NCBI GenBank assembly: GCA_025924315.1
Contig: JAICIO010000041.1
Location: 1 to 45,145 of the forward strand
DNA length: 45,145 nt
Direction: 5' to 3'
Origin: Phycisphaerae bacterium
Lineage (GTDB): Bacteria; Planctomycetota; Phycisphaerae; Tepidisphaerales; Tepidisphaeraceae
Positions 1 through 45,145 of the stretch are shown here, in pieces. How positions within the stretch are numbered: position 1 is the stretch's first letter; each line of letters opens with the position of its first letter. The translations under genes were made by a program, and so were the position numbers. The notes beneath the pieces were generated by a model that was given only the letters and a program-made list of their open reading frames with translations, did no database searches and had not been told where the DNA came from.

Positions 1-708
1 ACGGATTGGGCCGCGCATCAGAAGCGGCTGAAGTTCAAGAGAACCGTCAGCCACGACAGCTACCTCATCAACCTCGCCGCGATCAATCCGGAGTTTTGGC
101 GGAAAAGTGTGGAGCTGTTCATCGAAGAACTGCGGCGGTGCGAGCTGCTGGGCATTCCGTATCTCGTCACGCATCCCGGCGCGCACATGGGCGAGGGCGA
201 GGAGAAGGGGCTCGCGAAGGTGGCGGCGGCGCTGGATGTGATTCATGGTCAGCTGCCGGGCGCGAAGGTGATCACGTGTCTGGAGATCACCGCAGGGCAG
301 GGGAGTTGTCTCGGGTGCAAGCTCGAGCATTTGGCGGAGATCATTGAACGTGTGAAGGAGCCGAAGCGGCTGGCGGTTTGTCTCGATACCGCGCATCTCT
401 TCGCCGCGGGGTATGACTTCCGCGGACGAAAGTACGCGAAGTTTCGCAAGGAGCTTGAGAAGACGATCGGTCTGAAACGCGTGAAGGTGTGGCACTTGAA
501 CGATTCAAAGAAGGCTTTAGGCAGCCGCGTCGATCGACACGATCACATCGGCAAAGGCATGATCGGGCTCGAAGGTTTCAAACCCATCGTCAACGATGCC
601 GCCTGGGATGATGTCCCGAAGATTCTCGAAACACCGAAAGACAAAGACGATCAAGGCCGCGACTGGGATGAAGTGAATCTCGAAACGCTCCGCTCGCTCG
701 TTCGATGA
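1..708 (+). CDS. nfo: Endonuclease IV (AP endonuclease), 5' end outside window
   Basis: The reading frame is open from the first base of the window to TGA at 706-708, so the N-terminus is missing and 235 residues are visible. Visible motifs are those of the zinc-dependent TIM-barrel AP endonuclease family: THPGAHMG, CLEIT, CLDTAHLFAAGYD, HLNDSK and DRHDHIGKG, which carry the His, Asp and Glu metal ligands. The enzyme cuts DNA 5' of abasic sites in base excision repair. Full-length family members have about 280 residues, so roughly 45 are lost to the left. The gene is followed by a long palindromic repeat and then ffh. Identification is firm. Confidence 0.95.
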   Translation, partial: TDWAAHQKRLKFKRTVSHDSYLINLAAINPEFWRKSVELFIEELRRCELLGIPYLVTHPGAHMGEGEEKGLAKVAAALDVIHGQLPGAKVITCLEITAGQGSCLGCKLEHLAEIIERVKEPKRLAVCLDTAHLFAAGYDFRGRKYAKFRKELEKTIGLKRVKVWHLNDSKKALGSRVDRHDHIGKGMIGLEGFKPIVNDAAWDDVPKILETPKDKDDQGRDWDEVNLETLRSLVR

Positions 709-715
709 AGGATTT

Positions 716-788
716 GAACCACGAATGAACACGAATCTTCACGAATAAAGGCATTTCATTCGTGCTCATTCGTGTCCATTCGTGGTTC
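716..788. repeat. Long imperfect palindrome, CACGAAT-word family (copy 1)
   Basis: Left arm 716-746 and right arm 758-788 are inverted repeats with 27 of 31 positions matching. Each arm is three drifting copies of the word CACGAAT. It fills the spacer between nfo and ffh. The same word family appears at 21054-21118 and 36533-36612. Any RNA across it would fold into one long hairpin. Confidence 0.85.
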
Positions 789-828
789 ATTTTCTTCTGA
801 TTTAATCCCGGCTACCATCTACGGAATC

Positions 829-2301
829 ATGTTCGACACGTTAACCGACAAACTTTCCGGCGTATTTCGTTCGCTCTCGGGCCGTGGGCGTATCAGCGAA
901 GAGAACATTCGGGAATCGATGCGCGAGGTGCGGACGGCGCTGCTTGAGGCCGACGTCAACCTGAAGGTCGTCAACGAATTCACCGAGCACGTCATCACCA
1001 AGGCGCTGGGGCAGGAGGTCATTCACAGCCTGCAGCCGGGGCAGCTGATGGTGAAGATCGTGTACGACGAGCTCGTCAATCTGATGGGTCCGGTCGATAC
1101 GCGGATCTATTTCGTGCAGCCCGGACCGACGGTCATCATGATGTGCGGGTTGCAGGGCTCGGGCAAAACGACGACCTGCGGCAAGCTCGCGATGATGCTC
1201 AAGGGCCGCGGCATGAACCCGATGCTTGCGGCGGTGGACCTGCAGCGTCCCGCGGCGGTCGCGCAGCTGCGCACGCTCGGCGAGCAGGTTGGCGTGCCGG
1301 TTTACGCGGATGATTCGAAGATCGGCGAACATGGAAACGTGCCGCGTGGTGCCGCAGTCGCGGTGAGTCGGGCCGCGATCGCGGAAGCGAAGAAGACCGG
1401 TCGCGATGTGGTGATCCTCGACACCGCCGGTCGATTGGCGATCGACGAAGAGTTGATGGCCGAGCTGCGCGATGTGAACGAGCAGGCCAAGCCGCACCAG
1501 ATCTATCTCGTGCTTGATGCGATGACCGGTCAGGACGCGGTCGAATCAGCGCGACGGTTCAACGAACAGCTCGAGCTCGACGGACTGATCCTCACCAAGT
1601 TCGACTCCGACACCCGCGGCGGCGCGCTGCTCAGCGCGAAGATGGTCACGGGCAAGCCGGTGAAATTCCTCGGCGTCGGTGAAAAGCTCGACCGCCTCGA
1701 AGAGTTCCGCCCCGAAGGCATGGCCCAGCGCATCCTCGGCATGGGCGACATCGTCGGCCTCGTCAGCGAGGCGATGGAAAAGTTTGACCAGGAAGAACAG
1801 GCCAAGCTCCAGGAGAAGATGGAGAAGGGCACGTTCACGCTGGACGATTTCATGTCGCAGATGACGCAGATCAAGCGGCTGGGCCCGATGAGCAAAGTGA
1901 TCGGCATGATTCCCGGCATGGATCAACTCACGAAACAGTTCGGCCAGGGCGAAGGCGAAATCGAAGGACAGATGGGCCGGATGAAGGCGATCTACGATTC
2001 GATGAATCGCAAGGAGCGCGCGAACCCCGATTCGCTCGACGGCCCGCGGCGGCGCCGCATCGCGCGCGGCGCTGGCGTGGATGTGCAGGAAGTCGGCCAG
2101 TTCATGAAGCAGTTCGAGATGAGCCGCAGCATGATGCGCGCCGTCGGCGGAATGGGAATGCTCGGCAAGCTCAAGCTGATGAAAGGCCTGATGGGCGGCG
2201 GCTTGGCTGGTTTAGGCCAACCGGGTGGCCCAATGATCAAAACAAAAAAGAGCGGCTGGCAGGCGCCCAAGGACCGCAACAAGAAAAAGAAGCGGCGGTA
2301 G
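829..2301 (+). CDS. ffh: Signal recognition particle protein (SRP54 GTPase)
   Basis: This is the protein subunit of the signal recognition particle. It binds signal peptides and SRP RNA and delivers ribosomes to FtsY at the membrane. With the start at 829 (MFDTLTDKL) it has 490 residues. The N domain covers about 1-90. The G domain covers about 95-300, with the P-loop GLQGSGKTTTCGKLA, DLQRPAA, DTAGRL and TKFDSDTRGG. The Met-rich M domain follows from about 325 and ends in a lysine/arginine-rich tail. A short insertion (about 10 residues, IGEHGNVPRG) lies between the DLQRPAA and DTAGRL motifs. The frame stays open to 772, but the upstream residues come from the repeat end and match nothing in the family, so 829 is preferred. 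Confidence 0.97.
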   Translation: MFDTLTDKLSGVFRSLSGRGRISEENIRESMREVRTALLEADVNLKVVNEFTEHVITKALGQEVIHSLQPGQLMVKIVYDELVNLMGPVDTRIYFVQPGPTVIMMCGLQGSGKTTTCGKLAMMLKGRGMNPMLAAVDLQRPAAVAQLRTLGEQVGVPVYADDSKIGEHGNVPRGAAVAVSRAAIAEAKKTGRDVVILDTAGRLAIDEELMAELRDVNEQAKPHQIYLVLDAMTGQDAVESARRFNEQLELDGLILTKFDSDTRGGALLSAKMVTGKPVKFLGVGEKLDRLEEFRPEGMAQRILGMGDIVGLVSEAMEKFDQEEQAKLQEKMEKGTFTLDDFMSQMTQIKRLGPMSKVIGMIPGMDQLTKQFGQGEGEIEGQMGRMKAIYDSMNRKERANPDSLDGPRRRRIARGAGVDVQEVGQFMKQFEMSRSMMRAVGGMGMLGKLKLMKGLMGGGLAGLGQPGGPMIKTKKSGWQAPKDRNKKKKRR

Positions 2302-2327
2302 CCGCGATCAGGTATGATTGAGGCGTC

Positions 2328-2576
2328 GTGACGACAATCAATGTCAACTTTCCCGAAGGAGCGCTCGCTGCACTTGGCGAGTCGTGCGAGCAGCTGGCTG
2401 AGGACCTGCGAGTCGCGGCTGCGATTTATTGGTACGCCCAAGGCAAGCTCTCGCAAGAGCGCGCCGCTGAAGCAGCCGGGCTGAACCGACGGGACTTCAT
2501 TCTTGCCCTCGGTCGCGCGCGTGTCGATGTTTTTCAAACCGATTACGAAGAGTTCGTCAATAATAAGAAGTCATGA
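2328..2576 (+). CDS. UPF0175 family protein, probable antitoxin
   Basis: A small 82-residue protein starting at GTG 2328. The pattern (short beta N-terminus, then RVAAAIYWYAQGKLSQERAAEAAGLNRRDFILAL) matches UPF0175, a helix-turn-helix-like family commonly found just upstream of DUF3368 PIN-like proteins. Its TGA (2574-2576) overlaps the ATG of the next gene (2573-2575), so the pair is probably translationally coupled. Antitoxin function is inferred from this arrangement and was not shown directly. Confidence 0.8.
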   Translation: MTTINVNFPEGALAALGESCEQLAEDLRVAAAIYWYAQGKLSQERAAEAAGLNRRDFILALGRARVDVFQTDYEEFVNNKKS

Positions 2577-3055
2577 ACGGAACAGCGATATTCAACGCAT
2601 CGCCGTTGATCTCGCTGACCAATGCCGGTCATCCCGAACTTATCGACGCAATCCAGGGATAGCGCCTCGTTCCGGATGCTGTCGTGGCAGAGGTTGAAGC
2701 TCTGGGTGCGGCCGATCCTGCCGTCGCGCTCGTGAAGTCCGCGCGCTTTGAAATCGTGCGTGTGCCGGTGATTCCACAAGAAGTCGCTCGTTTCAAACTC
2801 GGTGTAGGCGAGCTATCCGTGATGGCGCTTGGCTTGAAGACGAGCGGCGCTACTCTCATCCTCGATGATCTTGCCGCGCGGCGCGCCGCAGTGACCCTTG
2901 CGTTAACAATCCGAGGGACCCTTTGGTTGGCGGTCGAGGCTCGCCGTCTTCAGATCGTCCCATCACTGAGGCGGGTTGTAGACGATCTGCAGAAGAGTGG
3001 GCTGTACCTGTCACCCATTCTCATCCAGAGTGCGCTTGAGGCGGTCGGCGAATGA
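2573..3055 (+). pseudogene. DUF3368 PIN-like toxin interrupted by in-frame TAG
   Basis: Starting from the ATG that overlaps the antitoxin stop, the frame encodes MNGTAIFNASPLISLTNAG, the expected DUF3368 N-terminus with its nucleic-acid-binding-like NASPLI strand. It then meets TAG at codon 30 (2660-2662). The same frame continues with the rest of the family: RLVPDAVVAEVEAL, LGVGELSVMALGL, LILDDLAARRAA and a C-terminal helix region to TGA at 3053-3055. Removing the one stop restores a full-length protein of about 160 residues. No frameshift is needed. The gene is probably inactivated. Amber readthrough or a base-calling error cannot be excluded. Confidence 0.8.
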
Positions 3056-3655
3056 TCACGCCCGCAATCCGCGGAGGATGGATTCTATGGTGTCTTCGGT
3101 GACGGCGCGATCGGCGCCGCCGAGGTTCAGGTGGATCATCGCGTAGCCGATGCCGGCCCAGATGAAATGCCAGGCGGCGGATTTGGGGTTTTGATTTTTG
3201 CGGAAGACGCCGGCCTTCATGCCTTCGGTCACAAGCTTGCCGAAGAAATCTTCGATCTGCTGATAATGCTCGCGCACGACGGCGATGACTTTCTTGTCGC
3301 GGCTGGTCGCGAGCGCGCCGTGCAGGACGTGATACGCATCGCTCAGCCGCTTGATGTGATCGGGAATGCCTTCGCAGATTCGCCGAATGCGCTCCGCCGG
3401 ATCGGTCACGTCCTCAATTGTCGCCCGCCACTGCTGCATCGTCTGCTCGCTCATCTCGCGCACGATTGCGACGAACAACTCCTGCTTGCTTTTGAAATGG
3501 CGATAGAGAATCGGCTCGGTGACACCCGCGGCCTCGGCAATGGCCGCGGTAGTGGTGGCTTCGTAGCCGCTCTTGGCGAAGAGTTTGGTGGCGACCTCAA
3601 TGAGTTGCTCGCGCCGCTGCGGCGCCTTCAGCCGGATCATATGGGAAGTGTGCAC
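3056..3655 (-). CDS. TetR family transcriptional regulator
   Basis: A 199-residue TetR/AcrR-type repressor. The N-terminal DNA-binding domain spans about residues 8-60, with the helix-turn-helix TTAAIAEAAGVTEPILYRHF followed by KSKQELF. The rest is the helical ligand-binding domain, typical in size. The family usually represses a neighbouring or its own promoter; no clear target is visible here. The stop codon abuts that of the convergent DUF3368 gene with no gap. The start at 3655 is the first possible; MIRLKAPQRREQ at 3640 is an alternative. Confidence 0.9.
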   Translation of the reverse strand: MHTSHMIRLKAPQRREQLIEVATKLFAKSGYEATTTAAIAEAAGVTEPILYRHFKSKQELFVAIVREMSEQTMQQWRATIEDVTDPAERIRRICEGIPDHIKRLSDAYHVLHGALATSRDKKVIAVVREHYQQIEDFFGKLVTEGMKAGVFRKNQNPKSAAWHFIWAGIGYAMIHLNLGGADRAVTEDTIESILRGLRA

Positions 3656-3687
3656 TGACTAACGGCGAAGGTCAAATTGCATTGTCC

Positions 3688-3754
3688 GGTCCGCGTCAGC
3701 GGGCCGGTTATTTGCTGTAGGAGCGAATGAATAACCGGTCCGCTGAAGCGGACC
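3688..3754. repeat. Double-hairpin palindrome, GGTTATT family (copy 1)
   Basis: Outer arms 3688-3712 and 3730-3754 match at 23 of 25 positions. Each arm is itself a hairpin (GGTCCGC...GCGGGCC on the left, GGTCCGC...GCGGACC on the right) joined to a GGTTATT/AATAACC stem. It lies between the TetR gene and the ftsI stop. Its sister copy is at 12690-12764. Confidence 0.85.
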
Positions 3755-3771
3755 CTACGAGAATCAAATCG

Positions 3772-5640
3772 CTAGTCTTTAAGCGCATCTCGCGCCGAGA
3801 CGGATTTGTCTCCGTAGAGATTCGCGTGGTAATCGTACAGCACGGCCGCGATTGCGGGCGGGGGCGGGGGAACCGCGGGGGACTCGGGGACTTGGAGATA
3901 CGCAAGCGCGCGATCGATGATACGCGTCGCGCCCGGGGCGGCGACGGCACCGCCGTAGTAGCTCATGTGGTGTTCCTTCGCGTACTCCGGATCCGGTTCG
4001 TGCACGATCATCGCGACGACCAGCCGCGGATTTTCGAATGGCGCGCCGCACAAGAAGCTGCTCGTGTACTTATTCGCATATCCACTGGCGCCTTGGCTGA
4101 CGTGCGCGGTGCCGGTCTTGCCAAAGATGTTGTAAATCTTGCTCGCGGCGCCTTTCGCGGTGCCACGAATCGGAACGTCGGCCAGGATGCGTCGCACTTC
4201 GAGCGACGTCGCGCGATCGACCGCTTCCGGCATCAGTTCGAGCGCGGAAGGTTTTGCGCGGGAAACGATTTCACCGTCTGCATCGAGCACGCCTTTGATC
4301 AGGTGTGGCTCGACGAGTCGTCCGCCGTTTGCGTACGCACAAAATCCGCGGCAGAGCTGCATCGGCGTGACCATGATCGAGTAGCCCTGCACCGCCGAGC
4401 ACAAATCGGACGATCCCCACTTGGCGACGGGCTTCACGAGGCCGGGATCTTCGCCGGGCAGTTCGACACCGGTCGGCACACCGAACTTGAAGCATTTGAG
4501 CGCGTTGTAAACCCTATCCTTGCCCATGCGTTCGCCGAGCATCGTCATGCCGATGTTGCTCGACTTCACCAGCACATCCCAGAACGCGAGCTGATCGTAG
4601 CCGTGCACGTCGGTGACTAGCTTCGAGCGCAGCGGGGATTTGTAGTGCGGACCGTGAACCGGGAACACCTCGCCGGGGCGCGTGATTTTCCATTCCAGCG
4701 CGGGACCCGCGACGAACGGCTTGATCGTCGAGCCGGGTTCGTACGGGTCGGTGAGCGCACGGTCGCGGCGGACTTCCGGCTTGGAATCTTCCAGGTTCTG
4801 CGGATTGAAATTCGGCCAGTTGCCCAGCGCCAGCACGTCGCCGGTCTTCGGATCCATCACGACGACTTCGCCGCGGTTGGCGCGGTAATCGGTGCACACG
4901 CGCGCGAGTTCCTGCTCAGCGATCATCTGAATGTTGGCGTCGATGGTGAGGATCAAATGCTGCCCATTCTGCGGCGGAAGGTAATCTTCCGCGGCGACGG
5001 CAATCGGACGGCGGCGCGCATCTTTCAGCACGCGCTTGAAACCTTCTTTGCCCGCGAGGAGCTTCTCATACTTCAGCTCGATGCCTTCGAGCCCGACATT
5101 GTCCTTCTGCACTCCGCCGAGGATGTGTGCCGCGATCGAGCCCATCGGGTAATAACGCTCGTCGGTCGGCATCGTGCCCAGGCCCGGCATGTCCAGCTTG
5201 TCGATCTCCGCCACCGTGCGATCGTCGAGATGCTCGGCGATCTTTACAAAGCGGCTGCTCGATTTGTCCCCGATGAGCTCGCTCAGCTCGATGGGATTCT
5301 TGTCGATGAGCTTGGCGAGCTTGTCGATGTCCTGATCCATCATCACCAGGCTCTTGCCGTCTTCCTGATAGCAGTCCTGCATGAACTTCGGGTCGCAGTA
5401 GAGCGATTGCGTTTGCACGGTGCCGGCCATCAGCATGCCGTTGGCGTCGAAGATGCTCCCACGGCGGGCGCGGAGAATTTCGGATTGATGTTGCTGCCGG
5501 TCGGCGCGCTCGATGGTTTGCTGCCGGCCGTAGGTTTGCAGGTACGCGACGCGCCCGATGAGCGCGACGAAAGCGCCTCCGACGAGGAGCATGATGACGG
5601 CGGCACGACGGGCGGAGAACTGCGGCGAGAAAATGACCAT
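3772..5640 (-). CDS. ftsI: Peptidoglycan D,D-transpeptidase FtsI (PBP2/PBP3 type)
   Basis: This class B penicillin-binding protein cross-links peptidoglycan at the septum. The 622 residues hold a short cytoplasmic N-terminus, one membrane helix (about 12-33), a pedestal/dimerisation domain (about 50-235) and the transpeptidase domain. All three active-site motifs are present: SxxK as S304-TIK, SSN at 360-362 and KTGTA at 508-512. The C-terminus ends in a proline-rich stretch and a PASTA-free tail. FtsI normally follows ftsL. Here about 7 kb of other envelope genes separate the two, and murE does not follow. Confidence 0.95.
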   Translation of the reverse strand: MVIFSPQFSARRAAVIMLLVGGAFVALIGRVAYLQTYGRQQTIERADRQQHQSEILRARRGSIFDANGMLMAGTVQTQSLYCDPKFMQDCYQEDGKSLVMMDQDIDKLAKLIDKNPIELSELIGDKSSSRFVKIAEHLDDRTVAEIDKLDMPGLGTMPTDERYYPMGSIAAHILGGVQKDNVGLEGIELKYEKLLAGKEGFKRVLKDARRRPIAVAAEDYLPPQNGQHLILTIDANIQMIAEQELARVCTDYRANRGEVVVMDPKTGDVLALGNWPNFNPQNLEDSKPEVRRDRALTDPYEPGSTIKPFVAGPALEWKITRPGEVFPVHGPHYKSPLRSKLVTDVHGYDQLAFWDVLVKSSNIGMTMLGERMGKDRVYNALKCFKFGVPTGVELPGEDPGLVKPVAKWGSSDLCSAVQGYSIMVTPMQLCRGFCAYANGGRLVEPHLIKGVLDADGEIVSRAKPSALELMPEAVDRATSLEVRRILADVPIRGTAKGAASKIYNIFGKTGTAHVSQGASGYANKYTSSFLCGAPFENPRLVVAMIVHEPDPEYAKEHHMSYYGGAVAAPGATRIIDRALAYLQVPESPAVPPPPPAIAAVLYDYHANLYGDKSVSARDALKD

Positions 5641-6014
5641 GGCGATTCCGTAAAGGTCCGATAACTACATCGGCTAACGGGAGGATTTGGCGCTAGTGGA
5701 AATTCGACTGAGCGGTCCACGTGAGTGTTTCCTGCGTAAGCAAGATTGCACTCGCGGGGTATTGGCGGTGGCGTATTCCTGCATAATTTGCGGAATTTCG
5801 CCGGCCGGGTTTATTCTGTATAACTGGATTTTCCACGAACGGTTACGAGTTCGCGGATCGGCGCCGCCTTCTGTGAAGGACGTGCCACTCTGCAATGCTG
5901 CGTGTTTCGTTTCAGCGTCAGACGCTGATGTACTGACCGTTCACATCTTTCGTCGCAAGTTAGCGCTTTCGGCGATGTGGAATCATTTCAACGGTTTTTT
6001 CAGGGAGGTATATC
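5641..6014. other. Divergent intergenic region, no gene seen
   Basis: This 374-base spacer separates the minus-strand ftsI start from the plus-strand prepilin gene. It must hold both promoters. A TATAAC hexamer near 5819 is a possible -10 element, but I found no convincing -35 partner. A small hairpin (CAGCGT/ACGCTG) lies near 5915-5930. A good Shine-Dalgarno sequence, GGGAGG, precedes the prepilin start. Confidence 0.5.
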
Positions 6015-6926
6015 ATGCGCAAACGGCGTGCGTTTACACTCGTGGAACTCCTGGTGGTTATCGCAATCATCGCATTGCTGATTTCGATCCTGCTGCCCGC
6101 GCTGTCTTCGGCTCGCAGGCAGGCGAACGCGATCAAGTGTGCAGCGCAACTACGAGAGATCGGGAACTGCTTCCAGTTCTACTACATCGATAGCAAAGGC
6201 TACTGGCCGGTGGCGCGCGTCGATTGCAACACGTATGTCCCGGCGAGTTCACCCCTCGCAAACCAGTATACGATCGATGACACGAAATACCCCGACGCGG
6301 GCGGGAACGCAGGCTATTGGTACACCTTTCTGACGAAGTATGCCACGAAATCGAAACTAGGCACGACTTCGACCAATGCCGGCGAAGCAGCGGACGCACG
6401 GCGAAGCATTTTCTGGGGCTGTACCGAGTGGCAGGGCTATGCCTCGGGCGCAATCGGCGGAGTCAATCGCACGCAGTTGGGGTATGGCATGAACCCGTAC
6501 CCGCTGTTTTCATCAAGCGACCGGGTAGGCGCAGGAGTACCGAATAAGGGGGCAGCGACGATGGATGCGGGAGACCCGGTTTCGGGTGGATTCTTCAAGG
6601 CAAAGTTTTGGACACACCCCACGGAACGGGCGCTCGTCGCGGACTGCAATTTCTGGCTCGATGACTGCCTTGCTGCTCCCGCCAATGGAATCATGCCCGG
6701 GCAGAAACTTCTCTTCAATACCAATCCGATCCTGCCCTATGCGGGCAGCACCCTCGTTGACACGTATCGTCACGGCAAATATCCCGGACCAAGTGGCGAC
6801 GGCATTACATTCAGTAAGACCGGCGGCAAGGTCGCTTACAACATTCTCTATTGCGATGGCCACGTCTCCACCCTCGCGGAACGAACCGAGGCCATTCGCT
6901 CGCTGCGGATGCGATATCCTGGCTGA
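6015..6926 (+). CDS. Prepilin-type pseudopilin-like protein with C-terminal CDGH motif
   Basis: A 303-residue protein with a class III prepilin signal: RRAFTLVELLVVIAIIALL, with a basic leader, the cleavage site before Phe, Glu at +5 and a hydrophobic helix. The globular part ends in YNILYCDGHVSTL, the CDGH/DG signature found in many planctomycete prepilin-like proteins of the DUF1559 type. These proteins are processed by a prepilin peptidase and are thought to be displayed by type II secretion or pilus-like machinery; their individual roles are unknown. The SD sequence GGGAGG sits 6 bases before ATG 6015. A rho-independent terminator follows at 6955-6996. A paralogue lies at 9683-10633. Confidence 0.88.
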   Translation: MRKRRAFTLVELLVVIAIIALLISILLPALSSARRQANAIKCAAQLREIGNCFQFYYIDSKGYWPVARVDCNTYVPASSPLANQYTIDDTKYPDAGGNAGYWYTFLTKYATKSKLGTTSTNAGEAADARRSIFWGCTEWQGYASGAIGGVNRTQLGYGMNPYPLFSSSDRVGAGVPNKGAATMDAGDPVSGGFFKAKFWTHPTERALVADCNFWLDDCLAAPANGIMPGQKLLFNTNPILPYAGSTLVDTYRHGKYPGPSGDGITFSKTGGKVAYNILYCDGHVSTLAERTEAIRSLRMRYPG

Positions 6927-6954
6927 TTTACTTCGATAAACCTTCGATTTACTG

Positions 6955-6996
6955 AAAACCTTCGGATGCAGTCCCGGATGGCTTTCGAAGGTTTTT
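6955..6996 (+). terminator. Rho-independent terminator of the first prepilin gene
   Basis: Inverted repeat AAAACCTTCG (6955-6964) and CGAAGGTTTT (6986-6995) with an uninterrupted T run at 6991-6996. It stands 29 bases past the stop codon. Confidence 0.8.
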
Positions 6997-7162
6997 CACG
7001 TTGTCGCGAGTCAGGCTTAATAATACGTTCCGAGTTCCGCCCTTGGGGCGCGGCAGGAAGGGGTCAAATCTGAAGTGCGAGATTCGCTACCAATGACCTT
7101 TGCTCACGTTCGATGCCGCAGCTTTTGCGCGCGTCGGCAGAGCTTTCCACAGGGAGGTAGCC

Positions 7163-8039
7163 ATGAGGAAGCGTACGTTCGTGTCGTTTCGTTGGACCGT
7201 TGTTCTGCTTGTGACACTGTTCAGCGCCGTGCCGCTTCATGCGGGGTTCACTCTAGATTCCAGCGGAGTGAGCCGACAGATCATTGCTGACGCGGGAAGT
7301 CTACAGACGTCTACCGGGCCTACTACTGGCTCATGGTAAAATAGCGTCACCGACTATGAACATCCGAGTCTGCATGTGTCCGCGTATGCGGATCAGACAT
7401 CCAACGTCCCTTCATCGTATAAAAATAACGGGATCATTCACCGCGTCTACCTATGCAAATATGGGTGATCAGACGGGAGAGGCTGATGCACACAGCACGT
7501 TTGCACTCGGTTTCGCCACTACTGGGACTATCAACATGTCTTTGAGTGCGACGACAGACGCAGGCGGGAGTTTCTTCGGCGGTCCGAACGAATACGGAGA
7601 GTCTGCAGCATCAGTCGAGGTTACCGGCTACTCGCTTGCCTCGGGCGCATTGATGGACAATCAGGAAGGCACACCCGATTCCGAACAGCCGTTGGCGAAC
7701 GACCTGACGTTTGATGACAACAAGAGTTTGAATACGGGCACGGTCCAATTGGGGGCGGGCACTTATACAATCAGCGTGATCCTCAGTTCGCACTATGCCG
7801 AGGATGAGGATTACCAATCGTGGGGATCGGCAATCGGAAGCTCGGCGAGCTTTACCCTACGCCTGTGGGACATCGGGGCAACATATCCAGCCGGTATTCG
7901 GATTGTCGCGGACGATTCGGCCAGCGTTCCATTGCCCCCGGCAGCGCACGTGGGATCATCAACGCTCGCGCTGATTGGCTCGGCGTTTTGGCTGCGAAAT
8001 CGCTTCCGGCATGTACGTGGTCGCGCGGCGGTCGCATGA
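7163..8039 (+). pseudogene. Secreted PEP-CTERM-like surface protein, broken by a stop and a frameshift
   Basis: Translation starts at ATG 7163 after the SD AGGGAGG. It gives a signal peptide (MRKRTFVSF, a hydrophobic core, then PLHAGF). The frame meets TAA at 7337-7339 and then continues as NSVTDYEHPSLHVSAYADQ to KNNGII. It resumes in the next frame as ASTYANMGDQTGEADAHSTF. One extra C at 7441-7442 explains the shift. The remainder is a beta-rich extracellular domain ending in VPLPPAAHVG, a hydrophobic helix and RNRFRHVR, which resembles a PEP-CTERM sorting signal. Two independent lesions suggest real decay. The function of the original protein is unknown. Confidence 0.72.
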
Positions 8040-8129
8040 TCCGGAAAAAGAGCCGTGCGGAAATACCGTGCCGTTCGGATGCGCTGGCCTGGGTAACTGA
8101 GTTTGACGTCGGATTAGAATCGTTCGCGG

Positions 8130-8166
8130 AGAACCGTCTGTGACCAACAGGCGGTTCTATTTATTT
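8130..8166 (+). terminator. Rho-independent terminator
   Basis: Stem AGAACCGTCTGT (8130-8141) and ACAGGCGGTTCT (8147-8158), 12 pairs with one G-T wobble and a 5-base loop, followed by ATTTATTT. It ends transcription of the decayed PEP-CTERM-like gene. The stop of the convergent gene lies inside its tail. Confidence 0.75.
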
Positions 8167-9594
8167 GGGGGTGTGGTCCTCCGCTTCCGCCCGACGTCGC
8201 ACGGCCGCGAGCGTTTGCTGCACATCAGGCTCATCGGGGGCGAGCTGAGCAGCGTGCTCGGCGGCGATCAACGCTTGGGGAAGCTCGTTCGCGTCGACAT
8301 ACGCCCATGCGAGGTTCGTATAGATCGCGTAGCTCGTTGGATTCTTCCGCACCGCGTCTTCCCACAGCGAAAGCGTGTCGTGATACACCGCGGCGCGACG
8401 CCAGGTGAGCGGCAGCAGGATCACCACGGCGACAATCGCGACTGACGTTTGCGTTTTGCGCGGCGACCGCGCGAGCGCGCAACCGACCGCGACGGCGAAT
8501 ACCATCAGTGCGGGATAGGTCCAGTGATCGGCGACGTACGAGAGGCGGAAGAAGCTTGAATTGGCCAGCCCGATGATCGGGGCGAGCAGGAGCAGTCCCG
8601 CCAGCATCATCACGATCCACCCGCGGCGTCGTGACATCAGGATTGCGGCGATGACTGCTATGAGCGCGATTAGCGGGAGCCAGTGAAGCGGATTCGTCGG
8701 GTCAACGCGCCAGCGGGGATAGATGGGGGTCAAACGTATCGGGGCGATCATCTTCCACAGGTAAAACCACGCAGCCCATCCTGCCCGAACGACGCGGATG
8801 AGAATCGGCCCTGCGTCGTTACCGATCTGCGCGACGTGCCGCGCCTGAAACCAGATCGCGGTGATCGAGAAAACGATCGAGAGCGCAAGCATCGGCGCGA
8901 GTCGAATTACTTCGCGTTTCGGCACTCGACCCAATCGCCACCAGATCATCACGAGCAGAATAAGCGGCAGACCCACGAACGCCGCCTTTGCCAGGAGCGA
9001 TAGCGCGAAGAGCAGCAGGGCGAGGATGTATGGCGCCGGCCGATTGGAGATAAGACTTCGCGTGAACGCGATCGCGGATGCCAGAGCGAAGACGGCCGAC
9101 AGCGTGTTCTTCTGTTCCGACACCCACGCGACGCTCGCAACGCTGAGCGGATGGAGCATCCACAAGGCGACGATGAACCAGATGAGTGCGCCGCGTTCCG
9201 TCGGGAAGGCGAGGGTCCTGCCGAACCGTTCGTCTCCCGCCGACGGATCAGCTCGGCAGGAGCGTCGCCTTCCCGGGAGCCACATTGAAAGCAGATATGC
9301 AAGCAGTCCTGCTGCGATCAGGTGGAGCGCCAGATTCACCACGCGAAAGATTTGCGGCAACCCTCCACCCGCGTGCCATTCGATCCAGAAGAGCGTGAGC
9401 GACAGCGGATAGTAATCGAGCGAATGGCCCTTCCAGATTTCAACCAGCCCTTGCGCGCCCGCGCGCACTTGCGGATTTTCCGAGATGAGCATCGTGTCAT
9501 CGAATTGAAGAAGCGGCCCGCCGAGGCTCGGGAGATAGGCGAGCGTGCAAAGCGATCCGAGAAAAAGGATCAGGATCGTGCGGTGGTGGCGCAT
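8161..9594 (-). CDS. TMTC-like polytopic membrane protein with C-terminal TPR
   Basis: With ATG at 9594 the protein has 477 residues. It has about ten membrane helices, beginning RTILILFLGSLCTLAYLPSL, and a lumenal/periplasmic loop with FDDTMLISENPQ and DYYPLSLTLFW. This pattern is seen in the TMTC/O-mannosyltransferase-like tetratricopeptide family. The C-terminal 80 residues form one to two TPR units (SYAIYTNLAWAYVDANELPQ). Lipid-linked sugar transfer is plausible by family analogy but not demonstrated. Residues about 107-131 are encoded by an inserted palindromic repeat (9202-9275) and form a basic, non-membrane stretch between two helices. A start at 9621 is possible but adds only nine unremarkable residues and would overlap the upstream terminator. 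Confidence 0.8.
   Translation of the reverse strand: MRHHRTILILFLGSLCTLAYLPSLGGPLLQFDDTMLISENPQVRAGAQGLVEIWKGHSLDYYPLSLTLFWIEWHAGGGLPQIFRVVNLALHLIAAGLLAYLLSMWLPGRRRSCRADPSAGDERFGRTLAFPTERGALIWFIVALWMLHPLSVASVAWVSEQKNTLSAVFALASAIAFTRSLISNRPAPYILALLLFALSLLAKAAFVGLPLILLVMIWWRLGRVPKREVIRLAPMLALSIVFSITAIWFQARHVAQIGNDAGPILIRVVRAGWAAWFYLWKMIAPIRLTPIYPRWRVDPTNPLHWLPLIALIAVIAAILMSRRRGWIVMMLAGLLLLAPIIGLANSSFFRLSYVADHWTYPALMVFAVAVGCALARSPRKTQTSVAIVAVVILLPLTWRRAAVYHDTLSLWEDAVRKNPTSYAIYTNLAWAYVDANELPQALIAAEHAAQLAPDEPDVQQTLAAVRRRAEAEDHTPK
9202..9275. repeat. Palindromic repeat inserted in frame in a coding sequence
   Basis: Arms 9202-9224 and 9253-9275 match at 21 of 23 positions (core GGGAAGGCGA...TCGCCTTCCC). 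The element lies entirely inside the TMTC-like gene. On the minus strand it is translated as GRRRSCRADPSAGDERFGRT plus flanks, without stop or frameshift. The basic low-complexity peptide contrasts with the membrane helices on both sides. Confidence 0.8.
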
Positions 9595-9619
9595 GGAGCG
9601 GGCGATCGATGCATCCTGC

Positions 9620-9655
9620 AAAAAAGTTCAGCCCCGCACAAGTGCGGGGCTGAAC
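9620..9655 (-). terminator. Rho-independent terminator of the second prepilin gene
   Basis: A perfect 14-base inverted repeat, GTTCAGCCCCGCAC (9626-9639) and GTGCGGGGCTGAAC (9642-9655). On the minus strand it is followed by six T (9625-9620). It lies 28 bases past the stop of the prepilin gene. Confidence 0.9.
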
Positions 9656-9682
9656 GCCTTCGAAGTTTGCGAGCGTTTCCGA

Positions 9683-10633
9683 TTAGCCAGGGAACTTCAT
9701 GCGAAGGGCCCGGTAGCCTTCCGGGATGGTGACCAGAGTAGAAGCGTGCCCGTCGCAATAGAGCAGATTGTACTTAACCTTGCCACCGTACTTGATGCCA
9801 CCGTAGGAGGGCAGGTGCGTCTTGTTGTTTCCGTCGAGGAGCGACTGCGAACCGTTGATGGTTCCGATGGGGGGATAACTGCCATGACGGTAAAAATCGT
9901 AGTCGATCTGACCGGTATAAGGGATTGAGGTGGACCAGATCGTGAGTGGGTTCCAGATCTTTTGCGGTGGAACTCGGGTGGGATCGGTCAGGATATAAGA
10001 ATCCTGATCATCGATCTCTTGAAGCACGTAAAAGTTGGCATCACCGACCAAACCGCGCTCAGACGAATGGGTCCATTGAGTTTGCTTGAAGAAATTGCCG
10101 TGGCCACCCGTGAAAGAGCGCCATTGGGCCTTGTCGGTTGGTTTGATGGTTTTGCCGAATGCAGGATAATCCGCAGTGCAGGTCGGGGCATAGTTCATGC
10201 CGTAGCCCGTATCAGTCACGTTGTAGCCGGATGTGTAATTGGCAGATGGGCTGTAGAAGGCTTGAAACTCCGGACATCCCCAGAAGATGGTGTTTCGTCC
10301 GTTCGCTTGGTCCGATGAAGCGGTCGACGCAGTATTCAATTGATAGCGAGTCCCGTATTTCTGGATGAAGTTATACCAGTACCAAACGACCGCCACGCCG
10401 TCCGAATCACGTATATAGCTCTCGTAGCTGCAGACTGGCCACCAGCCCTTGTTCTCCACCGCGTACATGGAGTAACAGTTTCCGATCTCCTTCAGCGAAG
10501 CCAGACACTTCACCGTGTTGGCCTGCTTGCGCGCGGCGCTGAGCGCCGGTAAAAGAATGGAGATCAGCACCGCAATGATGCCGATGACCACGAGCAATTC
10601 CACGAGGGTAAAACCGCGACGGATGTGACGCAT
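9683..10633 (-). CDS. Prepilin-type pseudopilin-like protein with C-terminal CDGH motif
   Basis: A 316-residue paralogue of the protein at 6015-6926. It has the class III prepilin leader RRGFTLVELLVVIGIIAVL, the conserved SAARKQANTVKCLASLKEIG after the helix, and the C-terminal YNLLYCDGHASTL followed by RALRMKFPG (RSLRMRYPG in the paralogue). The SD GAGAGG lies just upstream of ATG 10633. The two paralogues face each other across the decayed PEP-CTERM-like gene and the TMTC-like gene, so they probably arose from an old duplication followed by inversion. Its function is unknown beyond prepilin-like export and processing. Confidence 0.88.
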   Translation of the reverse strand: MRHIRRGFTLVELLVVIGIIAVLISILLPALSAARKQANTVKCLASLKEIGNCYSMYAVENKGWWPVCSYESYIRDSDGVAVVWYWYNFIQKYGTRYQLNTASTASSDQANGRNTIFWGCPEFQAFYSPSANYTSGYNVTDTGYGMNYAPTCTADYPAFGKTIKPTDKAQWRSFTGGHGNFFKQTQWTHSSERGLVGDANFYVLQEIDDQDSYILTDPTRVPPQKIWNPLTIWSTSIPYTGQIDYDFYRHGSYPPIGTINGSQSLLDGNNKTHLPSYGGIKYGGKVKYNLLYCDGHASTLVTIPEGYRALRMKFPG

Positions 10634-10969
10634 GTTGACCTCTCAAAAGGCGGCCTCAAGGCCGAGACTGGGTTTATCGCGATTCTAAACCGCAGGAATG
10701 AACGATCCGTCACATACCTAGATGTGCGTGGCGCACTATAATAGTTTCACACACCGCGTGCAATGAAACTTTCAGTATTCATCGCGCAAAACCCTCTGAC
10801 GTTTTGCGTCAAACGATGGTGACCAATGCGATTGTCGACGCGCCATCGCGACAACCTTTACTAACGCGAGAAACTCTTTCAAAAGCAGCCTTATTCCCAA
10901 AATCGTCTTATAGAATATTGTGTTCTTCGGTCTTCTTCATTCGACGATCTTCCCGGTAACATCTCGGTT
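10634..10969. other. Divergent intergenic region, no gene seen
   Basis: A 336-base spacer between the minus-strand prepilin and the plus-strand CAP gene. It is more AT-rich than its surroundings and presumably holds both promoters. A TATAGAAT stretch near 10909-10916 could be a -10 element for the CAP gene. I cannot assign a -35 element or any RNA gene. Confidence 0.45.
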
Positions 10970-11773
10970 ATGCAGGTTCGCGGTTCAATTTGTTTCCTGG
11001 TCGCCTGTTGCACGATCGCATGGGTTGCACATGCCGAGCAATTGGATCAGCCGGATCTCGGCAAAGCCATTACTTCCGTCGTCGATCAGACCAACGCCCT
11101 GCGCAAAGAGAACGGTCTCGACCCGGTCAAACCGAACGATAAGCTCAACGACACCGCCGACTATTTCGCGAAGTTCATGGCCGAGTCAGGGAAGTACGGA
11201 CACGACGCGGACGGGCACCTGCCTTCCGAGCGCGCGACGAAGCACGGCTATGAGTATGCGGTGATCAACGAGAACATCGCGTGGCAGTCGAATTCGGAAG
11301 GCTTCACGACGGATAAACTCGCGGATGGTTTTGCGCAGGGGTGGGAGCATTCGCCCGAGCATCGAAAGAATATGCTCGATCCGGACGTCACCGATATCGG
11401 TGTCGCGATCGCGAAGGCGAACGACGGGAAATACTACGCCGTGCAAATGTTCGGCCGGCCGAAGTCCGCGGCGACGACCTTCTCGATCCAAAATCGTTCG
11501 AGCGCGACGATCCGGTATACCGTCGAAGGGCAAGCGTACGAGCTGCGGCCAAACTACACGCGCGAGCACACGGTCGGGCGTCCGCCCGCGGTGAAGGTCG
11601 AGTTGCCCGGAGAAAAGGAAGCGACGGAGATTCGAGTTCTGAGCGGCGTCGAATACGTGATTCGCCCCGCAAAAGGCGGGAAGCTCGAAGTGAGCGGAAA
11701 GCAGCGCCCGGCGACGCGACCCTCGACGACGCAATCAACGGTGCAAAACTCAAACAATCAGGTCCGCGGGTAA
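10970..11773 (+). CDS. Secreted CAP (SCP/PR1-like) domain protein
   Basis: A 267-residue protein with a signal peptide (about 1-24, ending VAHA). The CAP domain runs from about 33 to 160: TNALRKENGLDPVKPNDKL, YFAKFMAESGKYGHDADG, ENIAW, GWEHSPEHRKNMLDP and YYAVQMFG. The cavity His and Glu residues of the family are present. Bacterial CAP proteins are secreted; several bind lipids or are linked to the envelope, but activity is not predictable. The C-terminal 100 residues form a small beta-rich domain and a Thr/Ser/Gln-rich tail. The next gene starts 9 bases downstream, so the two may be co-transcribed. Confidence 0.87.
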   Translation: MQVRGSICFLVACCTIAWVAHAEQLDQPDLGKAITSVVDQTNALRKENGLDPVKPNDKLNDTADYFAKFMAESGKYGHDADGHLPSERATKHGYEYAVINENIAWQSNSEGFTTDKLADGFAQGWEHSPEHRKNMLDPDVTDIGVAIAKANDGKYYAVQMFGRPKSAATTFSIQNRSSATIRYTVEGQAYELRPNYTREHTVGRPPAVKVELPGEKEATEIRVLSGVEYVIRPAKGGKLEVSGKQRPATRPSTTQSTVQNSNNQVRG

Positions 11774-11782
11774 CATCTGCGC

Positions 11783-12688
11783 ATGCAATTCCTGAGCTCG
11801 CTCCTTTCGGTTGTCACTGCGCTAAGTGTTTTTGCCGCTGAAACTCCAACCACTCGACCGAGCGGCCGCTGGCTTGATGAATCGGGGGCGCAGGTGATGC
11901 TTCGCCCGTTCGCGCATGCGCCGTATCCGCATCCAAGCCGCGCGGAGGGGTTCAAGAACAAAACCGAATCGTTCGGCCCCGAGCATTACCAGGACAGTAC
12001 GATCGGCATTGTCATTCCGAAGGGCTTCACGCCCGGCGAACGCGTCGATCTCGTCGTTCACTTCCACGGCCATCGCAATCATGTCGACAACGTGATTACG
12101 CACTATCAGATGATCGACGAGCTCAACAAGAGCGGGCGAAACGCGATCTTGATCATTCCGCAGGGGCCGCGGGATGTGCCGGATTCCGGATTCGGCAAGA
12201 TGGAAGACGCGGGGGGATTCGAGGCGATGGTGCGCGAAGTGGTCGAGTTCCTTCACATGGAGAAAAAGGTCCCATCGACCGAGATCGGCCACATCACTCT
12301 GACCGCGCACAGCGGCGGATACAACGCGGTGAGCGTGTTCTGCGCGAAAGGTGGACTCACGGATCACATCACGGACGTCCTGCTCTTCGACTCGAGCTAC
12401 GGCGGACTCGAAAACTACGCGAACTGGATCGCCGGCGGCAAGAATCGCCGCCTCGTCAGCATCTTCACGGCCCATCTCGCCCCCGCGAATTTCGAGTTGC
12501 TCACGCTCCTGAAAAAGGCCGGCACGAAGTACGACCTGACGATGGAGAAAGATCTGTCGGACGACTTCCTCAAACAGCGCGAAGCGCTTTTCATTCACAC
12601 CGAAGATTTGCCGCACGATGAGATCATGACCCAGCGCGATTACTTCGCGCGTTTTCTGTCACTGAGCGATCTACCGGCGATGCGGTGA
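11783..12688 (+). CDS. Secreted alpha/beta-hydrolase-like protein
   Basis: A 301-residue protein with a signal peptide ending near VFAAE. The fold markers are an oxyanion strand LVVHFHGHRNHVDN, the nucleophile elbow TAHSGGYNAV (Ser in HSGG, a G-x-S-x-G variant) and a late His in THTEDLPHDE-like context (IHTEDLPHDE). This matches an esterase/lysophospholipase-like alpha/beta hydrolase acting outside the cytoplasm. The substrate is unknown. It directly follows the CAP protein gene and precedes a double-hairpin repeat. Confidence 0.75.
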   Translation: MQFLSSLLSVVTALSVFAAETPTTRPSGRWLDESGAQVMLRPFAHAPYPHPSRAEGFKNKTESFGPEHYQDSTIGIVIPKGFTPGERVDLVVHFHGHRNHVDNVITHYQMIDELNKSGRNAILIIPQGPRDVPDSGFGKMEDAGGFEAMVREVVEFLHMEKKVPSTEIGHITLTAHSGGYNAVSVFCAKGGLTDHITDVLLFDSSYGGLENYANWIAGGKNRRLVSIFTAHLAPANFELLTLLKKAGTKYDLTMEKDLSDDFLKQREALFIHTEDLPHDEIMTQRDYFARFLSLSDLPAMR

Positions 12689-12689
12689 T

Positions 12690-12764
12690 GTAGGGTGCGC
12701 TTCAGCGCACCGGTTATTCATTTGCGCAGAGACGAAATAACAGGTGCGCTGAAGCGCACCCTAC
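12690..12764. repeat. Double-hairpin palindrome, GGTTATT family (copy 2)
   Basis: Outer arms 12690-12718 and 12736-12764 match at 28 of 29 positions. Each arm holds its own hairpin GGTGCGC/GCGCACC joined to GTTATT/AATAAC. Compared with copy 1 (3688-3754), the stem pairs change from C-G to G-C at the same places, while the AATAAC, CTGAAG and CCCTACGAGA segments are kept. Confidence 0.88.
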
Positions 12765-12784
12765 GAGACTCAAAGAACCGTTGG

Positions 12785-13075
12785 TCACTCCGCGTGCGGG
12801 TCGTCGGCGGGGTCGATCCAGTTCGTCTTGAGCGCGGGAATCGGCGCTTGCGGGACCATCTTCAGATCCTGATCGCCGACGGTTTTCGCGATGGCGTTGG
12901 GCGCGGTGAACATCGCGATCTGCAGCTGCTGGTTCCAGAGCTTGGACTGCGTCTTTTCGATATCGGTGTGCAGACGATTCGCCTGGTAGTTCAGCTCGAG
13001 ACGTTGTTGACGGAGCTGAAGCAGCACAACGCTGATCGCGGTGGCGGAGAGGATGCAGAGGAGGAGTTTGAGCAT
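12785..13075 (-). CDS. ftsL: FtsL-like divisome protein
   Basis: A 96-residue protein with a membrane helix at about 2-20 (LLLCILSATAISVVLLQLR). A charged, heptad-like stretch (QQRLELNYQANRLHTDIEK) suggests a coiled coil. This small bitopic architecture, downstream of rsmH on the same strand, is that of FtsL, which acts with FtsB, FtsQ, FtsW and FtsI at the septum. FtsL sequences diverge strongly, so the call rests on size, topology and position. A LysM gene and a perfect palindrome separate it from rsmH, and ftsI is not the next gene. Confidence 0.65.
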   Translation of the reverse strand: MLKLLLCILSATAISVVLLQLRQQRLELNYQANRLHTDIEKTQSKLWNQQLQIAMFTAPNAIAKTVGDQDLKMVPQAPIPALKTNWIDPADDPHAE

Positions 13076-13098
13076 GATCGCAATCCGTTGCGAGTGTG

Positions 13099-13178
13099 TG
13101 TCATCCTGAGCGAAGCGAAGGATCTCGGATCGAGAGTTGCTTTCGAAGTCGAGATCCTTCGCTTCGCTCAGGATGACA
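13099..13178. repeat. Perfect long palindrome, GCGAAGCGAAGGAT type
   Basis: Arms 13099-13127 and 13150-13178 are perfect 29-base inverted repeats around a 22-base loop. The element fills the spacer between the LysM gene and ftsL and could act as a strong mRNA hairpin. The arm sequence type (CATCCTGAGCGAAGCGAAG) is known to be scattered in genomes of several phyla. Confidence 0.92.
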
Positions 13179-13192
13179 GTTGTGGTCGTGAG

Positions 13193-14230
13193 TCAGTTCG
13201 CCGCCGACGCCAACGGCTTGCTCGGCAATCGCAGTTTCATTCCGACTTGGATCACGTCGCTGTCCTTGAGGATGTCCTTGTTCAGGTCCTTGATGGCGGT
13301 CACGGCGCCGCCGTCGCCGCATTGCATGACGGCGATCTTCGAGAGGTTGTCGCCGGCCTTCACGACATAGACGTTATCGTTCGGCGAACTGCTCGAGTCG
13401 GACGACGCGGTCTGCGGCTTGCTCGGAGCAGCCGGCGTCGAAGGCTGAACGGGGGCCTGCGTCGGCTGTTGCGATGACGCGCTCGAATCGACTGCATTCG
13501 GGATCAGATACGTATGGCCCGAGATAATCCGATCCGGGTTCGCCTGGAGCGACGGGTTGGCGGCGACGATCGCATCGCGGTTTGCTTTCGTGTTCGCGCC
13601 CATAAACTTGCGGGCCATCGACGAGACGCTGTCGCCCTCTTCCGCCTTGTACTGCTTGCCCGCGTTCGTGGCGACGATCACCGGCTGCTTTTGCGTCTGC
13701 GATGGGTTGGAGCTCGAGTTGCCGTTCGACGTCGTGACGGTTTCACCATGCAATCCCACGAGCGGCTCGCCGACTTGCTGAGCGACGTCGCCGATCGAGC
13801 CTTTGACCGTCGGCGTGCGCGTGATGGGGACGTCGTTGCTGCTGTTGTCGTTCTGTGCGACCTCGTCCTGGGGTTGCGGCTGCTGTCGTTGTTGCGGTTG
13901 CGCCGGCGGTTGAATCGCGACGACGCTCCGCGGCTGCTGCGGTTGAGATTGTGTCGGTCCGACGTTGATGATCTGCACGGGCTGCGGACGATTCGCTTCC
14001 TGCTGCGTCATGACCGGCTGCTGCGGCTGCACCTGCGGGGTCACGACGGCGGTGATCGGCGGGGCGGTCGCGCCGGGCGTCACGGTGGTCTGGCGCACGT
14101 TGTTGCCGACCTGTCCGAGCGACGCCTGCGGAGGCTCGGTCGAGCTGGTGAGATGATCGGAGAGAAGAATCCCGATCACGATGATGAATGCCAGTCCCAC
14201 CAGTAGTCCGATTTTGGTCTCGCGCGTCAT
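13193..14230 (-). CDS. Membrane-anchored protein with two LysM domains
   Basis: Starting at ATG 14230 (MTRETKIGLLVG) the protein has 345 residues. An N-terminal membrane helix covers about 6-25. A long Gln/Pro-rich linker follows. The first LysM runs about 205-255 (YKAEEGDSVSSMARKF to ISGHTYLIP), and a second sits at the C-terminus (YVVKAGDNLSKIAVM to QVGMKLRLP). LysM binds peptidoglycan or chitin-like glycans, so the protein probably tethers the inner membrane to the wall. Its place between rsmH and ftsL suggests a role at division. A longer frame to 14311 exists only because it reads into the adjacent palindrome. Confidence 0.88.
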   Translation of the reverse strand: MTRETKIGLLVGLAFIIVIGILLSDHLTSSTEPPQASLGQVGNNVRQTTVTPGATAPPITAVVTPQVQPQQPVMTQQEANRPQPVQIINVGPTQSQPQQPRSVVAIQPPAQPQQRQQPQPQDEVAQNDNSSNDVPITRTPTVKGSIGDVAQQVGEPLVGLHGETVTTSNGNSSSNPSQTQKQPVIVATNAGKQYKAEEGDSVSSMARKFMGANTKANRDAIVAANPSLQANPDRIISGHTYLIPNAVDSSASSQQPTQAPVQPSTPAAPSKPQTASSDSSSSPNDNVYVVKAGDNLSKIAVMQCGDGGAVTAIKDLNKDILKDSDVIQVGMKLRLPSKPLASAAN

Positions 14231-14248
14231 GTCGTCCCTCAGCAGAAG

Positions 14249-14327
14249 AGTTGTCAGTTGGCAGTTGTCAGTTGACAGTGAAATGCAGTCGTCCTCACTG
14301 ACAACTGCCAACTGAAAACTGGCAACT
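14249..14327. repeat. Palindrome, CAGTTG-word family, overlapping the rsmH stop
   Basis: Left arm 14249-14271 (AGTTGTCAGTTGGCAGTTGT...) and right arm 14298-14327 are imperfect inverted repeats built of the drifting word CAGTTG(T/G). The right arm runs into the TAG stop codon of rsmH (14326-14328 on the minus strand). Confidence 0.8.
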
Positions 14328-15228
14328 ATTTTCTCTCAGCGATGCGGAGTTTGGCGGAACGCGATCGGGGGTTGGCTGTGATCTCGGCGTCGGTGGGGGT
14401 GAGGGGCTTTTTTGTGACGAGACGCAAAAAGCCGGTCTGCTCCATCGACCGAAACGCTTGCTTCACCGCTCGATCTTCCATCGAGTGGAAACTGATGATT
14501 CCCACTCGCCCGCCAGGTTTCAGGGCCTTGGGGGCCTGCTCCAGCAGGCTCGCAAGGTTTTCCATCTCGTGGTTCACGGCCATTCGCAAGGCCATGAACG
14601 TTCGAGTGGCGGGATCGATCTTTTCCGGGGCTCCGCCCCGCTTCGGTATGGCGGATCTCACAAGCTCCGCCAACCTGTCCGTTGTCTTGATCGGCGAAAC
14701 GCGTCTCGCATCGACAATTTTTCGCGCGATTCTTCGCGAATAACGTTCCTGTGCCAATTGATATAGGACGTTCGCGAGGTCTTCTTCTCGCAATTCGTTC
14801 ACTAAATCCGCGGCGGTTTGCGTGACCCGCGGATCAATGCGCATGTCGAGCGGCATCGGCTGCGCGAAGGACAAACCGTACGCGGGATCGAAAAGCTGGT
14901 TCGTGGAAAGGCCCAGGTCGGCGAGAAGGGCATCAACTGCTGTGATCCCCGCTTCGCTCAGGACATCCTGGAGCTCCGCGAAGTTCGCATGGAAGAGCCG
15001 AACCCGGCAAGGGGCGTCCGCGAGCCGCTCTTTGGCGAAGATAAGGTTGCGCGGGTCGGCATCGAGGCCGATGAGCAGACCGTCAGGTCCGAGAACGCGC
15101 GCGACTGCAGAAGAGTGGCCCGCCCGGCCGAGAGTACAGTCAACGTAAGTGATGCCCGGACGGATGCTGAGGTCGGCCAGAACCTCCTGCATCAAAACGG
15201 GATCGTGGCCGGTCTCAGGCAATTCCAT
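14326..15228 (-). CDS. rsmH: 16S rRNA (cytosine(1402)-N4)-methyltransferase
   Basis: Formerly mraW. It methylates N4 of C1402 in 16S rRNA using SAM. The 300-residue length is normal. The N-terminal HDPVLMQEVLADL, the SAM site YVDCTLGRAGHS, LIGLDADP, the DALLADLGLSTNQL segment, and the C-terminal GGRVGIISFHSMEDR are diagnostic. In canonical dcw clusters it directly follows mraZ; here a 789-base region without a recognisable gene intervenes. The stop codon overlaps a palindromic repeat. Confidence 0.96.
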   Translation of the reverse strand: MELPETGHDPVLMQEVLADLSIRPGITYVDCTLGRAGHSSAVARVLGPDGLLIGLDADPRNLIFAKERLADAPCRVRLFHANFAELQDVLSEAGITAVDALLADLGLSTNQLFDPAYGLSFAQPMPLDMRIDPRVTQTAADLVNELREEDLANVLYQLAQERYSRRIARKIVDARRVSPIKTTDRLAELVRSAIPKRGGAPEKIDPATRTFMALRMAVNHEMENLASLLEQAPKALKPGGRVGIISFHSMEDRAVKQAFRSMEQTGFLRLVTKKPLTPTDAEITANPRSRSAKLRIAERK

Positions 15229-16017
15229 GAATCGACACTAAGGAATCCGGATTACGCTTGCAATCGGCAGAAGGAGGCGGATAATCGGAACGGGCTGTTC
15301 GGGCGATGTTTGCCCGGTCGAGCAAATGGGGCGATGTGGCGTCTTCGCGAGAAATTCCCAGACCTCGCGACGATTTCGAACCCAAGCTCGAACGCAGCGG
15401 CGAACAAGTTCCAGCGACATCGACTGCGCGATCGCCCGTCCTTTGGCGATGCGTGTGCGATACAAAGTAGAGCCGGGCGTCCGTGCCCTCGAACCGGGAT
15501 CCCAGGCCTGGTCCGAACTCCATCCGTGATGATGACTCCACCCTAAGCTTCCGTCCCTCGGCTGACCCCAGTCCTTGGGTTGCAGCCGATGTCGCTGTGA
15601 ACCTGCCTTCCCGCCCAATCGAGCGTTTCGTTCGCTTCGGTGGGCCTGTTCGAACGCTGCTCGCAACAATCGCTTCCCATCCTGGTTGGCGATGCGCGAC
15701 GGAGCGCGCGAACAGGGCCCCTTTCTTGCGTCGCTGCGACACAACCCTCCCGCGGCGACGGAATCCCGGCGCGCCGGGACACCCCGATCCTCCCGTGCGA
15801 TCGCCGAAGGTCACATCTCACCTGAACGGATTCCACCGTGGTGTAGATAGACCTCAGGCGCGGAGCGTCCTTGCTCTCTTTGCTCGCGTGATCGAGCGTG
15901 GCACCGAAACGGCTATTCAGTTGTACGTGAAAGAAGACCCTGCCATCCCTGCATGCGTCTTCCCGATTTGTTCCCCTGCACTCGACTCGCCAGCGCCGCA
16001 GTAATGATGGGACTGCG
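15229..16017. other. 789-base spacer between mraZ and rsmH, no gene recognised
   Basis: mraZ and rsmH are usually adjacent, so this gap is unusually long. Several frames are open on both strands, but the translations are Arg/Pro/Ser-rich and match no family, so I treat them as chance frames in GC-rich DNA. The region has a perfect CCCGGCGCGCCGGG palindrome near 15765-15780 and many small G/C hairpins. It could be a long mRNA leader, a structured RNA or the remains of a gene. I cannot decide which. Confidence 0.5.
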
Positions 16018-16482
16018 CTACGGTTGCTTGCGAGCCTGCCTACGCTTGATCGCCAGCTCCTGCAGACGATCAAGATTCTCTTCAAACCGCCGATCCCAGT
16101 CGGGGCGATTCCACAACTCCAAATGGTCCTTCGCACCGATCAGCGTGATCTCTTTTTCCGTTCCCGTTCGCCGGAGCACTTTGTCCGGGATCAGGATTCG
16201 ACCTTGCTTGTCCGGCTCCACTCTGCTGGCCATCGCAAAGTAAATCTGATTGAAGGCCAACTCATCTTCGTCCGGCGTCAGATCAGATTCCTCTTGCGAA
16301 ACGATTCTTTCGTACGTCTTTTCCGGCCAGAGCCAGGGTTTTCGATTGACTCCAACGACCAGATAAAACGCTTCTCCGTCGCGAGCAGGATCAATGCAAC
16401 GTCTCAGCTCCGCCGGACAAAGCAGTCTTCCTTTATGGTCGATGGAGAGCTCGAACTCTCCGATGAAGATTGCGTGCTGCAC
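16018..16482 (-). CDS. mraZ: Transcriptional regulator MraZ
   Basis: A 154-residue MraZ with two AbrB-like half-domains: GEFELSIDHKGRLLCPAELR near the N-terminus, and SRVEPDKQGRILIPDKVLR then ITLIGAKDHLELWNR in the second half. MraZ forms rings and binds spaced GTGGG-type repeats to control the dcw operon. It starts with GTG (16480-16482) and has only a weak SD. Two GTGGG-like boxes lie 40-54 bases upstream (16522-16536). It marks the start of the mraZ-rsmH-ftsL half of the cluster, which here lies downstream of the ftsW-murG-murC-murB-ddl-ftsQ half. Confidence 0.95.
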   Translation of the reverse strand: MQHAIFIGEFELSIDHKGRLLCPAELRRCIDPARDGEAFYLVVGVNRKPWLWPEKTYERIVSQEESDLTPDEDELAFNQIYFAMASRVEPDKQGRILIPDKVLRRTGTEKEITLIGAKDHLELWNRPDWDRRFEENLDRLQELAIKRRQARKQP

Positions 16483-16521
16483 TGTCTATTAGTTCCGACG
16501 GCGTCCTATCTGGGCATATGT

Positions 16522-16536
16522 ACCACGAATTCCCAC
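16522..16536 (-). promoter_or_regulatory. Putative MraZ operator
   Basis: On the minus strand two boxes, GTGGG (16536-16532) and GTGGT (16526-16522), are spaced by 5 bases. This gives the 10-base period of known MraZ sites. They lie within a weak promoter-like arrangement (TTGAAG, 16 bases, TACATA) ahead of mraZ. The known operator has three or more boxes; only two are clear here. Confidence 0.45.
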
Positions 16537-16648
16537 GCCTTCAAGCCAAAATTTTCCGGACGTAAGACAAATCTTAAAGTCGATGAGGGTGATCAACCGA
16601 AGGGCCAGAATTTACCGCGACTTAGCACGCAGGCACCGAGAAAATCGT

Positions 16649-16657
16649 TGTGGATAA
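16649..16657 (-). promoter_or_regulatory. Perfect DnaA-box 9-mer upstream of mraZ
   Basis: TGTGGATAA on the plus strand is the complement of TTATCCACA, the consensus DnaA box. It lies in the spacer between the upstream membrane-protein gene and mraZ. A single 9-mer can occur by chance in 45 kb, so a regulatory role is only a possibility. Confidence 0.3.
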
Positions 16658-16673
16658 CTCGGTGGAGAAGATG

Positions 16674-17300
16674 TCACGGCGTCCGGGCAGGCCTTCGATG
16701 CGCGAGCAGAACGATAACACCGACAAGCCAAATTGCGAGTGGAATCACGGCGAAAGCCCAGATTTTCCCAGATTGGTCCAGAACGCGCAGCGCCGCGACG
16801 ATCGGGCTCACGTACTGCAACCAGTCATTCGATTCGGGCCGGTATTCGCGTGAGAGATACCAAAGCACCGTCGCGAAGACGGTTAGCCCGCTCGCCACGC
16901 ATAGCCCGATCACTTGCCCGCGCAAACTTTGCAGCGCTTGAGCCCATGTCGCGAGCGCGAGGATCACGAGTTCAACGTACGCGACCGCGGGCAGAACCGA
17001 GCCGATCGGATACCGCGAGAGCGCATTGGCAACCAAGAGCATGGCAGGCGCGGTGACCAGAACCGCAAGCGCGGAGTAAATCGTTTGCAGCAGGAGGGGA
17101 AACGCGAGCGACGCAACAAGCAGTTGGAGAACGAGCAGTTCCTCGACCGCCATTCGTTCGGCTGGCTCAAAGAAGTGCGCCGAAAGCGGAAACCGTCCCG
17201 CGGCGAGCGCCAGCGTCGCAACCTGCGCGATCATCCAAAACGCAAGCAGTCGAACGGAGTAGGTTGGCGAGGCGAGATCGCGCGAGATCATCGCGTGCAA
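16674..17300 (-). CDS. Hypothetical polytopic membrane protein
   Basis: A 208-residue protein with about six hydrophobic segments, for example LLAFWMIAQVATLALAAG and ALAVLVTAPAMLLVANAL, and a last helix IWAFAVIPLAIWLVGVIVLL before a basic tail. I recognise no family. It lies between ftsQ (gap 10 bases) and mraZ on the same strand, so it is probably co-transcribed with ftsQ. Its function is unknown. Confidence 0.7.
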   Translation of the reverse strand: MHAMISRDLASPTYSVRLLAFWMIAQVATLALAAGRFPLSAHFFEPAERMAVEELLVLQLLVASLAFPLLLQTIYSALAVLVTAPAMLLVANALSRYPIGSVLPAVAYVELVILALATWAQALQSLRGQVIGLCVASGLTVFATVLWYLSREYRPESNDWLQYVSPIVAALRVLDQSGKIWAFAVIPLAIWLVGVIVLLAHRRPARTP

Positions 17301-17310
17301 TCATACCGCA

Positions 17311-18258
17311 CTAGCGCGAGCCATCTGCATGCGCGGGACCGGGGACGACCGGCTTGGTGATCCAGTCGAAGCGGATATCGATCCACGGCTGCTTCGCGTC
17401 GATGCGGCCGTACTGCTTATAGATATCCTGCAGGCGGCTGAGCTTCACGGCGGGTGGGATTTCCAGGAAGTACTTCATGTTGAGCGGCTCACCCCAGCGG
17501 ATCACGGTGTCGTACTTCGTCACCAGCGTGATCTGCGGATCCTTCATGTCATTTCGGCCAGCGAAGTTCGACACGTCGACCTTGACGATTTCCTCTGCCC
17601 ACGGCTGACCGTAGAGCTGCTTCACCATGTCGATGGCCGCGGCGAGATCCTCTCCCGGCCACTTGTGACCCGCTTCCACCGGCGGTTTGCTGATGCCTTC
17701 GATCACGCGGATGTTAATCTTCTTGTCCTGCCCGACGACGATGTCTTTCACGTGGTTGGCGGTGAACTGCTCGGGCAGGCGCACGCCGTCGCCGTCGATG
17801 AGCCAGAAGTATTCGCCCCAGTGGATCAGCGCGATGGGCGCACGGTAATCGCAATCAATCTCGATGGTGTCGCCCGGCGCCTGGCCATACACGCGGCGGA
17901 CCTGCTTCACTTCCTTGATCCACGGATTGGCCTTGAGAATCTTCACGCGATCCGCGAGGAGTTGCTCATCAAAGGCGGAATACGTCCCCGCGGGCTTGAC
18001 GGAACGAATGATCTGCTCGGCCAGCAGATCGGTCATCCACACCGGTCGATTGGTGAGCACGATCGTCGGCGGCTCGGTCGAGAATGCGACGCGCTTGTCG
18101 ACGTAATCGCGCGTGAAATGAAACGCCGTCGCGATCGCGCCGAGGAAAATGATCACGCAAAGTGCATGGATCATGATCCGCCGGCGGCGCTTGGCGACTT
18201 CCGGATCGACGGGTTTCTTGACGGGAATCGGCTTGGTTTTCTGCTTTGCTTTGGACAT
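17311..18258 (-). CDS. ftsQ: Divisome protein FtsQ/DivIB-like
   Basis: FtsQ links the cytoplasmic and periplasmic parts of the divisome and regulates FtsWI through FtsLB. The ATG start at 18258 gives 315 residues; an in-frame GTG at 18276 would add six. A basic N-terminus (KRRRRIMIH) precedes a membrane helix at about 32-52. A POTRA-like domain follows, with NPWIKEVKQVRRVYG and then the beta domain (YFWLIDGDGVRLPEQ). Sequence similarity in this family is weak, but topology, the PWI..V..V.R signature and location after ddl are all as expected. Confidence 0.85.
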   Translation of the reverse strand: MSKAKQKTKPIPVKKPVDPEVAKRRRRIMIHALCVIIFLGAIATAFHFTRDYVDKRVAFSTEPPTIVLTNRPVWMTDLLAEQIIRSVKPAGTYSAFDEQLLADRVKILKANPWIKEVKQVRRVYGQAPGDTIEIDCDYRAPIALIHWGEYFWLIDGDGVRLPEQFTANHVKDIVVGQDKKINIRVIEGISKPPVEAGHKWPGEDLAAAIDMVKQLYGQPWAEEIVKVDVSNFAGRNDMKDPQITLVTKYDTVIRWGEPLNMKYFLEIPPAVKLSRLQDIYKQYGRIDAKQPWIDIRFDWITKPVVPGPAHADGSR

Positions 18259-18357
18259 AGGCGCAGGGTCCGCCACGAGGGCGGAGGGTCTCCACTAACC
18301 TTTATCGGACGGATCCGGCGTGCGACTGGAAGTTTTCTTCGGCTACACGAAAACGGC

Positions 18358-19257
18358 TCACGCAGCGCCGCGCTTGTGGGCGCGCTTTACGAGTCGATCG
18401 ACGAGCGCGTTGAACGGGATCCCCCCGTGCGCCGCCGCTTCGGGAAGGAGGCTTTTCGGCGTGAAACCCGGGAGTGTGTTGATCTCGAGCAAATACGGGC
18501 GGTGCGTCTTCTCGTCGATCATGATGTCGATGCGAGCCAGATCACGCGCACCGAGGATGTTGTTGGCTCGCTCCGCGAGATCCTGGCATTGTTTCACAAC
18601 CGCCGGCGGAAGGCCGGTGTCGAAGCGGTGCTCGGTCTCGGCGGACTTGTATTTCGCCTCATAGTCGAAGAACTCCGCTTTCGGCACGATGCGAATCGGC
18701 GCGAGCGCCTTCTCTTCGAGGATGCCGACCGTCAGCTCAGGGCCTTTGATGTAATGCTCGACGAGCGCTTCACCGTGCTTTTCAACGACAACCTGGATCT
18801 TCTCCGCGAGATCGGCTGCGTTTTTGCAGATATAGACGTCGATGCTGCTGCCGCTGCCGAACGCCTTCACCACCGCCGGCGCCTGCATGCCCGCGGAGTT
18901 GATGTTCTGACGATTCACGATGATGTACTGCGGCGTTGGCAGGCCTGCCGCCTCCCACACGCGTTTCGTCTCGACCTTGTTGATCCCGATGCGCGATGCC
19001 TTCGATCCGCTACCGACGAAGGGCAGGTTGCGCGCTTCCAGAATCTCCTGCAGCTCACCACTCTCGCCAAACTGCCCGTGCAGCACAGGAAAGATCACGT
19101 CGGCGGGACGGTCGAGGCCCTTTAAGTCGGAAGGGGAAATGTCACTCGGGAAAACGTCGTGACCCGACGCCCGCAGTCCGTCGATCACTGCCTTCCCGCT
19201 CACAAGGCTCACTTCACGTTCGGCGCTGGGGCCGCCATACAAAACCGTAACCTTCAT
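18358..19257 (-). CDS. ddl: D-alanine--D-alanine ligase
   Basis: It joins two D-Ala with ATP for the peptidoglycan stem peptide. ATG 19257 gives 299 residues, the normal size. Motifs: VLYGGPSAEREVSLVSG, HGQFGESGELQEILE, VGSGSKASRIGINK, and the ATP-grasp active site LEINTLPGFTPKSLLPEAA. The ATG overlaps the TGA of the upstream methyltransferase gene (ATGA at 19254-19257), which points to translational coupling. A longer frame to 19356 reads into that gene and is not used. Confidence 0.96.
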   Translation of the reverse strand: MKVTVLYGGPSAEREVSLVSGKAVIDGLRASGHDVFPSDISPSDLKGLDRPADVIFPVLHGQFGESGELQEILEARNLPFVGSGSKASRIGINKVETKRVWEAAGLPTPQYIIVNRQNINSAGMQAPAVVKAFGSGSSIDVYICKNAADLAEKIQVVVEKHGEALVEHYIKGPELTVGILEEKALAPIRIVPKAEFFDYEAKYKSAETEHRFDTGLPPAVVKQCQDLAERANNILGARDLARIDIMIDEKTHRPYLLEINTLPGFTPKSLLPEAAAHGGIPFNALVDRLVKRAHKRGAA

Positions 19258-20066
19258 CGGGGCTCCTGCGCCTTCTTCTTTGGTCGAAAGATCCACCACT
19301 CCTGCACGATCAGCCGGTCTTCGCGCGCGTTGTCCAAGTACCACCGTGTGAGCCATCCGCCGGGGAAGGGCAGATCTTTCGCGGTGCGCTCGCGCTGCGG
19401 GATCACTTCAATGTCATGCGTTTCCTTGAACCGCTCGCGAATCGCAGCCGTGCTGCCCGGCCGCAGGCCTTCGTGTGTTTCCATGAAAATGTAAGTCTGC
19501 CGCAGCTTCGGAATCGCGACCGGATCGAGCAGATCCATCTCCGCGCCCTCGACGTCGATGAAGACGAGGCAGTGCGCAGGATCGTCGCCGATCGCTTCGC
19601 CCAGATCCGCGAGCGTGCAGGCGCCGTGCGTGGTCACGCGCGACCCGACTCCATTCATCTCTGCAAGGTGATGAATCATCGGCAACTTTTCGGTGAGCAT
19701 CTCAAACGAGACGACCTGTGCTTGGGGACATTTCAGCGCCAGGCCGATCGAGCAGTAGCCTTCGGCGGCGCCGACGTTCACGACGCGGGTGAACTTCACT
19801 TCCTGCGTCAGCCGCGGGATCACATCGGCAAGCTCGATCTCGTAAAGCCCGAGCAAGCGGTGATACCACGAATCGCCGGTCTCGGTGGGAAAATATCGCA
19901 TGCCTTTGAACGCGCCGCCCATGATGTGCCCGCCGTTGCTTCGCTGGACAACGCGGTTGAAAGCGATGTTGCGGGGTCGCAGGCGCGACGGCACGAGGGT
20001 TTGGTAGATGCTGACGGCCGCTCGACGCCAGCCGCGGGTGGAAGGGGGAATCGATGAGGTTGCCAT
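19254..20066 (-). CDS. FkbM-type SAM-dependent methyltransferase
   Basis: ATG 20066 (MATSSIPPS) gives 270 residues and leaves a 32-base gap to murB. The SAM fold shows VVNVGAAEGYCSIGLAL (motif I), VVSFEMLTEKL, and LVFIDVEGAEMDLLDP, which is the FkbM signature. Such enzymes usually O-methylate sugars of surface glycans or natural products. The gene is an insertion relative to the standard murB-ddl order, and its overlap with ddl suggests a linked envelope role. The substrate is unknown. Confidence 0.82.
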   Translation of the reverse strand: MATSSIPPSTRGWRRAAVSIYQTLVPSRLRPRNIAFNRVVQRSNGGHIMGGAFKGMRYFPTETGDSWYHRLLGLYEIELADVIPRLTQEVKFTRVVNVGAAEGYCSIGLALKCPQAQVVSFEMLTEKLPMIHHLAEMNGVGSRVTTHGACTLADLGEAIGDDPAHCLVFIDVEGAEMDLLDPVAIPKLRQTYIFMETHEGLRPGSTAAIRERFKETHDIEVIPQRERTAKDLPFPGGWLTRWYLDNAREDRLIVQEWWIFRPKKKAQEPR

Positions 20067-20098
20067 GCGCGTGCTCGACGGCCGGACCGGAACAGAAG

Positions 20099-20995
20099 CT
20101 ACGGCCAGATTTGGACTTCGCTCTCCAGGTGAATCTCGTTTTTCTCGAACACCTTCTCGCGGATGATTTTGACGAGCTTCATCACGTCGCTCGCGCTGCA
20201 ACCCGGATGCGCGACGATGAAGTTCGCGTGCTTTTCGCTCACTTCCGCTCCGCCGACTTTGAAGCCTTTCAGCCCGGCTTGATCGATCAACGCGCCGGCG
20301 CTCAGCCCTCGCGGATTCTTGAAAATGCATCCGCAGTTCTTGGTGTTCAGCGGTTGCGTGTTCCGCTTGTACATCCAGATTTCCTTCGTGCGCTTCATGA
20401 TGCGATCGGGATCGTCTTCTTCAAGTTCGATCGTCGCGCCGAGGATAAAACGGGCGGCGATGTTCGTGCTGCGGTATTCGAAGACGAGATCGTCCTTCGT
20501 GCGTTCAAAGAGGGTGCCGTCGTCCGCCATCACATGCACCTTTTGCACGACCGCGCCGAAGTCGCCGAACTTTCCGCCGGCGTTCATGCGAATGCCGCCG
20601 CCGACCGTGCCGGGAATGCCCGCGAGGCATTCGATCCCCGCGAGACCTTGCCGCACCGTGCGCACGATCAGTTTCTGCATATCGACGCCCGCGCCCATTT
20701 CGACCGACGTCTTGTCGAACTTCACGCGGCGCCAGAATTCGTGGTCGAGGCGGAAAACCGCGCCGTTCACACCTTCATCCGACACGAGCAGATTTGCGCC
20801 GAGGCCCAGCACGTAGACTGGGATGTTGTTCTCGAGACAGCGTTTCGAGGCTTCCTGAAGCTCTTCGACGTTGCGAGGGCGAATGAACCAGCGCGCGGGC
20901 CCGCCGATCTTGTACCACGTGAACGGCTTGAGCGCCACGTTCTCTTCGACGGCCTCGCTGAGCCCGGAAAATGGATTCGCCATCTTCATGATCAT
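20099..20995 (-). CDS. murB: UDP-N-acetylenolpyruvoylglucosamine reductase
   Basis: The FAD/NADPH enzyme that makes UDP-MurNAc. It has 298 residues, consistent with the shorter type II form. FAD-binding motifs: TWYKIGGPARWFIRP, GLGANLLVSDEG and GIPGTVGGGIRMNAGG. The catalytic loop reads NCGCIFKNP, so the proton-donating residue is Cys where E. coli has Ser. The final Glu is in NEIHLESEVQIW. In-frame ATGs at 20989 and 20983 are possible starts. It is followed by the FkbM gene and preceded by a nested palindrome. Confidence 0.95.
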   Translation of the reverse strand: MIMKMANPFSGLSEAVEENVALKPFTWYKIGGPARWFIRPRNVEELQEASKRCLENNIPVYVLGLGANLLVSDEGVNGAVFRLDHEFWRRVKFDKTSVEMGAGVDMQKLIVRTVRQGLAGIECLAGIPGTVGGGIRMNAGGKFGDFGAVVQKVHVMADDGTLFERTKDDLVFEYRSTNIAARFILGATIELEEDDPDRIMKRTKEIWMYKRNTQPLNTKNCGCIFKNPRGLSAGALIDQAGLKGFKVGGAEVSEKHANFIVAHPGCSASDVMKLVKIIREKVFEKNEIHLESEVQIWP

Positions 20996-21016
20996 CGATC
21001 GTTCCCCAAGCTATTT

Positions 21017-21160
21017 AACCGCAGAATAGATGCCGATGCACACGGATCAATTGCCCACGAATCTCACGAATTTTCACGAATGAATTCCGGATTCGTGTCG
21101 ATTCGTGTGATTCGTGGGAAACAATTCTTTATCTGCATTCATCTGCGTATATCTGCGGTT
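21017..21160. repeat. Nested palindromes: CACGAAT element inside an AACCGCAGAT element
   Basis: The outer arms are 21017-21040 (AACCGCAGAATAGATGCCGA...) and 21134-21160 (ending ATCTGCGGTT). Between them lies a second palindrome of the CACGAAT-word family, arms about 21054-21085 and 21091-21118. The outer right arm ends at the base before the murC stop codon. The arrangement looks like one element inserted in the loop of another. Confidence 0.82.
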
Positions 21161-22591
21161 TCACTTTCCGTTGACCAGATCGCGGCCGATTTCCCAGACG
21201 TTGCCGGCGCCCATTGTGACGACGAGGTCGCCGCCTTTGAGGTTCGCGCGAAGGTAATCCAGGATCGCATCGAACTGCGGCAGATGCTGCGCCTGCTGGC
21301 CGCACTCGACAATTCGCTGAACGAGATCGCGGCTGCTGACGCGCTGTTTTTCCGATTCGCTGTCGCGGACGAAGTAGATGTCCGGCACGAGCGTTTCGTC
21401 GGCGGCGGTGAAACTCTTCGCGAAGTCCTCCAGCAGAAATCGCGTTCGGCTGTGCTGGTGCGGCTGAAAGACGCAGAACAATCGCTTCGGTTGATAGCGT
21501 TCCCGCAGGGCGCCGAGCGTTGCGCGGATTTCGGTCGGATGATGGCCGTAATCGTCGACGACTTTTGCGCCGTTGAACTCGCCTACTTCCATCATCCGGC
21601 GATCGACGCCGCGAAATTCCGCGATCGCGTCGGCGGCCTTCTGGCCGTCGATTCCATACGCAACGCAAGCCGCGATCGCCATCGTGGCGTTGATCAGGTT
21701 GTGTCGGCCGGGGATTCCGGGCTTGATTGTGCAGGCGTGCTCGCCGTTGTATTTGATCTCGCCGGTGTGAGAGCCGTTCACAATCTCACCAGGTGTGATG
21801 CTCCACGTGAAGCCTTCGCCAATGCCGACCAACTCGATCGGCATCTTCGCGCCGCTCACCGCCCACGCGACGTTGCGATCGTTGCCCAGCGTGATGATCT
21901 TTCCCTCCGGGGGAACGATCGACACGAAATGCCGGAACGACGCGATGATGTCGTCCAGGTTCTTGTAGCAGTCGAGATGGTCTTCTTCGATGTTGGTGAT
22001 GATGGCGACGCGCGGGTGCAGGTTGTGGAAGCTGCGGTCGTACTCGCACGCCTCCGCCACGAAGACGTCGCTCTTGCCCGAGCGACTTCCGCCGCCCAGT
22101 TGGGGGACTGTTCCACCCACGACAAAGCTCGGGTCGGCTTCGCACTTGAAGAGCGCCCACGCGATCATCGCGGTGGTGGTCGATTTGCCGTGCGTCCCCG
22201 CGACGGCGATGCCGAACCGCTCCTGCATGATCTGCCCGAGCATCTCCGCGTACTTCAGCGACTGGATCCCGTAGCGCTGGGCCGCGATGAACTCGGGGTT
22301 CGTGTCGGCGACCGCTGCCGTCCGCACGACGAGATCAATCTCACTCGTCAGCAGTTCACCGATCTGATCGCGGGACACTTTCGCGCCGCGTTTCACGAGG
22401 TCGAACGTTTGTGCGTTGGGGTTGACTTCCGAGCCGGTGACGATCGCGCCGGCGTCGAGCAGCATGCGGGCGAGCCCGCTCATTCCGCTTCCGCCGACCC
22501 CAATGAAATGAATGCGTTTGCCGCTGAAACGGCTGACGGGGAGCGATTCCATTCGCAAGTCCGACTCGATAGGCTGCACGTTGCGTCGCAT
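21161..22591 (-). CDS. murC: UDP-N-acetylmuramate--L-alanine ligase
   Basis: It adds L-Ala to UDP-MurNAc. ATG 22591 gives 476 residues; ATG 22552 (MESLPVSRF) would give 463 and is also reasonable, and neither has a clear SD. Domain 1 has IHFIGVGGSGMSGLARML. The ATP site is GTHGKSTTTAMIAWAL. NIEEDHLDCY and GRHNLINATMAI belong to the central domain, and DDYGHHPTEI to the third. A longer frame to 22777 only translates the adjacent GCGAAG-word repeat. It is usually next to murG; here a desaturase and a plus-strand DUF1460 gene lie between. Confidence 0.96.
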   Translation of the reverse strand: MRRNVQPIESDLRMESLPVSRFSGKRIHFIGVGGSGMSGLARMLLDAGAIVTGSEVNPNAQTFDLVKRGAKVSRDQIGELLTSEIDLVVRTAAVADTNPEFIAAQRYGIQSLKYAEMLGQIMQERFGIAVAGTHGKSTTTAMIAWALFKCEADPSFVVGGTVPQLGGGSRSGKSDVFVAEACEYDRSFHNLHPRVAIITNIEEDHLDCYKNLDDIIASFRHFVSIVPPEGKIITLGNDRNVAWAVSGAKMPIELVGIGEGFTWSITPGEIVNGSHTGEIKYNGEHACTIKPGIPGRHNLINATMAIAACVAYGIDGQKAADAIAEFRGVDRRMMEVGEFNGAKVVDDYGHHPTEIRATLGALRERYQPKRLFCVFQPHQHSRTRFLLEDFAKSFTAADETLVPDIYFVRDSESEKQRVSSRDLVQRIVECGQQAQHLPQFDAILDYLRANLKGGDLVVTMGAGNVWEIGRDLVNGK

Positions 22592-22660
22592 GTTACACCG
22601 TTGCGGGGTTGATTCCAACGGGGCACGGGTCCTGATTCCAACGGTTTTTCCGGCCCAGAG

Positions 22661-22774
22661 AGGAAGACAACCGCGAAGGCGCGAAGAGCGCGAAGGAAGC
22701 CGCGAAGAGAGCAATCTGAATTGCTTCGCGTTTGTTCTTCGCGACCTTCGCGCCTTGGCGGTTTCTTCCGTCCT
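22661..22774. repeat. Palindrome, GCGAAG-word family (copy 1)
   Basis: Left arm about 22661-22707 (AGGAAGACAACCGCGAAGGC...) and right arm about 22724-22774 (CTTCGCG ... GGCGGTTTCTTCCGTCCT) pair imperfectly. Both arms are drifting tandem copies of (G)CGAAG. It lies between murC and the divergent DUF1460 gene. A second copy is at 36918-37013. Confidence 0.75.
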
Positions 22775-22839
22775 CACAGTGAATATCGGCTTGTGCGAAT
22801 GGTTCGCGTGATTACTCTGTGTGCGGAGGTTTAAGAATT

Positions 22840-23754
22840 ATGACGACTTCTCGACGAACGTTTCTTCGCGGCGTGGTGGGGTGCTCGTTTGGGTTGCTGA
22901 CGGCGTCGGCGTTTCGCAGCGCGTGGGGCGATTCGATTCCGTCGAACATTCAGCCGTTCAAAGGATCGGAGACGTTCGATCGCATCCTGAAGAAGGCGCT
23001 GGATCAGAAGTGGGAGACGCTTCCGATCGGCCAGTGCATGGGCAAGATCGCCATGGAACTGGAGGGCATTCCCTACGTCGCGTTCACGCTCGAGCTGAGC
23101 AAGGACCAGGAGGTCTGCGCGGTGAATTTCACCGGGCTCGACTGCGTGACGTTCTTCGAAGACACGCTGAACTTCGCCCGCATGTTGAAGAAAGGGGGGC
23201 GCACGCCGGACGATCTTGTGAAGGAGGTCACCTTCACCCGCTATCGCGGCGGAAAGCTCGGCGATTACACCAGTCGTCTGCATTACACCACCGACTGGTT
23301 CTACGACAACGAAAAGAAGGGCGTCGTGAAGCTGATCGACGACGACCTCCCCGGGGCCGAGGACTTCACGCAGAAGGTCGGCTTCATGAGCGAGAACCCG
23401 AAGTACTATCGCCAGCTCAAGGCCCACCCGGAGATGGTGCCGGTCATCGCGCGGTTCGAGGACCAGATCAATTCCCGGACGATGAAATACATTCCCCTCA
23501 ACAAGCTTGAAGAGGCCCAGTCGCAACTTCAAACCGGCGACATCGTCGGCATCACAACGACCGAAAAGGGCATCGACATCGCCCACACCGGCTTGGTGTT
23601 CGTGGACGATAAGAACGTCCCGCATTTCATGGATGCGAGCTCATCGAAGAGCAAGATGAAGGTGACGCTGGAGAAAGGTCCCATCAGTAAGGACCTGGAT
23701 TACGGCAAGAACACCGGCGCGATGTTCGCGAGACCGCTCGAACCGAATGCATGA
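22840..23754 (+). CDS. Tat-exported DUF1460 protein (NlpC/P60-like amidase fold)
   Basis: The SD GGAGG at 22826-22830 fixes the start at ATG 22840, giving 304 residues. The N-terminus TTSRRTFLRGVVGCSFG is a twin-arginine signal. The mature part matches DUF1460, whose characterised relatives are cell-wall amidase-like cysteine hydrolases: the candidate nucleophile is in TGLDCVTFFEDTLN and the His in DIAHTGLVF. It probably trims peptidoglycan fragments in the periplasm. It is the only plus-strand gene within the murG-to-mraZ stretch, divergent from murC, and looks like an insertion with a related function. Confidence 0.82.
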   Translation: MTTSRRTFLRGVVGCSFGLLTASAFRSAWGDSIPSNIQPFKGSETFDRILKKALDQKWETLPIGQCMGKIAMELEGIPYVAFTLELSKDQEVCAVNFTGLDCVTFFEDTLNFARMLKKGGRTPDDLVKEVTFTRYRGGKLGDYTSRLHYTTDWFYDNEKKGVVKLIDDDLPGAEDFTQKVGFMSENPKYYRQLKAHPEMVPVIARFEDQINSRTMKYIPLNKLEEAQSQLQTGDIVGITTTEKGIDIAHTGLVFVDDKNVPHFMDASSSKSKMKVTLEKGPISKDLDYGKNTGAMFARPLEPNA

Positions 23755-23765
23755 GAGCCATCACT

Positions 23766-23822
23766 GTGACACGGGCTTCCCAGCCCGTGCGGGGTGCGCA
23801 CGGCTTAGAAAAGCCGTGTCAC
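23766..23822. repeat. Double-hairpin palindrome, GTGACACGG family
   Basis: Two hairpins, CACGGGCT/AGCCCGTG and CACGGCTT/AAGCCGTG, sit inside an outer GTGAC (23766-23770) / GTCAC (23818-23822) repeat. It lies between the convergent DUF1460 and desaturase genes and has the same plan as 3688-3754 and 30332-30381. Confidence 0.82.
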
Positions 23823-23829
23823 GGTTGAA

Positions 23830-24972
23830 TCACGTGACTGGGCGACCCATCTCAACGAGCCAGCGGTAATGGGATGCGAGAGCGCTGAAAAAGCTCTTGT
23901 GCGCCTGGTACTGCACGCCGAACTCGTGGCAGACTTCTTCGACGATCTTGGACAGGTCCGGATAATGAATGTGGCAGATCCGGCTGAACAGGTGGTGCTC
24001 GATCTGGAAGTTCAGCCCACCGAGGAACCAGCGGAGAACCGGGTTGCGGCGGCTGAAGTTCACGGTGGTGTGCACTTGATGGACGGCCCAGTCGGTGCCC
24101 ATGCGCTCGAGGCCTTCGGGGGTGATTGTCGGTTGCGGGAACTCGGCGTTGTCCACGCAATGCGCGAGCTGGAAGACCACGCTCAGCACGATGCCGCTGG
24201 AGATGGCGGCGATGGCGTAGATCGTCAGCACGTCGAGGACCGGGTGGAAGAACATCGGGATGCCGAACGCGATCGAGAAGAATGCGATCTTTCCGCCGAT
24301 GAAGATCGCGAGCTCTTTACCGCGGGGGCGCTTGATCTTGTGCTCGCCGATGCGTCCTTTGATGACGTTGTAAAAGTCGTCGACGAAGTGCCATTTGATG
24401 GCGAGGAATCCGTAGAGGAGCCAGAGGTAAATGCCCTGGAAGCGGTGGAACCAGAGGCGCTTCTGCTGCGGCGCGAGCCTGCCGAGCAGGCCGATGTTGA
24501 TGTCGTCGTCGTGGCCGTCGATGTTCGGATACGTGTGGTGGATCGAGTTGTGCTTCCAGTCCCAGATGTACGAGCTTCCGCCGACGAGATCGAGCGTCAT
24601 CGACATCAGCTTGTTGACCCACTGATGATCGGAATAGGCGCGATGACCGGCGTCGTGCTGGATGTTGAAACCGATCCCGGCCATGAACGCGCCCATCAGG
24701 ATCGCAAGAGGAACGGTGATGAACCACGGCGGCGCGACGAGCAAAAGGACGAGATACGTCGCGATGAATCCGCCGAGGATGATGCCCGTCTTGAAATACA
24801 TCGACGGGCAATCGCGCATTCTCTTGCCGGTTTCTTTGAAGTAAGCATCCACGCGGCGGCGAAGCTCTTGAATGAAGCGATCGCCAGCGACGAACTTAAG
24901 CCCGGGTTTGTGGGCTGAGGCAGCGGCTTGCGAGGGGGAACCCCCGGCAGTGATCGATACGGACTGTGGCAC
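23830..24972 (-). CDS. Membrane fatty acid (acyl-CoA) desaturase
   Basis: A 380-residue di-iron desaturase of the front-end/linoleoyl-CoA type. Three histidine boxes are visible: HDAGH at 106-110, HNSIHH at 141-146 and QIEHH at 323-327, the last with Gln replacing the first His as in front-end enzymes. Hydrophobic pairs lie around 60-100 and 225-270. No cytochrome b5 domain is fused. It introduces double bonds in membrane lipid acyl chains. It sits between murG and murC without an obvious functional link, so it is probably an insertion in the dcw region. Confidence 0.9.
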   Translation of the reverse strand: MPQSVSITAGGSPSQAAASAHKPGLKFVAGDRFIQELRRRVDAYFKETGKRMRDCPSMYFKTGIILGGFIATYLVLLLVAPPWFITVPLAILMGAFMAGIGFNIQHDAGHRAYSDHQWVNKLMSMTLDLVGGSSYIWDWKHNSIHHTYPNIDGHDDDINIGLLGRLAPQQKRLWFHRFQGIYLWLLYGFLAIKWHFVDDFYNVIKGRIGEHKIKRPRGKELAIFIGGKIAFFSIAFGIPMFFHPVLDVLTIYAIAAISSGIVLSVVFQLAHCVDNAEFPQPTITPEGLERMGTDWAVHQVHTTVNFSRRNPVLRWFLGGLNFQIEHHLFSRICHIHYPDLSKIVEEVCHEFGVQYQAHKSFFSALASHYRWLVEMGRPVT

Positions 24973-25113
24973 TCAGTTCTCCTGAAACAACACGCACGGG
25001 AGCTCGAATCACGCGGCGGAACGTACGGATGTCCCGGGCCTCGGTTGGAGCGAACAAAAGTCGAGCCATCTTAGCCGCGACTGCATCAGGGTTCTACGGA
25101 GCGAACCCGGTTT

Positions 25114-26235
25114 TCATTTTTTATCGGCAACTAGCTCGGCAAGAACTTGAGCGACGGCTTCGGAAGCATCGCGACGGCCGATGGCGCGGGCGGCGGTGGA
25201 CATGGCGTGACGCTTCGTCGCATCGTGAAGTAACGATTCGATCGCCGGTCGAAGTCGGGCCGCGTTTTGTTTGCGGTCCTTGGCATCGTCTACGATGACG
25301 GCAGCCGCGTGGTCGACCAGAACCTGGGCATTGGCCCGCTGGTGCATGTCCTTGTGGAAGGGGTAGGGCATGAGGATTGAGGGAACACCACAGGCGGTGA
25401 GCTCAGCGCAGCTGCTCGCGCCCGCCCGGCTCACGCATAAATTCGCGACCGCCCAAACGTCCGCCATCGCGGGTGTGAAATCGACGACCAAAGCGGGGAT
25501 TTTGGCCTCGCGATAACCTTTGCGGACCGTTTCGGCATGATCCTTCCCGGACAGATGCAGAACTTGCCAGCCCGTCAGCTTGAGGCTGGGCATGAGTTCG
25601 AGCACGGCTTCATTGACCGTCGCCGCGCCTTGGGAGGCGCCGGTGATGACAAACGTCTTGAGCAGTGGATCGAGGCCAAGGCGCTTGGCGGCCTCATCGT
25701 GCGGCGGGAGCATTTCCATTTCGTGACGGATGGGGCATCCGGTGATCCGTAGCTTCTCGTGCTGGCTTGAGGAGACGTGCGATCGCGTTTCCTCAAACTG
25801 GCAACAGACTGCCCGAACGCTCCGGATGAGATACTGATTCGCCTTTCCGGGGATGACATCCGGGTTGAGAATGGCGGACGGGATTCCCTTTTCCGCGGCC
25901 ATTCGCACTGCGACACCGGCGGCATATCCGCCGAGCCCGAGCACCGCAGCGGGCTTTCGCTCTCGAAGAATCTTCTTTACGAGGTCCTTGGTGTCGCGCC
26001 AGTTCTTCCAGAACTTGAGCAGTCCGCCGACGGTTCGCACCGGCGGGACGATCGATTGCTCGACGAATTCATAGCCCGTCGGGGCGAGAATCGTGCGATC
26101 GATCTCTCGCTGCGTGCAGAGGAAGAGAGGCTTCGCGTCGGGCATGACGCGCGCGAAGGCCTGGGCGACGGAGATCCCGGGATAGAGGTGCCCGCCTGTT
26201 CCTCCGCCGGCGAAAATGATTGTGCGTTCGCTCAT
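25114..26235 (-). CDS. murG: UDP-GlcNAc:lipid I N-acetylglucosaminyltransferase
   Basis: MurG makes lipid II on the inner face of the membrane. Its 373 residues are slightly longer than usual. The N-terminal IIFAGGGTGGHLYPGISVAQ is the diagnostic G-loop. LGLGGYAAGVAVRMAAEKG and FVITGASQGAATVNEAV follow, with the UDP-GlcNAc site near SRAGASSCAELTACGVPSIL. The DUF4838 stop lies three bases before its ATG, so both are probably on one transcript. The usual neighbour ftsW is 1.9 kb upstream. Confidence 0.96.
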   Translation of the reverse strand: MSERTIIFAGGGTGGHLYPGISVAQAFARVMPDAKPLFLCTQREIDRTILAPTGYEFVEQSIVPPVRTVGGLLKFWKNWRDTKDLVKKILRERKPAAVLGLGGYAAGVAVRMAAEKGIPSAILNPDVIPGKANQYLIRSVRAVCCQFEETRSHVSSSQHEKLRITGCPIRHEMEMLPPHDEAAKRLGLDPLLKTFVITGASQGAATVNEAVLELMPSLKLTGWQVLHLSGKDHAETVRKGYREAKIPALVVDFTPAMADVWAVANLCVSRAGASSCAELTACGVPSILMPYPFHKDMHQRANAQVLVDHAAAVIVDDAKDRKQNAARLRPAIESLLHDATKRHAMSTAARAIGRRDASEAVAQVLAELVADKK

Positions 26236-26238
26236 GGA

Positions 26239-28071
26239 TTACTTTTTCGGGAGAAGTGAACGGCCGCGCGTGACGATACCGGTCGCGTAGGTGTCAAACG
26301 GCTGCATGAAGTAGTTGCCCGGATATCGCATGCCCGCCAGCACTGCACGAGCCGCCCAATCCCCCGCTCGCTGTTCGTACTCGTGCACGGCCTGAGTGGC
26401 GGCGGCTTTCTCATCAGCGCCGCTCTTCTTCAGTTCCGCGATGCGCGCGGGGATGTCGAATCGCTCGAGTTCGAGAAGTTCGAGTCCGAGCCGATCTCGC
26501 TTCACGCGCGAAAGGAAGTCGGGATTCGCGATGACCGCATGCTCGGCGGCGTCGAATGCTTCGTGGCACTCCTTCAGCATCTCGGGCGTGAGATAGCTCA
26601 GATCCTGATTAAAACAACCCGCGTGAAACTTCTCATTCTTCGCCGGCGCCTGCGTCAACTCGATGTACTTCTTCATGTACGGCGCGGCGGGGCCGTAGTA
26701 ACCGTTCACGAATTCGTCGGTCAGCTTCGCCTGATCCTGCGACGGATCCCACATCAGATGCGCCATGAGCCAGACGCGATAGGGCAGGAGATCGCCCGCG
26801 ATGCGGTTGTCGCCGTCACCTTGCTCGAACACGCCGACGACGTTGTGGTCGGTGAAGAATTTCAGATCCGGGCCGAGCGAGGGAATGCTCGGATGCGGGA
26901 CGAGGTGGAAGTTGAAATTGGTGACGTAATTCCAGACGAACAGATTCTTCGCGATCTTCGACCAACCTTTGAGATCGTCCCCGAACGCCTTATTGGTCGC
27001 GCTATCGAGGGGATGCGCGAAGTCCGCTTCGATGGAGCAGAGGCGGACGAGCACGTTGTCGGCGGGCTTGATGTTCTTCGGCGGACGACGCGAATACTGG
27101 TACGCGAGCGTCTCGACGAGAAACTTCGGATACTTCTTTCCAATCTCCGCGGCGATCGCGTTGATGCCTTCGATGAGTGAGCCGGCGGGGCTGCCGTTGG
27201 CCTCATCCAGCGCCTTGCATTGATCGCACTGGCAATTGCCGATGCAATCGTTCTGGCTGATGGAGATGAAGCCGGCGTCGGGATTCTTTTCGATCCACTT
27301 CATCGCGTTCTTCACGAGCTCGGCGCGCATCTCCGGATTGCTCCAGCAGAGCTGGCCGTTGTGCCAATCGCGCTTCTTGCCCTGCAAGCTGTACCAGTCC
27401 GGATGCTGCGCGAAGTATTTGTCCGGCGGAAGCAGTTGAAACGACGTGTGACACCAGCCAAGGATCTGATAATGCCCGCCCATCGATGCGGGGATGTCGG
27501 ACATGTGGCCGTTGAGCTTCGCATGCACCGCGAACTTCACGTCGTGCATGGGGTCGTAGTAATACACTTCGCGATACCGGAGCTTCGGCGCGTAGGCCAG
27601 GTCGAGCTGTTCGACCGCGATCGTCGGCTTCTTCGGAACGAACTCGTCGACCGAAGTCCACCAGCGCACGCCGACGACGTCTTCGAGAAAAGTCTCAACG
27701 GCGTAAATCGTTCCGCGCGTGCCTTCACCGGCGAGAACGAGTTTGTCCCCGTTCAACTTCATCACGATGCCGTCGGGACCGATCGAGTTGAAGTCTGAAA
27801 CTCCAGCAACTTTCTTCGCGGAATCGGACGCGCCAATGAGGATCTGCGGTTTGTCCGCGGGAGCCTCGGCCTCTGTGACGATGGGAATCTTCGCGTTGGT
27901 GCTCTGGTGGATGTAATCCGCCAGCTCATTGGCGGCGTGCGCCTCGTAGGGTGCGGGATCGTTTGATGTCACGATCACGCATTTGGGTTTGCCGTCGACT
28001 GTCACTTCAAACGCGAACGCGGAGATGCTCACGAGCAACGACAGCAGCGATAAGCAGACGCATCGGATCAC
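26239..28071 (-). CDS. Secreted DUF4838 protein (glycoside-hydrolase-like)
   Basis: A 610-residue protein with a signal peptide (about 1-20, ending SAFAFE). An N-terminal alpha/beta domain (about 25-140, AANELADYIHQST and ILIGASDSAKK) resembles the GH20b-like domain of glycosidases. The large DUF4838 barrel follows, with SISQNDCIGNCQCDQC, ending in a helical C-terminal region. The family is common in Planctomycetota and Bacteroidota and is thought to act on polysaccharides, but no activity is established. It lies between ftsW and murG, only three bases ahead of murG. Confidence 0.85.
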   Translation of the reverse strand: MIRCVCLSLLSLLVSISAFAFEVTVDGKPKCVIVTSNDPAPYEAHAANELADYIHQSTNAKIPIVTEAEAPADKPQILIGASDSAKKVAGVSDFNSIGPDGIVMKLNGDKLVLAGEGTRGTIYAVETFLEDVVGVRWWTSVDEFVPKKPTIAVEQLDLAYAPKLRYREVYYYDPMHDVKFAVHAKLNGHMSDIPASMGGHYQILGWCHTSFQLLPPDKYFAQHPDWYSLQGKKRDWHNGQLCWSNPEMRAELVKNAMKWIEKNPDAGFISISQNDCIGNCQCDQCKALDEANGSPAGSLIEGINAIAAEIGKKYPKFLVETLAYQYSRRPPKNIKPADNVLVRLCSIEADFAHPLDSATNKAFGDDLKGWSKIAKNLFVWNYVTNFNFHLVPHPSIPSLGPDLKFFTDHNVVGVFEQGDGDNRIAGDLLPYRVWLMAHLMWDPSQDQAKLTDEFVNGYYGPAAPYMKKYIELTQAPAKNEKFHAGCFNQDLSYLTPEMLKECHEAFDAAEHAVIANPDFLSRVKRDRLGLELLELERFDIPARIAELKKSGADEKAAATQAVHEYEQRAGDWAARAVLAGMRYPGNYFMQPFDTYATGIVTRGRSLLPKK

Positions 28072-28083
28072 AACAACTCCTGC

Positions 28084-28128
28084 AGAAACAGAAACGGCAT
28101 GAGGAAGTATGGATACCCCTCATGCCGT
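28084..28128 (-). terminator. Hairpin after ftsW, probable terminator
   Basis: A perfect 11-base inverted repeat, ACGGCATGAGG (28094-28104) and CCTCATGCCGT (28118-28128). On the minus strand it is followed by TTTCTGTTTCT. It could end ftsW transcription or attenuate read-through into the DUF4838 gene. The T tract is imperfect. Confidence 0.6.
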
Positions 28129-28147
28129 GACTGTTCTTCTTATCGCA

Positions 28148-29410
28148 CTAGTTGCCGACCGTCCACTGTTTCCAGATCGCGTCGCTCACGAGATTCGGGC
28201 GGAGCGGCACGTTTTCGACAGGCGGCGGGGGCTTGATCTTTCGCTTTGGCGCCGGTTCCGGCTCGGCCGGTTGGATCGGTTCCTCTTCGGGGTGGTTGAA
28301 CTTGCTCACGCTATAGAGCAGGCCGAGCGCCGCACAGGTGATGACAAGTCCGCTTCCGCCGGCGCTGACGAGCGGGAGTGACAAACCCTTCGTGGGCACA
28401 CTCACTGTCGCGACGGCGATGTTGATCATCGCCTGCAGGCTCACCATCGATCCGATGCCAAAGGCAAGCATTCGGCCGAGGCTGTCGCGCTTCTGCTTCA
28501 GGCATTGCCACGCGACGTACATAATCCCCAGGTACAGAGCGACCGTGAGAAGCGCACCGAACAGGCCGAGCTCTTCGCAAATGACCGCGAAGATGAAGTC
28601 GGTCGTGTCTTCTGGGAGATAGCCGAGCTTCTGAATCCCGTTGCCGAGTCCTTTGCCCGTGACTCCGCCCGTCGCGAAGCTCAGCAGGCTCTGGATCATG
28701 TGATAGCCTTCCTTCTGCGGCGCGGAATACGGGTCGACAAACGCGATCATGCGCCGCCAGCGATATTCCTTGTGCATCACGAACCATGCGCCCGCGCACA
28801 GGGCAGGGGGGATCACGACGAGCAGATGCCACCATTTCACGCGGCCGACGACGAGCATCGTCATCGCGCACACCGCGATGAGTGCAGCGGTTCCGAAGTC
28901 CTGGATGACCGTGAGCAGACACAGCGCGCCGACCGGAATCAGCGTGAAGAGGAACATCGAGAACTTATCGAGGTTCACCGGCCGTGACGTGAGCCACCAC
29001 GAGAGGAAGAACACCACCGCCCACTTCGCGAGTTCCGAAGGTTGAACTTGCACAGGGCCGAGCGGCAACCATCGACGCGCGCCGTTCACTTCCAAGCCGA
29101 TGTGCGGCACGAGCACGAGAACGCTCGTGACACCCGCGATCCCCAGCAGCCAAACGACATGATTGCGAAGCAAGCCGCCTTTGGTCGAAAGGATCTTCCG
29201 GTAATCGATGTTGCCGACGATGAAGAAGGTGACCAGCGCAATCGCCGCGAAGATGGCATCGCGCGTGCCCGCGACCGTCCAGCGCCAGCCCACGTTGCCG
29301 GAAACGTTCATCGAGGCGGATTGCACCATCAGCGCGCCGAGCAGAAGGAGCGAGAGCACGCAAAGCGTAAGAATGTCGCGCAGGCGAAGGCGATAGATCG
29401 ACGGGTCCAT
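28148..29410 (-). CDS. ftsW: SEDS glycosyltransferase FtsW
   Basis: FtsW polymerises lipid II at the septum together with FtsI. The 420 residues form about ten membrane helices. SEDS signatures: NGARRWLPLGPVQVQPSELAK, IQDFGTAALIAV, and GLSLPLVSAGGSGLV near the C-terminus. A Pro/Lys-rich cytoplasmic tail of about 60 residues (PEPAPKRKIKPPPPVE) extends past the last helix and may bind partners. Here FtsW is the first gene of the dcw-like set in transcription order, and murD does not precede it. Confidence 0.95.
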   Translation of the reverse strand: MDPSIYRLRLRDILTLCVLSLLLLGALMVQSASMNVSGNVGWRWTVAGTRDAIFAAIALVTFFIVGNIDYRKILSTKGGLLRNHVVWLLGIAGVTSVLVLVPHIGLEVNGARRWLPLGPVQVQPSELAKWAVVFFLSWWLTSRPVNLDKFSMFLFTLIPVGALCLLTVIQDFGTAALIAVCAMTMLVVGRVKWWHLLVVIPPALCAGAWFVMHKEYRWRRMIAFVDPYSAPQKEGYHMIQSLLSFATGGVTGKGLGNGIQKLGYLPEDTTDFIFAVICEELGLFGALLTVALYLGIMYVAWQCLKQKRDSLGRMLAFGIGSMVSLQAMINIAVATVSVPTKGLSLPLVSAGGSGLVITCAALGLLYSVSKFNHPEEEPIQPAEPEPAPKRKIKPPPPVENVPLRPNLVSDAIWKQWTVGN

Positions 29411-29473
29411 TGAAAAGGTTATCGGACGCTGGCAAGTGGTTGCTTGAGTCGTATGCGATCAGAAGAGATGCGC

Positions 29474-29508
29474 AAACGAAAACCGCCCGGATCGGTCGAT
29501 CCGGGCGG
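29474..29508 (-). terminator. Rho-independent terminator upstream of ftsW
   Basis: A perfect 11-base stem, CCGCCCGGATC (29483-29493) and GATCCGGGCGG (29498-29508), with a 4-base loop. On the minus strand it is followed by TTTTCGTTT. It insulates ftsW from the upstream small-RNA/nuoC unit as a second, backup terminator. Confidence 0.7.
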
Positions 29509-29521
29509 CTTCGTGTTCAAA

Positions 29522-29574
29522 TGTCGGGGGTTGAAGAAGGAGGGGGGGAACCTTCTTCGGGGAGTACCCCCGAC
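29522..29574. repeat. Two-level palindrome between terminators
   Basis: Outer arms TGTCGGGGGT and ACCCCCGACA are perfect. Inside, GAAGAAGG pairs with CCTTCTTC. The whole 53 bases can fold into one interrupted hairpin. It abuts the T run of the candidate small RNA. Confidence 0.75.
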
Positions 29575-29670
29575 AAAAAAAGCTCCGTCGACTGTTCATC
29601 GACGGAGCCCTCATGGCTCGTTTAGCCGAATGGCCTTTCGGCCACTCGCTTTGGACGACTTCGTCCACTG
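29575..29670 (-). ncRNA. Candidate small RNA of about 95 nt, hairpin array with terminator
   Basis: On the minus strand, after a promoter at 29704-29677, four hairpins follow in a row. They are TGGACG/CGTCCA (29667-29652); TGGCC-GAAA-GGCCA with a GNRA tetraloop (29644-29631); GGCT/AGCC (29627-29615); and a 10-base terminator stem GCTCCGTCGA/TCGACGGAGC (29608-29582) followed by seven T. It matches no RNA family I recognise. A 19-codon frame (29681-29622) starts inside the -10 element, so coding is unlikely. It could also be a structured nuoC 3' region. Confidence 0.55.
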
Positions 29671-29676
29671 CTCACC

Positions 29677-29704
29677 ATCATATTCGGCGCTTTGGAGAAG
29701 GCAA
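29677..29704 (-). promoter_or_regulatory. Putative promoter of the candidate small RNA
   Basis: On the minus strand: -35 TTGCCT (29704-29699), 16-base spacer, -10 TATGAT (29682-29677). It starts a transcript near 29670, just before the first hairpin. Confidence 0.5.
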
Positions 29705-29734
29705 GTGCAAAAAATCATGCTGCGTTTTCCAGAG

Positions 29735-30259
29735 TTACGCCGGCCCTTTCGGGTAATCCGGTTGCTGCTGCCAGTCCAGTTCGACGCTCGCGGGGATGCC
29801 GTGATACTCGCGCGGGAAGACATAGTCCTTCCGCAACGGGTAACCTTCCCAATCGTCGGCACATAGGATCCGGCGAAGATCCGGATGCCCGGCAAAACTG
29901 ATCCCGAACATGTCATACGCTTCGCGCTCGTGCCAATCGGCGGCGGGCCAAAGATCGCGCACGCTCGGCACACTCGGATTCTCTCGCGGGGTGAAAACCT
30001 TTACCGCGAACATGTGAGCGTGATCGAAACTCCACAGGTCATACACGACACACATGTTTCCATCGGCGACATAATCCACACCGCTGAGGCATTGCAACCA
30101 GTCGAACTTCATCGCCGGTTCTCGCAGCAGGTACTCTGCGATTTCTCGCCAGTTCTCCGCGTCGACATGAACCCGCGGATGGCGATCGTCCGGTAGCGAC
30201 GCGGTGATCTTTCCGCCGAAGGTTCCCGTGAGAATTTGTGCGATGGCTTGAGGCGTCAT
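29735..30259 (-). CDS. nuoC: NADH-quinone oxidoreductase subunit C (30 kDa)
   Basis: NuoC is a peripheral-arm subunit of respiratory complex I. ATG 30259 gives 174 residues; an in-frame TTG at 30283 would overlap the -10 element, so ATG is preferred. Family features: FDWLQCLSGVDY, SVRDLWPAADWHEREAYDMFG and HPDLRRILCADDWEGYPLRKDY, the last being the Complex1_30kDa signature. No other nuo gene is nearby, so it is separated from the usual nuoA-N operon. A good promoter (30311-30283) lies directly upstream. Confidence 0.95.
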   Translation of the reverse strand: MTPQAIAQILTGTFGGKITASLPDDRHPRVHVDAENWREIAEYLLREPAMKFDWLQCLSGVDYVADGNMCVVYDLWSFDHAHMFAVKVFTPRENPSVPSVRDLWPAADWHEREAYDMFGISFAGHPDLRRILCADDWEGYPLRKDYVFPREYHGIPASVELDWQQQPDYPKGPA

Positions 30260-30282
30260 GGAGGTTTCCGGGGACGCGCTCA

Positions 30283-30311
30283 AGTATAAGGCGCGCCCAA
30301 TTGAACGCCAA
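30283..30311 (-). promoter_or_regulatory. Sigma70-type promoter of nuoC
   Basis: On the minus strand: -35 TTGGCG (30311-30306), 17-base spacer, -10 TATACT (30288-30283). The predicted start near 30276 leaves a leader of about 17 bases before ATG 30259. Confidence 0.65.
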
Positions 30312-30331
30312 TGAATTTGATCTTCGTAGCT

Positions 30332-30381
30332 GTTAGCCCCGCCGCTTGCGGCGGGAGCCGGCCGCGAGCGGCCGGGCTAAC
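30332..30381. repeat. Double-hairpin palindrome, GTTAGCCC family
   Basis: Outer arms GTTAGCCC (30332-30339) and GGGCTAAC (30374-30381) enclose two hairpins, CCGCC/GGCGG and CCGGCCGC/GCGGCCGG. It can form a cloverleaf-like three-way junction. It lies between the nuoC promoter and the end of the epimerase gene. Confidence 0.82.
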
Positions 30382-30421
30382 GTTGGAATACCTGCGATGC
30401 TCCATCAACAGCTCACGCATC

Positions 30422-31300
30422 TCAAACCGCGACGGCGGCGCGGGGGCCGGCGATTTCATCCTGCGGCGACCAGCCGGTCTCCTGCTCGATCCTCGTCAGA
30501 TCGACCATGGTGGCGATTTCGTGAAGCGGTCGATTCAAGCGAGTTCCCGGGAAGAACCGCGAGATGATTTCCGCGACCGGCAGCATCACCCACGGCGAGC
30601 GCGCGGCCGGTTGATACACGCGATATCCCGGGAAATCTGTCCGTAGCGTCGCGAGCAGGAGTCGCGCCGCGTCTTCGAAGGTCAAATACGTGAAGCCTTC
30701 GTCGAGATTGTAGCCTTGATAGACCTTGTCGATCGTCGCGGCGGCACGCGCATAATGCGATGGCGTCAGCAGCATTGGAAAGCGAATCGCGACCGCGTGC
30801 ATCCCGTGCCAGCGCGTGAAGTATTGAAGTAGTTGCTCGGAAGCCGATTTGCTCGCCGCGTACGGATTGCAGATGTTCGGCGGAAGATTTCCGTCCATCG
30901 GCAGGTAGGGATAGTCGGACGCCGGCACATTGGCACTGGCGCCACCGAACGGTCGTACGCCGAGGATCACCTGGATCGTGCTGGCGAAGATGATTCGGCG
31001 GATGCCACGTTCCATCGCGGCCTGAAACACGTTCATGTTCATTGACGTGTTGTCGTTGAACACGGTCTGCGCGTCCGCGGATCCCGCGCTCGCCCAGTTG
31101 CCGAGATGCACGACAGCATCGACGCCGTCGACGAGTTGGTAACACCGCTCGCGGTCGAGCAGCGTCGCGACTTCGATTGGATAAGAGAGATTCGAGTCGG
31201 TTCGTCGATCCGTCGCGCGAACCGAAATCCCCGCCGCCTCGAGCATCGGCACCGTCGTTCGTCCGAGACGTCCGGCCGCTCCTGTGACCAGAACTTTCAT
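30422..31300 (-). CDS. NAD(P)-dependent epimerase/dehydratase (extended SDR)
   Basis: The SD AAGGAG fixes the start at ATG 31300, giving 292 residues. The Rossmann motif is VLVTGAAGRLGRTT. AVVHLGNWAS is the conserved strand after it, and the active site has the YAASKSASE motif (Y-x-x-x-K). The enzyme probably oxidises, epimerises or reduces a nucleotide sugar or related substrate. The substrate is not predictable from the sequence. It stands alone, upstream of nuoC on the same strand, separated by a palindrome and the nuoC promoter. Confidence 0.87.
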   Translation of the reverse strand: MKVLVTGAAGRLGRTTVPMLEAAGISVRATDRRTDSNLSYPIEVATLLDRERCYQLVDGVDAVVHLGNWASAGSADAQTVFNDNTSMNMNVFQAAMERGIRRIIFASTIQVILGVRPFGGASANVPASDYPYLPMDGNLPPNICNPYAASKSASEQLLQYFTRWHGMHAVAIRFPMLLTPSHYARAAATIDKVYQGYNLDEGFTYLTFEDAARLLLATLRTDFPGYRVYQPAARSPWVMLPVAEIISRFFPGTRLNRPLHEIATMVDLTRIEQETGWSPQDEIAGPRAAVAV

Positions 31301-31419
31301 CGCAGGCTCCTTCCGTGGACGCAAAGCAAAGCATTCTGACTCACGCAATTCAAGGGCAAAATCGCGGAAAATTCGAGCCCCCTTGTCCTCGGCGGCAATT
31401 GGCCCTATGACGTTGCCCC

Positions 31420-32256
31420 ATGACGCCTCTCCTGTTTACCGCCAGCGCCTTCGGGATTGCGATCCTCGCGGGGCTGCTGGGGTCGCTCGTCGGCATCGGC
31501 GGCGGAATCATCGTCGTGCCGGCGCTGACATTGCTTTTCGGAATCGACATCCACTACGCCATCGGCGCATCGATCGTCTCGGTCATCGCGACCTCGAGCG
31601 GCGCCGCGGCCGCGTATGTGCGTGAGCGCATGACAAATCTCCGCGTGGCGATGGCGCTTGAAGTCGCGACGACGACTGGTGCGCTCGTTGGCGCGTTCAT
31701 CGCCGGCATGGTCGGCGGGCGGTGGCTCTTTCTAATCTTCGGCGCGATGCTTGGATATTCCGCGATCATGATGATCCGCAAGCGCCACGAAGTGGACCAC
31801 ACCCGCGTGCCGCGCGATCGGCTTGCCGACCGGCTGCGGCTGCATGATTCGTACTACGACGAGTCGGTCGGCCAGCAGATTCATTACCGCGTGACGCGCA
31901 CGCCGATCGGTTTCGGCCTGATGTGGATCGCGGGTGTGAGCAGTGGGTTGCTCGGCATCGGATCCGGCGCGCTCAAAGTGCCGGCGATGGACCTGGCGAT
32001 GGGGCTTCCCATCAAGGTGTCGACGGCGACCAGCAATTTCATGATCGGCGTGACCGCGGCCGCGAGCGCCGGCGTTTACTTCAGCCGAGGCGATGTAAAT
32101 CCGTTCGTCGCGGCGCCGGTCGCGGTGGGCGTGCTGATCGGCGCGACGACCGGATCGCGATTGCTTCCCAAGCTCAAGAGCCGCTCGATCCGGCTGCTCT
32201 TCGTGGCGATTCTCCTGTGGATCAGCATTCAGATGTTGTGGAAAGGCCTGCGATGA
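31420..32256 (+). CDS. TauE/SafE family sulfite/anion exporter
   Basis: A 278-residue membrane protein with about eight helices in two repeated halves. Each half has the family GxxxGIGGG-type segment: GLLGSLVGIGGGIIVVPALT, and AGVSSGLLGIGSGALKVPAM with the following ATSNFMIGVTAAAS. TauE/SafE proteins are thought to move sulfite, sulfoacetate or similar anions across the membrane. The TGA overlaps the ATG of the DUF1634 gene (ATGA), a pairing seen in many genomes. Confidence 0.92.
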   Translation: MTPLLFTASAFGIAILAGLLGSLVGIGGGIIVVPALTLLFGIDIHYAIGASIVSVIATSSGAAAAYVRERMTNLRVAMALEVATTTGALVGAFIAGMVGGRWLFLIFGAMLGYSAIMMIRKRHEVDHTRVPRDRLADRLRLHDSYYDESVGQQIHYRVTRTPIGFGLMWIAGVSSGLLGIGSGALKVPAMDLAMGLPIKVSTATSNFMIGVTAAASAGVYFSRGDVNPFVAAPVAVGVLIGATTGSRLLPKLKSRSIRLLFVAILLWISIQMLWKGLR

Positions 32257-32690
32257 GCGTGGAAGTGAAAGAGTTTGACCCCGCGACGGAGTCTCCGCAC
32301 GACGAGCGCGTCCGCCGAGTTGAGATCCTCATCAGCAACCTGCTGCGCATCGGCGTGCTGGTGAGCCTGCTCGTCATCGTCATCGGTACGGTCATGAGCT
32401 TCGTGCATCATCCCACGTACCTGCATTCGCATCAGGATTACGTGAATCTCACGAAAATAGGGACGGAATTTCCCCACACGCTCCGGCAGGTCGCGCAGGG
32501 TGTACGGCACGGCCACGGCGAAGCGATTGTCACGGCAGGGCTGCTGCTGCTGATCACCACCCCCGTCGTCCGCGTCGCAGTCTCGATCTTCGCGTTCGTT
32601 TACCAGCACGATCGAACGTTCGTTGTGATTACGACAATAGTTCTGCTGCTGCTGTTGCTGTCGTTCGTTCTCGGGAAGGTGGAGGGGTAA
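32253..32690 (+). CDS. DUF1634 membrane protein
   Basis: A 145-residue protein with three hydrophobic helices: IGVLVSLLVIVIGTVMSF, AIVTAGLLLLITTPVVRVAV and VVITTIVLLLLLLSFVLG. It contains the RVAVSIFAFVYQHDRTFV signature of DUF1634. The family is typically encoded next to TauE/SafE exporters, and the 4-base overlap here supports a functional unit, perhaps an accessory subunit. Its own biochemical role is unknown. Confidence 0.85.
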   Translation: MSVEVKEFDPATESPHDERVRRVEILISNLLRIGVLVSLLVIVIGTVMSFVHHPTYLHSHQDYVNLTKIGTEFPHTLRQVAQGVRHGHGEAIVTAGLLLLITTPVVRVAVSIFAFVYQHDRTFVVITTIVLLLLLLSFVLGKVEG

Positions 32691-32692
32691 GT

Positions 32693-33088
32693 CTAATTCA
32701 GCCAGTCTTGGATCCGCAGTCCGGGCACGTCTGCGAAATGCTTGACGTTGTGCGTGACTACGGTGAGATCGTGCGTCAATGCCGTTGCGGCGATTACTAC
32801 ATCAACAGTCGCGATAGGCCGGCCTCGATCCAGCAAACCGGCTCGTAGTTCGCCGCCATTACGAGCAATCTCCGCGTCGACGTGAAGAACCTTGAGGTCA
32901 GATATCATTTGTTCAAGTGCTTCGAGACGTCTTCCGGTCGCGTCACGTCGCAACGCCCACGAGTACAGTTCGGCCAGTGACAAAACGGAAATGAACAATC
33001 CGCCGCTGTGCTGAACCAATCGCGTGAAAATGCGCTGATCGCCTTTCAAGTGCGCCGAACAGATGTCGGTGTCGAGCAAGAAGCTCAC
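32693..33088 (-). CDS. PIN-domain ribonuclease toxin (VapC-like)
   Basis: A 131-residue PIN domain. The acidic metal-binding residues are visible: Asp in LLDTDICSAHL, Glu in SLAELYSWA, Asp in ATVDVVIAATAL, and a final acidic region after VTHNVKHF. VapC toxins cleave tRNA or rRNA. It starts with GTG (33086-33088) overlapping the antitoxin TGA (GTGA), a classic coupled toxin-antitoxin order. Unlike the DUF3368 toxin in this window, the frame is intact. Its stop is two bases from the convergent DUF1634 stop. Confidence 0.88.
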   Translation of the reverse strand: MSFLLDTDICSAHLKGDQRIFTRLVQHSGGLFISVLSLAELYSWALRRDATGRRLEALEQMISDLKVLHVDAEIARNGGELRAGLLDRGRPIATVDVVIAATALTHDLTVVTHNVKHFADVPGLRIQDWLN

Positions 33089-33330
33089 GGCGACGGCTCC
33101 GATCGAACCGTTGCGTCGCGATCTCGCCGGACCTCCAGGAGGAACTCATCCACAAGTTCGGAATCAGCCTTCCAACCCCCAAACGATCGCTCGAGGCCAC
33201 CAGAGTCGGTAATGGGCGACTCCGTCGTTTCGACCAGCACACGTACCGACTGACCATCGGGCAGCCCGAGCTGACGCTCTAGCTCGATCCGATTACCGTG
33301 AACAACGCCGTTGAAGGTTCCTCGAACCAT
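33085..33330 (-). CDS. Antitoxin of the PIN-domain toxin
   Basis: An 81-residue protein. The N-terminal half (RGTFNGVVHGNRIELERQLG and GQSVRVLVE) is an AbrB/AF2212-like small beta-barrel DNA-binding fold. The C-terminal half is charged and would wrap the toxin. It lies directly upstream of the PIN gene with a 4-base overlap. Autoregulation is expected for this class but no operator was identified. Confidence 0.72.
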   Translation of the reverse strand: MVRGTFNGVVHGNRIELERQLGLPDGQSVRVLVETTESPITDSGGLERSFGGWKADSELVDEFLLEVRRDRDATVRSEPSP

Positions 33331-33367
33331 GACGTTAGAATAGCTCCGACTAGAGATTATTCCATGC

Positions 33368-34555
33368 CTAATCCACCGTCGTTCCGACCGGTTGCTGCTT
33401 CGCGATAGGATTCCCGGTGCCTTTGATGGCGAGCATGCGTTCGAGGGCGACTGTGGCCCATTTTCTTGTGTTCGAATCGACTTTGATCTCGTTCATGACT
33501 TTGCCTTCGACGAGGTTCTCCAGCGACCAGCAGAGATGCGGGAGATCGATGCGGTACATCGTGGTGCAGAGGCACTGGCAGTCGCTCAGCACGATGATCT
33601 TCTGCTCGGGGTGCTGCCTGGCGAGGCGATTGATTAGGTGCACTTCCGTGCCGATGGCCCACTCGGTTCCGGGCGGGGCCTTTTCAACCTGTTGAACGAT
33701 GTACGCGGTCGAGCCGGCGAGGTCGGCCTTTTGCACGACGTCGAACTGGCATTCGGGGTGGACGATCACCTTCATGTTCGGATGCGCCTTGCGGACCTGG
33801 TCCACATGCTCCGGGCGGAAGAGCTGGTGGACGGAGCAGTGGCCCTTCCAGAGGACGAAGTCGGCGTCCTGCAGATCGCGCTCGTTGTTGCCCCCGAGGT
33901 CTTGGCGCGGGTCCCACACGACCATCTTGTCGAGCGGATAGCCCATGGCGTGAGCGGTGTTTCGGCCCAGGTGTTGGTCGGGGAAGAAGAGGATCTTCAC
34001 CTTTTGGCCGGGCTTCGGTGTGGTTGCGCCGCCTTTGAGGGCCCACTCGAGGACGTTGCGGCAGTTGGAACTGGTGCAAACGGCGCCGCCGTGCTCGCCG
34101 ACGAAGGATTTGATGGCGGCGGAGCTGTTCATGTAGGTGATCGGGACGATCAGCTGGTCGCCGCAGGTTTGCTGGAGTTGTTCCCAGCATTCGATCGTCT
34201 GATCGAGGTTGGCCATATCCGCCATCGAGCAACCGGCGCCCAGATCCGGCAGGATCACGCGCACTTTTTCGTCCGTGAGGATGTCGGCGCTCTCCGCCAT
34301 GAAGTGCACGCCGCAGAAGACGACGTATTCGATGCCTTTCTCGGCGGCGGCTTTGCGCGAGAGCTCGAAGCTATCCCCGGTGAAATCGGCGAAATCGATG
34401 ACGGCGTCCTGCTGGTAATGGTGGCCGAGGATGACCAGCTTCTTGCCCAACGTATCCTTCGCCATCTGGATGCGCACGCGCAGCTCGGCGTCGGAAAGCT
34501 CGCTGTAAATCTTCGGAAGCGGTTGCTGCCAGTTCAGGCCCATTGGCTGTGTCAC
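33368..34555 (-). CDS. nadA: Quinolinate synthase A
   Basis: NadA condenses iminoaspartate with dihydroxyacetone phosphate to quinolinate in NAD synthesis and carries a 4Fe-4S cluster. It has 395 residues. Motifs: KLVILGHHYQQDAV, VVFCGVHFMAESADIL, MNSSAAIKSF, VCTSSNCRNVLEWA, FFPDQHLGRNTA, VHPECQFDVV, and the C-terminal CLCTTMYRIDLPHLCWSLEN. The three cluster Cys positions are in FCGVHF, SSNC and the C-terminal Cys-rich segment. No nadB or nadC is adjacent. Confidence 0.96.
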   Translation of the reverse strand: MTQPMGLNWQQPLPKIYSELSDAELRVRIQMAKDTLGKKLVILGHHYQQDAVIDFADFTGDSFELSRKAAAEKGIEYVVFCGVHFMAESADILTDEKVRVILPDLGAGCSMADMANLDQTIECWEQLQQTCGDQLIVPITYMNSSAAIKSFVGEHGGAVCTSSNCRNVLEWALKGGATTPKPGQKVKILFFPDQHLGRNTAHAMGYPLDKMVVWDPRQDLGGNNERDLQDADFVLWKGHCSVHQLFRPEHVDQVRKAHPNMKVIVHPECQFDVVQKADLAGSTAYIVQQVEKAPPGTEWAIGTEVHLINRLARQHPEQKIIVLSDCQCLCTTMYRIDLPHLCWSLENLVEGKVMNEIKVDSNTRKWATVALERMLAIKGTGNPIAKQQPVGTTVD

Positions 34556-34635
34556 TCCTTCAAAGGGTGGGGAATTGTATCCATCCTTATTAGAGATGCG
34601 TCACATGTTCCAGCTTGTGCAGCCGAAGGGCAGTT

Positions 34636-35160
34636 TTATTCGTGCGCAACCTCCTTTCCGGAATGAGCTTGTATGAACGGTGGGTTCGTTTTGCAAAATC
34701 GCGTGATTAACCTCTTTTGCGGCCCTGAACGTCTTTTCTGAGCCCAGTACTTTCGTTGCTTCTCGCGAACTTCCGTCGGGACGGGATGATCGCGAACGAA
34801 AGCTTCCGCTGCGTGCACGAGTTTGAAGAAGGCTTCGAAGTCCTCGCTGAAGACAAGCACGCTGACTCTGCGCAGCTCGTCCGTTTTTTGATCGCGTTTG
34901 CCTTCCGTGAACGCGAGGAAATGGTTGCCGTTGCCGGCTTCCTTCAATTGCGCGGCGTAGGTACGGGGGCCGACGGATTTGAAGTAGGTTTGAAAGAGGA
35001 TCTTCGGCTCGGGCTTAGGGCCGTTCTGCTTTGAAAACTTCTTCTGAGACGGTGCCGAGGCGCTGGACGACCGTGCTTGCGGCATGGCGCGGATCGGCTC
35101 GGGTTTGTGCACGACTTCGGCCGTGGGCAGGGGACGGGGACGAGCGAGAGTGGTAGTCAT
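34636..35160 (-). CDS. PUR-domain (DUF3276-like) nucleic-acid-binding protein
   Basis: The SD AAGGAG fixes ATG 35160, giving 174 residues. A disordered, Pro/Ser/Lys-rich N-terminus of about 60 residues precedes a PUR-repeat-like domain: ILFQTYFKSVGPRTYAAQLK, HFLAFTEGKR and RRVSVLVFSEDFEAFFKLVH. This alpha/beta layout is shared with bacterial PUR-alpha homologues that bind single-stranded DNA or RNA. A basic C-terminal tail follows. It lies downstream of lexA on the same strand, beyond a palindromic region. The role is inferred from the fold only. Confidence 0.68.
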   Translation of the reverse strand: MTTTLARPRPLPTAEVVHKPEPIRAMPQARSSSASAPSQKKFSKQNGPKPEPKILFQTYFKSVGPRTYAAQLKEAGNGNHFLAFTEGKRDQKTDELRRVSVLVFSEDFEAFFKLVHAAEAFVRDHPVPTEVREKQRKYWAQKRRSGPQKRLITRFCKTNPPFIQAHSGKEVAHE

Positions 35161-35221
35161 GGCGACTCCTTCCGGTTCGGTGTTCCTACGACAACGACAA
35201 CGGCAGACGACGCACATTTGG

Positions 35222-35438
35222 TTTTGCGATTTTCGATTTGCGATTTGCGATTGAGAAAAGGTCGCTCAAACGCTTCGAGCCCGCTTCATGCCGGTCGAGA
35301 TGCCGCCCGGGCTTCGACGAGCTCAGTCGAGTCGCGCTTCGCTCTGGGACGGCCTTGAAGGTGAGCGTGGCCTCTTGAAATTCGCGCGGAATCCTCCTTT
35401 GCAAATCAATTGCAAATTGAAATCGACAATCGCAAATC
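35222..35438. repeat. Large palindrome, CGATTT-word family, around a 150-base loop
   Basis: Left arm 35222-35252 (TTTTGCGATTTTCGATTTGC...) and right arm 35401-35438 (GCAAATCAATTGCAAATTGA...) are imperfect inverted repeats of a drifting GCGATTT word. The 148 bases between them encode nothing I recognise and hold smaller GC-rich repeats (GCCCGGGC, GAGCTCAGTCGAG). It fills the spacer between lexA and the PUR-domain gene. Confidence 0.7.
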
Positions 35439-35443
35439 TCGAA

Positions 35444-36055
35444 CTAGTAGCTTCGCAAAACGCCGATCACGACGCCTTGGACCCGGCAACGTTCGGCGTC
35501 GACAATCCTGGGTTCCATCGTGGCGTTTGCGGGTTGTAAGCGAATTTTGTTTCCGGGTTCTTTGTAGAAGCGCTTGAGCGTGGCTTCGCCGGTGTCGAGC
35601 AGGGCGACGACCTGTTCGCCGTTGCGGGCGCTTTCGCGGCGCTCGATGACGACGTAGTCGCCATCGCAGAGGTGATCTTCGATCATGCTCTCGCCGCGGA
35701 CGCGCAGACAGTAGACGCCGGCCTTGCTCCTGAACATCGATTCGAGGTCGATCTCTTCGCGGTTTTCGACGGCTTCGATGGGCGAGCCAGCGGCGATATT
35801 GCCGAGGAGCGGGAGCTTGGTGTCGCGGTTCTCGTCGGGAAGCTTCTCATCCGAGACGATCTCCAAAGAGCGAGCCTTGTGCTTGTCGCGGCGCAGGACG
35901 CGCTTTTTTTCCAGCGCGCCGACGTGTTCGAAGATGGTGACCTTGCTCGTTCCGAGCTGGTCGGCCAGCTCCTGCATGGTCGGGGAATAGCCATGCAAGT
36001 GGCGATAGTTTCGAATCGCGACGATGACGTCGAGCTGACGCGGCGTGAGGTTCAT
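35444..36055 (-). CDS. lexA: LexA repressor
   Basis: LexA represses SOS genes and self-cleaves with RecA. The SD AAGGAG fixes ATG 36055, giving 203 residues. The N-terminal winged helix runs to about 65 (LTPRQLDVIVAI, SPTMQELADQLG). The cleavage site is A89-G90 in GNIAAGSP. The catalytic dyad is S123 (RGESMIED) and K161 (GEATLKRF). The frame stays open to 36160, but the upstream residues are not LexA-like. I could not identify a convincing SOS box; planctomycete LexA sites may be unusual. A promoter-like sequence lies at 36474-36445. Confidence 0.96.
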   Translation of the reverse strand: MNLTPRQLDVIVAIRNYRHLHGYSPTMQELADQLGTSKVTIFEHVGALEKKRVLRRDKHKARSLEIVSDEKLPDENRDTKLPLLGNIAAGSPIEAVENREEIDLESMFRSKAGVYCLRVRGESMIEDHLCDGDYVVIERRESARNGEQVVALLDTGEATLKRFYKEPGNKIRLQPANATMEPRIVDAERCRVQGVVIGVLRSY

Positions 36056-36404
36056 AAAGCGCTCCTTCAGAGTGCGGACGGGCAAGTTTCGGTTGCGATG
36101 CCATTGCGGATGATTCGGTCGCGCTGGCATTGGTGCCTGCGAACGAACCGGCGCCGACAATGGCGGCGGCCTCGGCTGCGGCCGACTGAAGCAAAGTGCT
36201 TAAGTCGACCAGCAGCGCCTGAACTTCCTGCGGATCGAGCACGGACGGTTCGACGAGCATCGCGGACGGGCGATCGGGGACCAACGCGGGGTCCGTTTCG
36301 ACCAGTCGCTCAATCTCGTCGGCATCCGTGCCATCATTTGTGGTGCGGGCAACAGACGAATCGTCGCCAGCGCCGGAGGATGGGGGCTTCCAACTGAACG
36401 GCAT
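35847..36404 (-). CDS. Doubtful upstream frame overlapping lexA
   Basis: A frame of 185 codons starts at ATG 36404, 41 bases after a promoter-like sequence. The first about 110 residues are acidic and plausible (ADEIERLVETDPALVPDRPS, VLDPQEVQALLVDLSTLLQ). The rest is Arg/His-rich and only shadows lexA in another frame. It may be a small gene that ends in or was truncated by lexA, or a chance frame in the lexA leader. I recognise no family. Confidence 0.35.
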   Translation of the reverse strand: MPFSWKPPSSGAGDDSSVARTTNDGTDADEIERLVETDPALVPDRPSAMLVEPSVLDPQEVQALLVDLSTLLQSAAAEAAAIVGAGSFAGTNASATESSAMASQPKLARPHSEGALYEPHAASARRHRRDSKLSPLAWLFPDHAGAGRPARNEQGHHLRTRRRAGKKARPAPRQAQGSLFGDRLG

Positions 36405-36444
36405 TGTCCCATCGATCTCGCAGCGTTCGGCCGCTGTTTGAGAA

Positions 36445-36474
36445 ACATTACCCTAACATATCGGGAGGTGTCAA
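36445..36474 (-). promoter_or_regulatory. Putative promoter of the lexA transcript
   Basis: On the minus strand: a perfect -35 TTGACA (36474-36469), 18-base spacer, and a weak -10 TAATGT (36450-36445). It would give a lexA leader of nearly 400 bases. Confidence 0.45.
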
Positions 36475-36532
36475 GCGGATTCTTGCGAGAAAGTTTTGTG
36501 GGACTGCGGAAGGACGGAGAAAGGAACTTTTT

Positions 36533-36612
36533 AACCACGAATGGACACGAATTTACACGAAGGAATCCAAAATCCGTTTTCTGATTCGTGTCCATTCGTG
36601 TTCATTCGTGGT
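36533..36612. repeat. Long imperfect palindrome, CACGAAT-word family (copy 3)
   Basis: Left arm 36533-36561 (AACCACGAATGGACACGAAT...) and right arm 36583-36612 (...CATTCGTGGT) pair with few mismatches. They belong to the same family as 716-788. It lies between the lexA transcript start and the YjfB-like gene. Confidence 0.85.
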
Positions 36613-36675
36613 CCTTTGGTTTTTTGCCTCCTGCTGTCAAGTTGATGTCGGGGATCAGCCGATAGAGTGGATGCT

Positions 36676-36894
36676 ATGGATCCGATTGTTTCGGGCATGA
36701 TCAACTTCCAGCAGGCGGCGCAGATGTCGTCGGTGCAGTACGCGGTTGCGCGGAAGATGCTCGACAACCAGGAAATGCAGGGGGCGGCCATGGTCAAGCT
36801 GATCAATGCCGCGGCGAATGGGCCTGCTCAAGCGGGGGACCCACTTGCTGCCGCGGCCACCGGACTTGGTGGCGAGCTCGACGTCACGGCTTAG
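36676..36894 (+). CDS. YjfB-like putative motility protein
   Basis: A small 72-residue protein (ATG 36676; an upstream in-frame GTG at 36667 adds three residues). The pattern MDPIVSGMINFQQAAQMSSV, ARKMLDNQEMQGAAMVKLIN and a short GELDVTA end resembles the YjfB motility family: a helical body with a final beta-like xLDVxx. These proteins are often found in flagellated bacteria but have no known mechanism. It is flanked on both sides by palindromes. Confidence 0.6.
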   Translation: MDPIVSGMINFQQAAQMSSVQYAVARKMLDNQEMQGAAMVKLINAAANGPAQAGDPLAAAATGLGGELDVTA

Positions 36895-36917
36895 TTCTTC
36901 CTCAATACAAAGAAGAG

Positions 36918-37013
36918 AATTGTCGCGAAGGCGCGAAGATTCGCGAAGATCGACGAAGAAGACATTCTCTTGTGTTTCTTCGTGAATCTTCGCGTGCCTT
37001 TGCGTCTTCGTGA
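36918..37013. repeat. Palindrome, GCGAAG-word family (copy 2)
   Basis: Left arm about 36921-36958 (TGTCGCGAAGGCGCGAAGAT...) and right arm about 36976-37013 (TTTCTTCGTGAATCTTCGCG...) are built of drifting GCGAAG words. It lies between the YjfB-like gene and the rnpB terminator. Related to 22661-22774. Confidence 0.75.
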
Positions 37014-37024
37014 AACAGCTGTCA

Positions 37025-37064
37025 GAAAAGGACGACGGCGAGCTCATTGCTGGGCTCGCCGTCG
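37025..37064 (-). terminator. Rho-independent terminator of rnpB
   Basis: A perfect 11-base stem, CGACGGCGAGC (37033-37043) and GCTCGCCGTCG (37054-37064). On the minus strand it is followed by CCTTTTCT. It lies directly after the mature 3' end of the RNase P RNA. Confidence 0.8.
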
Positions 37065-37072
37065 ATCGTTTG

Positions 37073-37590
37073 CACGCGGCTGCGTGTAAGCCGAATTTTG
37101 TTTACCCTGATTGATCGAGCGGGCCTTTCGACTCGCTGCTCTCGCTCAAGGCAGGCCATCATTTCTCTGGGATCACGGTTGCCCGTGACCTCAAGCGACC
37201 TACCCGCGGATTTGTCCCAGCCAGCAAGCTGACTGGGCGTTCGGCGCGGGCCACGCCTATCCGCATATTTGGTCTTGCTGCCAGTGGGGTTTGCCGTGCC
37301 GTTTGTGTCACCACAAACGCGGTGCGCTCTTACCGCACCTTTTCACCCTTACCTGAGGAATAAGGATGAAGGATGAATTATGAACGATGAAAACGCCTAT
37401 TTCATCCTTCATAATTCAGACTTCATCCTTATTCCCCCGGCGGTTTGTTTTCTGTGGCACTTTCCGTCGGATTGCTCCGCGTCGCCGTTAGCGACCACCG
37501 CGCCCTTGCAGTTCGGACTTTCCTCACCCCAGGGCAAGCTCGGGACAGGTCCCTCGCCTGACTCAGGGCGCGATCGCCACTGCAGCCGCG
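37073..37590 (-). ncRNA. rnpB: RNase P RNA, bacterial type A
   Basis: The catalytic RNA of RNase P, which matures tRNA 5' ends. On the minus strand the 5' P4 segment GTGAGGAAAGTCCG and the 3' partner ACAAAATTCGGCTTAC are present. So are the P10/P11 core GCCACAGAAAACAAACCGCC, CAGGTAAGGGTGAAAAGG, GTGCGGTAAGAGCGCACC (P13) and AGACCAAATATGCG. P1 is formed by CGCGGCTGC near the 5' end and GCAGCCGCG near the 3' end. At about 518 nt it is longer than usual. The extra length is a palindromic repeat in the P12 region (37357-37435). A TATAAT box lies just upstream. Confidence 0.95.
37357..37435. repeat. GATGAA-word palindrome inserted in rnpB helix P12
   Basis: Arms 37357-37392 and 37400-37435 match at 33 of 36 positions, giving a 36-pair hairpin with a 7-base loop. 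The arms are drifting GGATGAA words. The element lies between ACCGCC and CAGGTAAGGG of the RNase P RNA, exactly where the variable P12 helix belongs, and extends it. Confidence 0.88.
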
Positions 37591-37595
37591 ACCTT

Positions 37596-37601
37596 ATTAT
37601 A
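37596..37601 (-). promoter_or_regulatory. -10 element of rnpB
   Basis: A perfect TATAAT on the minus strand about six bases before the RNA 5' end. I see no good -35 hexamer at 16-18 bases. Confidence 0.6.
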
Positions 37602-37734
37602 CGTGAAACCAACACAATTGTTTCCCGAATGTAAGGCTTTGGAGTGATTGGGATTTTGCGATGACCTGCCTAACATACCTCGTTGCGCCACATCCCATTA
37701 TATTGCGCAGCACGGTCTGAAACTTCGCTGGAGA

Positions 37735-38331
37735 ATGCGCGTGTCTGAGGAAGAGCGGCCAATAACGTTGGGCAAGATTGGTGGGCCAGAAAAGCACACC
37801 GATCCGACCATCGAGCTCTTTGAAAAGGCTGTGCAGAACCACTCTCGGCGGCTGCTGGCGATTGCCCGGGCCATCGTGGGCACGCGCGCCTCGCCGGAGG
37901 ATGTGGTTCAGCAGGCGGTCACGAACCTGTTTCAGCACCGTGCCCGCTACGATTGGCGCGAACCCGGCGGCCTGCTGAAACGTGCGGTTGTCAACGAATC
38001 GTTGCGACTGCTGCGTCACCCGCGCATGAGCATGGTGGCCGACGAGCATCCCGATACGACGGAAACGCCCGTCGGCGGGATGATTGAAAACGAGACGGTT
38101 CAGCAGGTCCGCAAGGCACTCGCGAAATTGCCGGAACACTTCCGAGCGGCCCTGGTGCTCTGCGAATACGAGAACATGTCGTATCAGCAGATTGCCGAAA
38201 CCTTAAATGCCAGCGTTCCGCAGGTGAAAACCTGGATCCATCGGGCGCGCCGGCAACTGGAAGGAATGCTCAAAGATTACGTGGAAAGCGGCCGGAAAGA
38301 GCCGGCGCGACAGGCGGTTGAGAAGAAGTAG
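37735..38331 (+). CDS. ECF-type RNA polymerase sigma factor
   Basis: With ATG 37735 the protein has 198 residues. Region 2 is ENHSRRLLAIARAIVG-like (NHSRRLLAIARAIVGTRASP, EDVVQQAVTNLFQ). Region 4 is LAKLPEHFRAALVLCEYENM, SYQQIAETLNASVPQVKTWI and HRARRQLEGML. It is followed by an anti-sigma gene, then an HtrA-like gene, the same order as sigma-E type envelope-stress operons. An in-frame TTG at 37648 would extend it by 29 residues that do not look conserved. The target regulon is unknown. Confidence 0.9.
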   Translation: MRVSEEERPITLGKIGGPEKHTDPTIELFEKAVQNHSRRLLAIARAIVGTRASPEDVVQQAVTNLFQHRARYDWREPGGLLKRAVVNESLRLLRHPRMSMVADEHPDTTETPVGGMIENETVQQVRKALAKLPEHFRAALVLCEYENMSYQQIAETLNASVPQVKTWIHRARRQLEGMLKDYVESGRKEPARQAVEKK

Positions 38332-38369
38332 AAGAAAAGAGACGATTTGTAATTGGTGAGGTCGTTGTG

Positions 38370-38948
38370 ATGCCGGTGAACGAAACAGATCTGGAGCAGC
38401 TTGAGACTTATCTCGACGACGAGTTGTCGCCGGAGGAAGTTCGCGAGCTCGATCGCCGGCTGGCGACGGACTCGGCGCTGGCGGATCAGCTCGATGAGCT
38501 GCGTGCGCAGCGGGCGCTTCGTGTTTCGATGTTCCGCGCGATGGAGCCGAACGACGGCGAAGTCGAATCGCTGTTGAAGCGAGTTGACGGCAATCTGCAC
38601 CGCCAGGCGCACTGGTCGAAGCTGCTTGGCCGGTTGCGTTACATCGGCTCGGCGGCGGCGTGCTTGTTCGTCGGCTTCATGATCAGCCACGCGATATGGC
38701 CGACGCAGCCGCATGACGAGATCAACACGAGCCCCAATACCGGGTCGCACGTTGCGCAGCCGGTCGTGTCGCCCACTCACGGACAGATCTATCAGGTCGT
38801 GCTGCAGGACGAGAACGGTAACGTCATCGGCGTGCAGAACTTCGACAACCTCAACGACGCCCGCGAATTTCAAAACGACGTAGGGCAATTGCAGAGCAAG
38901 CATCGTCAAATCCAGAATGGCATTCGTCTGATCCAGGATAGCTTTTGA
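38370..38948 (+). CDS. Anti-sigma factor with one membrane helix
   Basis: A 192-residue protein starting at ATG 38370 (a GTG lies immediately before). The cytoplasmic N-terminus (LEQLETYLDDELSPEEVREL) has the zinc-less anti-sigma-domain pattern DGELSxEE. One membrane helix covers about 93-110 (YIGSAAACLFVGFMISHAI), and the periplasmic tail ends in a Gln/Asn-rich helix. It should hold the ECF sigma factor at the membrane. The TGA overlaps the TTG start of the next gene (TTGA). Confidence 0.85.
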   Translation: MPVNETDLEQLETYLDDELSPEEVRELDRRLATDSALADQLDELRAQRALRVSMFRAMEPNDGEVESLLKRVDGNLHRQAHWSKLLGRLRYIGSAAACLFVGFMISHAIWPTQPHDEINTSPNTGSHVAQPVVSPTHGQIYQVVLQDENGNVIGVQNFDNLNDAREFQNDVGQLQSKHRQIQNGIRLIQDSF

Positions 38949-40029
38949 AACTTGGTTCGAATTATCACTGGATAACCCTCCTGATTGCGCTGGCGGGGCC
39001 GCGCACGCTGATCGCGCAAACGACATTTCCCGCGCTCAAACAAATGAGTCAGGAGACGCAGGCGCTTTACGCGAGCGTTCGCCCGAGCATCACGCGCGTG
39101 CAGTTTCCTCCGCCGAAGTGGGCGGAGGCGCTGCTCGATGAAGACGAGCTGATGCGGAAGTGGGATCAGCGGCTGTCGCCGGATGTTCGGCGCCAACTTC
39201 ATGAGCAACTTTCGCACGTCGAGCCGAACCTTCACGCCGGCACGCAACCGAGCGAAGAGAAGAAACATCAACACCTGATCCCGCGCGGCGACGGTGGTTA
39301 CGATCTCGCGACGACGGCGCCGTCGTATCGCGATCAGGCGATGGGCCCGCGATCGGTCGGGCTCGTTTACGATGACGCGCAGCACGTAGTTGTGCCTTAT
39401 TTCATCGAGAAAGATGCGATCGGTGACGCGCCGCTGAAGCTGTGCATGGGCGACGGCTCAATGGTGAGCGCGACTTTCGTGGGAGCGGACCGGCCGACAA
39501 ATCTCACGGTGCTGAAGCTCGACAAACAGGCGGGAAAGCCAATCCATCTGACGGGCAAAAGCCCGCCGAGGGCGCGCTGGTGATGCTGTTAGCCGCGTCG
39601 GGTGACTCGAGCCGATTGGTGGTGTGGACGGGCGGCCAGCAGGAAAACGGCGTGGTGATCACGCTGGATGGCGACGTCGCGGGCTTCACGCGCTATGGCC
39701 AATTTCTCGCGGCACAGCATTGCCGTCCGTTGGTCGAGCAGATCATTCGCAATGGGTTCGTGAAGCGCGCGGAACTGGGCGTAATCGCGACGCAGACGGA
39801 CACGCAGGGGATTCATCCGTCCATCCGCGTCGATCAAGTGGCGCACAACTCCGCGGCGGAAAGCGCAGGCATCAAGCGCGGCGACATCATTCACGCGGTG
39901 GCGGGGGAACCGATCGTCGATCTTCCGACGTTCGCCGCCGCGATTGCCATGAGCCGCGGGGCGACGAAGCTGCGCATCGAACGCGATGGCGAGATGATCG
40001 ACGTCATGGTGAACCTCCAACCCAAGTGA
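38945..40029 (+). pseudogene. HtrA-like protein with PDZ domain, frameshifted and lacking the catalytic triad
   Basis: A signal peptide (to about LIAQ) and a long region precede a trypsin-fold segment (VSATFVGADRPTNLTVLKL) in one frame, which ends at TGA 39581-39583. The rest, AEGALVMLLAASGDS to a PDZ domain (LGVIATQ, SAAESAGIKRGDIIHAVAGE) ending at 40029, is in the frame one base back. One missing base near 39560-39571 (AAAAGCCCG) explains it. In HtrA the His, Asp and GNSGG Ser are conserved; here VVVPYF, TNLTVLKL and TGGQQENG occupy those places, so the protein would be inactive as a protease even if intact. It is translationally coupled to the anti-sigma gene. Confidence 0.75.
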
Positions 40030-40147
40030 CGAAGAGCAAGCCTTCCTTATCGGACTCGCGATATTCCTGTTTCAAAATTGACATGAACTGCGGCGATAAT
40101 GATCATGCACTTTCGCTGATCCCGTTGTGCGTTATCGTCTTTTTCTT

Positions 40148-41371
40148 ATGTCGCATCTCTCCGCTTTCAGAACCTGCATTGCCGCAATTGTCGCCGTTGC
40201 GGTGATTGGCTGCGCGTCCGACCGGCCTGAAACGATGACGGAGCCGATTGGCCTTCAATTGGTGAAGAAGGAGCCGTCGCTGAAGGGCGAGCGGTTCAGC
40301 AACCTGCTCGCGGGCGAAGAAGACAGCGATCTGGTTTTCGTTTCCACGAATGCGGCGCTTCCGCGGCGCGATGCGAAGCGAGCGCACACGGGGCGGTCGA
40401 GCATTCAGATCCCCGCGGGGGTGGGGCGCGTGACGTTCAAGCTGTCCTCGCTTCTGGCGGGGCAGAGTTTTCCCGCGGATTGGACGCTCGTTGGGCTTTA
40501 TCTCTATGCAACTCGTCCGACAACCGCTTCGCTGAGCTATTGGGAAAATGAGCAGATCCTGGCGGCCGGATCGACCACGCTGCGTGCGAATAAGTGGAGT
40601 CCGCTCTTCGTCGATCTCACGTCATTGACGCAATCCGCGCACAGCAGCGCGGCGATGGCGTCGCCGAATCTTGTGCTGGTGCTGGACCTCGACGGCCCCG
40701 GCGAAGTCTGGCTCGACGACCTCATGCTCGTGGACAACACGAAGCAGCTTGTGTCGGAAAAGGACGCGGGGGAGATGTTCGATTCGTGGTCGATCCAGCG
40801 CAAGGGATATCAAATCGTCGGCGACGCGCCGGGGCGGTTTCGATTTTCCTTCGCGACGCCTGAGCGCAGCGACCAGGGATGGACCGTTCGCGAAGCGAAT
40901 GCGATGCGTCTTTGGCTGACGTCGAATGGCACCAAGAAGAACGAACTGATTTATTCAGACGGGCGCGTGTACGTAGATGGCCAGTACAGCGCGATCGGCA
41001 TGCCGGCAAAGGGAGACCCCACGCTGGCCGAGCAGCACGCGTCGCCGGCGGAGCTCGCCGTCGCGCCGGAACTCGGGCGTGTCGTGCGCCAGAGCGAAGG
41101 CGACGCCAACAACGACGGCTACAACGAAATGATGGGCACGTACGAACTGCTCGCGACGGGCCCGCGACTCGAGGTGCGCATCACGCCGCGAAGTTCAAAG
41201 CTCTCGCGGCCGGTCTTCGAGATTCGTGGCTTGCCGCCGGGCAAGGTGCTGGCGAATCTTGAAGGCCGCATGGTCGAGCGCCTGGTACGCCTCGATGATG
41301 GCACGTTGCTGATGGAGCTGCCCGCGCGGATCGAGCGGCCGACGACGTTGAGCCTCCGCGTCGGCGAATGA
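40148..41371 (+). CDS. Lipoprotein of unknown function
   Basis: ATG 40148 gives 407 residues, with a lipoprotein signal ending in the lipobox VIGCAS. The N-terminal half contains a beta-sandwich resembling a carbohydrate-binding module (RSSIQIPAGVGRVTFKLSSL, WSPLFVDLTSL, GEVWLDDLMLVD). The second half is also beta-rich (RPVFEIRGLPPGKVLANLEG). No catalytic motif is recognised. It follows the sigma/anti-sigma/HtrA-like genes and precedes the histidine kinase, and may be a cell-envelope sensor or scaffold. Function unknown. Confidence 0.8.
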   Translation: MSHLSAFRTCIAAIVAVAVIGCASDRPETMTEPIGLQLVKKEPSLKGERFSNLLAGEEDSDLVFVSTNAALPRRDAKRAHTGRSSIQIPAGVGRVTFKLSSLLAGQSFPADWTLVGLYLYATRPTTASLSYWENEQILAAGSTTLRANKWSPLFVDLTSLTQSAHSSAAMASPNLVLVLDLDGPGEVWLDDLMLVDNTKQLVSEKDAGEMFDSWSIQRKGYQIVGDAPGRFRFSFATPERSDQGWTVREANAMRLWLTSNGTKKNELIYSDGRVYVDGQYSAIGMPAKGDPTLAEQHASPAELAVAPELGRVVRQSEGDANNDGYNEMMGTYELLATGPRLEVRITPRSSKLSRPVFEIRGLPPGKVLANLEGRMVERLVRLDDGTLLMELPARIERPTTLSLRVGE

Positions 41372-41461
41372 GACGCGTCCGATAAGCCCTCGCCGGCGCG
41401 GTGATCGGCGTTATTGGTCGTCTCTCGCGAACGCTCCTTAACCCGCCCCCGATCCTCGACG

Positions 41462-43255
41462 ATGAAAGCAGGAGTAGTCCTTTTTTTAGGGCTGATCCTG
41501 CGCATGAAGACACCTCTGCAGCAACAAGCGGATTACGAGGCGATGACGCGCGCCTGGCGTGCGCGCGTGCCGTGGTACCGCCGCGCGACCGCGCGCATCG
41601 GGCTGCAGGGCAAGCTCACGACCTGTTTTCTGCTGCTCGTGTCGCTTGGAATGGGCATGAGCTGCTGGATGTTCGTTTCCGGCAGCCAGGTCCGACTCAA
41701 CGACATTATGGGCGAGCAGGCGCGGCAGCTGGCTCAAACCCTTTCGCTGGCGAGCGAAGACAAGCTTCGTCAACACAATTATGACGACCTGCGCGCGCAA
41801 GCGCAGGATCTGATCAAGAGCCGAAACATCCTGTTCGTCGGCTTTCTCACAGGTGATTCCAAACCGGTGGTTCTGGCCAGCCGAGATCTGGAATTCCGGC
41901 TGCGCGACCTGGAAGGGATCGATCACAACGCGCAGTCGCTCCTGCAGGTTCAGCGAAAGGTTTCGCCGCTGTTTGGGCCGTACATGCAGGTTGTCTCGCC
42001 GGTGCTGACTCTACCGGAACGCAAGAAGGCAGAGGATTCCACGGCGCCCGGCGCGGTTGTCGAAGGCGCGCGGCTGATCGGCTACGTCGCCGTCGGAATT
42101 TCGCTTGCGGGCGAAGAAGCACAGCTTTCGCGGATCAATTACATCGTCGTCGGCATTGGCTGTTTGATTCTGCTGCTGTCGATTCCGCTGGCTTACATCC
42201 TGGTCTATCGCGTCTTTCAACCCATTCGCCAGCTCGTCGTCGCGACGCAGAAGATCACGAGTGGTGATCTGGAAACCCGCGTCGCCATTCACCGACCCGA
42301 CATCATCGGGATGCTTGCCCGCTCGTTCAACGAGATGGTCATGTGGGTGAAGCAGCAACAGTACGAGTTGGAGACTGCCAACGACAAGCTCGAAGAAGCC
42401 AATCGCGATCTTGAAGAGAAGATCGAGCAGCGCACCGCGCAGCTCGAGACCGCGAACAGGCGGCTCAGCTCCGAAATCGCGGAGAAGGAAGACTTCTTGC
42501 GCGCGGTTTCCCACGACCTCAACGCGCCGCTGCGGAACATCAGCGGCATGGCGACCATGCTGCTGATGAAGCACAAGGAGCGCTTCGACGAGGACATCAT
42601 TCATCGCCTCGAGCGCATCAAGAAGAACGTCGACGTCGAGACCGACCTGATCTCGGAACTGCTCGAGTTGTCGCGCATCAAGACGCGGCGGCAAAAGATG
42701 GAGCCGGTGGAAATCAACGCGATGGTCAACGAGCTGCGCGAGCTGTTCGAGAACGATTTCAAGACGCGAAACATCAACCTGATCATCGATTCGCCTTTGC
42801 CGGTGCTCACCTGTGAGCGAGCGCGCATGCGTCAGGTGTTCCAGAACCTGATCGATAACGCGATCAAGTACATGGGCGAAGGTCCGAAGAAGGAAATTCA
42901 CGTTGGCTGCAACTGCAAATTGACCGAAGCCGAGTTTTATGTGCGCGACACGGGTATCGGCATCGAGCCGGAAGACCTCGACAAAGTGTTCTTCGTCTTC
43001 CGTCGCGGAAAGAGCTCGGCGGTGCAAAACATCAGCGGCAAAGGCGTGGGCCTCGCCAGCGTGAAGAGCATTATCGAGACGTACAACGGAAAAATCTGGG
43101 TGGAGAGCAAGCCGGGCGTCGGAAGCACGTTCCGCTTCACGATCAACGGCAAGTTTGTGCCCTCGGCGGCGAATGGAGCTCCGCGTGTAGCTGCCGAGGT
43201 TTCTCGCCGTGAGGTTGTTCAAGACCGGGTCGATGGTGTCCCGGCGAAAGGGTAA
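41462..43255 (+). CDS. Membrane sensor histidine kinase (phytochrome-like kinase core)
   Basis: About 597 residues from ATG 41462; ATG 41504 is an equally possible start. Two membrane helices (FLLLVSLGMGMSCWMFV and IVVGIGCLILLLSIPLAYIL) frame an extracytoplasmic sensor of about 150 residues. A HAMP domain (VFQPIRQLVVATQKITSGDL) and a coiled coil follow. HisKA has the phospho-His in AVSHDLNAPLRNISGM. The ATPase boxes are NLIDNAIKYMG, DTGIGIEPEDL and GKGVGLASVKSII. The SHDLxxPLR box resembles phytochrome-type kinases. Its partner is the receiver protein six bases downstream. Confidence 0.92.
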   Translation: MKAGVVLFLGLILRMKTPLQQQADYEAMTRAWRARVPWYRRATARIGLQGKLTTCFLLLVSLGMGMSCWMFVSGSQVRLNDIMGEQARQLAQTLSLASEDKLRQHNYDDLRAQAQDLIKSRNILFVGFLTGDSKPVVLASRDLEFRLRDLEGIDHNAQSLLQVQRKVSPLFGPYMQVVSPVLTLPERKKAEDSTAPGAVVEGARLIGYVAVGISLAGEEAQLSRINYIVVGIGCLILLLSIPLAYILVYRVFQPIRQLVVATQKITSGDLETRVAIHRPDIIGMLARSFNEMVMWVKQQQYELETANDKLEEANRDLEEKIEQRTAQLETANRRLSSEIAEKEDFLRAVSHDLNAPLRNISGMATMLLMKHKERFDEDIIHRLERIKKNVDVETDLISELLELSRIKTRRQKMEPVEINAMVNELRELFENDFKTRNINLIIDSPLPVLTCERARMRQVFQNLIDNAIKYMGEGPKKEIHVGCNCKLTEAEFYVRDTGIGIEPEDLDKVFFVFRRGKSSAVQNISGKGVGLASVKSIIETYNGKIWVESKPGVGSTFRFTINGKFVPSAANGAPRVAAEVSRREVVQDRVDGVPAKG

Positions 43256-43260
43256 GAGAT

Positions 43261-43803
43261 ATGCAGACCGTCGAAAAACTGGATCTGCGCAGCGAATCGC
43301 GCGGTCCGAAAACCGAAGCGCTGGGATCGTTTCTGCTGCTGAAGAACGATCGGCCGATCACGATCCTGCTCGTGGATGATGATCCGGATTGCCGCATGCT
43401 CGTGCGCGACGCGATCGCAGAGTGCAAGGTTTCGAACCAGGTGTTCGAAGCGTCAAACGGCATCGAGGCGCTGGAGTTTCTCAATCGCGCCGAGCATGAA
43501 ACAGACGCTCCGCGGCCGGGGTTGATCTTCCTCGACATCGAGATGCCGGGCATGGATGGGCTCACGACGCTCGGCAAGATCAAAGCGACGCCGCACCTGC
43601 GCGACATCCCGGTCGTGATGATGACCGGCGTGTGCGGTGAAGCGGAAATGAAACTCGCTGCCGAGCGCGGGGCTAACAGCTACACGCTGAAGCCGGCCAA
43701 TGCGGAGCAGTTCCTCCGCACCGTGCTCGCGGCCACCAATTACTGGCTGACGATTCACCAGTATCCGCAGCATCACATTCCGCCCGACCAGTGCAGACGT
43801 TAA
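43261..43803 (+). CDS. Single-domain response regulator (Rcp1-like)
   Basis: A 180-residue receiver protein. About 30 non-conserved N-terminal residues precede ITILLVDDDPDCRMLVRDAI (acidic pocket D39-D41). The phospho-acceptor is D92 in FLDIEMPGMDGL. Thr in VVMMTG and Lys in YTLKPAN complete the site. There is no output domain. It starts six bases after the kinase stop with an SD-like GGGTAAGAG, so it is co-expressed and is the likely phosphotransfer partner. It may pass the signal to other proteins by binding. Confidence 0.92.
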   Translation: MQTVEKLDLRSESRGPKTEALGSFLLLKNDRPITILLVDDDPDCRMLVRDAIAECKVSNQVFEASNGIEALEFLNRAEHETDAPRPGLIFLDIEMPGMDGLTTLGKIKATPHLRDIPVVMMTGVCGEAEMKLAAERGANSYTLKPANAEQFLRTVLAATNYWLTIHQYPQHHIPPDQCRR

Positions 43804-43932
43804 GCGCCGCAGGCGCCGCGCGACCGTCATATGTTCACCGGATTGGAATCCGTGTGAGCCGATTTGTCGGACGCGAAGGCGAATCGTACGAAATGCAGAG
43901 AAGCGAGACCCGAGTAAGAGAAAGATGCAGCT

Positions 43933-44964
43933 GTGAGTAGCCTGAAGTTGCTCATCATCGAAGACGACGCCGATCAGCGCGACCTGATTCACGAGACGCT
44001 GGAGGATCACTTCGGGCGTGGCACTGTGCTCGGCGTTGGAAGCTGCACGGAAGCGATCGCGCAGGACCTCGCGTCATTCGATCTGATCCTGTCCGACTAC
44101 AATCTGCCCGACGCAACCGGCATGGATCTGCTGGATGCGATCCGCAAGTGCTGCAGCACGCCCGTCATCATGGTGACCGGCGAGAATGTCGGCCACATCG
44201 CGGCCGAAGCCATTCGCAAAGGCGCCACCGACTACGTCGTAAAATTCGGCGACTATCTCTTCACCATCCCGCTCGTGGTCGAGAAGAATCTGACCGTTGC
44301 GAAGGTGAAGCGCGAGAACGAAAAGCTCAGGCAGGAACTGGAACGCGCGCTCGCTGAAGTGCGCGACAAAAACGTACAGCTCGAGGAATCGCTCAATCGC
44401 GTCGAACAGATGGCCGCGACGGATCCGCTCACGGGTCTCTACAACCGCCGGCATTTCAGCCGCGTGATCGACCAGCTCTTCGCCGAGGCGCAGCGGTACG
44501 ACAAGGATTTGTCGTGCGTGATGATCGACCTCGACGGGTACAAGCAATTGAACGATGGCTTCGGCCACCAGGTGGGCGACCAGCTTCTCGTGATGGCCGG
44601 CAAGGTCATCAGCGCGAACATGCGACGGATGGACGTCGCGGCACGATATGGCGGCGATGAGTTCGTCCTGCTCCTCCCGCACGCGGGACCCGAGGACGCG
44701 ACGCTCGCGGCCCAGCGTATTCGCGACGAGTTCCGTCAGGCTTCGGCCGCGATCCTCAAGCGCGAGAAGGGCGTTTCGATGTCGATCGGGATCGGCTCCC
44801 TGATTCGCAACCGGCCCGCCGGCGCGGACCAGCTCGTGACGATTGCCGACGCCGCGCTCTATCGCGCCAAAGAACTCGGCCGCGACCGTATCGAGGTTGC
44901 GGACTTCTGCGCCATCGGCGAACTGATGGGCGGCGCCCGCGAACCCGTCGGCACGCATCCCTGA
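43933..44964 (+). CDS. Response regulator diguanylate cyclase (REC-GGDEF)
   Basis: A 343-residue protein starting at GTG 43933. The REC domain covers 1-120: LLIIEDDADQRDL, D55 in LILSDYNLPDATG, MVTGE and VVKFGD. A coiled coil (about 125-160) leads to the GGDEF domain: ATDPLTGLYNRRHF, and the active site GGDEF at 240-244. An RxxD product-inhibition site (RRMD, 231-234) stands five residues before it. It should make c-di-GMP when phosphorylated, probably by the kinase upstream. A four-codon frame ATG-CAG-CTG-TGA (43925-43936) overlaps its start. Its last 49 bases are repeated in inverted orientation at the window edge. Confidence 0.93.
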   Translation: MSSLKLLIIEDDADQRDLIHETLEDHFGRGTVLGVGSCTEAIAQDLASFDLILSDYNLPDATGMDLLDAIRKCCSTPVIMVTGENVGHIAAEAIRKGATDYVVKFGDYLFTIPLVVEKNLTVAKVKRENEKLRQELERALAEVRDKNVQLEESLNRVEQMAATDPLTGLYNRRHFSRVIDQLFAEAQRYDKDLSCVMIDLDGYKQLNDGFGHQVGDQLLVMAGKVISANMRRMDVAARYGGDEFVLLLPHAGPEDATLAAQRIRDEFRQASAAILKREKGVSMSIGIGSLIRNRPAGADQLVTIADAALYRAKELGRDRIEVADFCAIGELMGGAREPVGTHP

Positions 44965-45145
44965 TTGAAACTCCGCCCCATCAGTCACGGCCGCCCAGAG
45001 CGCAGCGCCGGGCGGCATTGCGTCCCGAGAGCGATCCACAGAATGCCGCCCGGCGCTTCGCTCTGGGCGGCCGTGAGTGATGCGGGGGAGTTTCACTCAG
45101 GGATGCGTGCCGACGGGTTCGCGGGCGCCGCCCATCAGTTCGCCG
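44916..45145. repeat. 104-base inverted repeat including the 3' end of the GGDEF gene
   Basis: Arms 44916-45019 and 45042-45145 match at 99 of 104 positions around a 22-base centre. The outermost 49 bases of each arm, the coding end of the GGDEF gene and its stop, are identical. All five differences lie in the non-coding part. The inner part (GGCCGCCCAGAGCG...) looks like another palindromic repeat. The repeat may continue beyond the window. Confidence 0.9.
45097..45145 (-). CDS. 3' end of a second, convergent GGDEF gene copy (partial)
   Basis: The minus strand from the window edge encodes GELMGGAREPVGTHP followed by TGA (45099-45097), identical to the C-terminus of the protein at 43933-44964. 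Only 15 codons are visible. It could be a complete second copy, a fragment, or an inverted assembly artefact; the window does not show enough to choose. Confidence 0.55.
   Translation of the reverse strand, partial: GELMGGAREPVGTHP

Follow-up and report, generated by a model that had tools for sequence, protein, structure and literature searches.

Candidate small RNA genes with conserved C-rich loops form a multi-copy family in Tepidisphaeraceae, with a long form downstream of nuoC

Three described RNAs come closest in design to the one reported here. sX13 of Xanthomonas recognizes G-rich sites near starts through its C-rich loops, with Hfq being dispensable (PMC3771888). In RepG of Helicobacter pylori it is the C/U-rich loop of the terminator hairpin that pairs with the target (PMC8295292). 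The 6C RNA, or B11 (RF01066), contains hairpins with six or more C, is found in many genera and has been reported to pair independently of a chaperone (PMC4046766, PMC8628891). We have analyzed a locus on a contig of 45,145 nucleotides (the window; JAICIO010000041.1, positions 1 to 45,145) from a member of the Tepidisphaeraceae (Planctomycetota). We consider, with a probability of roughly 60%, that it is the gene of a small RNA from a new multi-copy family with C-rich loops, which would act in trans, without a chaperone, by pairing with G-rich sites in mRNAs. Judged by its sequence, the locus has the features of a trans-encoded small RNA gene, i.e., its own promoter, a conserved structure and no conserved reading frame, and it can be taken as a predicted gene of this kind. 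The original prediction had also proposed a small RNA gene here and was right about the promoter and the structure, but the spot that it marked covers just the first half of the gene, which extends further.

The gene lies on the minus strand in the gap between nuoC (29735-30283, minus strand; PF00329, E 5e-45) and ftsW (28148-29410, minus strand; PF01098, E 2e-86), which holds the promoter, the hairpins and the stem followed by U7. The promoter (29677-29704) is made up of TTGCCT (29704-29699), a 16-nt spacer and TATGAT (29682-29677), exactly as had been predicted. Taken alone it is at chance level, with 3 such sites per 10 kb vs. 2.5 expected; its retention in the long-form relatives is described below. 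From its position transcription is expected to start at ca. 29670. The 5' leader that follows (29670-29615) folds into the three short hairpins of the original prediction, UGGACG-aagu-CGUCCA, GAGUGGCC-GAAA-GGCCAUUC (tetraloop at 29639-29636) and GGCU-aaacg-AGCC, and leads into the long terminator stem and U7. The fold has a free energy of -52.5 kcal/mol (z -7.7, and z -6.3 in a second fold test, against shuffled sequence). The leader hairpins, including the GNRA one, could not be aligned to the relatives. The conserved 5' module (29619-29575) consists of GAGCC-AUGAG-GGCUC overlapping a terminator-like hairpin, whose strong stem spans 29610-29582, followed by U7 (29581-29575). This is the 10-base stem with seven T that had been noticed before; 10 bp of it are strong, and it reaches 15 bp if the A/G side of the 5' arm pairs into the U tract. 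Two other features of the window are a bacterial class A RNase P RNA (37071-37590, minus strand, 284.7 bits) and a VapC-like PIN-domain protein (PF01850; 32693-33088, minus strand), possibly the toxin of a toxin-antitoxin pair.

The RNA had been predicted to end at 29575, after about 95 bases. This boundary was misplaced: BLAST against 40 related genomes aligned the terminator hairpin together with an unbroken continuation beyond it, GUCGGGGGUACUCCCCGAAGAAGGUUCCCCCCCUCCUUCUUCAACCCCCGAC, and left the leader unmatched. A better conserved hairpin begins at 29574 and is followed by a further terminator at 29508-29483, so that the RNA would reach ca. 190 nt by read-through, as one member of a multi-copy family. 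The structural conservation that had been anticipated in relatives applies to the covarying terminator hairpin, whereas the leader hairpins are species-specific. The conserved hairpin, hereafter the core, occupies 52 nt on the minus strand (29574-29523) and has an outer stem (GUCGGGGG/CCCCCGAC) and an inner stem (GAAGAAGG/CCUUCUUC), with C-rich internal and apical loops whose C tracts are unpaired. The internal loop on the 5' side, UACUCCCC (29566-29559), contains an unpaired UCCCC bulge, and the apical loop, UUCCCCCCCU (29550-29541), contains a run of seven C. Over 60 aligned copies, 98.9% of the stem cells were paired and compensatory two-sided changes were found in 14 of the 16 stem pairs, with a covariation score of 0.483 vs. 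0.158 in shuffled alignments and at most 0.102 in slid controls. The stems vary and the loops are nearly invariant: the apical loop is exactly UUCCCCCCCU in 33 of the 60 copies, and the C run of the internal loop is kept in nearly all. The strand of the RNA is fixed by the U-runs and the promoters. Open reading frames cross the region and a coding explanation was therefore considered, but it was dropped, since the length of the core (53-61 nt across the copies) takes all three residues modulo 3, i.e., it varies regardless of frame.

A covariance model of the core (R1) was built from 20 copies, after checking the covariation of this seed; it recovers the window copy at 29517-29574 with 86.8 bits (E 2e-14). 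The search with R1 found 54 copies in 20 of the 26 Tepidisphaeraceae genomes, one to nine per genome, an assignment to the family that rests on the labels of metagenome-assembled genomes, many of them being metagenome bins. None of the 222 other genomes of the class contained the core, and among 294 genomes sampled from the phylum only the window's own genome gave a match. This genome has four copies, one in the window, one in contig C51 and two in contig C122, the latter two being short forms in the same orientation, 724 bp apart. A mobile repeat was ruled out as an explanation, as the four copies share only the core and the promoter-like spacing and have different flanks. The core also occurred in genomes labeled as other phyla. 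In one, with a contig labeled Gemmatimonadetes RYN_362, there is just one copy, and its nuoC is distant (40%). An assembly labeled Methylococcaceae isolate 8 has five copies (among them loci L081 and L091), which suggests a wrong label or a mixed bin. The core was also found in three virus contigs (L094:3175-3230, L096:2977-3032 (IMG/VR) and L095:720-780). L094 and L096 are related, and in both the core follows a tailed-phage tape-measure gene (proteins 86% identical) at a distance of 78-94 nt and has a -10 box and a U-run of its own. The sequenced phages of INPHARED gave no match.

Many copies of the core are minimal genes, in which the hairpin is preceded by a -10 box at 6-10 nt and followed by a U-run and the motif UGCGC. 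The five positions 6-10 nt before the core hold 26 -10-like hexamers, vs. about one per position elsewhere; therefore, the RNA in many copies would be the hairpin and the U-run alone. UGCGC follows the terminator U-run in 29 of the 60 copies, in the window at 29474-29470 (minus strand) after the last U-run. A general habit of the window genome to end terminators with a T-run and GCGC was refuted by counting T-runs, since few of its T5 runs are followed by UGCGC. We noticed no conserved neighbor at the short forms. Neighbor calls by longest open reading frame are unreliable at these GC-rich loci, several of them looking antisense, and tblastn with nuoC was used instead for the synteny described next.

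The window copy is a long form of ca. 190 nt that comprises the promoter, the leader, the conserved hairpin with U7, the core and a tail. In nine of the 16 nuoC-bearing genomes the long form follows nuoC on the same strand, with the core 135-496 nt away. In a tenth genome nuoC is followed by a tail-only form without core, and in two others (G007 and G023) the core shares its contig and strand with nuoC but lies 8.5-12.7 kb further downstream. The position between nuoC and ftsW had been taken as a possible link to respiration or division; the first neighbor is conserved, and the second is found in the window genome alone, as a chance neighbor. In the window, nuoC is flanked by an epimerase gene on one side and by the small RNA and ftsW on the other, with no other nuo gene seen adjacent. 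Most long-form relatives keep a promoter of the type TTG..., mostly with a 16-nt spacer, and TATnnT, ca. 87-102 nt before the core, and the mean promoter score of the long forms was 8.64 vs. 6.08 (sd 0.61) in shuffles. In the relatives, the tail contains two or three further hairpins with C loops, the last one being the terminator, and covariation was present. The window tail has lost these C loops; in their place there is a GC-rich terminal terminator, CCGCCCGGAUC-GACC-GAUCCGGGCGG (stem-loop at 29508-29483), with a U-rich stretch (29508-29475 in all, minus strand). A model of the tail (R2) matched 13 genomes of the family. It also gave weak but consistent matches in six genomes from a different family within the class (L201-L206), with a two-hairpin C-loop RNA and a U-run. 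The RNA of these six, matched by the tail model only, reads GUCCAA-UCCCCC-AUUGGAC, GGUUCCCC and GGCCCGG-UCCACCCC-GCCGGGCC before the U-run, with GCGC next in several.

Different explanations can be given to parts of this pattern. The promoter, the hairpins and the U-run of a free-standing RNA of 95 nt do exist, and its function could reside in the GNRA hairpin and its neighbors; however, the leader hairpins are missing in all relatives, whereas the C-loop hairpin after them is conserved, and we find this highly improbable. The 5' module could also be a cis attenuator, in which the U7 hairpin would terminate transcription unless a signal favored the pairing GAGCC:GGCUC, setting the output of the C-loop RNA. 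The terminator-like hairpin and its U-run are located directly before the core or a core remnant in eight genomes, over which the hairpin covaries (95% of cells paired, four of the ten pairs changed on both sides), and GAGCC can pair with GGCUC in the 5' arm of the terminator (97.5% of the cells paired). Nevertheless, the covariation of this antiterminator did not exceed chance (107 of 500 shuffles), its pairing is far weaker than that of the terminator, and the leader is unconserved, all of which makes an attenuator unlikely.

The core might also be no more than an intrinsic terminator of an unusual kind, or a repeat that derives from a terminator and sits behind genes, without a function of its own. 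Indeed, most short copies end in a U-run and they are often found 50-170 nt past an open reading frame. On the other hand, a terminator does not need an invariant C7 loop and a UCCCC bulge held by compensating stems, nor -10 boxes 6-10 nt before the hairpin, and the core of the long forms in relatives leads into further C-loop hairpins and not into a strong U-run. With a conserved loop and a promoter directly upstream, the core departs from an ordinary terminator, and we doubt that it is one. The C loops could instead bind a protein or the ribosome, for instance as a decoy that captures Rho or a C-binding protein, or as a global modulator of translation through the arm that resembles the anti-Shine-Dalgarno (anti-SD) sequence. 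The many copies with nearly identical loops and no conserved neighbor noticed at the short forms would fit, as would the similarity to the 16S anti-SD of the loop and its 3' arm, which read CCCCUCCUUC, the complement of GAAGGAGGGG; besides, the mRNA targets of the C-loop RNA are putative. The known C-loop RNAs sX13 (PMC3771888), RepG (PMC8295292) and 6C (PMC8628891) base-pair with mRNAs, and binding of this kind appears to us rather unlikely here.

Under the preferred reading of a trans-acting small RNA, the family probably silences mRNAs by pairing with G-rich ribosome-binding sites, by analogy with these RNAs. Transcription would proceed from ca. 29670, and some transcripts would end at the internal terminator (29575), giving ca. 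95 nt without the C loop; others would read through to ca. 29478, giving ca. 190 nt with the C loop included. As the internal terminator precedes the C loop, much of the RNA might never carry it. The stable stem would display the seed in a loop, a design known from sX13, RepG and 6C. Through the C loop and the adjoining CUCCUUC arm, a copy of the anti-SD, the RNA would base-pair with several mRNAs at ribosome-binding sites that are G-rich or contain GAAGGAG, and would thereby prevent their translation, with no need for Hfq. In 438 kb of the window genome, GAAGG, AAGGA and AGGAG were the top 5-mers before starts; GGGGG was not enriched at the starts of this genome, AGGAG-type Shine-Dalgarno sequences being enriched instead. 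In this genome, complementary stretches of at least seven bases were found in 13 of 287 Shine-Dalgarno regions vs. one and three in control regions; any sequence resembling the anti-SD would give such a result, and targeting is not proven by it. The search for an Hfq gene (PF17209) found none in 27 genomes, with control genomes being positive. A more speculative extension, to which we would give a low probability, is that this lineage, seemingly devoid of Hfq, uses a network of near-identical C-loop RNAs with one hairpin each, as many as nine in a genome and each with its own promoter, as a shared anti-SD layer of control, with the nuoC copy as a master copy gated by the internal terminator and with tailed phages tapping in through a copy located among their tail genes. 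A covarying, multi-copy RNA with a copy beside a respiratory gene and others in phages offers an entry to post-transcriptional control in bacteria seemingly without Hfq.

The original prediction that the RNA resembles no familiar family has held, since in this region, as in the other loci searched, all Rfam families stayed below their gathering scores. Up to E 10, no convincing match was found between 29400 and 29800, and 6C (RF01066) gave none there, at gathering level or up to E 10. The best score was that of Pxr of myxobacteria (RF01812), which also has a first hairpin with a UCCCCCCC loop followed by a GC-rich terminator; however, with 23.0 bits (E 0.057) the match (29562-29474) stayed far below the gathering score, which is 80, and it contains broken pairs. 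We searched the literature on Tepidisphaeraceae and found no structured regulatory RNA with C loops, nor did we find one in Rfam. By analogy, the family resembles sX13, RepG and 6C in design and belongs to none of them in Rfam. Like sX13, it is a highly structured RNA with C-rich apical loops, three or more in the long-form relatives. sX13, in contrast, is one 115-nt RNA from a different phylum, while here there are multiple copies and an extra C-rich internal loop; the likeness is one of design, with no relation seen at the level of Rfam. As in RepG, it is the terminator hairpin that carries the C-rich loop, the presumed pairing site, the short forms being such a hairpin with a U-run; RepG has an additional stem-loop on its 5' side and its target, a G-repeat, is known, and again the likeness seen is one of design. 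With 6C the family shares hairpins with C runs, conserved among genera; the chaperone-independent pairing that has been reported for 6C would apply here as well. 6C is actinobacterial and has two hairpins, each with at least six C in the loop, whereas the window copy has one hairpin, with its C7 apical loop nested above the UCCCC internal loop, several C-loop hairpins being seen only in relatives; paralogues and the synteny with nuoC also set the family apart. It appears to be an independent case of the C-loop principle.

Follow-up and report, generated by a model that had tools for sequence, protein, structure and literature searches.

The closest known case to the locus described here is that of the short tandemly repeated repetitive (STRR) heptamers, which were reportedly described by Vioque in 1997 (NAR 25:3471) in the rnpB genes of heterocyst-forming cyanobacteria. 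In the RNase P RNA, P12 is an arm at the periphery of the specificity domain; its length varies and none of its bases is universally conserved. A comparable setting is offered by the intervening sequences of 23S rRNA (helices 25 and 45), which are hairpin insertions at permissive helix tips, scattered between relatives. According to a later review citing the STRR rnpB work, P12 is dispensable in cyanobacteria (PMC2858038). A further related class comprises the REPINs and REP sequences, short extragenic inverted repeats that form hairpins, are present in many copies per genome and are moved by RAYT (Y1) transposases (PMC3116915). An earlier report of palindromes in P12 was not found in the literature searched, though this does not prove that none exists.

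The rnpB gene considered here lies in a window of 45,145 nt (the whole stretch of DNA that was analysed) from a Phycisphaerae bacterium, and is single-copy in a binned genome of 6.57 Mb and 262 contigs (G000). It encodes a class A RNase P RNA that aligns with the full RF00010 model (positions 1-367; 284.7 bits against a cut-off of 100), with the conserved core intact and a big hairpin insertion placed by the covariance model within the P12 loop (Table 1). An inverted-repeat search delimits arms at 37352-37392 and 37400-37440, which are 88% complementary round a loop of 7 nt; the core hairpin of 79 nt has 36-nt arms with three mismatches, giving 33 Watson-Crick pairs. The P12 stretch has a predicted RNA fold of -57.5 kcal/mol (z = -11.0), a value equalled by none of 200 shuffles, and each arm reads as a string of heptads. 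The earlier note, made from the sequence alone, had proposed an intact core and an element of drifting GGATGAA words, and both are borne out by the full-length model match and by the heptads of the two arms; of its 36-pair hairpin at P12, the position agrees with the covariance model and the fold, whereas the number of pairs has to be lowered to the 33 given above. The feet flanking the palindrome recur in a relative (G006, record L020), which has the foot ACCGCCGGGGGA as here, yet a different P12 word. Downstream of the gene, we regard an inverted repeat as the probable intrinsic terminator of rnpB, a site that a simple terminator scan did not list. Viral contigs scanned with the N-terminus of a neighbouring reading frame gave no match.

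Table 1. Features of rnpB and its extended P12 (positions in the window)
Feature	Positions	Strand	Basis
Complete rnpB gene for a class A RNase P RNA	37071..37590	-	RF00010, 284.7 bits
Palindrome of heptad words that makes up outer P12	37357..37435	-	Arms, fold z -11, model insertion
Hairpin 5' arm, RNA sense, GGAATAA GGATGAA GTCTGAA TTATGAA GGATGAA A	37400..37435	-	
Apical loop, 7 nt, unlike the loops of other copies	37393..37399	-	
Hairpin 3' arm, RNA sense the reverse complement of GGAATAA GGATGAA GGATGAA TTATGAA CGATGAA A	37357..37392	-	
P12 5' foot, rnpB's own, GCCGGG in RNA sense	37436..37441	-	G006/L020 with identical foot ACCGCCGGGGGA
P12 3' foot, TCAGGT in RNA sense, then AAGGGTGAAA	37351..37356	-	Common to G006/L020
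Probable rnpB intrinsic terminator	37026..37071	-	GC-rich inverted repeat, then TCCTTTT

The locus shares features with each of the systems named above. Like the STRR-bearing genes, the source rnpB has tandem 7-base words that recur elsewhere in its genome, but as far as the STRRs are portrayed in later papers, it differs from them in that its words form a palindrome, drift, follow a polar order and occur in Planctomycetota and other phyla. With the intervening sequences of 23S rRNA it has in common a hairpin at a permissive tip of an essential structured RNA and a scattered occurrence; the known rRNA elements are longer and not built of heptads, and they are removed by RNase III, as the P12 hairpin might be. 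The likeness to REPINs extends to the presence of 10 Y1 transposase genes and of GTAG-headed REP-like palindromes in the source genome, but the word palindromes are without the invariant 16-mer ends of REPINs and their own ends vary (e.g., GGAATAAGG, GTAAGG and GCGAAGG). Given these variable ends and the drifting heptads, we reject membership in the REPIN class. Y1 transposases are found in all 26 genomes, and their number does not distinguish genomes rich in words from those poor in them.

The word palindrome of P12 belongs to a family that is dispersed in the source genome. With up to two mismatches, GGATGAANNATGAANNATGAA has 148 matches in the genome and its reversed control none, and these counts, together with the z-score of the fold, exclude a chance hairpin. 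About 40 loci with GGATGAA-type copies were read, most of which are hairpins with complementary arms round a short loop, in agreement with the claim of the earlier note that the element is of a palindrome class also found between genes. The arms are similar among these copies and the loop sequences unrelated. The order GGATGAA GGATGAA TTATGAA GGATGAA is common to about 10 left arms, and several right arms, read from the outside inward, show GGATGAA TTATGAA GGATGAA GGATGAA. Such a polar word order in the sequences suggests the descent of the copies from a common template, and because the order is shared while the loops are unrelated, copying from that template is favored over growth on the spot. 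The difference in loops between copies is nevertheless a point against insertion, being unlike ordinary recent transposition. From a 445-kb genome sample and pattern counts, we estimate that word palindromes, all kinds taken together, occur about once every 20 kb; the sample displays the word types CACGAAT, GCGAAGA, AGTTGTC, TTGATTA and GGATGAA, and also many REP-like palindromes of conserved sequence (e.g., GTAGGGTGCGCTTCAGCGCACCGGTTATT).

We compared P12 across the family, in which 22 genomes have a readable P12; since the source genus is represented by one genome, the comparison is between rather than within species. A word palindrome is present in P12 in 8 of the 22 genomes and absent in 14, where P12 is mostly 21-44 nt long, with two cases of about 60 nt devoid of word structure (G004 and G013). 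At least five different words are found among the eight occupied P12s: GGATGAA in the source, GGCAGTA in G005, G006 and G023, AGTAGTC in G014, AGTTGTC in G016, TTGCTGG in G020 and GGGGCAGGCA in G025. None of the other family genomes with a readable P12 has GGATGAA at this position. A conserved lineage helix is rejected, as the P12 sequences differ between relatives: P12 is short in the majority and holds other words in a further seven, so that the similar P12 in all relatives, which the earlier note had named as its refutation, is not what we find. The P12 site, though not its sequence, is a recurrent feature of the lineage. That the extension is instead an artifact of a misassembled contig, or a normal conserved helix of the lineage, is scarcely credible: the source is a binned genome of 262 contigs with 4.59% contamination, but its rnpB is single, the same word family runs throughout the bin, a like P12 exists in G005, a single-contig relative of 7.19 Mb, and the sequences vary between relatives.

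Occupancy of P12 follows the genome-wide load of words. Words of the CAGTNGNC type number at least 47 in 8/8 occupied genomes and at most 28 in 14/14 unoccupied ones (Fisher 3e-6), the CAGTNGNCAGTNGNCAGTNG count ranging from 47 to 193 with a P12 word palindrome (n = 8) and from 0 to 28 without (n = 14); the count combined with GGATGAA gives a Mann-Whitney p of 2e-4, all of these statistics being computed on 22 genomes that share ancestry, with kinship left in. The word count is not merely a measure of P12 itself, because in three of the eight (G000, G020 and G025) the P12 word differs from the counted word. Occupancy is scattered on both the rnpB and the RpoB trees. The RpoB tree calls for 5-6 changes, of which at least two are forced on well supported branches, with one well supported independent pair; the rnpB-core tree calls for 8, of which at least three are forced. 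Weak branch support leaves the count of independent gains uncertain and allows for loss. By a rough estimate, some 300 palindromes distributed over 10-15% intergenic DNA would leave a 30-bp target occupied in about 1% of genomes, whereas 8 of 22 are observed. The association with word load suggests that P12 is filled almost always where such repeats are active. The occupancy that tracks word load without exception in the family, and the use of the same site in other phyla (see below), uphold and strengthen the idea that P12 of rnpB is a tolerant landing site.

The long P12 could also be a selected functional arm of large-genome bacteria, for instance one serving protein binding or localization, and the long P12 of all eight word-rich family genomes and the well-preserved pairing would fit such a role. 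We nonetheless hold it to be highly unlikely, given that no sequence is common to the lineages, that sister genomes do without the arm, that P12 is called dispensable in cyanobacteria (PMC2858038) and that genome size or repeat load is a simpler account of the association.

Word hairpins are confined to P12 within the genes surveyed: none occurs in any other helix of 51 rnpB genes, where the two other hairpins seen are short stems, and the tmRNA control has no insert in the 20 genomes above the cut-off (length 357-392 nt). G017, one of the genomes, matches tmRNA twice at full length (383 and 357 nt) and RpoB twice, and may be a mixed bin. The same pattern bears on growth in place, by which P12 would have been lengthened through slippage and fold-back copying of short words with no mobile element involved. 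Tandem 7-mers slip easily, the words differ by lineage and the loops differ between copies, all as such growth would have it; we consider it improbable in view of the identical words and word order in about 40 other hairpins of the genome, the dependence of occupancy on the genome-wide word load and the absence of such hairpins from other rnpB helices and from tmRNA.

We therefore favor, as the likely explanation, the insertion of a palindromic repeat of the dispersed family at the P12 tip, where it is tolerated as an RNA hairpin that merely lengthens this helix. A repeat copy with arms of drifting 7-base words would have moved from elsewhere in the genome and settled at the P12 tip, where the hairpin would be co-transcribed with rnpB and fold as a long outward continuation of P12, leaving the catalytic core and the tRNA-binding parts unchanged. 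The ribozyme would be spared because the palindrome at the P12 tip folds on itself, and the hairpin is predicted to be neutral and to be kept in the mature RNA. Insertions elsewhere in rnpB or in tmRNA would be harmful, and none is seen there; such a survival filter would account for where copies persist, and each lineage would fill P12 with its own word whenever its genome is rich in such repeats. P12 may accordingly be pictured as a permissive, possibly preferred, insertion site.

A distinct question is the fate of the RNA after transcription. RNase III cleaves duplexes of about 22 pairs or more, and the near-perfect duplex of more than 30 pairs here (more than 40 in relatives) could be cut by it, yielding an RNase P RNA in two pieces that its folding keeps together, by analogy with fragmented 23S rRNA. 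Interior mismatches may, however, protect the stem, and in cyanobacteria the RNase P RNA that contains heptamer repeats is an intact molecule, which counts against cutting; we take cleavage to be possible but rather doubtful. Such cleavage would not conflict with insertion, since it bears solely on the later fate of the RNA.

A stronger version of the insertion model, which we view as unlikely, makes P12 an actively favored target or even a reservoir spreading word palindromes, whose long duplex may be cut into a two-piece RNase P RNA. It is prompted by the occupancy of every high-load family genome and by four intergenic copies (L212, L213, L280 and L281) that terminate in TTATTCCTCA, the 3' end of the P12 copy. 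Part of the 3' foot of P12 may hence belong to the element, and a spread of the repeats outward from rnpB is possible on this sequence evidence; the TTATTCCTCA bases may instead be rnpB's own, because the relative G006 has CTCCTCAGGTAAGGG there although its P12 word differs.

Palindromes occupy P12 outside the family as well. By an exact pattern, a P12 insert of 45-105 nt is present in at least 41 of 397 genomes of the class, and many of these inserts are word palindromes; in family f14, GTCGAAAC words are found in P12 of several genera. The inserts of G082, G280 and G235 are identical to those of the records L117, L115 and L170. P12 also accepts palindromes of another kind, because two class members (L264 and G136) carry there a GTAG-headed REP-like palindrome, GTAGGGTGGG...CCCACCCTAC. 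GTDB species genomes contain at least 120 loci at which the P12 insert is 70-100 nt long. Among the 118 distinct inserts listed, 16 are periodic at p < 0.01 relative to shuffled perfect hairpins, the period being 7 in 14 of them and 8 in the other 2. These periodic inserts come from at least four phyla, namely Planctomycetota, Bacteroidota (Flavobacterium and Spirosoma), Nitrospinota and Thermodesulfobacteriota, and L099 and L126, both of them further planctomycetes, have the GGATGAA word itself in their P12. In the 8-kb loci round the P12 elements of other phyla, no clear second copies of the words were seen.

What had been a cyanobacterial curiosity becomes a recurrent pattern, with word palindromes from several phyla found at one tip of an essential ribozyme: the P12 tip is a favored site for selfish-looking repeats that differ among relatives. 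P12 offers one defined site per genome at which repeat turnover, word drift and insertion preference can be followed, and the genes with a very long P12 constitute a natural set of RNase P RNAs for tests of helix function.

Six more word palindromes of the window, of the CACGAAT, AGTTGTC and GCGAAGA types, lie at 715-789, 14249-14320, 21054-21118, 22669-22763, 36534-36612 and 36923-37013, the last of them about 60 bp past the 3' end of rnpB. REP-like conserved palindromes at 3688-3754, 12690-12764 and 13099-13178 are of the GTAGGGTGCGCTTCAGCGCACCGGTTATT and TGTCATCCTGAGCGAAGCGAAGGATCTCG types, which have many copies in the genome sample. An inverted repeat of 104 bp, interrupted by a gap of 22 nt, lies at 44916-45145; it terminates exactly at the contig end and may have arisen as a fold-back during assembly. 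In its middle is the repeat CCGCCCAGAGCGCAGCGCCGGGCGGCAT, which is also found in L183 at 1975-2056.
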